Both the position numbers and the translations under genes were made by a program. From Nitrospirales bacterium (GTDB lineage: Bacteria; Nitrospirota; Nitrospiria; Nitrospirales; UBA8639): a stretch of 61,806 bases of DNA. The stretch is taken from contig WHTE01000002.1 of assembly GCA_009377845.1 (NCBI GenBank), forward strand, positions 1 through 61,806, in the 5' to 3' direction. Shown piece by piece: positions 1-61,806 of the stretch (position 1 is the stretch's first letter; the number at the start of each line of letters is the position of its first letter). Under the pieces are notes generated by a model. The model saw only the letters and a program-made list of their open reading frames with translations. It had not been told where the DNA came from and made no database searches.

Positions 1-72
1 AACCGTGCGGAGATTTGGACGAAAGACCCGTTTCGTCCGATTATTGGCGTGACTGACATTATTTCCAACTAA
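1..72 (+). CDS. C-terminal fragment of a protein truncated by the window edge (…[23 protein letters not shown])
   Basis: Frame 1 is open from base 1 to TAA at 70-72; family not recognised. Confidence 0.4.
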
Positions 73-390
73 GCGGTTTTTTCCGCACACGTCACATGAA
101 AAAGCCATTGCATGCTCCCTGGAGATTTGAGATTACCAATTTCTGTAGTAGTTTCTGTTTGTTACCACAGGTGATATTGTACACACAAGCCCCCGAAAAT
201 CAAAAAAGTTCTGTGGATGCCAACCAGATTTTCCTTGCAAGGTCTTTAATTTGTCGAGACAAAAGACAATTTACACCGAATAATTTCAATGAAACCTTTT
301 ACGAAGAGCTGGCCGTTTTGACAAAACTCTTCCGTGCCAATTGTGTAATTTTCCCAATCCTGGTTTAGTAGGCGTTTTTCTTTAATAATC

Positions 391-2607
391 ATGTCGATTC
401 AACCCTATCTCTCTGAAATTCCCATTCAATTTGCCAAAGGGGTGGGGCCTCGAAGGGCTCGCTTGCTGGAAAAGTTGGGAGTTCGGACGTTGGAAGATGC
501 CTTTTGGTTTTTGCCCTGGCGATACGAAAACCGGTTGGAGGTGTTGCCCATCGGGAATCTACTCCCAGGGATGAAAGCGACCATTCAGGGCACTGTGCAA
601 AAACTTTGGGTGAAAACCACGTTTCGGAGACGTCTGGTCGTGGTCACCATTTCGGTGAGGGATGAGACCGGTCTCATCGAATGCGTGTTTTTTAACCAGC
701 CCTACTTGGAAAAGACCTTTATACCTGGGGTGCCCCTGTTGTTGACCGGCTCAGTACTGTCCAATTCCTCTGGAAGTTCACCTCTGACAATGCGCGGGCC
801 GGACTATGAAATTTTGGATGAGGAGGAATTACACGATAGGGGTGGAGGCCGGATTGTTCCTGTCTATCATGAGACGAATGGTCTGAGCTCCAAGCAGATT
901 CGACGAATTATGCGATCGATTTTTGACCATTATGCCGGCCATCTTCAAGAGATGTTGCCGACGGATTTGCGAACCCAACTCGGGGTCCCAACCCTTCCCG
1001 AGGCGTTGCCCGTATTACATTTTCCCAATCAAGAGCGTTCGGTGGAGGTCCTGAATCAACAGATAACTCCCGAGCATTCGCGGTTGGCCTTTGAAGAGTT
1101 GTTCCTCCTGCAATTAGCACTCGCCATGCGGCGCAACCGGCAGGCAACGGAAACTGAAGGAATCCCATTTATGGTTCGCAATCCGTTGATCGAAAGCCTG
1201 AAGGCACTGTTACCATTTCGGCTTACTCCCGCGCAGGAGCGTGTAATCCAGGAAATTAGCCGGGATATGGGACGGCCAACGAGTATGAACCGCTTGCTGC
1301 AAGGAGATGTCGGGTGCGGAAAAACGGTGGTCGCCCTTCATGCCATCGTGATGGCCTGTGGGTCCGGGTATCAAGCTGCCCTGATGGCACCCACGGAAGT
1401 GTTGAGTGAGCAGCACTATCTGTCTTTGTTTCCACTGTTTGAAGCACTGGGTGTCCGGTGCCTTCTGTTGAAGGGCGGGCAGACTGGACGCGAGCGGGCG
1501 GAGATTCTCGCCGGTATTCAGTCAGGCCAAGTGCAAGTGGTGGTAGGCACGCACGCGTTGTTACAGCCCGATGTGCACTTTGCCAAACTTGGTTTGGTGA
1601 TTGTGGATGAGCAGCACAAATTCGGCGTGCTGCAACGCGCACAGCTTCGGGAAAAAGCGGCATGGCATCCCGATGTCTTGGTAATGACCGCCACGCCTAT
1701 TCCCAGGACCTTGGCTATGACTCTGTATGGCGATTTGGATGTGTCGGTGATCGATCAGTTCCCGCCGGGGAAAAAGCCCGTGAAGACCTTATTGTTTCCG
1801 GCAGGTCACCGGAAAGAGGCCCATCGATTCATGCGGAAGGAATTGGAAGCGGGACAGCAGGCCTATGTGGTGTATCCGCTGGTCGAATCATCAGAAAAAA
1901 TTGATTTGCAAGCAGCCATTGAGGCCGCTGAGCTATTACGCGAAGAATTTTCTCCGTTTCGTATCGGATTGTTGCACGGTCGATTGCCCTCCCGCGAAAA
2001 GCAAGCCGTCATGGCGCAGTTCAAAAAGCAAGAGATTGACGTGTTGGTGGCCACCACGGTTGTAGAGGTCGGCTTGGATGTTCACAATGCGACGGTCATG
2101 CTCATTGAACATGCGGAACGTTTTGGGTTGGCGCAACTGCATCAATTGCGTGGCCGGGTCGGGCGAGGTCTTCATCAAGGATACTGCCTCCTGATTCATG
2201 CCTTAGGAAAGATTCCGTCATACTCACAGCAAATGCCCTTGAAGCTTGAGCCGAGTCGGAAATCTCCCGAGGAGATCGTGAAGAATTCGCAGGGAGAAGC
2301 GTTCTCTTGGTCCACGGCCCGGCGACGCCTCGGAGTGTTTGCGCAATGTGAAGACGGGTTTGCGTTGGCGGAAGAAGACTTAAAAATTCGCGGGCCCGGG
2401 CATGTTCTCGGGGTGAAACAATGGGGGGAGATTGATTTTCGCGTGGCGGATTTGAATCGAGATGCCGGGCTGTTGATAAAGGCCAAGCATGTGGCGATGG
2501 AATTGTTGGAACGTGATCCGACTTTGGCCCTGCCCGAACATCAAATTCTCAAGGAAACCCTGTTTCGCAAGTGGAGTGAAAAGTTCGCTTTGGGGTCCAT
2601 CGGATAA
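391..2607 (+). CDS. recG: ATP-dependent DNA helicase RecG
   Basis: LLQGDVGCGKTVVA Walker A, DEQH box, LRGRVGRG motif VI, RecG-type N-terminal wedge domain. Confidence 0.96.
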   Translation: MSIQPYLSEIPIQFAKGVGPRRARLLEKLGVRTLEDAFWFLPWRYENRLEVLPIGNLLPGMKATIQGTVQKLWVKTTFRRRLVVVTISVRDETGLIECVFFNQPYLEKTFIPGVPLLLTGSVLSNSSGSSPLTMRGPDYEILDEEELHDRGGGRIVPVYHETNGLSSKQIRRIMRSIFDHYAGHLQEMLPTDLRTQLGVPTLPEALPVLHFPNQERSVEVLNQQITPEHSRLAFEELFLLQLALAMRRNRQATETEGIPFMVRNPLIESLKALLPFRLTPAQERVIQEISRDMGRPTSMNRLLQGDVGCGKTVVALHAIVMACGSGYQAALMAPTEVLSEQHYLSLFPLFEALGVRCLLLKGGQTGRERAEILAGIQSGQVQVVVGTHALLQPDVHFAKLGLVIVDEQHKFGVLQRAQLREKAAWHPDVLVMTATPIPRTLAMTLYGDLDVSVIDQFPPGKKPVKTLLFPAGHRKEAHRFMRKELEAGQQAYVVYPLVESSEKIDLQAAIEAAELLREEFSPFRIGLLHGRLPSREKQAVMAQFKKQEIDVLVATTVVEVGLDVHNATVMLIEHAERFGLAQLHQLRGRVGRGLHQGYCLLIHALGKIPSYSQQMPLKLEPSRKSPEEIVKNSQGEAFSWSTARRRLGVFAQCEDGFALAEEDLKIRGPGHVLGVKQWGEIDFRVADLNRDAGLLIKAKHVAMELLERDPTLALPEHQILKETLFRKWSEKFALGSIG

Positions 2608-2741
2608 AACAATGAGCAGGCATCTTGTGGCAATGATCCAATAGCCCGAATTGATTGATTTATAAGAAAGAGGAGGTGCAATCCATTCCTGTTTGACCTG
2701 CTAGAAGGTTCATGGTAGATATCGGATGTCGAAGTGGTATT

Positions 2742-2828
2742 GCCCGGATGGCGGAACTGGCAGACGCGCCGGACTCAAAATCCGGTTCTCTTACGAGAGT
2801 GGGAGTTCGACCCTCCCTCCGGGCACCA
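2742..2828 (+). tRNA. tRNA-Leu (anticodon CAA), CCA encoded
   Basis: GCCCGGA…TCCGGGC-A-CCA acceptor stem, long variable arm, CAA in the anticodon loop (ggactCAAaatcc), T-arm gttcgaccctc. Confidence 0.93.
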
Positions 2829-2971
2829 TAAGGTTTTTTTAATTAAACACATACTCTTCTCTATCCTCCTATATCCTCTTAATCTTACAAGCAAAATTGG
2901 AAAAATCATGGCGAAATTAATAAGTGGATTTTTGAGATATCCGACTGAAGAGATTCAGACCAAAAATTGAC

Positions 2972-3000
2972 TTGACAGGGGCTATCGCCTTGACTATAGT
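2972..3000 (+). promoter_or_regulatory. Sigma70-type promoter: TTGACA - 17 bp - TATAGT
   Basis: Exact -35 consensus, 17-bp spacer, 5/6 -10 match; lies 85 bp upstream of the 3085 ATG, which has an aaggagga RBS. Confidence 0.75.
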
Positions 3001-3084
3001 TGGTGCCCTTGATCATGAAAAAAATGTATATCTGAATTCGTTCATTTTTTTGATTATTCACTCACACTTCCAAGGAGGAGTCCC

Positions 3085-3840
3085 ATGCGGAAGGTAGGGT
3101 ATTTCGGATTAGCAATCATTCTTGCAGGCTCGGTGAGCGTGGCAGGTGCGCAAGAGCGTACCCCATCCCATTCTGGGTTTGGGACTGGTGTCGGAGATTC
3201 CCAAGGTTCTGGTACACGGGCTCGGGTCATGGACCAAGACGATATGTTGCGGTACCTCTCACAAGATGAGACCATTCAAGGAGAAGTTGTCGGAGTTGAT
3301 CTGTCCAGCGGGAGAATGTTCCTCGATATGGGAGGGAGTTCCCATGATGAACGGCAGACCCTGAGAGGCAGCTTGAACTTGATGACCCTTTATTTCGACA
3401 GTAAGACAAATTTGCAAAATTTAAAGGCGATTGGCAAAGGCGACTATGTAGCTGTCACGGCTGCGAATGAAACCACAGATGAGCAAAAGTTTGGGACCGG
3501 TCGCAAATTGGTTCGTAACGTGTATGTGTTAAGCGGGAGTCAATTGTTAGGGGGAGCCGACAACCCTGGCTTTGGTGGCGGGTTTGGTCAAAAGCCAGAT
3601 CCTTATGGCTCAAGAGGGCTCAATATTAAAACTGCCGGGTATACCGGTGTGCCTGAGGGTGCAGTGCAGTCAGGAGCAGTAAAATCAGGAATCACAAGCG
3701 AGGTGGGTGTGGTGACTGGTGCCGCTCCTTGTTGGCAATGTGCCCCTCAACCTGACACCGTCAATGCCCGTACGGAAAAGACCCTTGCCACGGACTATGG
3801 GGAGGATCGCAAGAATTTCAACAAGGGTACCACTCAATAA
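3085..3840 (+). CDS. Exported protein of unknown function with Gly-rich C-terminal half
   Basis: Signal peptide MRKVGYFGLAIILAGSVSVAGAQE; strong RBS; downstream terminator. Confidence 0.8.
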   Translation: MRKVGYFGLAIILAGSVSVAGAQERTPSHSGFGTGVGDSQGSGTRARVMDQDDMLRYLSQDETIQGEVVGVDLSSGRMFLDMGGSSHDERQTLRGSLNLMTLYFDSKTNLQNLKAIGKGDYVAVTAANETTDEQKFGTGRKLVRNVYVLSGSQLLGGADNPGFGGGFGQKPDPYGSRGLNIKTAGYTGVPEGAVQSGAVKSGITSEVGVVTGAAPCWQCAPQPDTVNARTEKTLATDYGEDRKNFNKGTTQ

Positions 3841-3871
3841 GTTTCAGGTTAATATAGCAAGTTCGTATTCC

Positions 3872-3909
3872 AAAAGAGCGTGCCGGATTTTCAACCGGCA
3901 CGCTCTTTT
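3872..3909 (+). terminator. Rho-independent (bidirectional-looking) terminator
   Basis: aaaagagcgtgccgg-attttcaa-ccggcacgctctttt, perfect 15-bp inverted repeat ending in a T-run. Confidence 0.92.
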
Positions 3910-3994
3910 GTTATTAGGCCAATGAAATCCATGAAGCTTATCCGTTAAAAAATAAAATTATTATGTGTTTACGGTAGGAGAGAATTGATCGTAA

Positions 3995-4219
3995 ATGGAA
4001 GAGTTGGATCTTCGGGGGGTGCTTTGCCCTTACAATTTTGTGAAAACCAAGCTTAAGCTGGAGTCTTTGGAAACAGGGGCTCAGTTAAGGGTTTTGTTAG
4101 ATGCAGGCGAACCCATTCGGAATGTCCCGCAAAGCATTATCAATGAAGGCCATCAAATTCTCAAACAAGAAAAAGTTGGCCAATATTATCAGGTCGTTAT
4201 TCAAAAGGAAGATGTGTGA
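3995..4219 (+). CDS. TusA/SirA-family sulfurtransferase
   Basis: LDLRGVLCPYNFVKTKLKLE (CPxP-like Cys motif region), about 75 aa. Confidence 0.85.
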   Translation: MEELDLRGVLCPYNFVKTKLKLESLETGAQLRVLLDAGEPIRNVPQSIINEGHQILKQEKVGQYYQVVIQKEDV

Positions 4220-4934
4220 TGGGAGTTGAGTTGGTGTTTCCTGGTGACTTTTTTTTTCTTTGAGGTAGTCCTTGAATTAAAAGCGTAATTTCTCCTTTGA
4301 TCGGTTTTTCCTTTAACTGTTGACCGATTTTTTCGATTTCTCCCCGCAGAATTTCTTCATTGAATTTTGTCAGTTCTCGTGTCAGCACGATGCGTCGGTT
4401 ACCCAGTATGGTGTTGATGACTTGCAACGTATGGAGAACCCGATGCTGGGTCTCAAAGACGATGATGGTTCCCGTTTCCTCCTTTAGGTTTTGGAAAAAC
4501 TTTTCCCTTGCCCCGGGTTTTCTGGGTACAAATCCCTCAAAAATAAACCGGTCGGTTGGGAGGCCTGAAACGCATAGCGCGGTAAGAATGGATGAAGGGC
4601 CGGGAATAGGAATAAGCGGAACGTTTGCCTCGATGGCCCGGCGAACCAGATAATACCCCGGATCAGAAATGAGGGGGGTTCCGGCGTCGCATACCAATGC
4701 GACGGAACCTCCTTCTTGAAGATGATGGAGAAGAATGTCGGTTTTCTCTTCCTTGTTGAAATCGTGGTAACTGGTAAGTGGCGTGCCAATTTGATAATAG
4801 GTGCAGAGTTTCTGCGTGCGGCGCGTGTCTTCGGCAGCGATGATGGACACTTCTTGTAAGATGCGTATAGCCCGGAAGGTCATGTCTTCCAGATTTCCGA
4901 TGGGGGTGCTGACGATGTAGAGGGTGCCGGTCAT
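4197..4934 (-). CDS. rsmI: 16S rRNA (cytidine(1402)-2'-O)-methyltransferase RsmI
   Basis: MTGTLYIVSTPIGNLEDMTFRAIRIL, AEDTRRTQKLC, VCDAGTPLISDPGYYLV; start trimmed from the ORF start 5117 to ATG at 4934. Confidence 0.95.
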   Translation of the reverse strand: MTGTLYIVSTPIGNLEDMTFRAIRILQEVSIIAAEDTRRTQKLCTYYQIGTPLTSYHDFNKEEKTDILLHHLQEGGSVALVCDAGTPLISDPGYYLVRRAIEANVPLIPIPGPSSILTALCVSGLPTDRFIFEGFVPRKPGAREKFFQNLKEETGTIIVFETQHRVLHTLQVINTILGNRRIVLTRELTKFNEEILRGEIEKIGQQLKEKPIKGEITLLIQGLPQRKKKSPGNTNSTPITHLPFE

Positions 4935-5055
4935 GGAACGTTTGGAGAAAATGATGTTGGGCCAAGCTGGGATGGTACTGTGGGAATACGCGATTGTCCA
5001 GAAGGTCCACCCGTGCATGCCTCGTACCTCCGTTAATTGTGAAAGGATGTGAGAG

Positions 5056-5850
5056 ATGAACGAAGAATATGGATTGAATGGCCAGGTGGCTCTGGTCACG
5101 GGAGGTGGGGTGGGCATTGGACGGGCAATTGCGCAGGCGTTAGTTGGTCAACAGGCACGGGTCGCTATTTGCGGGAGACGACTTGAGGAATTGGAGCGCA
5201 CGGCCCAGGTATTGACCAAGGCCGGGTCAGAGGTGCTTTCCTTGCCCTGTGATGTGACCCAACGAGTAGATGTTGAACGCACCGTCAATGCGGTGGTCAA
5301 GAATTTTGGCCGGCTGGATATTCTCGTCAATAACGCCGGAGCATCAGGTCGAACGCCGATTCAGGATCCTGATGATTCTAAATGGCAGCATATCATTCAG
5401 GTGAACTTAACAGGTAGCTACCTTTGTTCAAAGCTTGCTGTTCCTTATATGCTCAAGCATCAATATGGACGTATCGTCAATGTCTCTTCGGTATTGGGAC
5501 GGTTTGGGGTGGCGGGGTATTTGGCTTATTGTACGGCCAAACATGGGATCCTGGGGCTTACCAAAGCTCTGGCGCTAGAAGTTGCCTCGCAGGGCATTAC
5601 AGTGAATGCCATTTGCCCAACTTGGGTGGATACCGCCATGGCCAGGCAGGGGATCGAAGAAACCGCAGTCATCCTTGGAGTTTCACCAGAAGAATTTCGT
5701 GAAATGGCGATCAGTGCGGTCCCCATCAAAAGGATGGCGGAAGCCGAAGAAGTGGCAAGTGTCGTGGTGTATCTTTGCTCTAAGGCCGCCAGCGCGATGA
5801 CCGGCCAAGCCTTGAATATCTGTGGTGGAGCCACGGCAGGCATTGCATGA
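5056..5850 (+). CDS. Short-chain dehydrogenase/reductase (3-oxoacyl-ACP reductase/3-hydroxybutyrate dehydrogenase-like)
   Basis: VTGGGVGIGRAIA Rossmann motif, NNAG, YLAYCTAKHG (YxxxK). Confidence 0.93.
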   Translation: MNEEYGLNGQVALVTGGGVGIGRAIAQALVGQQARVAICGRRLEELERTAQVLTKAGSEVLSLPCDVTQRVDVERTVNAVVKNFGRLDILVNNAGASGRTPIQDPDDSKWQHIIQVNLTGSYLCSKLAVPYMLKHQYGRIVNVSSVLGRFGVAGYLAYCTAKHGILGLTKALALEVASQGITVNAICPTWVDTAMARQGIEETAVILGVSPEEFREMAISAVPIKRMAEAEEVASVVVYLCSKAASAMTGQALNICGGATAGIA

Positions 5851-5975
5851 TTTGCCATCCTGTGTAGTCTTTTCTATTCCCCCTTAACCGGGAATTTCGA
5901 TAACTTGTTGATTTTCTTGACCTTCTCTAGGGGCAGATCTATACTCGATTTTGGGTGTGTTTGCGTGGCTCTTCA

Positions 5976-6797
5976 ATGGGGTTTTTAATACCTGAAATGC
6001 TGTCTTACTTCACAATGGGCCTCTACTTTGGAGGGACGCTCCTCTTTCTTCTTTATATCTTGTATCGTTCGGAAGTAATATCAAAAATTTCTCTTTTGGT
6101 CACAGGGCTGGGGTTTTTTTCTCATACTGCTGCGCTCATTATGGCTATGGTGTCGACTGGACATGCCCCCATTATGACCTTTAAGGGCGCCATGTCATTT
6201 TTTGCGTGGGGATTAGTATTGGTCTATTTGGTCGTTGGGCTTAAACGGGGCTTAGAGGTGTTGGGCGCATTTATTCTTCCCCTGGCCTTTCTTTCCCTCG
6301 TCTCAGCGACCCTGGCTCCTCATGAAACCGACTCGATTGCCCCGGTCTTTCAGACGGTGTGGGTGCATGTGACGCTGAGTATCTTGGGTACCATTGGATT
6401 CGCTGTAGCCTTCGTGGCGGGTCTGATGTATGTGATGCAAGAGCGTCTCTTGAAATCCAAACAATTTAATGTCTTGTATTTCAAGCTGCCTCCGCTGGAT
6501 TTTTTAGATTCCTTAAATCAACGATCCATCCTTTTTGGATTTCCCTTATTGACCTTAGGAATTCTGACGGGGGCGGTTTCAGCTCAATTGACGATTGGAT
6601 CGTATCTGAGTTGGAACTCTGAGCAATTTTGGGCGTTGATTACCTGGGTGTTTTATTTTGTGGTCTTGGTGGGGAGGGTCACGGCAGGGTGGAGAGCGAA
6701 AAAAGCGGCCTATCTCACTATTGTCGGATTTGCTGGAGTGATTTTAACCTTTGTGGGCATCCTTCTGAAAAACCAACAGCCCCTGTCGCCTTTATGA
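5976..6797 (+). CDS. Cytochrome c assembly protein, CcsA/HemX family
   Basis: 8-TM-like hydrophobic protein upstream of and overlapping hemA; ATG at 5976 preferred over 5955. Confidence 0.82.
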   Translation: MGFLIPEMLSYFTMGLYFGGTLLFLLYILYRSEVISKISLLVTGLGFFSHTAALIMAMVSTGHAPIMTFKGAMSFFAWGLVLVYLVVGLKRGLEVLGAFILPLAFLSLVSATLAPHETDSIAPVFQTVWVHVTLSILGTIGFAVAFVAGLMYVMQERLLKSKQFNVLYFKLPPLDFLDSLNQRSILFGFPLLTLGILTGAVSAQLTIGSYLSWNSEQFWALITWVFYFVVLVGRVTAGWRAKKAAYLTIVGFAGVILTFVGILLKNQQPLSPL

Positions 6798-8152
6798 ATA
6801 TCATTGTTTTAGGACTCAACCATCGAACGGCTCCCGTCGAACTTCGGGAATTACTTGCTATCCAGGATAGCCGCATGGGAGAAGCCTTGGGTCGGCTTAT
6901 GGCGTATTCCGGAATCAAAGAGGCCATGTATCTGGGGACCTGCAACCGGGTTGAAGTCTATGCCGTCGTGGAAAAGGGTGAATGGGGTTTTCGTCAACTG
7001 GAAGATTTTTTGGTCTCGACCCATTTCTCCTTGTCGTCCGAGGATTTACTCCCACACCTGTATCGATACAGTGATGATGAAGCCATCGCTCATTTGTTCC
7101 GGGTATCGGCCAGTTTGGATTCCATGGTCGTGGGAGAACCCCAGATCCTCGGTCAGGTGAAGGAAGCCTATGAGCTGGCCCTGACCCATCGTTCATCCGG
7201 AGTCATCCTCAATAAGGTCGTCAAAAAAGCGATTTCGGTAGGGAAAAATGTCCGGACTAACACGCGAATTGGGGAGTATGCCGTTTCCGTCAGCTATGCC
7301 GCCGTGGAATTAGCCAAAAAAGTTTTTTCAAATCTGAAGCAACGAGTCGTGTTGTTAGTGGGCGCGGGAGAGATGGGAAAGTTGGCGGCGCAACACCTGG
7401 TGAATCAGGGTGTCAAAGAAGTATTCATCACCACACGGAATCATCATCGTGCCTTGACCCTTGCAGAACGGTTTCATGGGCACGCGGTTCCGTATGAACA
7501 ACTTCAAAGCACTCTACCCAAAGTGGATATTGTCATTTGCGCCACGGGTGCTCCCCACTATGTCATTTCCAAAGATGATATCGAAGGGGCGGTGCATTAT
7601 CGAATGAACCGGCCGATGTTTTTGATTGATATTACGGTGCCTCGAAATATTGATCCGGCGGTCAAGGATGTTGATAACGCCTATGTGTTTGACATTGATG
7701 ACCTCAAAGCCCATGTGGGGCACAATCAGGAAGAACGTTTGAAAGAAGCCGAAACTGCGGAACACATGGTGAGGGAAGAAGTCGGAAGTATGGTGGCCTG
7801 GGTTCGCGGGCTGGAGGCGACGCCCACCATTGTGGCCTTGAGAAAAAAAGCGGAAGATATTAAACAGGGCGAGTTGGAAAAAGTCTTCAATCGTTTGGGA
7901 GAATTGTCACCGAAGGAGCGAGCAGCCATTGAAGGGCTGGCCTCGGCGATTGTGAATAAGTTACTGCATGGTCCGGTCGTGACGTTAAAATCGGAAGCGC
8001 AATCTCAAAATGGATTTGCCTTTATTGAAGCGGCTCGCCGGTTTTTTGAGCTTCGGGAGCGGGAAATCCACTCTGGCGAGGTTCAACTCTTAGAGGATGA
8101 GACGGGTGATGTCGTCGGCGAAGAGACGCTGCCGCAAAAGGATGGCGTGTGA
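6794..8152 (+). CDS. hemA: Glutamyl-tRNA reductase
   Basis: MNIIVLGLNHRTAPVELRE, YLGTCNRVEVY, GEPQILGQVKEAY; ORF trimmed to the ATG at 6794 that overlaps the ccsA stop. Confidence 0.96.
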   Translation: MNIIVLGLNHRTAPVELRELLAIQDSRMGEALGRLMAYSGIKEAMYLGTCNRVEVYAVVEKGEWGFRQLEDFLVSTHFSLSSEDLLPHLYRYSDDEAIAHLFRVSASLDSMVVGEPQILGQVKEAYELALTHRSSGVILNKVVKKAISVGKNVRTNTRIGEYAVSVSYAAVELAKKVFSNLKQRVVLLVGAGEMGKLAAQHLVNQGVKEVFITTRNHHRALTLAERFHGHAVPYEQLQSTLPKVDIVICATGAPHYVISKDDIEGAVHYRMNRPMFLIDITVPRNIDPAVKDVDNAYVFDIDDLKAHVGHNQEERLKEAETAEHMVREEVGSMVAWVRGLEATPTIVALRKKAEDIKQGELEKVFNRLGELSPKERAAIEGLASAIVNKLLHGPVVTLKSEAQSQNGFAFIEAARRFFELREREIHSGEVQLLEDETGDVVGEETLPQKDGV

Positions 8153-9099
8153 GTCTTCGGACCAGTCAAACACGATCTACGCTCATCGTGGGAACGCGAG
8201 GGAGCCAACTTGCCTTATGGCAAGCCGATTGGGTGCAACGCCAGCTCAGAGCTATCGCCCCGGATATTGCTGTCATTCTGAAACGCATCCAAACCAGTGG
8301 AGATAAAATCCAGGATGTTCCCTTGGCAAAAATCGGAGGAAAGGGGCTGTTTGTCAAAGAAATCGAAGAAGCCCTTCTACGACGAGAAATCGATCTGGCC
8401 GTGCATAGCATGAAAGATGTGCCTTCTGTGTTACCTGAAGGGTTAGAGATTATTTGTGTTCCTGAGCGAGAGGATCCAAGAGATGCGTTGATTGCCCGTG
8501 AAGGCCATAGCTTAGAAAAATTGCCGGTAGGCGGACGAGTCGGAACCAGCAGTTTGCGCAGACAGGCGCAATTGTTACATGTTCGTCCGGATCTTGAGAT
8601 CGCCGTCTTGCGCGGAAATGTCGATACACGACTCCGCAAGGTTCGCGAGAATCATTTTGATGCGATTATTCTGGCTGCTTCGGGCCTGAAGCGCTTGGGT
8701 TGGGATCAAGAAGTGACGGAATATCTTTCTGTGGATGTGAGTCTTCCGGCAATTGGTCAAGGTTCGTTGGGTCTGGAAGGTCGAAAAGATGATGTGTTTG
8801 TGCGAGACCTGGTCGCCCAGTTTGAGCATCGACCAACCCGGATTACGGTCACAGCCGAACGAGCCTTGCTCGCACGCCTGGAAGGCGGATGTCAGGTTCC
8901 TATTGCCGGCTATGCCACTCTTCAAGGAGATACCCTTACTCTAGATGGGTTAGTCGCGAGTCGTGATGGAAAGCGATATATTCGTCAATCGTTAACAGGG
9001 TCAGCGGGAGAGGCAGGATTTATTGGCACGAGGTTGGCTGAACAATTGTTGGAGGGTGGGGCGGGACCCATTCTCCAGGAAATTTATGGGCCGACATGA
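8149..9099 (+). CDS. hemC: Porphobilinogen deaminase (hydroxymethylbilane synthase)
   Basis: VGTRGSQLALWQADWV, AVHSMKDVP, GTSSLRRQAQL, EGGCQVPIA. Confidence 0.97.
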   Translation: MSLRTSQTRSTLIVGTRGSQLALWQADWVQRQLRAIAPDIAVILKRIQTSGDKIQDVPLAKIGGKGLFVKEIEEALLRREIDLAVHSMKDVPSVLPEGLEIICVPEREDPRDALIAREGHSLEKLPVGGRVGTSSLRRQAQLLHVRPDLEIAVLRGNVDTRLRKVRENHFDAIILAASGLKRLGWDQEVTEYLSVDVSLPAIGQGSLGLEGRKDDVFVRDLVAQFEHRPTRITVTAERALLARLEGGCQVPIAGYATLQGDTLTLDGLVASRDGKRYIRQSLTGSAGEAGFIGTRLAEQLLEGGAGPILQEIYGPT

Positions 9100-10661
9100 C
9101 CAAGTTGGATTCGAAAAATGGTCGGGTGTTTCTGGTCGGAGCCGGGCCTGGAGATGCGAAGTTGCTGACCTTGCGGGGAAAAGAATGTTTAGAGCAGGCT
9201 GACGTGGTTTTATACGATCACTTGGCCAATCCGGAGTTATTGAAATTTGTCCCTTCCCATGCCGAGCGAATTTACGTCGGCCGAAAAGGGCGTGGAGCCT
9301 ATCGGGATCAAGCAGAGATTCATGCCTTGTTAGTCACCAAGGCCCAAGAGGGCAAGTGCGTGGTGCGACTCAAGGGGGGCGATCCCTTTGTGTTTGGTCG
9401 GGGAGGTGAAGAAGCCGAAGCCGTCGCTGATGCGGGTATCCTGTTCGAAGTGGTGCCTGGCGTCACGACTGCCGTGGCGGTGCCGGCTTATGCGGGCATT
9501 CCCGTAACTCACCGGACGCTCGCATCCACTGTGGCGTTTGTGACCGGGCATGAAGATCCAGCGAAATTATCGAGTGCGATGGAATGGCCGCGTCTGGCCT
9601 CCGCTGAAGGGACCTTAGTGTTTTTGATGGGCATGAAAAATCTTCCGCGAATTGTAGATCGGCTCATTCAAGAGGGCAAGTCTGCGACGACTCCCGTGGC
9701 GTTGATCCGGTGGGGTACCTATGCTCGTCAACGAACGGTGGTAGGGACGTTATCAGATATTGTTGCGAAAGCCTCCAAGGCGGATATGAGTCCGCCGACG
9801 GTGATTGTCGTGGGTGAAGTCGTTCGGTTGCGAGATCGACTAAACTGGTATGAATCACGGCCCCTCTTTGGAAAAGGAATATTGGTGACCAGGCCTCGTG
9901 ACCAGGCGCAGGCTCTTTCCAATCTGTTGGCGGCGCAGGGCGCTGAACCTGTGGAATGTCCCACGTTGGAGATTCATCCTCCTGATAGCTGGACTCCCGT
10001 GGATGAGGCGATTCACGCGCTTTTGACTTACGATTGGGTGATTTTTACGAGTGTGAACGGCGTTCAATCGTTCATGGGGAGGCTTTGGTTTCATCAAAAG
10101 GATGCGAGGAGTCTGGCAGGACTACGCGTATGTTGTATTGGTCCGCGGACGCAGGAAGAGGCCACTCGTTGGGGGGTGGCCGCGGATCTGGTTCCTAAAG
10201 ATTTTCAGGCTGAAGGTATTCTGGAGGCCATGGGCAGGTTAGGGGTGAAGGGTCAAAGGATACTTATCCCACGAGCCAAGGTTGCGCGCGAGATTCTTCC
10301 CAATCAGTTGGAAGCCATGGGTGCCATGGTTCGGGTGGTACAGGCCTATCAAGCGGTCCCGCCCGCAGTAGAGATTGCCCCAATTCGAGATCGATTACGA
10401 AACAGGGGAATTCATTATCTGACCTTTACCAGTTCTTCTACGGTACGCAATTTTTGTCAGTTGTTTGATAATCGCCAAGAATTGCAGGAATTAACCCGGA
10501 ATATTACGGTGGCCGTTATTGGACCGATTACGGCCCAAACAGTTCAGGAAGAAGGGTTGTCCGTGGATGTGGTGGCGTTGGAAAATACGGTTCCGGCTTT
10601 GGTCGATGCCATTATTATCCATGCGGGGAAAACTCAGAAGAATACGCGATTGGTATCCTAA
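9096..10661 (+). CDS. cobA/hemD: Fused uroporphyrinogen-III C-methyltransferase / uroporphyrinogen-III synthase
   Basis: N-terminal SUMT ([34 protein letters not shown]) followed by HemD-type domain ([17 protein letters not shown] … [11 protein letters not shown]). Confidence 0.94.
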
Positions 10662-10735
10662 TCATAATCAATAATATGGTGTGGGAAGTTGTTGCCACCA
10701 TGTTTTGCTAACCGATTGATGGGAGGAGTAGCGTC

Positions 10736-11128
10736 ATGGTTCCTGTTAAATCTTGTATGGTTCCTGTAGACAAAATTGTCAAAGTTGACCGCGATGTCTT
10801 GGTCAAGACTGCTGCGGAAATGATGCGGGATAATGGAATCGGGAGTGTCGTTGTGACCAGTGGAGAAGAAATCATCGGCATTCTCACCGATACGGATATG
10901 GTACGACGAGTGGTCGCGGCGGGTGCGGATCCGATGCATACGACTGTAGAAAAAATCATGTCCGCTCCGATTGCCAGTATCGAGGGAGATCGAACCTTGT
11001 TGGATGCGAATGATTTAATGGCCAAGGAACATATTCGGCACGTCGGAGTGACCCAGGATGGAAAAATCGTAGGGATGATCTCTGTGCGCGATTTGGTCGT
11101 GTTTTTAACAAATCTTCCTCGAAAATAA
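10736..11128 (+). CDS. CBS-domain protein (two CBS motifs)
   Basis: VKTAAEMMRDNGIGSVVVTSGEEIIGILTDTDMVRRV … MISVRDLVVFL. Confidence 0.9.
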   Translation: MVPVKSCMVPVDKIVKVDRDVLVKTAAEMMRDNGIGSVVVTSGEEIIGILTDTDMVRRVVAAGADPMHTTVEKIMSAPIASIEGDRTLLDANDLMAKEHIRHVGVTQDGKIVGMISVRDLVVFLTNLPRK

Positions 11129-11244
11129 GATTAAGCGGACTGCAGGATCGGCCTAATTGTTCATGATGAAACAAGAACATTCTCATAGAGAACATCAAGG
11201 AAGAAGCCCCACATAACTCTCATTCGTCCGCGAATAGGCTCAAT

Positions 11245-12228
11245 ATGGGATTCCCCATTCACCGATTACGTCGATTACGCCAGCATGAATCTCTCCGGCG
11301 AATGGTCCGGGAGACTCAGTTGACTCCGGCGAATTTTATCTATCCGTTGTTTGTGACCTTTGGGGAGAATAAACAGGAACCGATCGCATCGATGCCTGGC
11401 CAGTGGCGGTGGTCTATTGATCGCGTGGTTCAGGAAGCCAAAGACGCATGGGAGCTAGGGATTCCTGCTGTTATCCTGTTTGGAATTCCTGAGCACAAAG
11501 ATGAGCGTGGATCTGCTGCCTATGATAAGGAAGGGGTGGTTCAGCGTGCCGTTCGGTCCATTAAGGACCGATTGCCAGATTTAATGGTCATCACCGATGT
11601 GTGCATTGATGAATATACTTCGCACGGCCATTGCGGGATTGTCCGTGAAGGCCGGATTCTGAATGATGAAACCCTGAATTGTCTTCAGGAGATGGCGCTG
11701 AGTCACGCGGAAGCCGGGGTGGATATGGTTGCCCCTTCCGATATGATGGATGGTCGGGTTGCAGCTATTCGTCAGGCATTGGACCAACGGGGTCTTTCTG
11801 ACATGCCAATTATGGCCTATTCCGCCAAGTATGCTTCGGCATTATATGCACCGTTCCGCGATGCGGCCTTCTCCAGTCCGTCCTTTGGCGACCGACGATC
11901 CTATCAAATGGATGCGGCCAACGCGAGGGAAGCGCTACGTGAAGTTGAGCTGGATATTCAGGAAGGCGCCGATATCGTCATGGTGAAACCCGCCGTATTC
12001 TACTTGGATATTCTTCGACGAGTCCGTGAACTCGTTGCCGTTCCTGTGGCGGCCTATCAAGTGAGCGGAGAATACAGCATGATCAAGGCGGCCGCGCAAT
12101 TGGGTTGGATCAACGAAGCCTCGGTCATGATGGAAAGTTTGCTATCAATTAAACGCGCGGGAGCGGACCTGATCCTGACGTATTTTGCCAAGGAGGCAGC
12201 TTGTCTCCTCAACCGTGACGGTGTATGA
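11245..12228 (+). CDS. hemB: Delta-aminolevulinic acid dehydratase
   Basis: [43 protein letters not shown]. Confidence 0.97.
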
Positions 12229-13196
12229 AAATTACCAGAGGATTACCGCCGGCCCCTCCCGTGTCCTGTCCTGTTCTTACCATTGGTAATTTTGATGGAC
12301 AGCATCTGGGGCACCGTGCTCTGGTGCTGGCTGTCGTGGAGCGCGCTCAACAGATCAACGGGGTTCCTATGGTGTTGTCCTTTGACCCGCATCCCGTAGA
12401 GGTGTTGCGTCCAGGATTTGTCCACAAGTTTTTATCCTATGACCATGAAAAAATTGCGTTTTTTGAACATCTTGGAATAGCGGAACTGGTGATTCTTCCG
12501 TTTAATAAGGAGTTAGCCAGCCTGACACCGGACCAGTTTGTCAATCAGGTGTTACGAGACGGCCTCGGAATCAGGAAGCTGTTAGTCGGAGGAAATTTTG
12601 TGTTCGGCAAGGGACGGAGCGGCACAGTGAAGGATTTGATCGAACTGGGGGCTGAGGCGGATTTTTCCGTCGAGCCGATTGCGCCGGTGATTATGGGGCA
12701 GGATGTGGTGAGTTCGACGCGCATTCGGAACTGTCTGGCAGCCGGGGATGTGGCTCAAGGCGCGCAATGTCTTGGGCGGCCTTACATGTTACGTGGGAGC
12801 GTGATTCCCGGAGAGAAACGTGGGGGTCAGTTTGGATGGCCGACAGCCAATCTTCGACTCCCCGGGCACCGGGTACTTCCCGCCGATGGTGTCTATGCCA
12901 CACTGACGGTGTTCAAGGGAGAGTGTTTTGATTCCATCGCTTACATAGGCAAGCGACCGACCTTTTCGGAGGGGGAGCGGTTATTAGAAGTGCATATTTT
13001 TGATAAGACCTACCAGCTTTACGGAGAAGATATTTCGGTGCATTTCATTGAAGGGGTTCGCGGGGACATGACCTTTGCCAATGCCCAGGACCTCGTGAGG
13101 CAAATGGATCACGATGGGCTGCGGGCCAGGGAAATTTTACAGGACTATTCAGGAATACCCAGAATCCCCGCAGTCGTCCAGGGGGGAGATTTCTAG
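12225..13196 (+). CDS. ribF: Bifunctional riboflavin kinase/FAD synthetase
   Basis: [42 protein letters not shown]. Confidence 0.96.
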
Positions 13197-14624
13197 ATGG
13201 AAGGTCTGGCCCCTTTTGTTGGGATGGAACAAAAAGTTGACCAAGCCATTCGGGCCAATGGGTTATTTGCGCCAGGGGACAGGATCGTGGTTGCGGTTTC
13301 GGGTGGCCCCGACTCCGTGGCCCTTTTCAGGTGCTTGGTGGCGTTGCGGGCACGGTGGAATTGGGACTTATGTATCGGTCATGTGGATCATGGCTTACGA
13401 GGAGCTGAAAGTGAAGCCGACGCGAAGTTTGTCGAGGCATTAGCTGAGAAATTCGGAGTGCCTGTCATGGTTTGCCGGCTCCATCTGAACAAGCAAGATG
13501 CCAAATCGAAGAAGCAATCACTCCAGGAATATGCCAGGACAGTCCGGTATCACGCGTTAGAAGAGATGGTCCATGACCGGGAGGCGACAAAATTAGCGCT
13601 TGGCCATACCGCTGATGATCAAGCTGAGACGGTTCTTATGTGGATGCTTCGCGGTTGTGGAACGGGTGGGTTGGGAGGTATTCCTCCCAAACGGGGACCA
13701 AGGGTGGTTCGTCCCCTACTTGATATCCAACGGAGTGAGATTGTGGGCTATCTGCAAGAGCGACAGGAGGAGTTTCGACTGGATTCCACCAATTTCCAAA
13801 CGGTGTATCTCCGGAATCGCATTCGCCAGGACCTGATTCCTCAATTAAAAAAGTATTCTCTGGGAATTGTGAGCGTGTTGACCCGGCAGGCACACATTCT
13901 TCGCGATGATCATGCGTTCCTGGAGGAATTAGCCGATGAAGCCTTTCAGCGCACGTGTGTGTCTGATAGCACGGGAGAACGGCAATTTGACCGTTTGGCG
14001 CTCCTTAGCCTGCCTTTGCCGATTCGTCGGCGGGTTGTCCGCCAGAGTCTTCAGCAGGTTGCAGGAAACACGCAGAGTCCGAGATTCGATATAGTGGAAC
14101 GGGTGTTAGATCGGTTGGAACATGGGCAGTCGGGTTGGACGATAGAATGCAACGGTCTGCTGGTCGGCCGGGAATATGACCGTCTGGTGTTTCGCCACAG
14201 CGAGAAGAGGAATCCGCCTACTATGGATCTTTCCAGCATGAGGGTGATGCCATTCTCCATTCCTGGTGAGGTGGTATGGTTCCCCACAGGACAACGTATG
14301 ACGGTTTCGATGAAATCAGGGCCAGTGATTCAGGGCCATGTTCACTCCTCGGAAATTTATCTTGATCCGGCGACGTTCACTCCTGAATTGGCGTTGCGAA
14401 GTTGGGTGCCTGGGGATATCTTTTGTCCCAAGGGATTCGGTGGGCGGCAAAAAAAACTCCAGGACTTTTTTTCGGATATGAAATTGCCCCGATCCCAGCG
14501 GGCCAGAGTGCCCTTATTGGTTGCGCCAGAAGGAATCCTCTGGGTTGGCGGATTACGGGCAGATGAACGGTTCCAGGTTTCAACATCCACCACATCGGTA
14601 GTTGTCGCCAAGATGATTGTTTAA
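13197..14624 (+). CDS. tilS: tRNA(Ile)-lysidine synthase
   Basis: VAVSGGPDSVAL PP-loop, LALGHTADDQAETVLM, STNFQTVYLRNRIR. Confidence 0.95.
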   Translation: MEGLAPFVGMEQKVDQAIRANGLFAPGDRIVVAVSGGPDSVALFRCLVALRARWNWDLCIGHVDHGLRGAESEADAKFVEALAEKFGVPVMVCRLHLNKQDAKSKKQSLQEYARTVRYHALEEMVHDREATKLALGHTADDQAETVLMWMLRGCGTGGLGGIPPKRGPRVVRPLLDIQRSEIVGYLQERQEEFRLDSTNFQTVYLRNRIRQDLIPQLKKYSLGIVSVLTRQAHILRDDHAFLEELADEAFQRTCVSDSTGERQFDRLALLSLPLPIRRRVVRQSLQQVAGNTQSPRFDIVERVLDRLEHGQSGWTIECNGLLVGREYDRLVFRHSEKRNPPTMDLSSMRVMPFSIPGEVVWFPTGQRMTVSMKSGPVIQGHVHSSEIYLDPATFTPELALRSWVPGDIFCPKGFGGRQKKLQDFFSDMKLPRSQRARVPLLVAPEGILWVGGLRADERFQVSTSTTSVVVAKMIV

Positions 14625-14628
14625 TAAT

Positions 14629-15192
14629 ATGGAAGAACGTATGGATCAAATTTTTGGAAAACCCCTAGTCACGCAAGAAGCCATGCGGACTCGGATTAAG
14701 GAATTGGGAAAGCAAATTTCCCAGGATTATCAAGGCAAGGATCTCCTGGTTGTCGGCGTTCTAAAGGGGGCTTATGTATTTTTCGCCGATCTTGCCCGGG
14801 TCATTCGATTACCGATTCAGATTGATTTTTTGATTGCCAAGAATCACAAGAAAATCCGCAGTTCAGCGAAAAGCGTCAAAGTGTGGACGGAGTTGACCGA
14901 AAACATCGACAAACGTCATGTGTTGCTGGTGGAAGATATCGTGGACTCTGGAGTAACCGCTCAATCCTTAGTCGCCAAATTGATGAAAAAGAAGCCAGCC
15001 TCTGTGGCTGTGTGTGCATTGATCAGTAAGCCGGCCAATCGCAAGGTGGAGGTCGATCTCCGGTATGTGGGGTTTGAAGTGCCTCCGACGTATGTCGTGG
15101 GATACGGGCTGGATTTTAAGCAAAAATATCGAAATCTGCCCTACCTGGCCAAACTCGATCCAAAGCTGGTTCGAGAAGACTCTCAGGCCTAA
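14629..15192 (+). CDS. hpt: Hypoxanthine phosphoribosyltransferase
   Basis: LLVEDIVDSGVTAQSL PRPP motif, VVGYGLDFKQKYRNLPYL. Confidence 0.93.
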   Translation: MEERMDQIFGKPLVTQEAMRTRIKELGKQISQDYQGKDLLVVGVLKGAYVFFADLARVIRLPIQIDFLIAKNHKKIRSSAKSVKVWTELTENIDKRHVLLVEDIVDSGVTAQSLVAKLMKKKPASVAVCALISKPANRKVEVDLRYVGFEVPPTYVVGYGLDFKQKYRNLPYLAKLDPKLVREDSQA

Positions 15193-15296
15193 CTAACGCG
15201 GTTGTCAGCTCTAAAAAATGCATGATACAATCAAACGGTTAATCCGTTGTCTCGATGGGATGGATCATTTGAATCGTTAAGGGGGATACCCTCGAT

Positions 15297-17114
15297 ATGA
15301 ATTCACGGGTGAAAAACTTACTATTTTGGGTGTTTGTCTGTCTGTTCATGATTTTGTTATTCAACCTCTTTACGGTGCCCAATCAGCACCCTGAAGATCC
15401 GGTCATATTTAGCGAATTCATGGCCCACCTGGAAAAAGGCGATGTTGAACGGGTCATTATCAAAAACAATAACATTAGCGCGATTCTGAGAGATGGCACC
15501 AGGATCCAAACCTATTCGGTCGAATATCCAGACCTGGTCAACGTCTTGCGGGAAAAATCTGTACAAATCGAAGCGAAGCCACCGGAAGATAATCCTTGGT
15601 ATATCACCTTCCTGTTGTCTTGGGGCCCCTTTGTGCTCTTTTTGGGCTTGTGGTTTTTCTTAATGCGCCAAATGCAGATTGGCGGCAATCGGGCTTTGTC
15701 ATTTGGGAAAAGCCGCGCGCGCCTCCTGACCGAAGAGAAGAAAAAGGTCACGTTTGCGGACGTTGCGGGTGTGGATGAAGCCAAAGAAGAAGTGGTGGAA
15801 ATCATCGAATTTCTGAAGGACCCTGCAAAATTCCAAAAATTAGGTGGGCGTATTCCTAAGGGAGTCTTGATTGTGGGGCCTCCAGGGACGGGCAAAACCT
15901 TGTTAGCCAAAGCTATTGCTGGTGAAGCAGGCGTGCCGTTTTTCAGTATTAGTGGATCGGATTTTGTGGAAATGTTTGTTGGTGTTGGAGCTTCCCGTGT
16001 TCGAGATCTTTTTGAACAGGGGAAAAAACATGCCCCTTGTATCATCTTCATTGATGAAATTGACGCGGTTGGCCGGTTACGGGGCGCAGGCCTCGGTGGA
16101 GGACATGATGAACGGGAGCAAACACTGAATCAATTGTTAGTGGAAATGGATGGGTTTGACACCACGGAAGGAGTGATCCTGATTGCGGCCACAAACAGAC
16201 CGGATGTGTTAGATCCTGCCTTGTTACGACCAGGAAGGTTTGATCGGCAAGTTGTTGTCAATCGTCCTGATGTTCGTGGGAGAGGGGAAATTCTAAAGGT
16301 CCATACTAAAAAAGTTCCTGTCTCGTCAGATGTGGATCTTGAGCGAATTGCGAGAGGGACTCCAGGGTTTTCCGGGGCGGATTTGGAAAATTTGGTCAAC
16401 GAGGCGGCCTTGTGGGCGGCTCGCCTGGATAAAAAATCCGTAGACCAGATAGATTTTGAAAACGCCAAAGATAAGGTTTTGATGGGTGTCGAGCGTAAGA
16501 GCATGGTCCTGACTGAGGACGATAAACGTACGACTGCGTTTCATGAGGCTGGCCACGCCTTGATGGCGAAACTATTACCAGGTACGGATCCTGTGCATAA
16601 GGTCACCATTATCCCTCGTGGGCGAGCCATGGGCATGACGATGCAGCTGCCCATCGATGACCGACATAGTTATTCGAAAGACTTTTTGTACAATACCCTC
16701 TCCATTCTGTTTGGTGGGCGCGTCGCTGAGGAATTGATCTTTAAAAGTGTGACGACCGGGGCCGGGAACGATATTGAGCGGGCCACTGAATTGGCGAGAA
16801 AAATGGTCTGTGAATGGGGCATGAGTGAAAAATTAGGTCCGTTGACCTTTGGGAAAAAAGATGAAGAAATCTTCCTGGGACGTGATTTTGGCTCACGTCG
16901 AGATTTTAGTGAACAAGTGGCCTTGGAGATCGATAAGGAAGTCAAACGGCTCGTGGTTGAAGCCTACGAACGAACCACCAGGATGCTGACGGAGCATATT
17001 CATACTTTACGGGCCATTGCCGAAGCATTGTTGGAGAAAGAGGTATTGGACGGCATTGAAATCGAGGAAATCGTTCAACGGTCTTCGTCGATTGAACAAG
17101 CTGCGGCTGTATAA
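15297..17114 (+). CDS. ftsH: ATP-dependent zinc metalloprotease FtsH
   Basis: [21 protein letters not shown] region, HEAGHAL zinc motif, two N-terminal TM segments. Confidence 0.98.
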
Positions 17115-17488
17115 CAGGCTTTTCCGCTTTGTTTTCTAATCCAGTATAACCTAAAGACTCAGTACCAAGCCGATGCAGATGGCTCTCTACCCATATCATA
17201 TATTCTCTTTTGATGCGAAGACCGCAAAAGGCTGATTCCTGGGTTTCCCATCTGGATCATGTACTGTGCCACATTAACTGTCAGCATGATGGATAAGCCC
17301 ACCAGCTTTGTTTTAACCCCCCTTAGAGGTTTGATTACCCCATCGTTTGCCCTCTTACTTGCTGTGGCCGGATTTCATGGGCTTTCTGATCATCCTACAC
17401 GGCTTGCCATGTATGGCAGAGACGCTGCATGATCTCAGTGTCCTCATGGAAGCAATGAGTTTTTCCACGACCTGCTAGAATAACTCCT

Positions 17489-18355
17489 GTGCCTATCCCA
17501 GTGGCCTCCTTTCACGAAATTCGGTGTCGAGAGAAGACGCTGCCTTTTGGGTCCAAGGTATTAATCATGGGGGTGCTGAATGTGACCCCAGACTCCTTTT
17601 CTGATGGGGGAAAGTTCTTCGATCCCGGGGTAGCCATTGAACGGGCACAGCGGATGATTGCCGAGGGAGCGGACGTGATTGACATCGGGGGCGAATCGAC
17701 CAGGCCAGGAGCCTCTTATTTGGGCCAGGATGAGGAAATCAAGCGGATCAGACCAATTCTTACAGTATTGGGGAAGCACACCAACATCCCACTTTCCATC
17801 GATACACGGAAAGCCGCTGTGGCTCAGATAGCGCTGGATCTCGGGGCGGTTATGGTGAATGATGTGAGCGCCCTGCAGGATGATCCTCGCATGGCTCAAT
17901 TGGTACAAGAATCGAATGCTGGGGTCGTCCTCATGCACCGGCAAGGGCATAGTGTCACCATGCAGAAAGCCCCGCATTATGATGATGTCGTGGGTGAGAT
18001 AAAGGCTTTTTTGGCTGAGCGGGTCTCGATGGCCCGATCAATGGGAATTCCGGCAGACCATATTATTGTCGATCCGGGAATCGGGTTTGGGAAGACCCTC
18101 AATCATAATTTGAAAATTCTGGCCAACATTGGAGAATTTCTTCAATTAGGACAACCTGTTCTGATTGGCTTGTCACGGAAAGGATTTATTGGAGAATTGA
18201 CGGGAAAGCCGGTTGGTGAACGAGAAATGGGGAACGCCGCTGCCCTGACTGCCGCAGTCTGGCAGGGAGCCCATATCTTGCGGGTCCATGACGTGGGTGC
18301 GATGAACGATGCCATCCGGGTGGCTCAAGCTTTGCGAAATTCGTGCGACAAGTAA
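17489..18355 (+). CDS. folP: Dihydropteroate synthase
   Basis: MGVLNVTPDSFSDGGKF, DIGGESTRPGA, DPGIGFGK. Confidence 0.96.
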   Translation: MPIPVASFHEIRCREKTLPFGSKVLIMGVLNVTPDSFSDGGKFFDPGVAIERAQRMIAEGADVIDIGGESTRPGASYLGQDEEIKRIRPILTVLGKHTNIPLSIDTRKAAVAQIALDLGAVMVNDVSALQDDPRMAQLVQESNAGVVLMHRQGHSVTMQKAPHYDDVVGEIKAFLAERVSMARSMGIPADHIIVDPGIGFGKTLNHNLKILANIGEFLQLGQPVLIGLSRKGFIGELTGKPVGEREMGNAAALTAAVWQGAHILRVHDVGAMNDAIRVAQALRNSCDK

Positions 18356-18360
18356 TAACA

Positions 18361-18513
18361 GGGTGTTGAACAACTCTCCCAGCGGCGTTTTTGCCGCTTT
18401 GTCGTGCATACGTGTCGTTGTGATGCTCCGAGTGCGCAACTCCGGTCTCCGCACTTGCGGCCTGTCGTGAGGAATCGACAGCCATAGTTGGAGAGGACTG
18501 TTTGAACATCCGG
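18361..18513. repeat. Palindromic intergenic repeat, family A copy 1
   Basis: Begins gggtgttgaacaactctcc, ends in ggagaggactgtttgaacatcc (imperfect terminal inverted repeats); internal ccagcggcgtttttgcc shared with the copy at 43251. Confidence 0.6.
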
Positions 18514-18621
18514 CCAAGCTCTAGAGGGGCTTTTGCCTATGTGTATTGAGACGGGCGGCATTTTTCGATATTCGAGTTGTTTATAGCCTTTTGAAAGTAT
18601 TAAGAAAGAAAAGGGGATCCT

Positions 18622-19971
18622 ATGGGGAAACTATTCGGCACAGATGGGGTTCGCGGGGTTGCGAACCTGGATCCCATGACCAGCGAAATGGCCATGAAAT
18701 TGGGTCGGGCTGCGGCCCATGTCTTCCGTAAACGAGAAGGCCGCCATCAGATCATTATTGGAAAGGATACCCGCATTTCCGGGTATATGCTGGAGTCGGC
18801 CTTAACTGCCGGATTGTGTTCCATGGGTGTGGATGTCTTGTTAGTAGGACCCTTGCCCACGCCGGCGATTGCGTTCTTGACTCGTAGTTTGAGGGCCGAT
18901 GCCGGGGTGATGATTTCCGCCTCTCACAATCCCTATCAGGATAATGGCATAAAATTCTTTTCGAATGACGGGATGAAATTACCGGATGAACTGGAACAGC
19001 GTATCGAGGATCTTATTCTATCGAATGAAATTCAACATATTCGGCCTACGGCTGAAGCCATCGGGAAAGCCTATCGCATCGATGATGCCGAAGGGCGGTA
19101 TATCGAGTTCGTCAAGCGGTCGCTTCCCCGGGAGATGGATTTTCAGAATATGCGAATCGTGCTGGATTGCGCTCATGGGGCGGCCTATCATGTCTTTCCA
19201 AAGGTCATTCGGGAACTGGGGGCGAAGGTCTGGGTGATGGGGCATGAACCGGATGGAGTAAATATTAACGACGGGTGCGGGGCGGTTCACCCCGAACGAT
19301 TACAGCAGATGGTTCGAGATCGTAAGGCCGACCTCGGCATTGCGTTGGATGGAGACGCGGATCGGGCGATGTTTGTCTGTGAACAGGGGCAGGTGGTCGA
19401 TGGGGATCACGCACTGGCTGCTTTTGCTCTTGACCTCAAACGGCGAGGCCGGTTGCGGCAAGACACTGTCGTCGGAACAGTCATGAGTAATTTTGGATTT
19501 GAGATATGCATGCGGGAGGCTGGCATAAACTTGGTACGAACGGCTGTGGGTGATCGATATATTTTGGAAAGGATGGTGGCTGATAACTATAATCTGGGTG
19601 GAGAACAATCCGGCCATATGATCTTTTTGGACTATCATACCAGCGGTGACGGGATGATCTCCGGCTTGCAAATGCTCAAGCTTATGCAACGGGCTCAAAA
19701 ACCGCTATCGGAAATCGCCATGTGTATGAGTTCCACGCCTCAGGTGTTATTGGGAGTCAAAGTTCCCAGCAAACCGGACTTGCAGACTCTCTCGCAATTA
19801 CAGCATGCCATTCAAGACAAAGAACGCCTGCTGAATGGAACCGGACGGATTCTTGTGCGCTATTCCGGTACTGAACCCCTACTGCGAGTCATGGTCGAAG
19901 GGCAAGATAGTCATGTCATTCAGGAGATTGCAGAAGATTTAATCAATGTGGTGAAGGCTTGCATCCGGTAA
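18622..19971 (+). CDS. glmM: Phosphoglucosamine mutase
   Basis: MGKLFGTDGVRGVAN, MISASHNPYQDNGIKFFS, ALDGDADRAMFV. Confidence 0.97.
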   Translation: MGKLFGTDGVRGVANLDPMTSEMAMKLGRAAAHVFRKREGRHQIIIGKDTRISGYMLESALTAGLCSMGVDVLLVGPLPTPAIAFLTRSLRADAGVMISASHNPYQDNGIKFFSNDGMKLPDELEQRIEDLILSNEIQHIRPTAEAIGKAYRIDDAEGRYIEFVKRSLPREMDFQNMRIVLDCAHGAAYHVFPKVIRELGAKVWVMGHEPDGVNINDGCGAVHPERLQQMVRDRKADLGIALDGDADRAMFVCEQGQVVDGDHALAAFALDLKRRGRLRQDTVVGTVMSNFGFEICMREAGINLVRTAVGDRYILERMVADNYNLGGEQSGHMIFLDYHTSGDGMISGLQMLKLMQRAQKPLSEIAMCMSSTPQVLLGVKVPSKPDLQTLSQLQHAIQDKERLLNGTGRILVRYSGTEPLLRVMVEGQDSHVIQEIAEDLINVVKACIR

Positions 19972-20226
19972 TGACCCGTTGGATCACACGCGTTTCCTAT
20001 GACCGGTCTCTCCACTGAAAGAGTCCCATTCATCAAGAATAAGAGGGAAAGGTCGATAAGGCCCGTCTTCTCAACCCGCCAACCCCGTCGCGCCAAGATG
20101 TGCCCATACACTGGCAAGGCCGCACGAGACGAGCGGGAGGAAAATATACTTGGTCGTACGATGATGCGTGTGTGCAAGGAGACCGCGGCTGGCGGACTCC
20201 GTGAACATTTCCATTAACAATGTGCG

Positions 20227-22797
20227 TTGCCCTATGTGATACTGCTTGGAGTTGTGTCCTATCTCGCCGGGCTGTGGCTTGGTCCGCTTCTCGCCTTGTT
20301 TCCCCTGTCACTTCTGGGGGCTCTTCTTAGTTTTGGATTGTTCCTAACCTGGTTCGAACAACAGAGTCGACTCACCCGACAGGCAGGATTCATTCTGTTT
20401 GCTCTTGTGGTGGGAGGAATCGGTCATGCCCATTGGGCGTCTATCGCTCAATTGGATTCGGATCTGGTTGCCGTGGCTCATGAACATCCCGTCTTATTTG
20501 AGGGAGCGATTGTGGCTCCGGTGCGGCAGACTCCAGATGGGCTTGTTCTGTTGGTGGAAGCTTACCGAATTGTGAGGCAGGGTGAAGGGCAGGCGGCCCA
20601 TGGGCGGATCCGTCTCACCTGGCGGGAGCCCGGCGATCATTCATTGGTTTATGGAGATCATGTGGCCTTCACGGCTCGGGTGCGCGAACCCTATGGAACT
20701 CTGAACCCTGGCGGGTTTCATTATGGGCAATACCTGAAGCGGCAAGGGATTCATGCTGTCGCGACGGTGCAAGGCCCGGAAGCCATCCGGATTCAGGGTA
20801 CCCAAGAGCGGAACACTCGTGAACAAATCCTGGGTGTCGTTGATCGTTGGCGCCAAACCATTCATCATGCGGCTGTCTCCAGTCTCACCAATCCTGCGTT
20901 GGGATTATTCTTAGGCATGGTGCTGGGAGAACAAAGTTTCATTGCACAGGACATTCGAGACGCATTCATGGCCAGCGGAACCGTGCATATTCTCTCGATC
21001 TCGGGGTCCCATTTAGGTTTATTGGCCTTGTTGATTTTTGCCGGGGCGCGATGGAGCCTGCGCCTCTTACCGGCATCATGGCTGGAACGACTGTCGTTGC
21101 ACCTCACCGCCACCCGTTTTGCTATCCTCATCACTCTGCCAGCCGTCTCCTTTTATACGTTGCTCGCGGGGGCGGAAATGGCGACGGTCCGCTCATGGAT
21201 TATGATCGTGGTGTGTTGTGTCGGCATATGGTTGGGACGGGAACGCAATCTGGTGACGGCATTAGCGGTGGCGGCATTCTTCATGGTACTGCCACATCCG
21301 GAAGCCATCCACGATATTTCTTTCCAGTTGTCATATCTCTCGGTTGCTGCAATTGGCCTGGTGGTTCTGGCACGAAAAGAGAAAGAAACCAATATCTCAG
21401 AATTAGACGCCGCCTTCCCTTCAGCCCAACCTACCTGGCTTATGAGTCTTTGGCACAAAGCCACGCTGGCCTGGCTCATCACGCTCGCAGTCAGCCTGAC
21501 GACCTTACCTTTAGTCGCCCATGACTTTCATCAAATGCCCTGGCTCGGATTGTTTACAAACATGGTTATTGTGCCTATGGTGGGAGTGTTGATGATTCCG
21601 ATAGGCCTGCTGTCCGCAGTGGCCATCTTAGTTGGAGGAGGAGAAACTCTTCCTCTAGCGAGTGTGAACCAATGGGTCTTCGACTTGCTCGCGCAGGTCG
21701 TGTTTGCCCTCTCACATATTCCGGGAGCCGCTTGGTATGTCTCGTCGCCCAGCCTCAGTTCCATGATGGTATTTTGGGGCATGCTGGCCGGATTGGTGGT
21801 CATGTGGCATCGTCTTCCTATCCGATGGGGATGTATCACCGTACTGCTTGCGATTCTGCTGTGGTGGGGATGGTCGCCCCGTACAGGATGGGAACCGGGA
21901 ATTCTTCGCGTGACGTTCTTGGATGTGGGGCAGGGGGATGCCACTGTTCTTGAATTGCCGGATGGCCAAACCGTGTTGATCGATGCCGGACCGGCCTATC
22001 GGCGGTTGGATATGGGGCGGGCGGTCATTGGGCCATACCTGTGGAATCAGGGAATCCGGCGACTGGATCATGTCGTCGCCACACATCCACAGTGGGATCA
22101 TGTCGGTGGATTGCCGTGGGTGTTGCATACGTTTGAGGTAGGCCACTATTGGAGCAATGGCGTCTCACGGTCAGAAAGATTCTTTCATCAACTCCAATCC
22201 GCGGTGAAAACTGCCGGACTCCTGGACCAGCCAACTGGAGAAGGAACTGATATTGTCAATGCAGGACCCTGCTCTCTGACGGTGCTGAGTCCTTCTCGCA
22301 GCCACCAAATGTTGTCGACCCTTTCCATGACTGTCTCCAGTGGAAAGGACCTCAATAATCGATCGCTCGTCACGAGGCTCGAGTGCGGCGGGCATTCATT
22401 TTTGTTGACGGCCGATGCGGAACAAGAAGCCCTTGAAGGGTTGCTGACCACTGAGAAGGGTCTTTCGGCTCGCGTGGTGAAAGTGCCGCATCATGGTGCT
22501 AAAAGTTCCCTGCATGGTGGATGGGTGAATCGGCTTCAAACAGAGGCGATGGTCGTTTCAGTCGGTGCACACAACCGGTATGGACATCCGGCTCCTGAGG
22601 TGCTAGATGCGTATCAACAGCGAGGGTTCCCCCTCTATCGAACTGATCGAGATGGGGCAATCTGGTTTACCGCGACTCTGGGTTCGCATGATATGACAAT
22701 TACTACAGCCAAGCAGGAAAGCCTTCTCCCGGTGCATATCGGGTCTCATATGTGGGGAGAGGAAAGGGCTAATTGGGGTCGGATATGGAATCGATGA
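20227..22797 (+). CDS. comEC: ComEC/Rec2-family competence DNA uptake protein
   Basis: SGSHLGLLALL (competence domain), C-terminal metallo-beta-lactamase-like FLDVGQGDATVLELPDGQTVLIDAG. Confidence 0.94.
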   Translation: MPYVILLGVVSYLAGLWLGPLLALFPLSLLGALLSFGLFLTWFEQQSRLTRQAGFILFALVVGGIGHAHWASIAQLDSDLVAVAHEHPVLFEGAIVAPVRQTPDGLVLLVEAYRIVRQGEGQAAHGRIRLTWREPGDHSLVYGDHVAFTARVREPYGTLNPGGFHYGQYLKRQGIHAVATVQGPEAIRIQGTQERNTREQILGVVDRWRQTIHHAAVSSLTNPALGLFLGMVLGEQSFIAQDIRDAFMASGTVHILSISGSHLGLLALLIFAGARWSLRLLPASWLERLSLHLTATRFAILITLPAVSFYTLLAGAEMATVRSWIMIVVCCVGIWLGRERNLVTALAVAAFFMVLPHPEAIHDISFQLSYLSVAAIGLVVLARKEKETNISELDAAFPSAQPTWLMSLWHKATLAWLITLAVSLTTLPLVAHDFHQMPWLGLFTNMVIVPMVGVLMIPIGLLSAVAILVGGGETLPLASVNQWVFDLLAQVVFALSHIPGAAWYVSSPSLSSMMVFWGMLAGLVVMWHRLPIRWGCITVLLAILLWWGWSPRTGWEPGILRVTFLDVGQGDATVLELPDGQTVLIDAGPAYRRLDMGRAVIGPYLWNQGIRRLDHVVATHPQWDHVGGLPWVLHTFEVGHYWSNGVSRSERFFHQLQSAVKTAGLLDQPTGEGTDIVNAGPCSLTVLSPSRSHQMLSTLSMTVSSGKDLNNRSLVTRLECGGHSFLLTADAEQEALEGLLTTEKGLSARVVKVPHHGAKSSLHGGWVNRLQTEAMVVSVGAHNRYGHPAPEVLDAYQQRGFPLYRTDRDGAIWFTATLGSHDMTITTAKQESLLPVHIGSHMWGEERANWGRIWNR

Positions 22798-23003
22798 TTC
22801 CAGCCAATTCAAAAGTGTCAAGCATCCAGCTACTTCGTCATCCTCGAATTCTTTATCAGGAATTTTGGCCGTTGTTTTTCCCAGGATACCTGTTCCCATC
22901 TGATATTGCCGGTATGATGAAGAATTGCGGCAAATGATTTTCCCCAGTTTGAATCAACCGTTTTTTTCCTGTAAGGACGGACTGTTTGCATACAAGGAGT
23001 CTT

Positions 23004-23726
23004 ATGGCCAATCAAGATCAATTGAAAATAATTAAAGAAGGCGTTGAAACCTGGAATGCATGGAGAAAGGCGAATCCTTCGATTCGCATTGATTTGAGCA
23101 GTGGGAATTTATCAGGCGTGCATTTGCCCGGAATCGATTTGGATGGCGCAAACCTTCAGGATGTCAATTTCAATAAGGCGGATCTTGCAGGAGCCATGTT
23201 GTCTGGAGCGAATCTGACTGAGGCAAGTCTGATGCAAGCGAATCTGACCGGGGCGAATTTGAAAAATGCAAATGTGAGTGACGCTGATCTTCTTAAGGTT
23301 ATACTCGTCCGCGCGAATCTTGAACGGGCACTTCTGTCCAAAACAGATTTGACCGGGGCAGATGGTACGGAAGCGAATCTGAGCGAAGCCAATCTTCACT
23401 TGGCCAATTTGCGTGAGGCAAAACTAGTTGGTGCTAATTTGGAAGGAAGTAGACTTCGAGAGGCTAATATGATTCTGGCTGATCTGGTAGGAGCCAATCT
23501 TGCCAGCGCTGACCTTGCGCAGGCGAACCTCAAGCAAGCGAAGGTACGTGGTGCGAATGTTGAAAAAGCCTCCCTGATTGGCGCGAACATGGAGGAGGCT
23601 GACCTTCAGTCTCTTCAAAATATGACCATTATTCAACTATCCAAAGCACGATCTTTGCTAAATGCCAGACTTGATCCAAACCTTTACGAACAACTTGCAA
23701 AAGATTATTCCCATTTATTTGGATAG
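23004..23726 (+). CDS. Pentapeptide-repeat protein
   Basis: Long run of A(N/D)LxX repeats (ANLTGANLKNANVSDADLLKV…). Confidence 0.95.
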   Translation: MANQDQLKIIKEGVETWNAWRKANPSIRIDLSSGNLSGVHLPGIDLDGANLQDVNFNKADLAGAMLSGANLTEASLMQANLTGANLKNANVSDADLLKVILVRANLERALLSKTDLTGADGTEANLSEANLHLANLREAKLVGANLEGSRLREANMILADLVGANLASADLAQANLKQAKVRGANVEKASLIGANMEEADLQSLQNMTIIQLSKARSLLNARLDPNLYEQLAKDYSHLFG

Positions 23727-23943
23727 GGTTAAATGGGGAATTTATATGGCAGTAGAGAGGTATCTCCCATTCCCCCCTATGTAAGCACCTACATTGCCGA
23801 GATGCTGAATGAAGGACGTGTTCTTGAAAGGCTTCAAAGTTGAACGAGGCCGGAACGGCCTGTCGGTAGAGACTGGTGAGGACCCCTTCCAGCGGTGATG
23901 CTTGTTGATCGGAGAGGTCAGTTTTGAGTCAGGAATATTCCAA

Positions 23944-24705
23944 TTACGAGCGGATGCCACTGACCATTTGCAGGATCATGGCCGTCACGAACATGAGGCT
24001 GATACCGGTGAAGACCCCATAGGCCGATTGGACCCGGCGGGTGGCGGTATAGAAAATGGTGGTTAAGGAAAAGATGACATATAAAAGCGAGCCGGCGGCC
24101 AACGCAAAAAACATGATGGTAAAGTAATGAGACACTGCGAATCCGCTGATCAAGGTCCCTAGACAGGTTGGCAGACCTGCCAGCAGTCCCATCAGGATGA
24201 TATCTTTGAGCCCCGGCCTGGATTTTCCAGCCGAACCGATGATGGCAAATCCTTCCGTGCCGTTGTGTAAAGCAAAGCCCATGATCAGTACACCACTTAA
24301 GACCCATTCACCCTGCATATACGCGGCGCCGATCGCGAGACCTTCGCCTAAATTATGGAGGCCCATTCCTAAGGCAATCATGTAGGGTAAAAACAGCTTG
24401 GATGGTTCTGTCCGGTTGCGACCCTGCTGGCGTTGCTCGATAAGCACCAGCCCCACAAACCCGATCAGCAAGCTACCAAGAAAGACGACCCATGAAAGCA
24501 GATCCGTCGCCCCCGTGAATTCCACGGCTTCGTGCATGAGGTCAAAAAAGAGGTAGACGAGCACACCGGTGGCGATCCCGATTAAATAGCCTTCCCATGA
24601 TCGGCTCATGCCCTTTGCGATGACTAACGCCAAAGCGATGCCCAGATATATCGGGAAAACTCCCGCAATCGCCCCCAACCCGATTAATTGTCCAATTGTT
24701 TCCAT
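23944..24705 (-). CDS. ZIP-family divalent metal transporter
   Basis: Multi-TM, GLHNLGEGLAIGAAY and ALHNGTEGFAIIG (paired HNxxEG motifs). Confidence 0.88.
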   Translation of the reverse strand: METIGQLIGLGAIAGVFPIYLGIALALVIAKGMSRSWEGYLIGIATGVLVYLFFDLMHEAVEFTGATDLLSWVVFLGSLLIGFVGLVLIEQRQQGRNRTEPSKLFLPYMIALGMGLHNLGEGLAIGAAYMQGEWVLSGVLIMGFALHNGTEGFAIIGSAGKSRPGLKDIILMGLLAGLPTCLGTLISGFAVSHYFTIMFFALAAGSLLYVIFSLTTIFYTATRRVQSAYGVFTGISLMFVTAMILQMVSGIRS

Positions 24706-24747
24706 ATATAATATTTAATTTATCAGTTAATAAAGGTTATTGACAAT

Positions 24748-24766
24748 AATGAAAATTGCTTTCATT
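24748..24766. promoter_or_regulatory. Palindromic operator candidate upstream of the ZIP transporter
   Basis: AATGAAA-attgc-TTTCATT, perfect 7-5-7 inverted repeat 43-61 bp upstream of the ZIP start codon. Confidence 0.5.
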
Positions 24767-24794
24767 TTCAAGTAAGAAAAAATGGTGTCGAGAC

Positions 24795-27700
24795 TCAGGG
24801 AATCCTGCCTGTTTGGATGGTCTCAAACAGTCGGCGAGATTGAGGGAGCGGTTCCCATTGCAGGATGGTTAACGAGTCGTCCACATAGGCTGGGTGGCGA
24901 ATGCCATTGAGCACGCAGGTCACACCAGGGGTGCTGGCGACGGCCCAGAGGGCTATGCGGGAAAAAGGTTCCTCCCGTTTGGCTTCCGGTAAAAATGGGT
25001 CGATGATCTGACGAATTTCAGAGAGGGTTTTAGCACTTTTTTGCGCGGCCTCCATGCGCATGACCTTGAGAAGGGAGACGAGTTCTGGAACGTACCGATC
25101 CCGCCATGATTCCCATATTTGTTCTTCTCCCTTTTTGCCGGCGAAATGCCGGGTGAGCAATTGGAAGACCTGATTGGCATGTGGGGCAATCGTTTGTGAT
25201 TCGATTTGGTCCCAGTGTTCCAAATTTTGAATTGACGATCGAATCCGTTTCAGTTCTTCGGCCCAATTGAAATAATCCAGCGGAGCAGCTCCCTTTTCCG
25301 GATTTGGGAGCTGAGGTGCTAACACCTGCTTGTAGTCGTGTTCCAGGACGGCAACTTTCTGGTGCTGGGCATCAAAGTTCGTATTGGAAATTTCCACCTG
25401 GGGGTCTGCAAGCCGGATCATGCCTCCGCCTTTCTCTGGAATGGCATTCAGTGGTCGATTCACCAATACCGCAATATTGGTTTCCTGGGCCAATGTCAAC
25501 ACCGTTTGTGACTGTTCGGGGCCGGTATTGGGCGTGAGCATGGCTCCCGATTCAAACACATTCATCGGGAGTTGCAGAACACGAAAATGATGGTGAGGAA
25601 TGCCGGAATGCTTCGCGGCAGCCACAGCGGCTTTGAGCATACGAGAGAGCGATGTGGCTTCGGGATGATCGGGTTTGGCCGTGCAGGTATTGGAGGAGAC
25701 TCCATAGTATTGCAAGCGGCCAGCGGCGATTTGTGATTCCAGATAGACAAAAGCCTGTTGCAGACGCCGGTAAAATTCCTGCCGGAGGTCTTCCAGCCTT
25801 ATGGGGTCGATCGACAATTGTCGATTTTTGGCATCCGACAGAAAGTATTCGGGGTTGTGCAAAAGACAGACATCCAGAGTTTCCAGTCCCAGGCGGTCAA
25901 GTGAAAGTAAGAGTTGCTCCTCTAAAAACGTCGGATGGAGGCAGTGCCAGATGCCATCGCCATATTTGACCATCTCGGGAAATGGTTTACCGGCTTGTTC
26001 CCTGGCCTCTGCGCGCGCGAGATTGGTTCCCTGTACGTAGCCGATTTTCGAGACCACGATGATCTCTTCACGCGAGATAGACTTTTTGGCAATGAGATCC
26101 TTGAGCACGGCACCGACCAGCTGCTCGCTGCGGCCGTCGGCATAATTGGTGGACGTATCGATGAGATTGCACCCGTCTTGCAAGGCCTTTTCAAGCGCTC
26201 TTCGATGGTCTTCTACTCCAACGTCTATTCGGTAACCACCAAAGCCAATGCGAGAAGTTGTCAGTCCGGTTGAACCAAAAGATGTGTATCCATGAGAGGA
26301 AGGGCGTGAATGACGCGGGCTGGCTAACCTAGTGGCCACGTACTGACCCGTTCCTTGAGGGGTGGCATGTCCAGGGCGGCCTTGGCCGGTTAGGGCTTGC
26401 AATGGTTCTCCCTGTGCTGATGAGGCGGGGCCTCTTTGAGGATTGCTTAGCGCGGACGGCACGGCATGAGGATCGGTGATCGGGTCTTGGCAGGCAAAGT
26501 TCTTACAGATGTAGAGAGCGGCTTTCCCGTGGACCGGGGTTTTTCCTGCTAATAGGGGATGAGTCGATTCACTCTCCAACTCTTGCCGATAGGCCAAAAT
26601 GCGGTAAGGCACAAAACACTCATTGACCGCCGAGCGGAGTTGGTCATATCCCTTGTCGCCGGGAGTTCCCACTACAGCCAATTCCACCGGGCCTCGTAAT
26701 AAAAGATCTACGACCATAAGACTCTTCGGAAACCCTCTGGACACCTGCCCTATTTGTTGCCCGTATGCCCTAACGGCGTTGGTGGAAGCGGTTCGAAAGT
26801 CTTCACGATCATCGTGAAACGACAAGCGGGCCAACGCCGATGCGGCCACCGCATTTCCGCTAGGGGTAGCCCCGTCAGCGCCTTCTCGTCCCCGGATAAT
26901 TAAGGCTTCATGATCGGCAGCCGTGGTGAAGAATCCTCCATTGACTCGATCTTCGAAATCTTCCAGAATGCGTTCAACCAACGAGATCGCCTCATGGAGA
27001 TACCGTTCGTGCCCCGTGGCTTCATAGACGTCGATCATGGCTTCGGCGGCATAGGCATAATCTTCCAAGCAGGCATTGAGATGGGCGTGACCCGCGCGAT
27101 AGGTGCGCCACAATCGGCTTTCGGGACGTGAAAGCGTGGTCAGCAGGAAATCAGCGGCCCGGATGGCGCCATCCAGATAGGGTTGGTGGTTGAACACCCG
27201 ACCGGCTTCGGCCATCGTCCCGATCATCATGCCATTCCAGGCAGTGATGATTTTGTCATCGAGTCCCGGCGGCACCCGTTTCAGTCGAGCCTGGTACACG
27301 GTCGGTTTTACCCGGTTGATCGTGTCACGCAAGCCTCCAGGGGAACAGCGTAATTCCTGTGCCACCGCCTCAAGTGATTTGGGTGTGCGTGGGATGTTTG
27401 TGTGTTCCCAATTGCCTTCCTCCGTGATGTCGTAATAGGCGCAGAAGTGAGTGGCGTCCTGTTCGCTGGTGACGATTTCACGAATCTGTTCCGGAGTCCA
27501 CACGAAAAACTTGCCTTCCACTCCTTCGCTGTCTGCGTCGGTAGCCGAATAAAACCCGCCTTCCGGTGCGGTCATTTCACGCAAAATGTAATCTAAGGTC
27601 TCGGTCACGACCTGGCGATACCGATTTTCCCCTGTGACTTGAAACGCCTCAGTGTAGGTCCGTGCAAGGAGGGCATTATCATACAGCATTTTTTCAAAAT

Positions 27701-28511
27701 GCGGGACCAACCATTCGTCATCGGTGGAATAGCGCGCAAACCCTCCTCCGATGTGATCGTACAGACCTCCTGCCGCCATGCCATCGAGGGTTTTGGTCAC
27801 CATGGCGAGGATTTTTTCCTCTTGACTCCAGTGATATTGGCGCAAAAGAAACGAGAGGCCGGTGGCAGGCGGAAACTTGGGGGCATGTCCAAAACCCCCG
27901 CAGCGGGCATCGAAATCTCGGGCAAATTGCTTGACGGCATCTTTGATCTCGGCTGCCCCCACGGCAAGTGGAGAGGCCGGTTGGAGGGCGGCTCGCAGAC
28001 GTGTGGTGAATCGACTGGCTTGTTGCACAATGTTGGCTTGATCCTTAATCCACCCCTCGCCAATATTTTTCAGAATTGATCCGAATCCAGGCCGGCCATA
28101 CCGATCGGTGGGAGGGAAATATGTTCCTGCAAAAATTGGCTCCTGATCGGGAGTGAGGAACACCGTCATGGGCCATCCGCCGTGCCCCTGGTTCATGGCG
28201 GTTGTGGCTTGCATATAGATTTCATCCAAATCCGGCCGTTCTTCCCTGTCTACTTTAATATTCACGAAATAGCGGTTCATGAGATCCGCGATGGCCTGAT
28301 TTTCAAACGACTCCCTTTCCATGACGTGGCACCAATGGCAGGCTGAATATCCGATGGAGAGCAAAATGGGCTTGTTCTCGTGCTTAGCTCGACTCAGCGC
28401 CTCCTCCCCCCATGGATACCAATCCACTGGATTGTAGGCGTGTTGCAAAAGGTAAGGACTGGTTTCGTGGATCAGCCGATTGGGTTGGCGGTCGGTTGTG
28501 GATTCAGACAT
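24795..28511 (-). CDS. Fusion: DUF255/YyaL-type thioredoxin-like plus six-hairpin domain, low-complexity linker, C-terminal aldo/keto reductase
   Basis: N-term [24 protein letters not shown]…[17 protein letters not shown]-term [14 protein letters not shown]…[14 protein letters not shown]…VVSKIGY…LLHNPEYF; one uninterrupted 1238-codon frame. Confidence 0.9.
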
Positions 28512-28603
28512 GAAGGGTATCCCCCTCTAAATTGGGGTAGGATTAATAAAAAATAGACATGCCTTACTGTGCGGATATTCACATAGGCTTGGAGAAGAAG
28601 TGA

Positions 28604-29125
28604 TTATTTTGTCTGCCCCCCGAGGCTCCGTTCATACAATAATACTTTCCAGCCATCTTCTTCCGAAATAAAACCGTTGGGTTGGACAACGGGCAACATT
28701 CCTGTTCCTGGCACACGGCCGGTTTGTCCCATGCTGCCATTCTTAAGGACCCACATTAGTTCACCAGGTGTCCGATAGGTGTTAAATTTGGGGTTGGTGA
28801 AATTTCGCGGTTGAATGGGAAGGTTTTTCGCGGCTGCCCCATTCCCTTTTCCTTCCGCCCCGTGACAACTGATACAGCCTCCACGTCCCAGAAAGATTTC
28901 TTTTCCTTCGGCCAGGATTTCCGGGGTGGGCTCGAAGGGAGATTTCGTCGATCTGGCCTTGGCGATCTCAATCGAGGGGACTCGGGAGATTTTGATGTCG
29001 AATTCACCACCTGCGCTGCCATAACCTGCAGGGTTGACCGACCAGGCTGGTGTCGCGAGGATGATCGAGAAGACAGCGCTACTTCCCCAAATAGGCAGGC
29101 AGTAATTCATGGAACCCTCCTTCAA
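28604..29125 (-). CDS. Periplasmic monoheme c-type cytochrome
   Basis: Signal peptide, single CISCH haem motif, downstream Met-containing region. Confidence 0.9.
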   Translation of the reverse strand: MKEGSMNYCLPIWGSSAVFSIILATPAWSVNPAGYGSAGGEFDIKISRVPSIEIAKARSTKSPFEPTPEILAEGKEIFLGRGGCISCHGAEGKGNGAAAKNLPIQPRNFTNPKFNTYRTPGELMWVLKNGSMGQTGRVPGTGMLPVVQPNGFISEEDGWKVLLYERSLGGQTK

Positions 29126-29363
29126 TAAACTTTGGGATATGCTGAAAGAAATACGGTATTTATTGTTGGGCTAACCTGCGTTGTCCGCACCTGTGGTCAT
29201 TCAGGGTTGCGCGTAAAGGTAGGCAGGATACCAATCCTATCGGTGTGGGGCAATCTCTGCGCTCTCTTATGGTGAGTCCTCCCTTTCATGTGGTAACAGC
29301 TCTCCTCGGGATGAGAGCTGTTGTGTTATAATAAGGCCCAAATTTTCCGTAAGCATTGGCATT

Positions 29364-29984
29364 ATGGCGTTCAATGAACACAATCGACGGAAGTTTGTGG
29401 CTGGGATGAATCGGCGGATTGCCCAACTTCGTGATCAATCAGAGAAAAGCTTGGACTTTGCCATCGAAACGATGTTTCAAGAGCGTACAGATGCCTATTT
29501 GCACGTTGAACAGGGTCTGATAGAAGTTGATCGGATGTTAGGTCTGGTTGAGGGGGAGTTGGAGGACATTACCGAGCTGACAGCCGCCCAGCGACTTGAA
29601 TCGCGGTTGGAATTTATTGAGGATCGGTTTGAAGAGTTTGAAAGTGAAATCCGGCAGCGTCCCCGTCGTCGACGGCATAAGATCAATCTCTTCAATTTCT
29701 TTAAGGCCGCGGGAGGCGGAGGAGGGGAGGGAGATCCCACTTCTGCTCATGGAGAAATCCGTTCGTCTATCCAAGCCTACGAAGTGCTGGGCGTTGAATT
29801 TGGAAGTCCATTGTCCGTGGTGACTCGAGCTTTCCGGGAGCGGGCGAAGAAAATACATCCGGATATCCGACAAGGCGACCGCAGTTCGGAGCCGGAACTC
29901 CGGCGAATTATCGAAGCGTACCAATTTCTCAAAACCGACTATTTTGGCAATACGGCTTCGGACTCTTTCCAGCGGCCGTTTTAA
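29364..29984 (+). CDS. Protein with C-terminal J-domain
   Basis: YEVLGVEFGSPLSVVTRAFRERAKKIHPDIRQGD…IIEAYQFLK (HPD motif) after a Gly-rich linker. Confidence 0.85.
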   Translation: MAFNEHNRRKFVAGMNRRIAQLRDQSEKSLDFAIETMFQERTDAYLHVEQGLIEVDRMLGLVEGELEDITELTAAQRLESRLEFIEDRFEEFESEIRQRPRRRRHKINLFNFFKAAGGGGGEGDPTSAHGEIRSSIQAYEVLGVEFGSPLSVVTRAFRERAKKIHPDIRQGDRSSEPELRRIIEAYQFLKTDYFGNTASDSFQRPF

Positions 29985-30176
29985 ATGGTTACGTGGTCTA
30001 GGAACCTGCTGGACGGAGGATTATTCGGCTGCAAGCGTGTCTCAGGGGTCATATTTCGCCGCTTTCTTAGGCAATGGCTTTACAATGGGCCGGCGGAATC
30101 GTCAACATCTGGCCTTGTTCGGTCGCGTTTTCGCCATTGATCACCCAAGTCCGACGGGCTCCTCTAACGTGGCGAT

Positions 30177-30536
30177 TTATACCTCTTGAAAGATTTTGCT
30201 GACCGTTTCCGGAGGACGGGCGAGGATCACTTGATCCCCTTTTTTGACCAAGGGACGTTGGATGAGATCCGGGTGTTTGATCAGGATGTCTAATAATTCA
30301 TCGTCGGTGAATTGTGATTGTTGCAAGTTAAGCTTTTTGTATATCTCTTCCTTGGTGCGGATGATGTCTGAAGATTTAAGCCCTGCCTTTTTAAGTAACC
30401 CTTTTAGCGTGGATTTGGAAAATGGTTTTTCATAGTAGTTTATCGCGGTAAAAGGTTGACCGCTTTCCTCAACTAATTTGATGACCTGACGGCAGGTGGA
30501 GCAGGTCGGTTTGTGATAAATCGTGATGTCAGCCAT
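30177..30536 (-). CDS. ArsC/Spx-family thioredoxin-fold protein
   Basis: MADITIYHKPTCSTCRQVIKLVEE, IKHPDLIQRPLV; start trimmed to ATG 30536. Confidence 0.9.
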   Translation of the reverse strand: MADITIYHKPTCSTCRQVIKLVEESGQPFTAINYYEKPFSKSTLKGLLKKAGLKSSDIIRTKEEIYKKLNLQQSQFTDDELLDILIKHPDLIQRPLVKKGDQVILARPPETVSKIFQEV

Positions 30537-30677
30537 AGACGCGCCTCCTTTGTGAGTGGACTGCCCACCCCTTCCGCCTTGACCTCCTTTTTGAGGCCAT
30601 GCTACAAGCTGTTCCACCTTTATGCTATGCGGAAGGATGAGTCTGTTGAATACGTGTGAACGAGGACAATTGCCGGA

Positions 30678-31040
30678 ATGAGCGAGCCTACCCCACCCCA
30701 AGAATTTTTTTGTGCCTCCGAGACGGAGCGAACCTTAAAGGATCTGCGCCTCAAACGTAAAGGGCAGCCTGTGTATGTCATGGGTCATGAGGATCAGTAC
30801 AAGGGCAAGGAAGGGGTGTTTGAATTCTTTAATGTCCGGCTCGCCGTAGTAAAGTTTCCCGATGAAAAAACCCTGGGATTTGATCCCGTGGATTTGTTGC
30901 TACCGTGTGAGATCAACGAGGATGGAGTGCCATTTTTTGAAATTCGCTATTGTGAAACTTGCGACCAAGTGTTTCCTCTGACGTCTGCCGAGTTTCATGC
31001 TCCCGTGGAACGGAAGGAATGTCCCGAGTGCGCTCCGTAA
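30678..31040 (+). CDS. Conserved-looking hypothetical protein with C-terminal Cys4 zinc-ribbon-like motif
   Basis: YCETCDQVF…KECPECAP; complete ORF with good intergenic spacing. Confidence 0.65.
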   Translation: MSEPTPPQEFFCASETERTLKDLRLKRKGQPVYVMGHEDQYKGKEGVFEFFNVRLAVVKFPDEKTLGFDPVDLLLPCEINEDGVPFFEIRYCETCDQVFPLTSAEFHAPVERKECPECAP

Positions 31041-31237
31041 GGCTCTATGGGGTTAGGAACCGTTTCTTGAGTTGATTGGCTGCTCACTCCCTTTTTCCCC
31101 TTCTTCCTCTTGATTCCCAGAATCGAATTCTCCAAGATTCTCTTTTCAGTATTCAGTCGCTTTTAAGAGTGTTTGGTGTGTGTGGTTCCTGAACGCTTAT
31201 CGTTCGCCTTCTCAAGCCATAGAAAGGAATACGATTC

Positions 31238-32722
31238 ATGACGCGTCGCCCGGTTTCTCGGAGGGTATCATTGCTTCGAAACTCCAAGGCATCTCTCTCG
31301 CAGGCATCCCGATCCGGTCGAACCCGAATCGAACGGGATACGATGGGGCCATTAGAAGTTCCGGTAACGGCCTATTACGGCGTCCAGACGGCGCGGGCTA
31401 TTGAAAATTTTCCCATTAGCGGGATACGGTTTCCTCGACCCTTTATTCGTGCGCTGGGCTTGATTAAATGGGCAGCCGCCCGGACTAATGAATCGTTGGG
31501 AACTTTAGCGAGAAAGCCGGCTCGTGTGATTCAGCAAGCCGCGAGAGAAGTGATTGCCGGACAATGGGATGAACATTTTCCACTCGATATTTTTCAAACG
31601 GGGTCCGGGACGTCGACGAATATGAACGCCAATGAAGTGATTGCCAATCGAGCGTCGGAAATCCTGAACGGCGATCGAGGCAGCCGGAAGGTGCATCCCA
31701 ATGATCAGGTGAATTTGGGCCAATCCAGTAATGATGTCATTCCGACAGCCATCCATGTCGCGGCGATTGAAGAAATTCAAAAGAATTTATTGCCAGGTCT
31801 GGGACGCCTGCACAAGGCCCTTCGTCAGAAAGCGAAGCAATTTGACCGGATTGTGAAGATCGGACGAACCCATTTACAGGATGCGACACCCATTCGGTTG
31901 GGGCAGGAATTCGGGGGCTACGCCCGGCAGATGGAGTTGGCCATCCAGCGAGCCAAACATGCTCAATCCGTGCTGGCGGAATTAGCCCTGGGTGGAACCG
32001 CAGTGGGAACGGGTCTCAATGCACATCCAAAATTTGCTTCGACGGTTATCCGGCTATTGTCAAAGGAAATCGGCTATACCATGCGGGAGGCCGAAAACCA
32101 TTTCGAGGCCCAGTCCACTCAAGATTCGGTGGTGGAAGCCAGCGGGTGTTTGCGAACCATTGCGGTGAGCTTGATGAAAATAGCCAATGATCTCCGGTGG
32201 ATGGGTTCCGGCCCTCGCTGTGGCCTTGGCGAAATTCAATTGCCGGAAACCCAACCCGGATCCTCAATTATGCCGGGTAAGGTCAATCCGGTCATTGCCG
32301 AATCCGTCACGATGGCGGCAACTCAAGTCATTGGCAATGACACGTCGATTACGGTTGCCGGGCAGGCGGGGAATTTCGAGTTGTTAGTCATGCTACCGGT
32401 GATGGCCCATAATCTCCTTCAGTCGATCGACCTGCTTGCGAAATCTGCCGAAAATTTCTCCAGTCGGTGCGTGGAGGGTCTTGTGGCCAACAAAGACACC
32501 TGCGAAGGGTTCATTGAGAAAAGCCTGGCCATGTGCACGGAGTTAGCTCCTGCTATTGGGTATGAACCAGCGGCGGCTATTGCCAAAGAATCCTACAAAA
32601 CCGGTCAAACGGTTCGGGAGCTTGCGCGAAGTCAGGGTGTCTTGCCGGAAGCGAAGATCAAAGTACTGTTAGATCCCTGGCGCATGACAGGGGCCATCGG
32701 TTCTCGAAAGCGGGCTCGCTAG
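31238..32722 (+). CDS. fumC: Class II fumarate hydratase (fumarase/aspartase superfamily)
   Basis: TGSGTSTNMNANEVIANRA, GQSSNDVIPTAIH, PGSSIMPGKVNPV. Confidence 0.92.
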   Translation: MTRRPVSRRVSLLRNSKASLSQASRSGRTRIERDTMGPLEVPVTAYYGVQTARAIENFPISGIRFPRPFIRALGLIKWAAARTNESLGTLARKPARVIQQAAREVIAGQWDEHFPLDIFQTGSGTSTNMNANEVIANRASEILNGDRGSRKVHPNDQVNLGQSSNDVIPTAIHVAAIEEIQKNLLPGLGRLHKALRQKAKQFDRIVKIGRTHLQDATPIRLGQEFGGYARQMELAIQRAKHAQSVLAELALGGTAVGTGLNAHPKFASTVIRLLSKEIGYTMREAENHFEAQSTQDSVVEASGCLRTIAVSLMKIANDLRWMGSGPRCGLGEIQLPETQPGSSIMPGKVNPVIAESVTMAATQVIGNDTSITVAGQAGNFELLVMLPVMAHNLLQSIDLLAKSAENFSSRCVEGLVANKDTCEGFIEKSLAMCTELAPAIGYEPAAAIAKESYKTGQTVRELARSQGVLPEAKIKVLLDPWRMTGAIGSRKRAR

Positions 32723-32789
32723 GATGTTAAGTTGATTGGAATTGAACGAAACTGGATGATCCGGCCAGGTAGCCTCGGGAAAAGAGAGT

Positions 32790-33644
32790 TTACCCATCGC
32801 CCCACTTCAATTTAGTGCGTAATACTTCAAAGTAGCTTCGGTCTGGAAAACGAATGAGCTGCGTGCGGTGGTCTGAAGCTTGAACGTGCACAAGGTCACC
32901 CTTTAGCAATTCCGCTCCTACTTGGCCATCGATTGTGGCCATGGCCGGTTCTTGACTTGTCAGTTCAATGGTGATCGGCACATCGGCAGGGGCGAGATAG
33001 GGGCGGTGCGAAAAGGTGTGCGGGCAGATAGGGTTAATCAGAAGTACTTCCAGTCTTGGATCTAAAATCGGTCCCTTTGCCGAAAGTGAGTAAGCGGTCG
33101 ATCCTGTCGGGGTGGCAACGATTAGTCCATCACCACGCATGTTTGTCATGAAGGCGTGATTCACCCATATCTTGGTTGCGATCATTCTCGCCAAATGCCC
33201 TTTGCTTACCACCACGTCGTTTAAGGCTGAATAGGTGCCAAGGATTTGGTCACCACGCTGGAGCTGGATTTTTAACATCAAGCGTTTATCCAGTTGATAT
33301 TCCCCTGCGAATACTTTATCCAACGCCGTGGGGAGATCGTCAAAGTTGATTTCAGTGAGAAAACCCAGGCCGCCCATGTTAACTCCCAAGATGGGAATCC
33401 CTCGTTGTTCAACAAGGCGTGCTCCGCCCAACATCGTGCCATCGCCGCCCAACACAATCAGGAGATCGGCTTCTTTTGCAATTTGTACACGTGTGGGGCT
33501 ATCGGGAGATGGGGATCCTTGAGGAGAATCAATAAGGACGGTTTTGTGATGTGCCATCAACCAGTCACGAATGTATTGGACCACCTGCAGAATATTGAGT
33601 GCGTTAGGCTTGGTGATGATCCCGATCGTCTGGAAGGTGGCCAT
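32790..33644 (-). CDS. nadK: NAD kinase
   Basis: LLIVLGGDGTMLGGAR, GLGFLTEI, TPTGSTAYSLSAKGPI; start trimmed to ATG 33644. Confidence 0.95.
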   Translation of the reverse strand: MATFQTIGIITKPNALNILQVVQYIRDWLMAHHKTVLIDSPQGSPSPDSPTRVQIAKEADLLIVLGGDGTMLGGARLVEQRGIPILGVNMGGLGFLTEINFDDLPTALDKVFAGEYQLDKRLMLKIQLQRGDQILGTYSALNDVVVSKGHLARMIATKIWVNHAFMTNMRGDGLIVATPTGSTAYSLSAKGPILDPRLEVLLINPICPHTFSHRPYLAPADVPITIELTSQEPAMATIDGQVGAELLKGDLVHVQASDHRTQLIRFPDRSYFEVLRTKLKWGDG

Positions 33645-33836
33645 GACTTTTGAAGGGGTGGTGTTGTCAGGAGCCACGATGTTAGTCTGTTGATTGGCTG
33701 ATAGCAAGAGAAGTTTGTCTCGAAATGAGTAGGCAATTATTGCCATGCTTTGAAACAGGCTTTCCTTAAGTGTATTTTTATTGCTAGAGTGAATCATGTC
33801 CGGCTTCGCGTTATCCTCCCATCTCCGGCTTCTGAC

Positions 33837-33866
33837 TTGACAGTTTTGAGGGTTCACGGATAGACT
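33837..33866 (+). promoter_or_regulatory. Sigma70-like promoter upstream of clpC: TTGACA - 18 bp - TAGACT
   Basis: Exact -35 hexamer; -10 matches 4/6 only. Confidence 0.4.
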
Positions 33867-33955
33867 GAAATAGTGAATTTTTCTCGAATTTTTTGTGGAT
33901 TAGAGACGAATGCGTGAGCGAGAAGTTTCGCGAATAATCGGCTAGAGGAGGTCCA

Positions 33956-36385
33956 ATGTTCGAACGATTCACGGATCGTGGTAGAAAAATTATCATCCTT
34001 GCCAGAGAAGAAGCGGAACGGCACCAAAACGATTATCTGGGTACCGAACATTTGGTGTTAGCCATCCTTCGAGAATCGGATGGCATTGCCCTGATGATCA
34101 TCAAAAAAATGGGCCTTTCTCCCGAACAAATCCGTCTTGAAATTGAACGGAATCTGCCTGGAGGCGGAACGACGGTGACCTTCGGGGAAATTCCATTTAG
34201 TCCCAGAGTCAAGAAAGTCATTGAGTACGGGGTTGAGGAAGCCCGTTTGTTGGGACACAATCATATCGGCAGTGAACATCTGCTCCTCGGTCTTCTACGA
34301 GAAGAAGAAGGAATCGGGGGGAAGGTTCTTCGGAGCTTGGGGGCCAATCTCTTAACGGCCCGTCAATTAACAGTAACGTTCTTACGGAAATCCGGAACCA
34401 GAGAACGTGATAAAAAAAGCAGCACACCTGCATTAGATGAATTTGGCCGAGATCTGACCCAATTGGCGCAGGAAGGGACACTTGATCCCGTCATTGGACG
34501 AGCAGATGAAATCCAGCGGGTCCTCCAAATCCTCAGCCGTCGGACCAAAAATAATCCGGCGTTGATCGGTGAATCCGGCGTTGGGAAAACCGCTATTGTG
34601 GAAGGATTGGCCCAGCGGATCATTGGTATGGATGTCCCGGACAATTTATTGAATCGTCGGGTGATTGCCTTGGATTTGGGTTCTTTGGTTGCTGGTACGA
34701 AATATCGCGGACAGTTTGAAGAACGACTGAAAGTGGTGATGAAAGAGATTGCCCAAGCGGGGAATATCATTCTCTTTATCGATGAACTTCACACTTTAGT
34801 GGGAGCTGGTGCTGCTGAAGGATCCATTGATGCCGCGAATATGTTAAAACCTGCCTTGTCTCGTGGGGAAATCCAATGCATTGGCGCGACCACACTGGAT
34901 GAATATCGAAAACATATTGAAAAGGATGGAGCGCTCAAGCGGCGGTTTCAGCCTATTTATGTTCAGCCTCCTTCTGTGGAAGAGACCGTTCAGATCATTC
35001 AGGGTCTTCGTGACCGATACGAAGAGCACCATGGAGTCGAAATTACGGATGAGGCGGTTGAAGAAGCTGTGAAGCTGAGTGAACGGTATATTACGGACCG
35101 GTTTTTGCCGGACAAAGCTATTGACCTTATTGATGAAACCGGTTCCCGTGCTAAATTGCTGACGTATGCCCTCCCTCCTGAGTTAAAGTCCCTGGAGCAG
35201 GAACTGAAAAGGGTTGCCCGTGAAAAAGAAGTGGCGATCGGGCTTCAGAATTTTGAGGAAGCGGTGAAATTCCGTGAAGAGGAAGAGCGATTCCGGAAAT
35301 TATTGGATGATGCCAAACGGGATTGGAAGAAAAAGCAAGAAAAGAATCGACCTGTCATTTCCGGTGAAGATGTGGCTTATGTCATATCAAAAATCACCGG
35401 CATTCCCCTCTTTAAACTGGAAGAAGAGGAGTCTGAAAAGTTGCTGCATATGGAGGAATACCTTCATAAGCGGATTGTGGGGCAAGAAGAAGCCATTTCT
35501 GCCGTCTGTCGTTCTATTCGGCGGTCACGGGCCGGTTTGAAGGATGCCAAGAGACCAATTGGGTCGTTTATTTTTCTTGGTCCAACCGGGGTAGGGAAGA
35601 CCGAGTTGGCTCGAGCATTAGCCGAGTTCTTGTTTAATACGGATGACGCCTTGATACGGGTGGACATGTCAGAGTACCAAGAAAAATTCACCAGCTCACG
35701 GTTATTTGGTGCCCCTCCCGGTTATGTGGGGTATGAGGAAGGTGGGCAATTGACGGAGAAAGTGAGACGCCGTCCCTATTCGGTTGTGTTATTTGATGAA
35801 ATTGAAAAAGCGCATCCGGATATTTTCAATGTGTTGTTGCAAGTTCTGGATGATGGAGTGTTAACGGATAGTTTAGGCCGGAAGGTGGATTTCAAAAATA
35901 CTATTTTGGTGATGACTTCAAATTTGGGGACTCGATTCATTCAAAAGGGCGTGTCCCTAGGATTTCAACGTGATGGGGAATCCGAACATTCCTCACGAAT
36001 GCGGGGCGAAGTATTGGCCGAGTTGAAGCGTCATTTTAGTCCTGAATTCTTGAATCGTATCGATGAATTGGTCGTCTTTGACCAACTTACGAAAGAACAT
36101 TTGGTGAGTATTGTTGACATTCTCATTGGGGAGCTCAATGCACGTCTTGTGGAAAGAGGAGTGCATTTAGTTGTGTCCGATGAGGTGAAGCAGTGGTTGA
36201 TTAATGAAGGGTTTGAACAACAATATGGTGCCCGTCCCCTCCGCCGAACTATCCAACGCTGCCTGGGAGATCCTCTCTCTGAAGAACTGATTAAAGGGCG
36301 GTTTAAGGAGGCGAAGAAGATTAAGGTTGTCTTGACCGATCACACTCCCAGCTTTATAGAAGAAGAGGTCTTAGCGAGTGTGTGA
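33956..36385 (+). CDS. clpC: ATP-dependent Clp protease ATP-binding subunit ClpC
   Basis: Two Clp-N repeats, [16 protein letters not shown] and [16 protein letters not shown] Walker A motifs, UVR-like [16 protein letters not shown]. Confidence 0.97.
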
Positions 36386-36417
36386 TTGGAAGTAGTGAAG
36401 GTCGGATCCATGATGAG

Positions 36418-36450
36418 ACCCTCAGGACTACCAGTCCTGAGGGTTTTGTT
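36418..36450 (+). terminator. Rho-independent terminator after clpC
   Basis: accctcaggact-acc-agtcctgagggttttgtt hairpin plus T-rich tail. Confidence 0.88.
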
Positions 36451-36493
36451 GTTTTTTGCAAGTGAATCATAGGTGTAATAAAGGACTCTGCCA

Positions 36494-37534
36494 GTGGTTT
36501 TAGGAATTGAAACCTCGTGTGATGAAACGGCCGTAGCCGTGTTGGACAGCGAGGGCCACATTCTCTCGAATGTACTGGATTCACAGGTTGAAGTGCATGC
36601 CCGTTACGGGGGAGTCGTTCCGGAATTGGCCTCGCGCCGTCATATGGAGTGCGTGGAACTACTGACCAGGGAAGCATTAGACCTTGCCAAGGTTTCTCTT
36701 TCACAATTGACGGGGATTGCGGTCACCAATCGTCCGGGATTGGTGGGCGCCTTACTTGTTGGGGTGAATTTCGCAAAAGCTCTGGCCTATGCCACCAATA
36801 TACCCTGTGTAACGGTGAATCATTTAGAAGGGCATTTGGCTTCAGCGTGGCTGGCCAATCCTCATTTGCCTACTCCTGCAATGGTCTTGATCGCGTCCGG
36901 TGGGCATACGCATTTGGCATTGGTTCCTCATCAGGGAGAATATCAGTTTATCGGATGGACAATGGATGATGCAGCAGGAGAAGCGTTCGATAAAGGGGCA
37001 AAAATGCTGGGGCTACCCTATCCGGGTGGCCCTGCTATTGATAAGCTCGCTGAAAATGGCAATTCTCAGTTTGTGTCCTTTCCTCGTCCTACCATTCACA
37101 GCCAGAATTTTCATTTTAGTTTTAGCGGCCTGAAAACAGCACTCCGTTATTTTTTGCGAGACGAACAGCAGAAGGGAAATTTCCCCTTGCCTGTAGCAGA
37201 TGTGGCCGCCAGCTACCAGGAAGCCATTGTGGATGTGTTGGTGGAAAAACTCTGTCGTGCTGCGCGTCAGTATGACGTCAAAGCTATCTCGGTTGTGGGA
37301 GGAGTCGCCGCTAATTCCCGTCTTCGCCTGAAGCTTGAGGAGCGGGCCCACGCAGTAGGGCTTGATGTGACTCTGCTTCCACGGGCGCTATGCACGGACA
37401 ATGCAGCCATGATTGCTGCAGCAGGGTTGGAACAACTTAGGCGCAAGGAGGGGACAGCATGGGACATGGATGCGATTTCTACGCTGCAATGTAAACACGA
37501 TGTGTCCGCAATGGCCGGAAACGGTCTCAATTAA
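36494..37534 (+). CDS. tsaD: tRNA N6-adenosine threonylcarbamoyltransferase
   Basis: VLGIETSCDETAVAVLD, VNHLEGHLASAW, ASGGHTHLAL, GEAFDKGAKMLGLPYPGG. Confidence 0.97.
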   Translation: MVLGIETSCDETAVAVLDSEGHILSNVLDSQVEVHARYGGVVPELASRRHMECVELLTREALDLAKVSLSQLTGIAVTNRPGLVGALLVGVNFAKALAYATNIPCVTVNHLEGHLASAWLANPHLPTPAMVLIASGGHTHLALVPHQGEYQFIGWTMDDAAGEAFDKGAKMLGLPYPGGPAIDKLAENGNSQFVSFPRPTIHSQNFHFSFSGLKTALRYFLRDEQQKGNFPLPVADVAASYQEAIVDVLVEKLCRAARQYDVKAISVVGGVAANSRLRLKLEERAHAVGLDVTLLPRALCTDNAAMIAAAGLEQLRRKEGTAWDMDAISTLQCKHDVSAMAGNGLN

Positions 37535-37593
37535 AAACATAATAGGGCAAGAGGAGAAGGCCTATTCCTGCTGTTCTGGGTAATCTTCATGGG

Positions 37594-39267
37594 TTGAAGG
37601 CTAGCCACATTAGCCGAATGGAGCGTCTGTATCGGCGACGGATCCCTCCAGAAAAAGTGGTGACGCCTGAGGTGGCCCGGGAATGTGCCGAACTCACCTA
37701 TGATACGAGGCGGCAAATCGGGCTATTGGTCAACCGGCAAGGACAAATTGAGTCGGTCTTGATCGGTGACCATCACGAGTTGGTCATACCACATCTCTCA
37801 CGGACCCGCTCCGGCCTTCGCTTGTTGCGGGGGGTTCGTTTGGTCCATACCCACCTCAATAATCAGCCGCTGACCCAGGATGATCTGACCGACCTGGCTC
37901 TCCTTCGGTTGGATTTGATTATGGCCCTTGGTGTGGGAAAAGATGGCACGCTTCGGGATGCCTATGTGGCGCATATTCTCTCGAATCCCATTCAAGGTCA
38001 AACCACCTTGGAATTACCGCCTTGTGCGTTTCACTCATTCCAGCTGGATTGCCAACAATTTATTCAATCCTTGGAGCAGGAGATTGTCGGCTCGAATTCA
38101 GGGATGCGAGAAGGTGTTCGGGAGGGGAGGACCCTCTTGGTCAGTGTAAGCGCAGGCCATGTGGCTTCGGAACAAGGTCGTCTTGAGGAACTTCAAGAAT
38201 TGGTGCGTGCGCAGGACTTGGAAGTGTTGGGGTGTATCACCCAACGGCTTGGGGCGATTCATCCTAAATATGTGGTGGGTTCGGGAAAAATGAAAGAACT
38301 GGCGATTCGTGCGCTCCAGTCCGGGGCTGACACCTTGATTTTTGATCAAGATTTGACCCCCGCCCAAGTACGCGGTATTTCGGAAATCACGGATCTGCGG
38401 GTCTTGGATCGATCACAGGTGATTCTGGACATCTTCGCGCAACGGGCGCATTCCTCTATTGGGAAAATACAAGTCGAACTGGCGCAACTCCGTTATCTGC
38501 TTCCTCGACTCGCACAGTCCAGCACCGCTCTTTCCCGGTTGGCGGGGGGAATCGGGACTCGAGGCCCTGGGGAAACAAAGCTGGAGACTGATCGCCGTCG
38601 TGCCCGTGAACGCATTCAGCGATTGGAACGGGACTTAAAGTCTATGGCGCATGGTCGTCAGGAACAACGAAAAATGCGTGTGAAGCGAGGGCTCCCCGTT
38701 ATTTCCATCATTGGATATACCAATGTAGGTAAGTCCACACTGTTTAATGTGTTGACGGACAGCCAGGTCTCCGTAAAAAACCGCGTCTTTGAGACACTCG
38801 ATACCGTCAATCGGCGATGGCATCTTCCAGGATTAGGTGATGTCATTCTGACAGACACCGTAGGATTTATTCGAGATTTGCCAAAAGATCTCATGGCGGC
38901 CTTTCAGACCACCTTGCAGGAATTACAGGAGGCCGATGTGCTGCTTCATGTGATTGATGCCCACGTGCCTGATCCCGGGCAGCACATTACCGCAGTGGAA
39001 AATATTTTGAATGAATTGGGACTTGAATCCATTCCACGTCTGCGTTTTTTTAATAAGGCGGATCTTGTTGGAGAAGAGGGCATTCAACTCTTATGTCAGC
39101 GATATGGGGGTATAGGGGGATCCGCCTTGCAAGGAGCGTCTCTTCAAATGATTCAACGGGAGCTCACGCACCTGCTTCGTGGCCTTCAGGCTGAGGGCGT
39201 CTGGAACGGAAAGGCCCAGGAACTGGCATCCCATCATTCTATGGCTTCAGCGGATATCCTGCCATGA
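37594..39267 (+). CDS. hflX: GTPase HflX
   Basis: GTRGPGETKLETDRRRARERI, GYTNVGKSTLFN, DTVGFIRDLP. Confidence 0.95.
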   Translation: MKASHISRMERLYRRRIPPEKVVTPEVARECAELTYDTRRQIGLLVNRQGQIESVLIGDHHELVIPHLSRTRSGLRLLRGVRLVHTHLNNQPLTQDDLTDLALLRLDLIMALGVGKDGTLRDAYVAHILSNPIQGQTTLELPPCAFHSFQLDCQQFIQSLEQEIVGSNSGMREGVREGRTLLVSVSAGHVASEQGRLEELQELVRAQDLEVLGCITQRLGAIHPKYVVGSGKMKELAIRALQSGADTLIFDQDLTPAQVRGISEITDLRVLDRSQVILDIFAQRAHSSIGKIQVELAQLRYLLPRLAQSSTALSRLAGGIGTRGPGETKLETDRRRARERIQRLERDLKSMAHGRQEQRKMRVKRGLPVISIIGYTNVGKSTLFNVLTDSQVSVKNRVFETLDTVNRRWHLPGLGDVILTDTVGFIRDLPKDLMAAFQTTLQELQEADVLLHVIDAHVPDPGQHITAVENILNELGLESIPRLRFFNKADLVGEEGIQLLCQRYGGIGGSALQGASLQMIQRELTHLLRGLQAEGVWNGKAQELASHHSMASADILP

Positions 39268-39968
39268 GGGCCCTTGCCTCACGATCATTTCGCACACAAG
39301 CTTCACGTCGTCCGATCGAGTCGCCGGCGGCGGCGAAAAAACGTGCAGACCGGATCCTTGCTGCATTGGGTCAAACTATCCCTGACGCCAGGGTGGAACT
39401 GGATTCCTCAAACCCGCTTGAGCTATTAATGGCCACGATTCTTTCGGCTCAATGCACGGATGAGAGAGTCAATCAGGTGACGCCTAAGGTCTTTTCCCGC
39501 TTTCGCACGGCCGAGGATTATGCCAAGGCTGATCGAGCGGAATTGGAGGCCCTAATTCGGCCAACCGGATTTTTTAAAAATAAAGCGCGCCATCTCATTG
39601 GGTGTGGCCAAGCTCTGGTAAAGCATTTTAACGGAATGGTGCCGAGAACGATGGAAGCCTTAACCTCCTTGCCTGGAGTTGGGCGAAAAACCGCCAATGT
39701 CATTTTGGGGAGCTATGTGGGGGAACCCGCCATTGTGGTGGATACCCATGTGAAGCGGGTGGCCAATCGGCTCGGGTTGACGAGAAGCCAGGACCCGACC
39801 AAAATTGAAGAGGATCTCCAACGCCTATTCCCTAAAGTACAATGGACGGTAGGGGCTCAACGCCTACTCCTCCATGGCCGATATGTATGCCTGGCCAGAA
39901 CGCCAAATTGTCCTCATTGTGTACTCTTTACAGACTGTGGATGGGAAGGAAAACGAAAGCCAACATGA
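39264..39968 (+). CDS. nth: Endonuclease III
   Basis: LLMATILSAQCTDERVNQVTP, LPGVGRKTANVIL, C-x6-C-x2-C-x5-C [4Fe-4S] motif. Confidence 0.96.
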   Translation: MRALASRSFRTQASRRPIESPAAAKKRADRILAALGQTIPDARVELDSSNPLELLMATILSAQCTDERVNQVTPKVFSRFRTAEDYAKADRAELEALIRPTGFFKNKARHLIGCGQALVKHFNGMVPRTMEALTSLPGVGRKTANVILGSYVGEPAIVVDTHVKRVANRLGLTRSQDPTKIEEDLQRLFPKVQWTVGAQRLLLHGRYVCLARTPNCPHCVLFTDCGWEGKRKPT

Positions 39969-40843
39969 AAAGCATGACCGGTTTTGGGAAACGAGAATCG
40001 CTATGTCAGGGAACAATGGTCGGGGTTGAAGTTCGATCCGTGAATCACCGGTTTTGTGAGATTATGGTGCGTCTTCCCAAACCCCTATCTGGAATGGAAT
40101 TAGAGCTGAAAGAGCAGGTGAAGCGTACCTGCGAGCGCGGTCGCGTTGAATTGACGGTGACCGTGAATGGCGGGGGTTCCGGAACAAACAAAGTCGTGCA
40201 GTTGGATCGCGCAATGGCGAGTCGGTACGTTCAGGGACTACGGGAGTTGCAACGGGAACTCAAGTTAAGTGGAACGGTGGATGTGAATGTGGTGGCAGGG
40301 TTTCGTGATCTGTTTACCACAAGTGAGGAGGCCACGTTGATTAAGGACGTTCCGAAAGTCGTCGAGGGGTTAACCCAGCGTGCCTTGACCGATTTAGAAA
40401 AAATGAGGAGAAAAGAAGGCGCAGCCTTACAAAAAGACCTGTTGCAGCGGATTCATACGGTTGAAGGAAGGCTTCACACGGTTCATCAACGCATTCCTCT
40501 CGCCCTGCAGGCGTCCGCCGATCGCCTGAAATCTCGGGTGGCCAAATTATTAGAAGGGGAACGGGTGAACGATGATCGGGTCGCTCAGGAAGTTGCCATG
40601 TTGGCGGAACGATCGGATGTGACGGAAGAATTAACACGACTGCAGAGCCACTTGGCACAATTTCGTTCAGCCCTCAAGTCCAAGGAACCAGTTGGTAAAC
40701 GGCTGGATTTTCTCCTTCAAGAAATGGGAAGGGAAGTCAATACCATCGGGTCTAAAGCGAACGACGCCGAGATCTCCTCACAGGTTGTGGAATTAAAAAG
40801 TGAATTGGAAAAGATCCGCGAACAGGTCCAAAATATTGAATAA
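39965..40843 (+). CDS. YicC-family endoribonuclease
   Basis: MKSMTGFGKRE … VGKRLDFLLQEMGREVNTIGSKAND; start trimmed to ATG 39965. Confidence 0.94.
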   Translation: MKSMTGFGKRESLCQGTMVGVEVRSVNHRFCEIMVRLPKPLSGMELELKEQVKRTCERGRVELTVTVNGGGSGTNKVVQLDRAMASRYVQGLRELQRELKLSGTVDVNVVAGFRDLFTTSEEATLIKDVPKVVEGLTQRALTDLEKMRRKEGAALQKDLLQRIHTVEGRLHTVHQRIPLALQASADRLKSRVAKLLEGERVNDDRVAQEVAMLAERSDVTEELTRLQSHLAQFRSALKSKEPVGKRLDFLLQEMGREVNTIGSKANDAEISSQVVELKSELEKIREQVQNIE

Positions 40844-40855
40844 CCGACCAAACAG

Positions 40856-41482
40856 TTGCGAACCTTCGGAGGAAATGTGTTTTTAGCGGGAAAAAAGCTG
40901 TTGTTTGTCGTATCCGGCCCTTCCGGAGTGGGGAAATCGACGCTATGCCGACATATCTTGAAGAATATTCCCGACATTCGCCTTTCGGTATCGTATACCA
41001 CCAGGAAGCCACGGTCTGGTGAAACGGATGGCAAGGAGTACCGGTTTATTTCTGAAGACGAGTTTCGCACAAAAATTTCCGAGCATGCCTTTGCTGAATA
41101 CGCCGAAGTTTATGGACGGTTATATGGAACACCATGGAAGGAGTTGGAGCAAAAGCCTGGCTCGAACACGGATGTCTTGTTGGACATTGATGTGCATGGC
41201 GCCCGGCAGGTCATGAAAACTCTTCGAAAGGCGGTGACCGTGTTCATCCTGCCCCCTTCATTAGAGGTGCTTCGGGCTCGTCTGGTTGACCGGGGGACGG
41301 ATTCGGCGGATGAGCAGAGCCGTCGGTTTCAGAAAGCTCAAGATGAGATGCGGAGCTATATGGAATACCAATACACCATTCGCAATGAAACCTTGGATCA
41401 GGCCATCGAGGAACTCCAAGCGGTCATTGTCGCTGAACGTGTCCGAACCGCCCATGTCGATCCAGCCCATGTGTTCCGGTAG
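40856..41482 (+). CDS. gmk: Guanylate kinase
   Basis: VVSGPSGVGKSTLCRHI, SVSYTTRKPRSGETDGKEY. Confidence 0.96.
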   Translation: MRTFGGNVFLAGKKLLFVVSGPSGVGKSTLCRHILKNIPDIRLSVSYTTRKPRSGETDGKEYRFISEDEFRTKISEHAFAEYAEVYGRLYGTPWKELEQKPGSNTDVLLDIDVHGARQVMKTLRKAVTVFILPPSLEVLRARLVDRGTDSADEQSRRFQKAQDEMRSYMEYQYTIRNETLDQAIEELQAVIVAERVRTAHVDPAHVFR

Positions 41483-41526
41483 GGCTGCAATCAAGGGATC
41501 GATTTGTGTAAACTAACAACCTGAAC

Positions 41527-41928
41527 ATGTTCTCACCACAGAAAGGAAAGAGGTTCATTCAAATGGATACCTTATCGTTATTACCCAAACACAACCAAAA
41601 AGAATTTGATTCCCGGTTTCGGATTGTGCTGATTGCTGCCCAGCGGGCCAAACAGTTGGTGCGGGGAGGAAAGCATTACGGGACCAGCAAATTTACCAAA
41701 GAGACTTCGAGGGCCTTGGAAGAAGTGCTGCACGGGCAAGTTTCATATTTGATTGCGGAGGAGGCTAAAGAGGCGATTCGAAACGCTAAACGGTCGAATG
41801 AACGGCCCATCGATCCGGCCTTATACGCGCAGCCAGATGAGAATGCTCAGGAGATCAAAAAAGAGTTGAGTGTATATATTGATGATACGGCTCAACATCT
41901 TGGCACGGTCGTCGAAGCCGAGGAATAG
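41527..41928 (+). CDS. rpoZ: DNA-directed RNA polymerase omega subunit
   Basis: DSRFRIVLIAAQRAKQLVRGGK, position between gmk and coaBC. Confidence 0.88.
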   Translation: MFSPQKGKRFIQMDTLSLLPKHNQKEFDSRFRIVLIAAQRAKQLVRGGKHYGTSKFTKETSRALEEVLHGQVSYLIAEEAKEAIRNAKRSNERPIDPALYAQPDENAQEIKKELSVYIDDTAQHLGTVVEAEE

Positions 41929-41949
41929 CGGTATTCACTCACCAACAGA

Positions 41950-43197
41950 ATGCAGACGATGAATGGGGTGTTGTCAGGAAAGCGGATTGTCCTTGGGGTG
42001 ACGGGGAGTATTGCCGCCTATAAAGCGGTCGGACTTTTACGTCTTTTGACCCAGGCCGGTGCCAGCGTTCATGTGGTGATGACGGATTCAGCCATCCGGT
42101 TTATCGCCCCCCTGACGTTTGAAGTGTTATCAGGGCATCCGGTGGCCAGTGATGTATTTGCCGGCCATCAGGAGATGAAGCACTTGTCCTTGACAGAACA
42201 AGCCGATTTGCTGGTGGTGGCTCCCTGTACGGCGAACACTCTCGCCAAATTGGCCTTGGGGTTAGCGGACAATTTGCTCGGGACGCTTGCACTCACCGTT
42301 CAATGTCCGGTGATAATATGTCCGGCAATGGATGGCGAAATGTGGGCCCATCCGGCTGCCCAAGCCCATGCTCAGACTCTGCGTCATCGAGGGGCTGTCA
42401 TTGTGGAGCCTGAGGTCGGTTCTCTGGCGTCTGGAGAATGGGGACAGGGGCGGTTGGCTACCGAGGAAGCCATCATGTCGACGGCAGTCGGCCTGCTGCA
42501 ATGCCGAACGGATTGGCAAGGGGAGCGCGTTTTGATTTCGGCAGGTCCCACACAGGAACCGATTGATCCTGTGCGATTCATCAGTAACGGGTCATCAGGC
42601 AAAATGGGGTTTGCCATGGCCGAGGCGGCGGTCGCGCGTGGGGCGGAGGTCGTTTTAGTGACGGGTCCCACTCACCTGGCTGCTCCGAAGAAAGTGACGG
42701 TGGTGCCTGTGGTCACCGCAGAAGAAATGCTTCAGGCTCTCACGGTGCGCTTTGAGTGGGCCACCACTCTTATTATGACGGCGGCGGTAGGTGATTTTCG
42801 CCCCAAACAGGCGCATGCTCATAAATTGAAAAAAGACCAATGGAATGGCGAAGGGTTGGTGCTGGAACGGACTCCGGACATTTTAATGGCACTCTCTGCT
42901 CAGCGTACACATCAACGTCTGGTTGGCTTTGCGGCTGAAACGGACCATCTCATTGAGCATGGACAAGCCAAGCTCACAAACAAACACCTGGATATGCTGG
43001 TCGTGAATCAAATAGGGGGAGAGCAGTCTGCCTTTGGGAATGATACCAATGAGGTGTATGTCCTCGCTCCCGGTTCAGCCCCGCACCAAATACCTCGCAT
43101 GCCGAAGCGACAGCTCGCGGATACTCTCTTGGATCGAATATTGTCCCTTCCAGTTCAGCCTTCTCGGCAGAAGGTCGTTTCTTTCCCCACTCCATAA
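41950..43197 (+). CDS. coaBC: Bifunctional phosphopantothenoylcysteine decarboxylase/synthase
   Basis: [55 protein letters not shown]. Confidence 0.96.
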
Positions 43198-43250
43198 TTC
43201 TTGCTCAACTGGTTGTTGTCCCCCCCTGGCCTTCCGGTTTCCATTGTGGG

Positions 43251-43452
43251 AGTGTTGAAAAAGGCTGCCGTGCCCGTGCCGGAGCTCCCGGCCTTCGTAG
43301 CCGAAGCTACTTTGGCAGAGTAGGCTCGGCAGGCAGGCCAGCGGCGTTCTTGCCCCTTGGCCGTGCCCACGTACTCCTTCGTACGCTCCGCTCGTTCATG
43401 TGGCTGCTGCCTTCGGATCAACAGGCAAAATATGGCAATTATTCAACAGCCC
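43251..43452. repeat. Palindromic intergenic repeat, family A copy 2, with a nested secondary palindromic insert
   Basis: Outer ends gtgttgaaaaaggctgcc … ggcaattattcaacagcc; shared ccagcggcgttcttgcc core; extra GC-rich block gtgccggagctcccggccttcgtagccgaagctactttggcagagtaggctcggcaggcagg absent from the copy at 18361. Confidence 0.65.
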
Positions 43453-44262
43453 CATTGTGCCTGGCAATGGGAACCAAATAGCGTATCCCTTTGTGTTTCG
43501 AAGGATCGCGAGATTCTGAGTGTGTTGTGTGGTAAGGAAACGGATATTGAGTGAAGGAAGAAAAAAGAATCTCAATAAACAAGAAATAACTTAACTTTAG
43601 TCGCAAATATGCCGATAAAAAATAGCATGGAAGGATTCTTCATGAATATCATCTTTTTCGCCTGGCTGGGTTCCATGGTTCTTCTCGCCATCCGAAGAAA
43701 CTAGCCTCTTTTTCCCCATGCCAGTTAAGAGAAGGTTCGTCACTTCTCTTTTTGTGAGTCTGATTCCTCTTCGTGGAAAAGGGAACTGTCGCTTAAGCTG
43801 TAGATGGCAGACTTCTCTTCGGGAAATATGGCTTTTGATCTGCAATAATTTTTGAGCACGACCCGCTTGGCCTATGCGGCAAGCCTAAGGTTCATTGAAA
43901 TGGTTCATGGATTCCGGGTCGAAATTACGCGATTTTCATCTTCGATACTCCTACAAGGTTTAATGTCCGGCTTCACGGAAATTGGGTAAATGCCGATGGC
44001 CGTTCTCCTTGCGAAGCCTGGGCTCGCTATTCAGCCATACATTAGCCAATCCTTGGTGCCGAAGACTGGAATTTGCGCAGCGGTCCTCCTTGGCATATCG
44101 TTCCTCCACCAAGGGATTGATCGACCCTGGGCAAATGAGATGATGGTAGTTGTTATCCAAGCGATGGGCACCTCCTCCGTGAATAATATGAGCCTTATTC
44201 GGCTAATTGAAAATTATCAAAAAAGTATCTTGAGAGTTTCAACCGGTTTTATCTGCATCTAT

Positions 44263-46080
44263 TTAAAAAAGTATTTTGACGAGAACACTTGCAACACCAG
44301 CCAGACTTTCACCAGCGACGAGCCCAGCAGCCAGCGCCATTAAAAATCGTTCGCTCCAGGTTTTCGCAAATCTCATTAGGAGTGCTCCAAGAAGGGCTCC
44401 GAGAAAAAGGGACAGAGAGTTCCAGGCAGGAATCACAAAGGCGAGCCCCATCGTTGACGCACTGGGGATCCATCGGCTGATGTGTGGTGAGACAGCTTGA
44501 GCAAGAACGACCATCCCCACCCCTACCAGACCGGCGAGACTCATGGCCAACAGACTTCCAGGAGGAATGGCCTCAATACCGTCTTGAAAGATCTCAGCGA
44601 CGGCTTTCCAGGTTGCCACGGCAGGAGCGGGCCATTCGATTGTTAATAGCATGGATTGAGGATCAGGAATGAGCACCAGGTACACGGCACTACCCACAAG
44701 AGAGCCGGTTAACACTCCGAAAATTTGCGCCAGTACTTGAAAGCGCAGCGACGCGCCGAGAAGGAGGCCAGTCTTCAGATCGTGAAGCAGATCCGCGCAC
44801 TGGCCAGATGCTCCACCTGTGACGTTGGCCGTCATCAGATTCGTGGTGACATTACCGGGTATGAGGAAGCCAAACGTAAGCTGGGCGACTTTCCCCATGG
44901 CCCCGATGGGCGTAATTCCTGTTTCTCCTGATACTCGTCCTGCCACTATGGCAAGCCCAAAGGACAGAAGGACCGCGAGTACCGCGATGACCAATGAAAT
45001 GTTGAAGAAAGCTATCTGAGTCAACACCGCAAACACCAAGGATACACCAAGTCCTATCAAAAACCACTGACGTGGAATAGCATATGGATCGTTGGGGGTT
45101 AAAAGGGGTGCCGAAGTTCTTGGTGAAGGTGTAGTGTCCGGCACAAATGATCGCCATGAGCAGGCAAAAGATGTCAGCGAGGCCATGACCATCAGTGTCA
45201 CGCCCGGCCATAACAACCATTCCACCATCGGTCCGAACCAATAGTCGTCCGGCTTCAGATTCTCCGTTGGAATCCAGCCTTGTGTTAAGACCCATGGACC
45301 AATTATTCCCCAGGCGAGAATCGTTCCAATGAGCAGGGACAGTCCTGCGCGAAGACCGATAATGGCACCAAAGCCGACCATCAGGAGTGAGGGATCAAGA
45401 ACAAATCCAAGATTTGAAAGGGATACGGTGGATAATCCGGTACTGTTGAGTGCTCCCTTTAATGGAATAACCCAGCTCGTTGCCATTTTGGGGATAGTCA
45501 CGATAGCTTCGTTAATAAGTTTCACGAGGCCGGCTATTCCCCCGGCTGTGAGGAGAACTTTCACGCGAGCCAAAGCTTCCCCTCCTTTTCCATAAATTTC
45601 TCTCACGGTTTCTGCTGTGGCAATACCGGCGGGAAATGGCAATTGGTCACGGAGAAGCAACTGTTGACGGAGTCCGACCGCGACCACGATGCCGATCAGA
45701 CTGACGGAAAATACCCATACAGAGAGAAGGGACCAAGCCAATTGCTCACCCGTCAATATGGCTAAGGCAGGAATGGGAGCTACCAACCCTGACGAAATAA
45801 TTGATGCGGCCGAAGACGCAGTGGTTTGATTGATATTATTTTCGAGAAGACCCCAGCTTTCGGTGCGGGCTGTGGTTTCGAATATTTTCCAAAAGGCATA
45901 GCTGAGCAAGGCTGCCGTGATGGACATATTAAACGCCCAGCCAATCTTCAGGCCGCTATAAATATTGCACGGGGTGAGGAGGGCGCCAATGACCATCCCC
46001 GTGGCAATGGCACGAACTGTCAACTGTGGATCAGAAGTGTTGGGTGGGGGAAAGGTATTTGTGGATGAAAGAGAAGCCAT
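44263..46080 (-). CDS. OPT-family oligopeptide/metal-chelate transporter
   Basis: About 605 aa multi-TM; LTVRAIATGMVIGALLTPCNIYSGLKIGW, MTANVTGGASGQCADLLHDLKTGLLLGA. Confidence 0.9.
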   Translation of the reverse strand: MASLSSTNTFPPPNTSDPQLTVRAIATGMVIGALLTPCNIYSGLKIGWAFNMSITAALLSYAFWKIFETTARTESWGLLENNINQTTASSAASIISSGLVAPIPALAILTGEQLAWSLLSVWVFSVSLIGIVVAVGLRQQLLLRDQLPFPAGIATAETVREIYGKGGEALARVKVLLTAGGIAGLVKLINEAIVTIPKMATSWVIPLKGALNSTGLSTVSLSNLGFVLDPSLLMVGFGAIIGLRAGLSLLIGTILAWGIIGPWVLTQGWIPTENLKPDDYWFGPMVEWLLWPGVTLMVMASLTSFACSWRSFVPDTTPSPRTSAPLLTPNDPYAIPRQWFLIGLGVSLVFAVLTQIAFFNISLVIAVLAVLLSFGLAIVAGRVSGETGITPIGAMGKVAQLTFGFLIPGNVTTNLMTANVTGGASGQCADLLHDLKTGLLLGASLRFQVLAQIFGVLTGSLVGSAVYLVLIPDPQSMLLTIEWPAPAVATWKAVAEIFQDGIEAIPPGSLLAMSLAGLVGVGMVVLAQAVSPHISRWIPSASTMGLAFVIPAWNSLSLFLGALLGALLMRFAKTWSERFLMALAAGLVAGESLAGVASVLVKILF

Positions 46081-46280
46081 GAAGCCATTCAGGGTGAGGA
46101 GGAAAGCATCTGCAATGGCTTTGGTTCAAGGTTGACGCATGGTCGATTCTTGGAGGTTCAAGAGTGAAAAGGATGCGGTTTATCGGATGTTCCCCCATCA
46201 GTCAAACAGTGGCATCTGTTTTATGATCCATGCTCAAGATATAGTGCTTTAACTATCGAATACGCCTTCACCCTAGTCCT

Positions 46281-46300
46281 CTCCCTCAAGGGCGAGGGAG
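46281..46300. repeat. REP-like palindrome
   Basis: ctccctc-aagggc-gagggag, preceded by cttcaccctagtcct (common dispersed-repeat style). Confidence 0.6.
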
Positions 46301-46494
46301 CTTTGGAATGTCTTATTTGAAAATTAAAGCCCTATATGAGTGTGAACCAAGGTCTCATTTCGTCCTAATGACTCGAAGTAGAACGGGCTTGCCATGGTTC
46401 ACGATAGAAAAATTCCATGATAGACAGATAGACAACCAACCAAGAAAATATCCTTGGAAATGACTGTTTTGGATGAAGGGTTTTTTGAATTTCA

Positions 46495-47739
46495 TCATGT
46501 GTCTTCGGTGGCTGAGCGCAATGGCACATGGAGGTGTTCGTGATGGGGTTGATCCATTTCCATATTCGCATTGGGGAAAGTGAATTCATCAAACGGCTGA
46601 GTCGGAAAATCATTGTCGGACCCTAACGTGTGGCGATCTCTCCAAAACACGGGCTCATTTTGCATGTACACGGTCAGTAACTTGGCAATAGCATCGAGCG
46701 AACTCTGATGAGTGCGCTCATACCCATGGGAAGAGTCGACACCAAACGTGACGAGAGCTGTCCGAATGTCGTTTCCAGCCTCCACGGCAGAAGCACTGTC
46801 ACTTCTGTAGTCGCAAAATATGTCGCGTTGAAAAGGAATGTCATGTTCCGCACATAAGGCGATGAGCCGTCTGACGAGATGATAATCAAAGGGTCCTGCT
46901 GAATCGGCCATGGCAATGGTGACTCCGAATTCGCTAGAAGCTTGAAACGGCGCGGGTGTGCCGTTATCAATCGTGACCATTTCTGCGACATCTCCATGCA
47001 AGACGGCTGATGCCCCGGATCCAACCTCTTCGGAAATCGTAAACAGTAAATGGCAATCCACGGGTAGTATGGCACCTGTCTCTATAATGGATTTGGCTGC
47101 AGCAAGGATGGTGGCGACTCCCGCTTTATCATCCAAATGCCGTGAGTTAATAAATCCGTTTGGCGTGATTTCCATTGAGGGATCAATGGCAATAAAATCA
47201 CCGATATTGATTCCCAGGCTCTTAAGATCATGCTCTTTCGATAATGGCTGGATAAACTCTTTATTGTCCGATACCGCTTCATCCAGTCGCACTTCCAGAT
47301 TCTTCCACGACACCGGTTGAGTATCGATTTCATCACCATACGTATGGCCAGAAGCTTTTAGAGGCAAGATTGTGCCGCGATACATGCTTGTATCGGTAAA
47401 AAGGGTCACACGACAACCCTCGGCAAACCGGCTGGACCAGCTTCCGATCGGCACAATTGCCAGTCGGCCGTTGCTTTTGAGCCATTTGACCAGGGCCCCC
47501 AACGTATCCAGATGAGCGACAACGGATCGATCGGGCGTACGTACTTGCCCTTCCATCGTGGCACGAATCGCTCCACGCCGTGTGAGTTCAAAGGGAATCC
47601 CCAATTGTTTAAGCTCATCGGATACCGCATGGACGATTTGATCGGTATAGCCTGTCGGGCTTGGGATGGCTAACAGTTTTGTGAGAATGTGCATGAGATA
47701 ATGCGTATCAATTTTCGGTTTGATCATAAAATTCCCCAT
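46495..47739 (-). CDS. M42-family peptidase of the NAGGN osmoprotectant locus
   Basis: VVAHLDTLGA, NSRHLDDKAGVATIL, FTISEEVGSGAS; directly downstream of the amidotransferase/synthetase pair. Confidence 0.9.
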   Translation of the reverse strand: MGNFMIKPKIDTHYLMHILTKLLAIPSPTGYTDQIVHAVSDELKQLGIPFELTRRGAIRATMEGQVRTPDRSVVAHLDTLGALVKWLKSNGRLAIVPIGSWSSRFAEGCRVTLFTDTSMYRGTILPLKASGHTYGDEIDTQPVSWKNLEVRLDEAVSDNKEFIQPLSKEHDLKSLGINIGDFIAIDPSMEITPNGFINSRHLDDKAGVATILAAAKSIIETGAILPVDCHLLFTISEEVGSGASAVLHGDVAEMVTIDNGTPAPFQASSEFGVTIAMADSAGPFDYHLVRRLIALCAEHDIPFQRDIFCDYRSDSASAVEAGNDIRTALVTFGVDSSHGYERTHQSSLDAIAKLLTVYMQNEPVFWRDRHTLGSDNDFPTQPFDEFTFPNANMEMDQPHHEHLHVPLRSATEDT

Positions 47740-47751
47740 TACTGCAGAAGG

Positions 47752-49512
47752 TTACCTCAAACGTGTCGGTGTTGTGGTTTGAGGAAACAGCAGATCGATA
47801 TATCGTTCAGCGGTCGGTTGTGGTTCATGATTGGCTAAACCGGGTCGCTCATTCGCTTCAATAATGACGTAATTGGGTTTGGAAATGGATGTGACGATGA
47901 AATCAAATCCCACAACAGGAATAGCCAACGCTTTGGCACCTATTACCGCTGCGGCCGCCAAATCAGGATGGATTTTTGCCGTGACATCATGAATGGTCCC
48001 TCCTGTATGTAGATTTGCCGTCTTTCGCACGGTAATGGTCTTGCCTTTTGGTAAGAAATCAGTGAGTGCATATCCGCTTTCCTTCATACATCTCCTGGTT
48101 TCCCAGTCCATCGGTATGCGACTTTCCCCGCCAGTCAATCGTGCTCGACGCTGACTTTGCCGTTCGATCAACTGGGCAATGGTATGATTTCCCGTCCCGG
48201 TGATTCGTGGTGGATGTCGGACTGCGGCTGCAACAACCGCATAGTTGATCAGCACAATTCGTAAGTCCTCGCCTTTCACATATTGTTCCAGAATGACGTG
48301 ATTGCCACCTTTGCCGGCAAGGGCGATCGCGGAATTCATGTCCTTTATTGTGCGCACATCCACACTCACGCCGGTTCCCTGTTCTCCAGCCGCAGGTTTG
48401 ACGACGATGGATGTGTATTTTGCAAGAAATTCACGATTTTTTTTCCGCTCATTTGCCATTATCTGGGCTGGAACGGATAAGCCTGCCTCCTCTAACACTC
48501 GTCGAGTGAGAGTCTTATCGGTGCAACGGCTCATTGCAATGGCCGTGGTTAGTTCGGATAAGGATTCTCGACATGTAATAGATCGACCGCCGAATGTCAG
48601 CCGAAAATATCCAGCTTCGGGGTCCAACACATCAATGTCGATGCCTCGCCGTCTGGCTTCATTGACGATAATAGTTGCATAGGGGTTGAGTCGTTGGTCC
48701 GGTGATGGTCCTGAAAATAATTTTTCATTGATCGTGTTTCGCGTTTTTATCGCAAAAACAGGAATCCGGTGAAATCCAAGTTTTCGGTACAGCGCAATGG
48801 CTTCATGATTATCATGCAGAACCGAAAGATCCACGTAGCTACACCCTCGGACTTTCATAAGTTCGGCCACCTTCCGAACCAATGCCTCTCCCACGCCGGG
48901 ATGGTACGTATGGCGGGCGACGGCCAGACTCCAGATGCTACTGCCTTTTTCGGGATCGTCAAAAATTAAATGATGATTGAGACCCATGATCACTCCAATG
49001 ACTTCATGGGTAGCCTGGTCTTTAGCGAGTAAATACATTAATTTTCGTGAGCGACGATGTTTGATAAGGAAGCCGGGATCGATGGTGACCATGTCTCGTG
49101 CCGCATAGATCCAATTCAGAGCCATGGCATCGGCCTCGGATTGGATAGGGGTTATCATAAATCCTGATTTCTGATTTGAGACTGATTGATAATCAGTCAA
49201 CCACAATCGAAAAGTATGAGAAGGATCCAGAAACAGCTTATGGGGGCGAAGTGCTAAGACCACATGGGGGTCGCGCAAATAAAAAGCGATGTCGCGTTGG
49301 CCGGAACGTTCCTGAAGCAGAGTGGAAGCGACCTCTTCAGGTCCTGTAAAGGTGTGGGCAAAGATCAGTCGACCCCAACCACAGTCCATCACCACTTTTG
49401 GTTTCACCCGCCGGCCTTGGTAGGTCGCCGGTCCTACTTCCCAGTTTTTCACCGTCGGCCCGATTGGTCGCTGACGTGGGCTAGCCATGAGAAGATCATG
49501 TGGGGTCTTCAA
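47752..49512 (-). CDS. N-acetylglutaminylglutamine synthetase (GNAT plus ATP-grasp fusion)
   Basis: GNAT-like SLAVARHTYHPGVGEALVRKV and ATP-grasp SIVVKPAAGEQGTGVSVDVR … DFIVTSISKPNYVIIEANERPGL; trio gene order. Confidence 0.9.
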   Translation of the reverse strand: MKTPHDLLMASPRQRPIGPTVKNWEVGPATYQGRRVKPKVVMDCGWGRLIFAHTFTGPEEVASTLLQERSGQRDIAFYLRDPHVVLALRPHKLFLDPSHTFRLWLTDYQSVSNQKSGFMITPIQSEADAMALNWIYAARDMVTIDPGFLIKHRRSRKLMYLLAKDQATHEVIGVIMGLNHHLIFDDPEKGSSIWSLAVARHTYHPGVGEALVRKVAELMKVRGCSYVDLSVLHDNHEAIALYRKLGFHRIPVFAIKTRNTINEKLFSGPSPDQRLNPYATIIVNEARRRGIDIDVLDPEAGYFRLTFGGRSITCRESLSELTTAIAMSRCTDKTLTRRVLEEAGLSVPAQIMANERKKNREFLAKYTSIVVKPAAGEQGTGVSVDVRTIKDMNSAIALAGKGGNHVILEQYVKGEDLRIVLINYAVVAAAVRHPPRITGTGNHTIAQLIERQSQRRARLTGGESRIPMDWETRRCMKESGYALTDFLPKGKTITVRKTANLHTGGTIHDVTAKIHPDLAAAAVIGAKALAIPVVGFDFIVTSISKPNYVIIEANERPGLANHEPQPTAERYIDLLFPQTTTPTRLR

Positions 49513-49526
49513 AAAACTCGATTTCC

Positions 49527-51299
49527 TTATAGCTTATTGGCCTGGAGCCACAGTTCCAATAACCCAAGCTGCCATAGCTTTGACCCACGTAAAGGCGTGA
49601 GATGATCATCAGGATTGTTTAACAGTTCATGAATATAGTCCCGTTGAAATAACGTGCGTTCCTGACTCGACTTGGACAAAAGGGCCTCTTGCACCATTTC
49701 CAAATAAGGCCCGCGTAGATATTTCAATGCGGGGACGGGGAAATACCCTTTGGGTCGATCAATAACCTCGGAAGGGAGAACTCGACGGGCGATCTCTTTG
49801 AGAATACCTTTTCCGCCTTGCGCGATTTTCATCTTTGCCGGCACTCGGGCTGCCATTTCGACGACTTCATGATCTAAAAACGGTACCCGGGCTTCCAGGC
49901 TCCACGCCATGGTCATATTGTCTACACGCTTGACCGGATCGTCCACTAACATAATCGTCGTATCAAGCCGTAAGGCCTTATCAATAGGTCTAGGGGCTCC
50001 CGGTTGGGAAAAATGGTTCTCCAGAAAGCGCTGGCTATGGTCTTCTTGATGAAATCGTGGATGAACGGCTCGACAAAACTCTTCTTGGTTGCGATCAAAA
50101 AACCCATTGCGATAATCGTCGACTGGACGGTGACTTTTCAAAAGTGGGGGATACCAGTGATATCCTGCGAAAATTTCGTCGGCTCCCTGACCGCTTTGGA
50201 CTACCGTGACATGCTTGGAGACTTCTTTTGAGAGCAAATAAAACCCAATGGCATCGTGACTGACCATTGGCTCAGACATGGCTCGTATACAACCGGGTAA
50301 GTTGGGCAGAACCTGAATGGAATCCACCGGGAGTTTGTGGTGAATGGTTGAGAATTCTTTGGCAATGATATCTGAGTAGAAAAATTCGTCTCCCTTTTCT
50401 CCGGCGATTGTTTCGAACCCGATGGAAAAGGTATTAAGGCCATGTGCCCCTTCATCGGCTAACAGTCCCACGATGAGGCTGGAATCCAATCCACCCGACA
50501 ATAAAACCCCGACGGGCACATCCGCAATAAGCCGCCGGCGTACAGCGGTACGAAGGATATCGTACAGACGATCTTGCCAATCTCTTTCATCCAGATTCAT
50601 TTCATCTTGACCCGGATCGAAGGACAGTTGCCAATATCGATGATGGCGTCGTACTCCGGTTTTCTCAATGACCATCATGGTGCCGGGCTCCAATTTCCTG
50701 ATTCCTTTAAGCAAGGTGTGAGGTGCCGGGACCACGGCGTGAAACATCAGATAGTGATGAAGCGCCACCGGATCGATCTCCGTGTGTACGCCGCCTCCCG
50801 CCAAGAGAGCAGGCAAGGTTGAAGCGAATCGAAACGATTGAGACGTTTCAGTAAAGTAGAGCGGTTTAATGCCTAATCGATCCCGCGCCAGAACGACCTG
50901 TTCCGTATCTCTTTCCCAAATGGCGAAAGCAAACATGCCATTCAAACGATGAATGAATTCTTCTCCCCACGCATGGTAGGCCTTGAGAATCGTTTCGGTA
51001 TCCCCGTGGGAATAAAAGGTATATCCCTTTCCTTCTAGCTCTTTTCTCAATTCCTTGTAGTTGTAAATTGCACCATTAAACACAATGCCAAGCCCCAACT
51101 TTGCATCCACCATTGGTTGCTGTGAAGCTTGGGTCAAGTCAATCACTTTGAGGCGTCGATGCCCGAATCCCAACCGTCCTTGAACGTACACCCCAACACC
51201 ATCAGGACCGCGGCTGGTCATGGTGGCGCTCATGGTCATCAACCCGGCCGGATCGACGGGGTCACCTGAAAAATTTATTTGCCCTAGAATCCCGCACAT
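49527..51299 (-). CDS. asnO: N-acetylglutaminylglutamine amidotransferase (asparagine-synthase family)
   Basis: MCGILGQINF, SRGPDGVGVYVQGRLGFGHRRL, PVGVLLSGGLDSSLIVGLL. Confidence 0.93.
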   Translation of the reverse strand: MCGILGQINFSGDPVDPAGLMTMSATMTSRGPDGVGVYVQGRLGFGHRRLKVIDLTQASQQPMVDAKLGLGIVFNGAIYNYKELRKELEGKGYTFYSHGDTETILKAYHAWGEEFIHRLNGMFAFAIWERDTEQVVLARDRLGIKPLYFTETSQSFRFASTLPALLAGGGVHTEIDPVALHHYLMFHAVVPAPHTLLKGIRKLEPGTMMVIEKTGVRRHHRYWQLSFDPGQDEMNLDERDWQDRLYDILRTAVRRRLIADVPVGVLLSGGLDSSLIVGLLADEGAHGLNTFSIGFETIAGEKGDEFFYSDIIAKEFSTIHHKLPVDSIQVLPNLPGCIRAMSEPMVSHDAIGFYLLSKEVSKHVTVVQSGQGADEIFAGYHWYPPLLKSHRPVDDYRNGFFDRNQEEFCRAVHPRFHQEDHSQRFLENHFSQPGAPRPIDKALRLDTTIMLVDDPVKRVDNMTMAWSLEARVPFLDHEVVEMAARVPAKMKIAQGGKGILKEIARRVLPSEVIDRPKGYFPVPALKYLRGPYLEMVQEALLSKSSQERTLFQRDYIHELLNNPDDHLTPLRGSKLWQLGLLELWLQANKL

Positions 51300-51597
51300 A
51301 CGTTCATGTTCTTTCGGTCTTCTGGGAATAATCTCCGAGGTGTGCTTGTTGTTTTTGGCTACACCCTAGATACAAAACCAGACCCCTCTACACTCATATT
51401 TTTTTTATGACAAAAACCCCTTAATCAGGATCGCCACATTGGTGCAATGGCCCATTTCTAAATGGGATGCTAATTGTTAATTATAGAGGGGAGAATCCAC
51501 CCTAATAATTAATCTTGACTTTGTCAAACTGGCCGGACTGGAAAAATTTGAGGCTTGGATCAGTGAAATACGACCGCCAAAAAGGCGGCAGAGAAAT

Positions 51598-51729
51598 ATG
51601 CCTGAATGGGCGAACAAAATGAAAAATGTGATCAATCGGGAGAAAGTTCACGGAGATTCCAAGGGAGCCAAACCCGTGGACATGTCAGAAATCTGTCCGC
51701 GATGTGGAGAGAAGACGATTGTGCCGTAG
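51598..51729 (+). CDS. Possible 43-aa small protein with a CPRCG motif
   Basis: MPEWANKMKNVINREKVHGDSKGAKPVDMSEICPRCGEKTIVP*; absent from the ORF track (too short); preceded by hairpin ccgccaaaaaggcgg at 51574-51588. Confidence 0.35.
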   Translation: MPEWANKMKNVINREKVHGDSKGAKPVDMSEICPRCGEKTIVP

Positions 51730-51892
51730 TCTGGTTGGCAGCGTGTGTCGTCAGAAGGAAACTCTTCGCTCTCGTTCGTTTATTCTTCCAAATCGGAATG
51801 GAATTCATCAATTTTTTGAATTGACAGGGAATAGTGCCGCATGAAAATTTCTGTCTGGAGGCCGGATGCAATTTTGACCAAAGGGCCTTGCC

Positions 51893-53293
51893 TTATGGAA
51901 TTTCTCGAATTTGAATGGAATCGACCCGTTGTTGAGCCAACACGTCTGAGATAATCACGACTTTTTCCCCTGTTTGGAAATGTTCACGTTCTTTTAAAAT
52001 CCGAAATGCGGTTTGCAACGTTTTTTCAGGGTCTGAGCTAAAACTGATCCGGAAGGGAAACACTCCTCGATTGAGCGTCATGGTCCGACGAGATTGACTG
52101 ACGTTGGTGAAGGCATAAATGTTGGTGGTAAAGGGACGACAGTTTGAGACGAAATCGGCCATGATACCTCTCCTCGTGATCACGACAATCCCTTTGGCTT
52201 GTAACCCTTCTGCCAGTTGAACCGCCGCGATGGCCAATTGCTGTTTGTCTTTTGTCGGTTTTAAATGTTTCGAAAACTGTAAGCCTGGAATGGCTTCGGT
52301 TTTGATGGCAATTTTTCGCAGATACTCAATACATTTCAGCGGATATTTACCCACCGTGGTTTCTCCGGATAACATCACCGCATCGGCTTCTTCATAGATC
52401 GCATTGGCCACGTCAGTCACTTCGGCGCGCGTGGGGATGGGATTATGAATCATGGATTCCAGGAGATGGGTCGCGACAATTACCCGTTTTCCATATTCGG
52501 CGCAGAGCCGGACAATTTTGCGCTGCACATTCGGCAAATCCTCCAGGTTGATTTCTACTCCCAAATCTCCACGAGCCACCATAATGCCATCCGATTCCTG
52601 AATAATGTCTTCCAGGTTGCGAACCCCTTCCTGATCCTCAATTTTAGCGATAATTTTGACCTTCCCGGTTTTGTGGCCCATGAGTCGTTTTAATTGTCGG
52701 ATATCTTCAGCCTCTCGAACAAACGAAAGGGCAATAAAATCCACATCCGCCGATAAGCCAAACACAATATCTTTTTCGTCCTTTTGCGTAATCGCAGGGA
52801 GATTGACACGGATCCCTGGTAAATTGACATGGCGCTTGCTTTTCAACACGCCTCCATCAATGACGCGGCACTGCATGAGGCGATCGACTTTTTCCAGGAT
52901 CTCAAAATTGATCAGCCCATTATCCACCGTAATTTTATCTCCCACATTCACCGCCTCCATTAAATCGGCATAGTTAATGTGAATAGAACTTTCCTCCACA
53001 TCCATGGGGCCTCGGGCCGAGATGGACACGATCGTGCCTTGCTTGAGATTGAGATCGGTCGCCAACACTCCGGTGCGGATTTCAGGGCCTTGCGTATCTA
53101 AAATAATAGGAATAGGAAATGGGACTTTCTTATTGAGTGTCTTGATGTGTTTGATCACTTTGGCGTGAGAGTCATGGTCTCCATGGGACATGTTCAACCG
53201 AACAATGTTCATGCCGGCGTCATACATTTTGCGCAACATCTCGTACGATTCTGTAGCCGGCCCGATCGTGCAGATAATTCGTGTCTTTTGCAT
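51893..53293 (-). CDS. pyk: Pyruvate kinase
   Basis: TRIICTIGPATESYEML, MVARGDLGVEINLEDLPNVQRKIV, MLSGETTVGKYPL. Confidence 0.97.
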   Translation of the reverse strand: MQKTRIICTIGPATESYEMLRKMYDAGMNIVRLNMSHGDHDSHAKVIKHIKTLNKKVPFPIPIILDTQGPEIRTGVLATDLNLKQGTIVSISARGPMDVEESSIHINYADLMEAVNVGDKITVDNGLINFEILEKVDRLMQCRVIDGGVLKSKRHVNLPGIRVNLPAITQKDEKDIVFGLSADVDFIALSFVREAEDIRQLKRLMGHKTGKVKIIAKIEDQEGVRNLEDIIQESDGIMVARGDLGVEINLEDLPNVQRKIVRLCAEYGKRVIVATHLLESMIHNPIPTRAEVTDVANAIYEEADAVMLSGETTVGKYPLKCIEYLRKIAIKTEAIPGLQFSKHLKPTKDKQQLAIAAVQLAEGLQAKGIVVITRRGIMADFVSNCRPFTTNIYAFTNVSQSRRTMTLNRGVFPFRISFSSDPEKTLQTAFRILKEREHFQTGEKVVIISDVLAQQRVDSIQIREIP

Positions 53294-53511
53294 AAGTCCT
53301 TCCGTGGATGATGAATTATCGCTAATTGTGGTGTTTTTGCAAATGAGCCGCTTATATTGAGTGCTGTGGCAATGGCGAGTGGAAAAAGATGAACCCGATC
53401 AGGGTTTCATCGTCGGGCCCTCTGTTTACGGAAGAGGGTAAAGATATTAGTATAAAATTGTCATCTGTGCTTTAGGCAAGTTGAGGGCTGCGTGCGTTGA
53501 TGAGGTGAAAA

Positions 53512-55827
53512 ATGAATGCGGAAGGGGAACAACTGGATTTTGTGACAATCGAAGGACTTCTTTCCTATGGAGAGGCCATTGCCCGGCGTCCGCCAGTGGA
53601 GGGGGCGGAACTCCCTCCTCCTCCAGCATCATCGGGAGATCGCCCACAACGTGCTCGAGAGGCCATGGCGGCCATACGAGCGTTTGTCCAGGATGCCCAA
53701 GGAGGGTTTTCAGATGCAGTGGCATACCGAAACGCAAGGCACGCGCTGATTCAACACGCATGCGGGGGAGATGAGTTGGTGTTTTTCGCGGCATGGAATC
53801 AGCTTCTCGCCCAAGGCGAGCTGTCATCCTTATTTCGAGCACCCATTGGAGCCACGAAAAAACCAACACGACGTCGTCCCGTGGCTATCGTGCCCCGTGA
53901 ACACATGACTCCCAATTTGGTTGAGGGTCGGATCGTTCTTGACATAGGACACGATCGGTATTGGTTGATGCCTCGGGATTTAAGTGCCCGCACGCTGTTT
54001 TTCACCATGCGGCATGGAGTCTCACAGGTGGACAGTAAGAAGTTTCGTGTGGGGCGCCGGCTGAAGAACGTACTTGATCCTGAGCGGGGCATACCCAAGG
54101 CTGAGGCAATTGGTGGCGCTCTTGCCCGGACAATCGGCCTGGTAGGAAAACAACTGGACTTCCTCCACCTGCACAATTACCTGGATTCGGAATCTTTTGT
54201 GCATATGGTGAGCCACAGTCCCAATACTCATCAGCTCTTTGAACGGGTGGTCTCCATCCTCGCCCCCGTCACAGCCAAGACGACCCAGCCCATCGTTGAA
54301 AGTGCGTTAGAATCACAAGACTTCGGATGGGCTACCGGTATTGAGAAAACCGCCGAACTCGAAGAAGCCGCCAAGGCCTTTGGCGTCGAGACGAAGGCGG
54401 CCAAGGGTCTGATTAAACATCCGCTGTACAGTTATCCGGGAGGCCACTCGTTCTTTGAACTCTATGTAGATTTAGTCGACGGGTTCCATCAGTTGGGCCA
54501 GACCCACCAGGGGAAAGTCCTGTGTTTATACACGCACAGCTCCACATTGCGGGCGCTCTTAATTTTTCTGGATCCTCGTCCGTTCAGCGAAGCCTTTTCT
54601 GAATTTGGAGACTATAAGGAAGGGCAGGACAACGTGGTGCTCCTCACGTTTGAGCATGGGCAGTTGTCCGGGTATTCCACTGCGGTCGGTCTTTCAGAGC
54701 GAGAACGGGCGGCCCGCGAGGCCTGGATGACGGTGGAGCAAGACCGCCGTGGGAAGGTCACCCTGAAACCACGTCAAATTCGACGACTCGTCGCCCTGGT
54801 CTCAGGTGGAGATTTTGCCGGAGCCGGTGCGGGCTTGAAGGAACTCCGTGTGACAGGAAACCGATTGGGTCTCGAAGTGTATTTCGTGCAACACGGATTT
54901 CTGGGGTTGGCGAACAATTGGATTGAGTTGGTGACGGAACAGGACACGCGTGGGATGAGCAATCACGCCAGCAGCCCGATCGGAAGTAGCCGGTTTGAAG
55001 ATTTTAAAGATGAGGAAGTGCAACTGGCCGCCATTCATCATCTCAAACCGTACATGGAGGATGGGGCGTTAATCGTGATGGGAGGTGACGGAAGCCTGCG
55101 TGGGGCTCGTGCCATCTATGAACGGTTTGGTGTACAGGTCGTGGGGATTCCTGGTTCGATCGACGACAATATTGCCGGAACAACGGCACTAGGGCTCCAT
55201 TCCGCTGTTGCCCTGGCCAACCAATCAATCGAGTCGCTGAAAGCGACCAGTGCGGCCATGGGCAGTGTATTTTTCGTGGAAGTCATGGGGGCGGGATCCG
55301 GTCATCTGGCGTTAATGTGTGCATACCAGGCACGAGCTGAGGGACTTTTGGTCAATGAACATCCTGATCCTGATGCGTATATCGAGGAAGTCATTCTAGG
55401 GACACTGAAGCAGACGTTGGGGGTCCGGAACAAAAGCCATATTATTGTGGTGGCCGAACGCACGCCCCACCGCCATCATCCGGAGGGTGGGGTCCATGGC
55501 CTGGTGGACTATTTTGCCAGGAGAATTTCTCAGTGGACCCACCTGCAAACGAGATTCGGGCCTTACCCCCTCTCTGTGGCGACCAAGGCCACCATTCTTG
55601 GCCATACCCTACGGGGTGCCTCCCCGACTCCGGAGGACAAAACCATGGCTCAACACCTAGCCTACGAAGCCATCCGGCGTTTGGTCGAACAACCCGAACA
55701 TGTCATCGGATGCATGTTAGCGTATCGGGATCCCGGAACCATTCAGCACATTCCCCTGCATGCGGTTGCACCGAAACCATTCGACTGGGAACTGTTCGCT
55801 CGAATGCACGGAACCGAATTGGTCTAG
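53512..55827 (+). CDS. Fusion: uncharacterised N-terminal region, histidine-phosphatase (FBPase-2-like) domain, C-terminal PfkA-type 6-phosphofructokinase domain
   Basis: TMRHGVSQVDSKKFRVGRRLKN and YPGGHSFFELYVDLV…LYTHSSTLRALLIFL (phosphatase); VSGGDFAGAGAG, IGSSRFEDF, VMGGDGSLRGA, GIPGSIDDNIAGT, VEVMGAGSGHLAL, LGHTLRGASP (PFK). Confidence 0.88.
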   Translation: MNAEGEQLDFVTIEGLLSYGEAIARRPPVEGAELPPPPASSGDRPQRAREAMAAIRAFVQDAQGGFSDAVAYRNARHALIQHACGGDELVFFAAWNQLLAQGELSSLFRAPIGATKKPTRRRPVAIVPREHMTPNLVEGRIVLDIGHDRYWLMPRDLSARTLFFTMRHGVSQVDSKKFRVGRRLKNVLDPERGIPKAEAIGGALARTIGLVGKQLDFLHLHNYLDSESFVHMVSHSPNTHQLFERVVSILAPVTAKTTQPIVESALESQDFGWATGIEKTAELEEAAKAFGVETKAAKGLIKHPLYSYPGGHSFFELYVDLVDGFHQLGQTHQGKVLCLYTHSSTLRALLIFLDPRPFSEAFSEFGDYKEGQDNVVLLTFEHGQLSGYSTAVGLSERERAAREAWMTVEQDRRGKVTLKPRQIRRLVALVSGGDFAGAGAGLKELRVTGNRLGLEVYFVQHGFLGLANNWIELVTEQDTRGMSNHASSPIGSSRFEDFKDEEVQLAAIHHLKPYMEDGALIVMGGDGSLRGARAIYERFGVQVVGIPGSIDDNIAGTTALGLHSAVALANQSIESLKATSAAMGSVFFVEVMGAGSGHLALMCAYQARAEGLLVNEHPDPDAYIEEVILGTLKQTLGVRNKSHIIVVAERTPHRHHPEGGVHGLVDYFARRISQWTHLQTRFGPYPLSVATKATILGHTLRGASPTPEDKTMAQHLAYEAIRRLVEQPEHVIGCMLAYRDPGTIQHIPLHAVAPKPFDWELFARMHGTELV

Positions 55828-55954
55828 CATGAGAGTCGCTTTTTTCATTTTGAAAGTTCATCTTACCTGCTTTATTGTTTCATGAAGAAAATTTCTAAGA
55901 CCGTGCATGTGTGAGCATATGGCGTGGTGGTAGCCATTATTTGAGGAAGCATTA

Positions 55955-56691
55955 ATGAAATTACCTCCAAAAGTTCAAGAAAAGTATTTGGACAGACTGG
56001 ACGAACTCATTCAAAAGGGTGAGCAACTACCTGTCCATAAAAAACCTGTGAAGAGTGGTGGAAATTATGCGACTGGAAAAGTCTCCTATCGGGAAGTTGA
56101 AGAAATTGACTTGCCGAAATTTATTGAGTGGAGAACCAATTGTATTACCGTATTAGAACAAGTAGTTCCACAAAAAAGTGTTCATCGATCCACATTGGAT
56201 TCTTTCCAGACTCTTTCCAATATTCCAAGTCAGCTTAATTTTGGTATTTCGTTTCTTCGATCTCTTAGGGAGGATATTGATAGAGGCTTTTTACAAAATC
56301 TGGCCTCAGAAATAGAAAGTGAGATAACAGCTGATTATATGGGACAAGCAGAGAATCTATTAAAGGAAGGAAGTCCAGGAAAATACGACCATGTCCCAGC
56401 AGCGGTGCTTGCGGGGGCAGTCTTAGAGAAATCATTGAAAACTATCTGCAGTCAACTCTCACCTCCAGAACACACAAATACTCAGAATGGATCTCCCTTG
56501 AAACTTAATGCATTACATTAATCGACACTCTCAAAAAAAGGCAGGTCTACAACGAGCTTATGGCTAAGCAGTTGCGTGCTTGGGCTGATGTTCGAAATCA
56601 TGCAGCCCATGGCAATTTCGACGAATTTACCAAAGATCAAGTTGGTTCCATGATTTCTGGTATTAACAACTTCCTAATTCAGTATCTGTGA
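55955..56691 (+). pseudogene. Frameshifted HEPN/Abi-C-like protein gene (243 aa if repaired)
   Basis: Tandem CATTA|CATTA at 56511-56520 breaks the frame; removing 5 bp restores …SPLKLNALIDTLKKRQVYNELMAKQLRAWADVRNHAAHGNFDEFTKDQVGSMISGINNFLIQYL*. Confidence 0.75.
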
Positions 56692-56910
56692 AAAAAAACA
56701 GAAAGCACAGGGGGTCAGGACTTTAGTTTATAATGCCTTAATACCACGAGCGCCTGCTTGCTTGTTCTATCATGCTCCATCTTAGTTTGGATGTGGGAGG
56801 TCCTTGCGGCCGACAGGTCCACACGCCCCCATGCCTGCAGTCCCATGATATAACCTGCCACCTTTTTTGGTTGTGAGATCCTGAGATGATTGCTCTGCTT
56901 TTGGTCCACA

Positions 56911-56973
56911 GTTGTGGCAGAGAGGGGGATTTGAACCCTACGGTTCCTTGTGAGGACAACGGTTTTCGAGACC
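56911..56973 (-). repeat. Degenerate 3' fragment of tRNA-Ser (displaced att-like remnant)
   Basis: gttgtggcagagagggggatttgaaccctacggttccttgtgaggacaacggttttcgagacc aligns with the intact tRNA-Ser at 60024-60113 from CCA to the anticodon stem. Confidence 0.75.
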
Positions 56974-57358
56974 TTGAAGAGACAAAAAACGAGGAGGATG
57001 AAAACCCCAATAAGTTCTAATATTCTGTTGGTTTGCTGAAGATTGAGCAAAGACCAACTTTGCATCCCATTGCATGGGATGGCGGGACGTTGCCAGCTAT
57101 TGGTTACACTTACGGTTACACCCTCATTCTCTCAAAAATATTCCCACTGAGTTCTAAATAAATTCTGCTCTAATACCTCAAAGAGGGTATCCGGCATCCA
57201 TTGGGGACTTTCGCATATGACCCAGTTTTAGGGCACGTGAACGCTCATACAGTTGCGCAAGTGTCGGTCTAGAGTAAGAAAAATACTTCCCAATGTAGAT
57301 ATTATTCCTCCAGTCCTCTATTCTTTGCCATTCCTAATACCAACTCAAGGAGCTAACC

Positions 57359-58567
57359 ATGCGTAAGGTTCACCTTATTGGCTTGATGACTTTGGTTTGT
57401 ATGGGATGCTTGGGAAAGGGTAAGACCATTCCAGCCTATTCACAAGTGCCAAGCAATCCAGTTTCTGTGGTGGAATCGGCCAAACTGGGCAACCCTGAAG
57501 CGCAGTATTATTTGGGTCTCGTATATGAATTAGGGCAAGAAGTGCCACAGAATTACAGTGAAGCAGTGCGTTGGTATCGGCTTGCTGCCGAACAAGGGCA
57601 TCCTGAAGCTCAACTTGGTTTAGGACAAATGTATTACGAGGGAAAGGGCGTTATAAAGGATGATCGTGAAGCGGTTTATTGGTATCGCAAGGCAGCGGAG
57701 CAGGGATTGGCCAATGCCCAATTTTATCTGAGCAATTTTTATTGGCATGGCAAAGGGGTGCCTCAAGATTACATCGAATCTTATCGCTGGCGGAAACTTG
57801 CGGCTGAGCAAGGACATGCTAAGGCACAACTTGTAATGGGGCAATGGTACTTAATGTTCCAGGATTACAGCCAAGCACGAGAATGGTTTATGAAAGCCGC
57901 CGATCAAGGAGAAACTTCAGCCCTAACCTGTTTAGGGAAGTTGTATTTTAAAGGCCAAGGAGTTTCACAGGATTTTGGGGAAGCAGCTCGCTGGTATCAG
58001 CTTGCTGCCGACCAGGGAGATTCGGTAGCACAATTTTACCTTGGCAATATGTATTTCAAAGGGGAAGGAAAGCCACAGGATTTTCTTCAAGCATCTTTAT
58101 GGTATGAGTTATCTGCAAAACAAGGTCATGTGGAAGCGCAATATAATCTGGGTGTTATGTTTAGAACTGCCCAAGGTGTGGTTCAAAATAGAGCCGAATC
58201 CATAAAATGGACAAGTCTAGCAGCAGATCAAGGTTTTTCGCCAGCACAATTTACTATGGCGGTAAATTACAAGGATGGTTGGGGTGTACCTCAAAATTAC
58301 ACAAAAGCTTTCCATTTATTTCAGGTTCTAGCGGAAAAAGGAAACGCTTTGGCGCAGGCGAATCTGGGCTTGATGTATGCCTTAGGTCAGGGAATAGAAA
58401 ATGATTTTGTCAAAGCCCATATGTGGTTGAATTTATCAGGAGCCGAGGGGGGAAAAAATACTCTAGAAACCAGAGATATAATTGCAGAGGAAATGACACC
58501 AGAGCAAATAGCGGAGGCTCAACGATTAGCAGGAGAATGGATGGCGCAACGTGCAGAAATGAAATGA
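57359..58567 (+). CDS. Sel1-like repeat lipoprotein
   Basis: Lipobox-like LVCMGC; multiple repeats of type A(Q)YYLGxxYxxGxGVPQDYxEAxRWYRLAAEQGH. Confidence 0.93.
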   Translation: MRKVHLIGLMTLVCMGCLGKGKTIPAYSQVPSNPVSVVESAKLGNPEAQYYLGLVYELGQEVPQNYSEAVRWYRLAAEQGHPEAQLGLGQMYYEGKGVIKDDREAVYWYRKAAEQGLANAQFYLSNFYWHGKGVPQDYIESYRWRKLAAEQGHAKAQLVMGQWYLMFQDYSQAREWFMKAADQGETSALTCLGKLYFKGQGVSQDFGEAARWYQLAADQGDSVAQFYLGNMYFKGEGKPQDFLQASLWYELSAKQGHVEAQYNLGVMFRTAQGVVQNRAESIKWTSLAADQGFSPAQFTMAVNYKDGWGVPQNYTKAFHLFQVLAEKGNALAQANLGLMYALGQGIENDFVKAHMWLNLSGAEGGKNTLETRDIIAEEMTPEQIAEAQRLAGEWMAQRAEMK

Positions 58568-58759
58568 CTATTCTTTATTAATAAGAATAGCCAAGAAATC
58601 TTTCTAATAAACCTGTCATATCTCATATTGGTCTTTCCCCTCACGTGCTGCTTTTTATATTGGTCCAAGTGGAAAGCTGATTATTAGGAAAAAAGTAATC
58701 TCGGCAATCAGTGGTTGAGGGTAGGTTGTTTCCTTACTCATTTAATTTAATAATCAGAA

Positions 58760-59374
58760 ATGACATTCTATAGAACAAGACTGCCTTATCTTGAGAGACC
58801 AGATTTATCCCCCTTTCTTGTCCATCTCACAAAGGCAGGAGATGGTTGCACGGCCTACGATAATTTGATCAACATTATTGAAAGTGGAACAATAAGGGGG
58901 AGTGACAACAGTGCAGGATATATTAAAGGCCCCTATCCTGCTACCTCCTTTATGGATATACCCTTGTCTTCTCTGAAATATGTCCTAAATACAATCAACA
59001 CAAAATCCCCTTCTCCACGTTACGGACCCTGTGGAATTGTCATTTCAAAAGAAGACGCATATTCTCAGGGGGCACGACCAGTTCTGTATCTCTCAAATCC
59101 TGAAATAAACGAAATGGGCATAACAGACGACCATCTATGGCGCGTGGTTATATTTGAAGGGGTTATAAACGGCTCTATCGGTTGGTTACATGAAAGAGAG
59201 TGGCGCATTAAAGGGGATTATTCCTTGACGCAGCCGTTGGCGGTTCTTGTCAAAGACTGCAATCAGGCAAAAAGGCTTAATAGGAAAATAAATAGTTCTC
59301 CCAGAAGTTTCACAAGCATTCCTCAGTCAATAATTCCATTAGACATACTTTGCCAAGGCTTGCCATTTTTGTGA
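58760..59374 (+). CDS. Hypothetical protein, possible AbiGi/DUF2971-like (abortive-infection associated) protein
   Basis: FLVHLTKAGDG…IIESGTIRG…TSFMDIPLSSL…YGPCGIVISKEDAYSQGARPVLYLSNPE…EREWRIKGDY architecture; family assignment from memory. Confidence 0.5.
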   Translation: MTFYRTRLPYLERPDLSPFLVHLTKAGDGCTAYDNLINIIESGTIRGSDNSAGYIKGPYPATSFMDIPLSSLKYVLNTINTKSPSPRYGPCGIVISKEDAYSQGARPVLYLSNPEINEMGITDDHLWRVVIFEGVINGSIGWLHEREWRIKGDYSLTQPLAVLVKDCNQAKRLNRKINSSPRSFTSIPQSIIPLDILCQGLPFL

Positions 59375-59747
59375 GAAAAGTATTGGGAGCCAGTCTTGAC
59401 TTTAGTTAATGCCTCCAAAGTGACTAAAGCGCCAAACGAAGTGACACTTTCACTTCAAATTCCGGTCTACCCATACCTTCCCATGGGCTGAAGGTATTTA
59501 AGATGGAATCAGTCTCCTGAGAAAAATAAAGGGGTCGGAAATCGTTAATTCTTGTTGTTGGGCTAATCCACCCCTAATTCAGGCCAACTGTTACGTGTCA
59601 TGCCCATCATATGATGACCTGGCAGGTGAACTTGGCAGCTTTCGCACCCAATACATCTATAGCGCCTTTTGCCAAGTGCTTCGTCGGACAGCCTTCGCGT
59701 CAGTACATATGCTTTTCGATCCGTGCTTAAGTTTTTGCAGGTCTCCA

Positions 59748-59966
59748 TGGCCTGCCAGCCGAAGCTTTAGCCGCTTGCGCGCCAAAGCTGGCTTCAGCGG
59801 CGGGCGCGAAGGCTGGCGGAGAGGGTGGGAATTTGAAGTCGTGCCGGCGTTGCTCGCCTGCACTCCCACTAGGGGGCCAGCCCCCTCGTGCCTTCGCATG
59901 GCTCCGGTCACCCCATGAAGGGGAAATATCCCCTTCAAAACCTCTGTTCAAATCCCACCCTCTGTC
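59748..59966. repeat. Cluster of hairpins containing two opposed tRNA-Ser 3'-end-like fragments
   Basis: tggcggagagggtgggaatttgaa (59814-59837) and inverted tgttcaaatcccaccctctgtc (59945-59966); hairpins agggggccagccccct and gaaggggaaatatccccttc between them. Confidence 0.65.
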
Positions 59967-60023
59967 TTATACCGCGTTGAGGAAATTTCGTGCTCCACTC
60001 TTAATCAATGGGCTGACGATGTT

Positions 60024-60113
60024 GTGGCGGAGAGGGTGGGATTTGAACCCACGGTCCCTTTTGAGGACAACGGTTTTCGAGACCGTCCGAATCGGCCACT
60101 CTCGCACCTCTCC
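60024..60113 (-). tRNA. tRNA-Ser (anticodon CGA), CCA encoded
   Basis: Reverse complement GGAGAGGTGCGAGAGTGGCCGATTCGGACGGTCTCGAAAACCGT…GGGTTCAAATCCCACCCTCTCCGCCA. Confidence 0.95.
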
Positions 60114-60126
60114 GTGTTCGTGTATG

Positions 60127-60621
60127 TTATGCGGTGGGAACTGGTTGGGTTCTCCGTAGGCTCTGAAAAAAGTTCTGCAAGATCGCTCGACAATCTTCCG
60201 CCAGGATATCTGAGTCGACCGTGACACGATGATTAAACCGGGTTTCTGCCGGGAGATTGCAGATTGACCCGCATGCGCCGGCCCTCGAATCCCATGTGCC
60301 GAACACCACACGCGCAATCCTGGCTTGAATGATGGCACCCGCACACATGGCGCACGGTTCCAATGTGACATAGAGCGTGGAGCCTGTCAGACGCCAGGAC
60401 CCCAATGACATCGAAGCGGATCGAATGGCCATGAGTTCGGCATGGGCGGTCGGGTCTTGTGTTCCCTCCCGTTGATTGAAGCCGGTCGCCAAGATGTTTC
60501 CATCCTGGACCAGCACTGCTCCAACCGGGACTTCCTCCGCACGAAGGGCTTGATGGGCCATGTCCAGGGCCATGCGCATGAAATGCGTATCACTGGTCGG
60601 ATCAGATGCGGAGATGATCAT
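60127..60621 (-). CDS. tadA: tRNA-specific adenosine deaminase
   Basis: DPTAHAELMAI and EPCAMCAGAI deaminase motifs. Confidence 0.94.
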   Translation of the reverse strand: MIISASDPTSDTHFMRMALDMAHQALRAEEVPVGAVLVQDGNILATGFNQREGTQDPTAHAELMAIRSASMSLGSWRLTGSTLYVTLEPCAMCAGAIIQARIARVVFGTWDSRAGACGSICNLPAETRFNHRVTVDSDILAEDCRAILQNFFQSLRRTQPVPTA

Positions 60622-60733
60622 ATCAATACGTTATGTGTGATGATGACTGGTTTGAGTAAAGTTCTTGTTTCGAAAAGCAAAAAAAATGGTAACATAGCCA
60701 CTACATGATGTATAGCCAACCTTCCCGGAAATC

Positions 60734-61354
60734 TTGGTGAAATCTCCCCCCCGTGCCGTGCGTCAGGGGCTCGTTCCTTTGGAGCAGGTGCAAGCCATGT
60801 GGCAGAGCCTGGTTCACCGCTTTTTTGAGAATCGGTTACCCCTGATTACCATTGAGTGGAGCGCGCGATTAACCTCATCGGCTGGGCTGTTTGTGAGTCA
60901 GGTCGGTCCCAGGAGCGTGTGGGTGCCACGTGAGTATCGACAGGGTGCGGCCCGCGTCATCAGACTGTCCGCCCCCTTGCTTTGCGATCAACCTGAAGAC
61001 GAACTTCGGCGAACGTTGGCGCATGAAATGATCCATCAATGGCAGTTTGATATTCGGAAGCATCGCCCCTCGCATGGAGCGGAATTTCGAGAGATGATGC
61101 ACCGGATGAACGCGGAGGGGCTTGGGATTACTGTTCGTCATCGGTTAGATGCGGCTGTACAATCAGGGAATCGATTTGCCTGGCAGTGTCTCCAATGCGG
61201 GATGGCCTATCATCGGCAACGACGGACGATTATTCCCGCTCGACATATTTGCAGTCGATGTCGGGGAACACTGGTGGAGGTTGCGTTGGAGCCGGGATTC
61301 GACAGAGAAATCGCAATTCCCCAATGCCAACTAAGTTTTAATTTTTGGGCGTGA
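60734..61354 (+). CDS. SprT-like zinc metalloprotease domain protein
   Basis: LAHEMIHQWQ…HGAEFREMMHRMN plus C-terminal Cys4 zinc ribbon (CLQCGMAYHRQ…CSRCRGTL). Confidence 0.9.
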   Translation: MVKSPPRAVRQGLVPLEQVQAMWQSLVHRFFENRLPLITIEWSARLTSSAGLFVSQVGPRSVWVPREYRQGAARVIRLSAPLLCDQPEDELRRTLAHEMIHQWQFDIRKHRPSHGAEFREMMHRMNAEGLGITVRHRLDAAVQSGNRFAWQCLQCGMAYHRQRRTIIPARHICSRCRGTLVEVALEPGFDREIAIPQCQLSFNFWA

Positions 61355-61371
61355 GGAGCGAAGGCGAAGAA

Positions 61372-61524
61372 TTATCGACGAAAGGCGTCTTTTCCGCGGA
61401 TAACCTCGGCGAGAAGTTTATCGGCCAGTTTGGCAGCCCGACGATATCGCCACCATCGAATGATTATGGCCCAAATCACAATGGTTCCCAGGGTGAGCAA
61501 CAGGCCTGTTGTGATGTTGTCCAT
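61372..61524 (-). CDS. Small (50 aa) single-TM basic protein
   Basis: MDNITTGLLLTLGTIVIWAIIIRWWRYRRAAKLADKLLAEVIRGKDAFRR*; missed by the ORF track cutoff. Confidence 0.55.
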   Translation of the reverse strand: MDNITTGLLLTLGTIVIWAIIIRWWRYRRAAKLADKLLAEVIRGKDAFRR

Positions 61525-61703
61525 AGCCGCAGTTTAGAAGAATAATTTTCCAGATGGCAAGGTGGGGGGACGCCTTGAGAACGGGGGTTGATTTATCATG
61601 GAATGGCAAGCTGGGCTAAAAAATATAACTGAATGAAATAATTGTGAAATTTCATCATTTTCTAATGAAAAGGTTTGCATAAAAAGGGCAGTGGTTCCTG
61701 AAT

Positions 61704-61806
61704 ATGGATGTCCTGATTTTACTCGCATCGTTGGTCGTCATTCTGTTAGGGGCGGAGGCCTTTACGAACAGTTTAGAGCATTTTGGGGAGCGTCTCGGGA
61801 TTTCGG
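61704..61806 (+). CDS. N-terminal fragment of a membrane protein, probable sodium/calcium exchanger family
   Basis: MDVLILLASLVVILLGAEAFTNSLEHFGERLGIS… runs off the window end. Confidence 0.55.
   Translation, partial: MDVLILLASLVVILLGAEAFTNSLEHFGERLGIS

Follow-up and report, generated by a model that had tools for sequence, protein, structure and literature searches.

Why would a bacterium join a histidine-phosphatase (HP) domain to a phosphofructokinase (PFK) beside the gene for pyruvate kinase (pyk)? The window analyzed here, a stretch of 61,806 nucleotides from a Nitrospirales bacterium (contig WHTE01000002.1), encodes such a protein in a single ATG-initiated open frame (Table 1). A first-pass annotation described an uninterrupted frame, divergent from pyk, with an unassigned N-terminal stretch, an FBPase-2-like phosphatase and a PFK domain on the C-terminal side, and proposed a bifunctional switch for hexose-phosphate flux. 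Its account of the layout is borne out. The frame is open throughout. A helical domain of ~115 residues stands first; it has no family match and is the least conserved part of the fusion protein (mean pairwise identity 57%). The RHG motif, the YPGGHSFFEL segment and the second His lie at residues 167-169, 308-317 and 342. PF00365 covers residues 427-722 (E = 3.9e-56), and pyk, identified by TIGR01064 at 515 bits, is separated from the fusion gene by 218 bp.

What, then, does the protein do? The reading that we rank first, at somewhat less than even confidence, is a remodelled, glycolysis-linked sensor or regulator with little or altered catalysis; a kinase with an altered substrate ranks second and an F6P/FBP switch third.

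Table 1. Positions of the fusion gene, its parts and other features in the window
Feature	Position	Strand	Remarks
Fusion gene: N-terminal helical domain, histidine-phosphatase-like domain and PFK-A domain	53512..55827	+	771 aa
N-terminal helical domain, about residues 1-115	53512..53856	+	AlphaFold2 model and alignment; no family match
Branch-1 histidine-phosphatase-like domain, about residues 116-390	53857..54681	+	RHG 167-169 and His342 kept
R167-H168-G169 codons, nucleophile motif	54010..54018	+	invariant in 60/60 copies
PFK-A domain, residues 421-771	54772..55824	+	Pfam; alignment to known PFKs
Pyruvate kinase gene (pyk)	51893..53293	-	divergent neighbor of the fusion gene
N-acetylglutaminylglutamine amide (NAGGN) osmoprotectant cluster	46495..51299	-	directly beside pyk; M42 peptidase, synthetase and amidotransferase, each above its NCBIfam equivalog cut-off
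OPT-family transporter	44263..46080		with the NAGGN cluster
Frame with DUF255/DsbH thioredoxin-like domain (11-172) and aldo/keto reductase domain (755-1022)	24795..28511	-	1238 aa
ClpB-like AAA protein	33956..36385	+	809 aa; 994 bits, under the ClpB equivalog cut-off of 1232
Frame downstream of the fusion gene	55955..56521	+	no Pfam match
Second frame downstream of the fusion gene	58760..59374	+	no Pfam match

Spread and integrity of the fusion

Is the fusion real? A frame of this kind could be an assembly artefact, or both domains could be dead remnants, and frame breaks do occur in a few MAG copies (L059, L064, L069, L072 and G161). These breaks are scattered, however, and the one inspected, in Manganitrophus (L072), falls in a run of G at the SGGD motif; it is probably a sequencing error, and we rejected a natural two-gene version in that lineage. 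Over 60 genomes contain an intact fusion at 62-91% identity, and one full-length orthologue comes from Ca. Nitrospira defluvii, whose chromosome (FP929003) is complete. Because full-length orthologues occur in many independent assemblies, an assembly artefact is excluded. Pairwise dN/dS against the window gene, where computable, is 0.05-0.11 in the HP part and 0.03-0.07 in the PFK part; saturation of synonymous sites prevented the calculation in two comparisons for PFK and one for the N-terminal part. Both parts are under strong purifying selection (dN/dS about 0.05), which speaks against dead remnants and in favor of a sensor or regulator. The conserved frame across independent assemblies already refutes the remnant or artefact explanation, to which we assign almost no probability.

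How far does the fusion extend? It is present in 32 of 61 close relatives, counting the genome itself and broken copies. A scan of GTDB contigs returned 40 fusion loci, 39 of them under the titles Nitrospira, Nitrospirae, Nitrospirota, Nitrospirales, Nitrospiraceae or Manganitrophus; the remaining locus (L042), titled Nitrospinota, encodes a protein identical to that of G023, a genome of the window's family. Since the scan relied on exact peptides taken from a single sequence, other phyla may have distant relatives. A profile of the N-terminal and HP parts matched in 58 of 249 Nitrospirota genomes, all within the window's class, and among the matches listed every such frame except the broken G161 is long enough to reach the PFK part. 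Matches outside the class were to stand-alone PFKs alone. In this sample the fusion is restricted to one class, apparently Nitrospiria, within which it would have been inherited vertically. Viral contigs and plasmids were also searched, and neither the fusion nor its N-terminal part had a relative there.

Active sites of the two domains

Can the PFK domain act on F6P? Its place in the PFK superfamily follows from the PF00365 score (190.9 bits against a cut-off of 30.9) and from Foldseek matches to PFKs (E = 1e-15), part of the domain being modelled at low confidence (AlphaFold pLDDT below 50 over much of residues 578-702, probably reflecting a shallow alignment). It falls short of the PfkA equivalog TIGR02482, with 180.3 bits against a cut-off of 371.35. 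Pfam yields PF00365 and PF00300 only, and no match to the P-loop 6-phosphofructo-2-kinase domain. Residues were assigned by alignment to E. coli PfkA, with the same register in the alignment to human PFKs. On this numbering, the 60 aligned copies all keep G11, R72, D103-G104-S105, D127, E222, H249 and R252; the donor motif GGDG is invariant, and GGDGS is found in all copies but one, which has GGDGT. The window protein has GGD, R494 (R72), GGDGS at 524-528, D551 (D127), E649, H698 and R701. In the same 60 copies, D129 is replaced by N, R162 by S or T, R171 by A and R243 by K (N553, S585, A594 and K692 in the window protein), so that the F6P-phosphate set R162, R243, H249 and R252 reads S/T, K, H, R. 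D129, R162, R171 and R243 are all present in five stand-alone PFKs that belong to other families of the class. Separately, three stand-alone ATP-type PFKs from other families of the class (L103, L104 and L105) have GGNGS or GGTGS for GGDGS, with D103 replaced.

What do these changes imply? We take R243 of E. coli PfkA to be among the residues that bind the F6P 6-phosphate, and R171 presumably acts on the transferred phosphate. R162 touches the F6P phosphate (PMC12203962), and D129 of known PFKs binds a metal or ammonium cofactor (PMC10339645). The PFK family motif P(G/K)TIDxD (PMC12203962) has as its counterpart PG(S/T)ID(D/N)N in all 60 copies, with D127 kept and N in place of D129, while GGDG is the ATP-type donor motif (PMC12203962, PMC11609450). 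The working PFK-1 of the first-pass annotation is thus not supported, since every aligned copy has replacements at two residues that bind the F6P 6-phosphate and at two that act on the transferred phosphate. Active PPi-PFKs that use F6P and S7P also lack R162 (PMC10339645), a point against reading its loss as a sign of regulation; since that loss alone is tolerated, the argument concerning F6P rests on the combined replacements. The catalytic base D551 and all ATP-type donor motifs are conserved as in an active kinase, which also counts against a purely regulatory role.

Could the domain instead be active with ATP on something else than F6P, such as another sugar or polyol phosphate (e.g., S7P), as a kinase to which the HP domain is the phosphatase counterpart or a regulatory domain? 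We regard this as a substantial possibility, if a weaker one than a sensor. The retention of GGDGS, R72, D127, E222, H249 and R252 agrees with it, as do replacements that include the acceptor side and are fixed rather than drifting, and S7P is accepted by PFKs without R162 (PMC10339645). However, the cofactor-binding D129 (PMC10339645) and R171 are replaced too, and neither a candidate substrate nor a pathway gene is linked to the fusion.

Is the second domain a histidine phosphatase? The window protein matches PF00300 (His_Phos_1) at residues 253-359 with 17.3 bits, under the Pfam cut-off of 21.7, and its sequence alone therefore does not establish HP identity. The assignment is carried by the family and the fold. 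Each of the 29 non-redundant members of the family reaches PF00300 at E<=0.1 (best 7.2e-8, 32.8 bits). Modelled with AlphaFold2, residues 1-419 (pLDDT 86, pTM 0.86) give 157 matches to solved structures at E<=0.001, the best 50 of the 157 being HP-superfamily entries. These matches include TIGAR, PFKFB, PhoE, phosphoglycerate mutases and the Hydrogenobacter phosphoserine phosphatase, with none preferred; a PDB profile search with the HP part returned PFKFB alone, weakly (E = 0.4). R167, H168, G169 and H342 are invariant in 60/60 copies, as in an active phosphatase, which weighs against a sensor. The second catalytic Arg of HP proteins would correspond to the invariant N238, with the strand end S234 of the AlphaFold2 model as anchor, or to residue 240 by the Pfam alignment; an hhalign comparison with four real HP proteins and two spurious frames was too shallow to fix the register. 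Neither position holds a conserved Arg: residue 240 is R in 31, E in 19, K in 4 and H, S, A or T in 6 of the 60 copies, and His in the window protein. Where the LxExxxG motif has its acid Glu, 59 of 60 copies have Ser268 (LESQDFG, register by reading), and the acid may lie elsewhere. The histidine-phosphatase call stands. The FBPase-2-like label is not supported: the fold is equally near TIGAR, PhoE, phosphoglycerate mutases and PFKFB, the second Arg is not conserved and Ser apparently occupies the usual acid position.

Both domains bear on the switch proposed at the outset, an independently evolved bifunctional PFK-1/FBPase (or FBPase-2) acting on F6P and fructose bisphosphates. An HP-type domain is indeed fused to a classical PFK-A fold beside pyk, so the right fold types are joined in one chain, and the YPGGxS segment is common to PFKFB; an FBPase-2-like phosphatase with a working PFK-1 is the part that was not upheld. 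With F6P-site and transfer residues replaced, the HP second Arg and apparently also the usual acid not conserved, and the domain order reversed relative to PFK-2/FBPase-2, this interpretation is weakly supported and, in our judgment, quite improbable. Because both active sites are altered alike in every copy, the protein is probably a regulator or an enzyme for another substrate, not a bacterial version of the human sugar switch. The textbook activities would have been lost or changed, and these replacements, with the kept GGD, R72, GGDGS and D127, count in favor of a sensor or regulator.

Linkage to pyk and metabolic context

Why is the fusion found next to pyk? The two genes lie within about 2.5 kb of each other in 28 of 32 contigs over 7 kb, in several orientations. 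In the window's family one pyk type stands beside the fusion (85-92% identical), and in Nitrospira and L043-L046 it is another type, 35-40% identical to the window's (~37%); on the N. defluvii chromosome the orthologue of the window-family pyk is located elsewhere (L119, 82%). A pyk thus occupies the place beside the fusion in both groups, but not the same paralogue. In five sampled genomes, from one genus of the Nitrospira family, the fusion and pyk lie far apart or on different contigs, which tells against the regulator reading. As a separate observation, several Nitrospiria carry at least two distant pyk paralogues per genome, about 37% identical (G000:C83 and C79; L119 and L120), and the one adjoining the fusion varies by family.

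Does the cell depend on the fusion for PFK or FBPase activity? The genome encodes a second PF00365 protein (C56) that scores 638 bits against the PFKA_PPi_Ttgales equivalog cut-off of 550 and is a PPi-PFK. It also has a class I FBPase, as do 59 of 61 relatives, this genome included (GlpX-type FBPase was found in none of the 61), and a separate HP protein (PF00300, 157.5 bits) with a phosphoglycerate-mutase-like sequence. PFK and FBPase flux could run through the separate PPi-PFK and class I FBPase, and the fusion most likely does not carry either. Three further candidates were rejected in this light: the fusion as the glycolytic PFK is unlikely, given the genome's own PPi-PFK and the residue changes; the HP domain as the glycolytic phosphoglycerate mutase, given the separate typical HP protein with a mutase-like sequence; and the HP domain as the sole FBPase, given the class I enzyme. 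These separate enzymes favor a sensor or regulator and weigh against a PFK-1/FBPase switch. However, in four relatives at >=95% completeness the fusion is the only PF00365 protein, which points the other way on both counts, as does its position beside pyk for the switch. PFK has been reported missing in Great Lakes Nitrospira (PMC9239080).

Co-occurrence was scored in 41 genomes at least 90% complete. Of these, 18 had both the fusion and a stand-alone PFK, 5 the fusion only, 4 the stand-alone PFK only and 14 neither (Fisher p = 5e-4, phylogeny ignored). For the fusion and pyk the counts were 22 with both, 1 with the fusion alone, 9 with pyk alone and 9 with neither (Fisher p = 1e-3, phylogeny likewise ignored, which lessens the weight of either test for a regulator). 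With pyk proximity and co-occurrence with PPi-PFK and pyk, the fusion's linkage to glycolysis is real, and it favors a glycolysis-linked sensor.

Proposed role and related systems

How might a sensor or regulator work? Both its HP and its PFK active site are remodelled, yet strong selection maintains them. The PFK domain would bind ATP and a phosphorylated ligand, and the HP domain would bind a second phospho-metabolite or hold a phospho-histidine; the protein would sense or regulate glycolytic/gluconeogenic flux. Its target may be pyk or PPi-PFK, as PPi-PFKs are typically non-allosteric (PMC12203962). A counterpart of PFK-2/FBPase-2 built from other parts, in which a PFK-A-fold kinase and an HP-type phosphatase would make and remove a signalling sugar (bis)phosphate and so set the direction of glycolysis in nitrite oxidisers using a reversible PPi-PFK, seems to us unlikely.

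Why does the distinction matter? With 190.9 bits against 30.9, Pfam classes the protein as a phosphofructokinase in every Nitrospira-class genome with the fusion. A model built on annotation would thus assign an ATP-PFK step to these nitrifiers and manganese oxidisers, although the altered active site may not perform it. The fusion protein is a conserved, experimentally accessible candidate for control of the direction of carbon flow in autotrophs with a reversible PPi-PFK. We found no prior description of an HP-PFK fusion in the open-access papers searched (on the fusion, and on Nitrospira or comammox with PFK), and mention in genome papers is possible; a 2025 review of PFKs gives the yeast glyoxalase-like fusion and no HP fusion.

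How does the protein compare with known systems? It shares with E. coli PfkA (PF00365, 1pfk) the fold, the GGD and GGDGS donor motifs, R72, the base D127, E222, H249 and R252, and differs at D129 (N), R162 (S/T), R171 (A) and R243 (K); unlike bacterial ATP-PFKs of the PfkA type, it scores under the equivalog cut-off and carries about 420 extra N-terminal residues. With branch 1 of the histidine phosphatases (PF00300; PhoE, TIGAR, phosphoglycerate mutase) it has in common the predicted fold, RHG and the second His, but its second Arg is not conserved, the usual acid is apparently replaced by Ser, and its sequence scores close to the Pfam cut-off or under it. Eukaryotic PFK-2/FBPase-2 (PFKFB) also combines an HP domain with a kinase for a sugar phosphate, and has the YPGGxS segment, but there an unrelated P-loop kinase is N-terminal and the phosphatase C-terminal, whereas the fusion has the reverse order and a PFK-A kinase. 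The yeast PFK with a glyoxalase-I-like N-terminal domain (PMC12203962) likewise adds an N-terminal domain to PFK-A by gene fusion; its added domain is not of the HP type, and the yeast PFK stays an active glycolytic enzyme.
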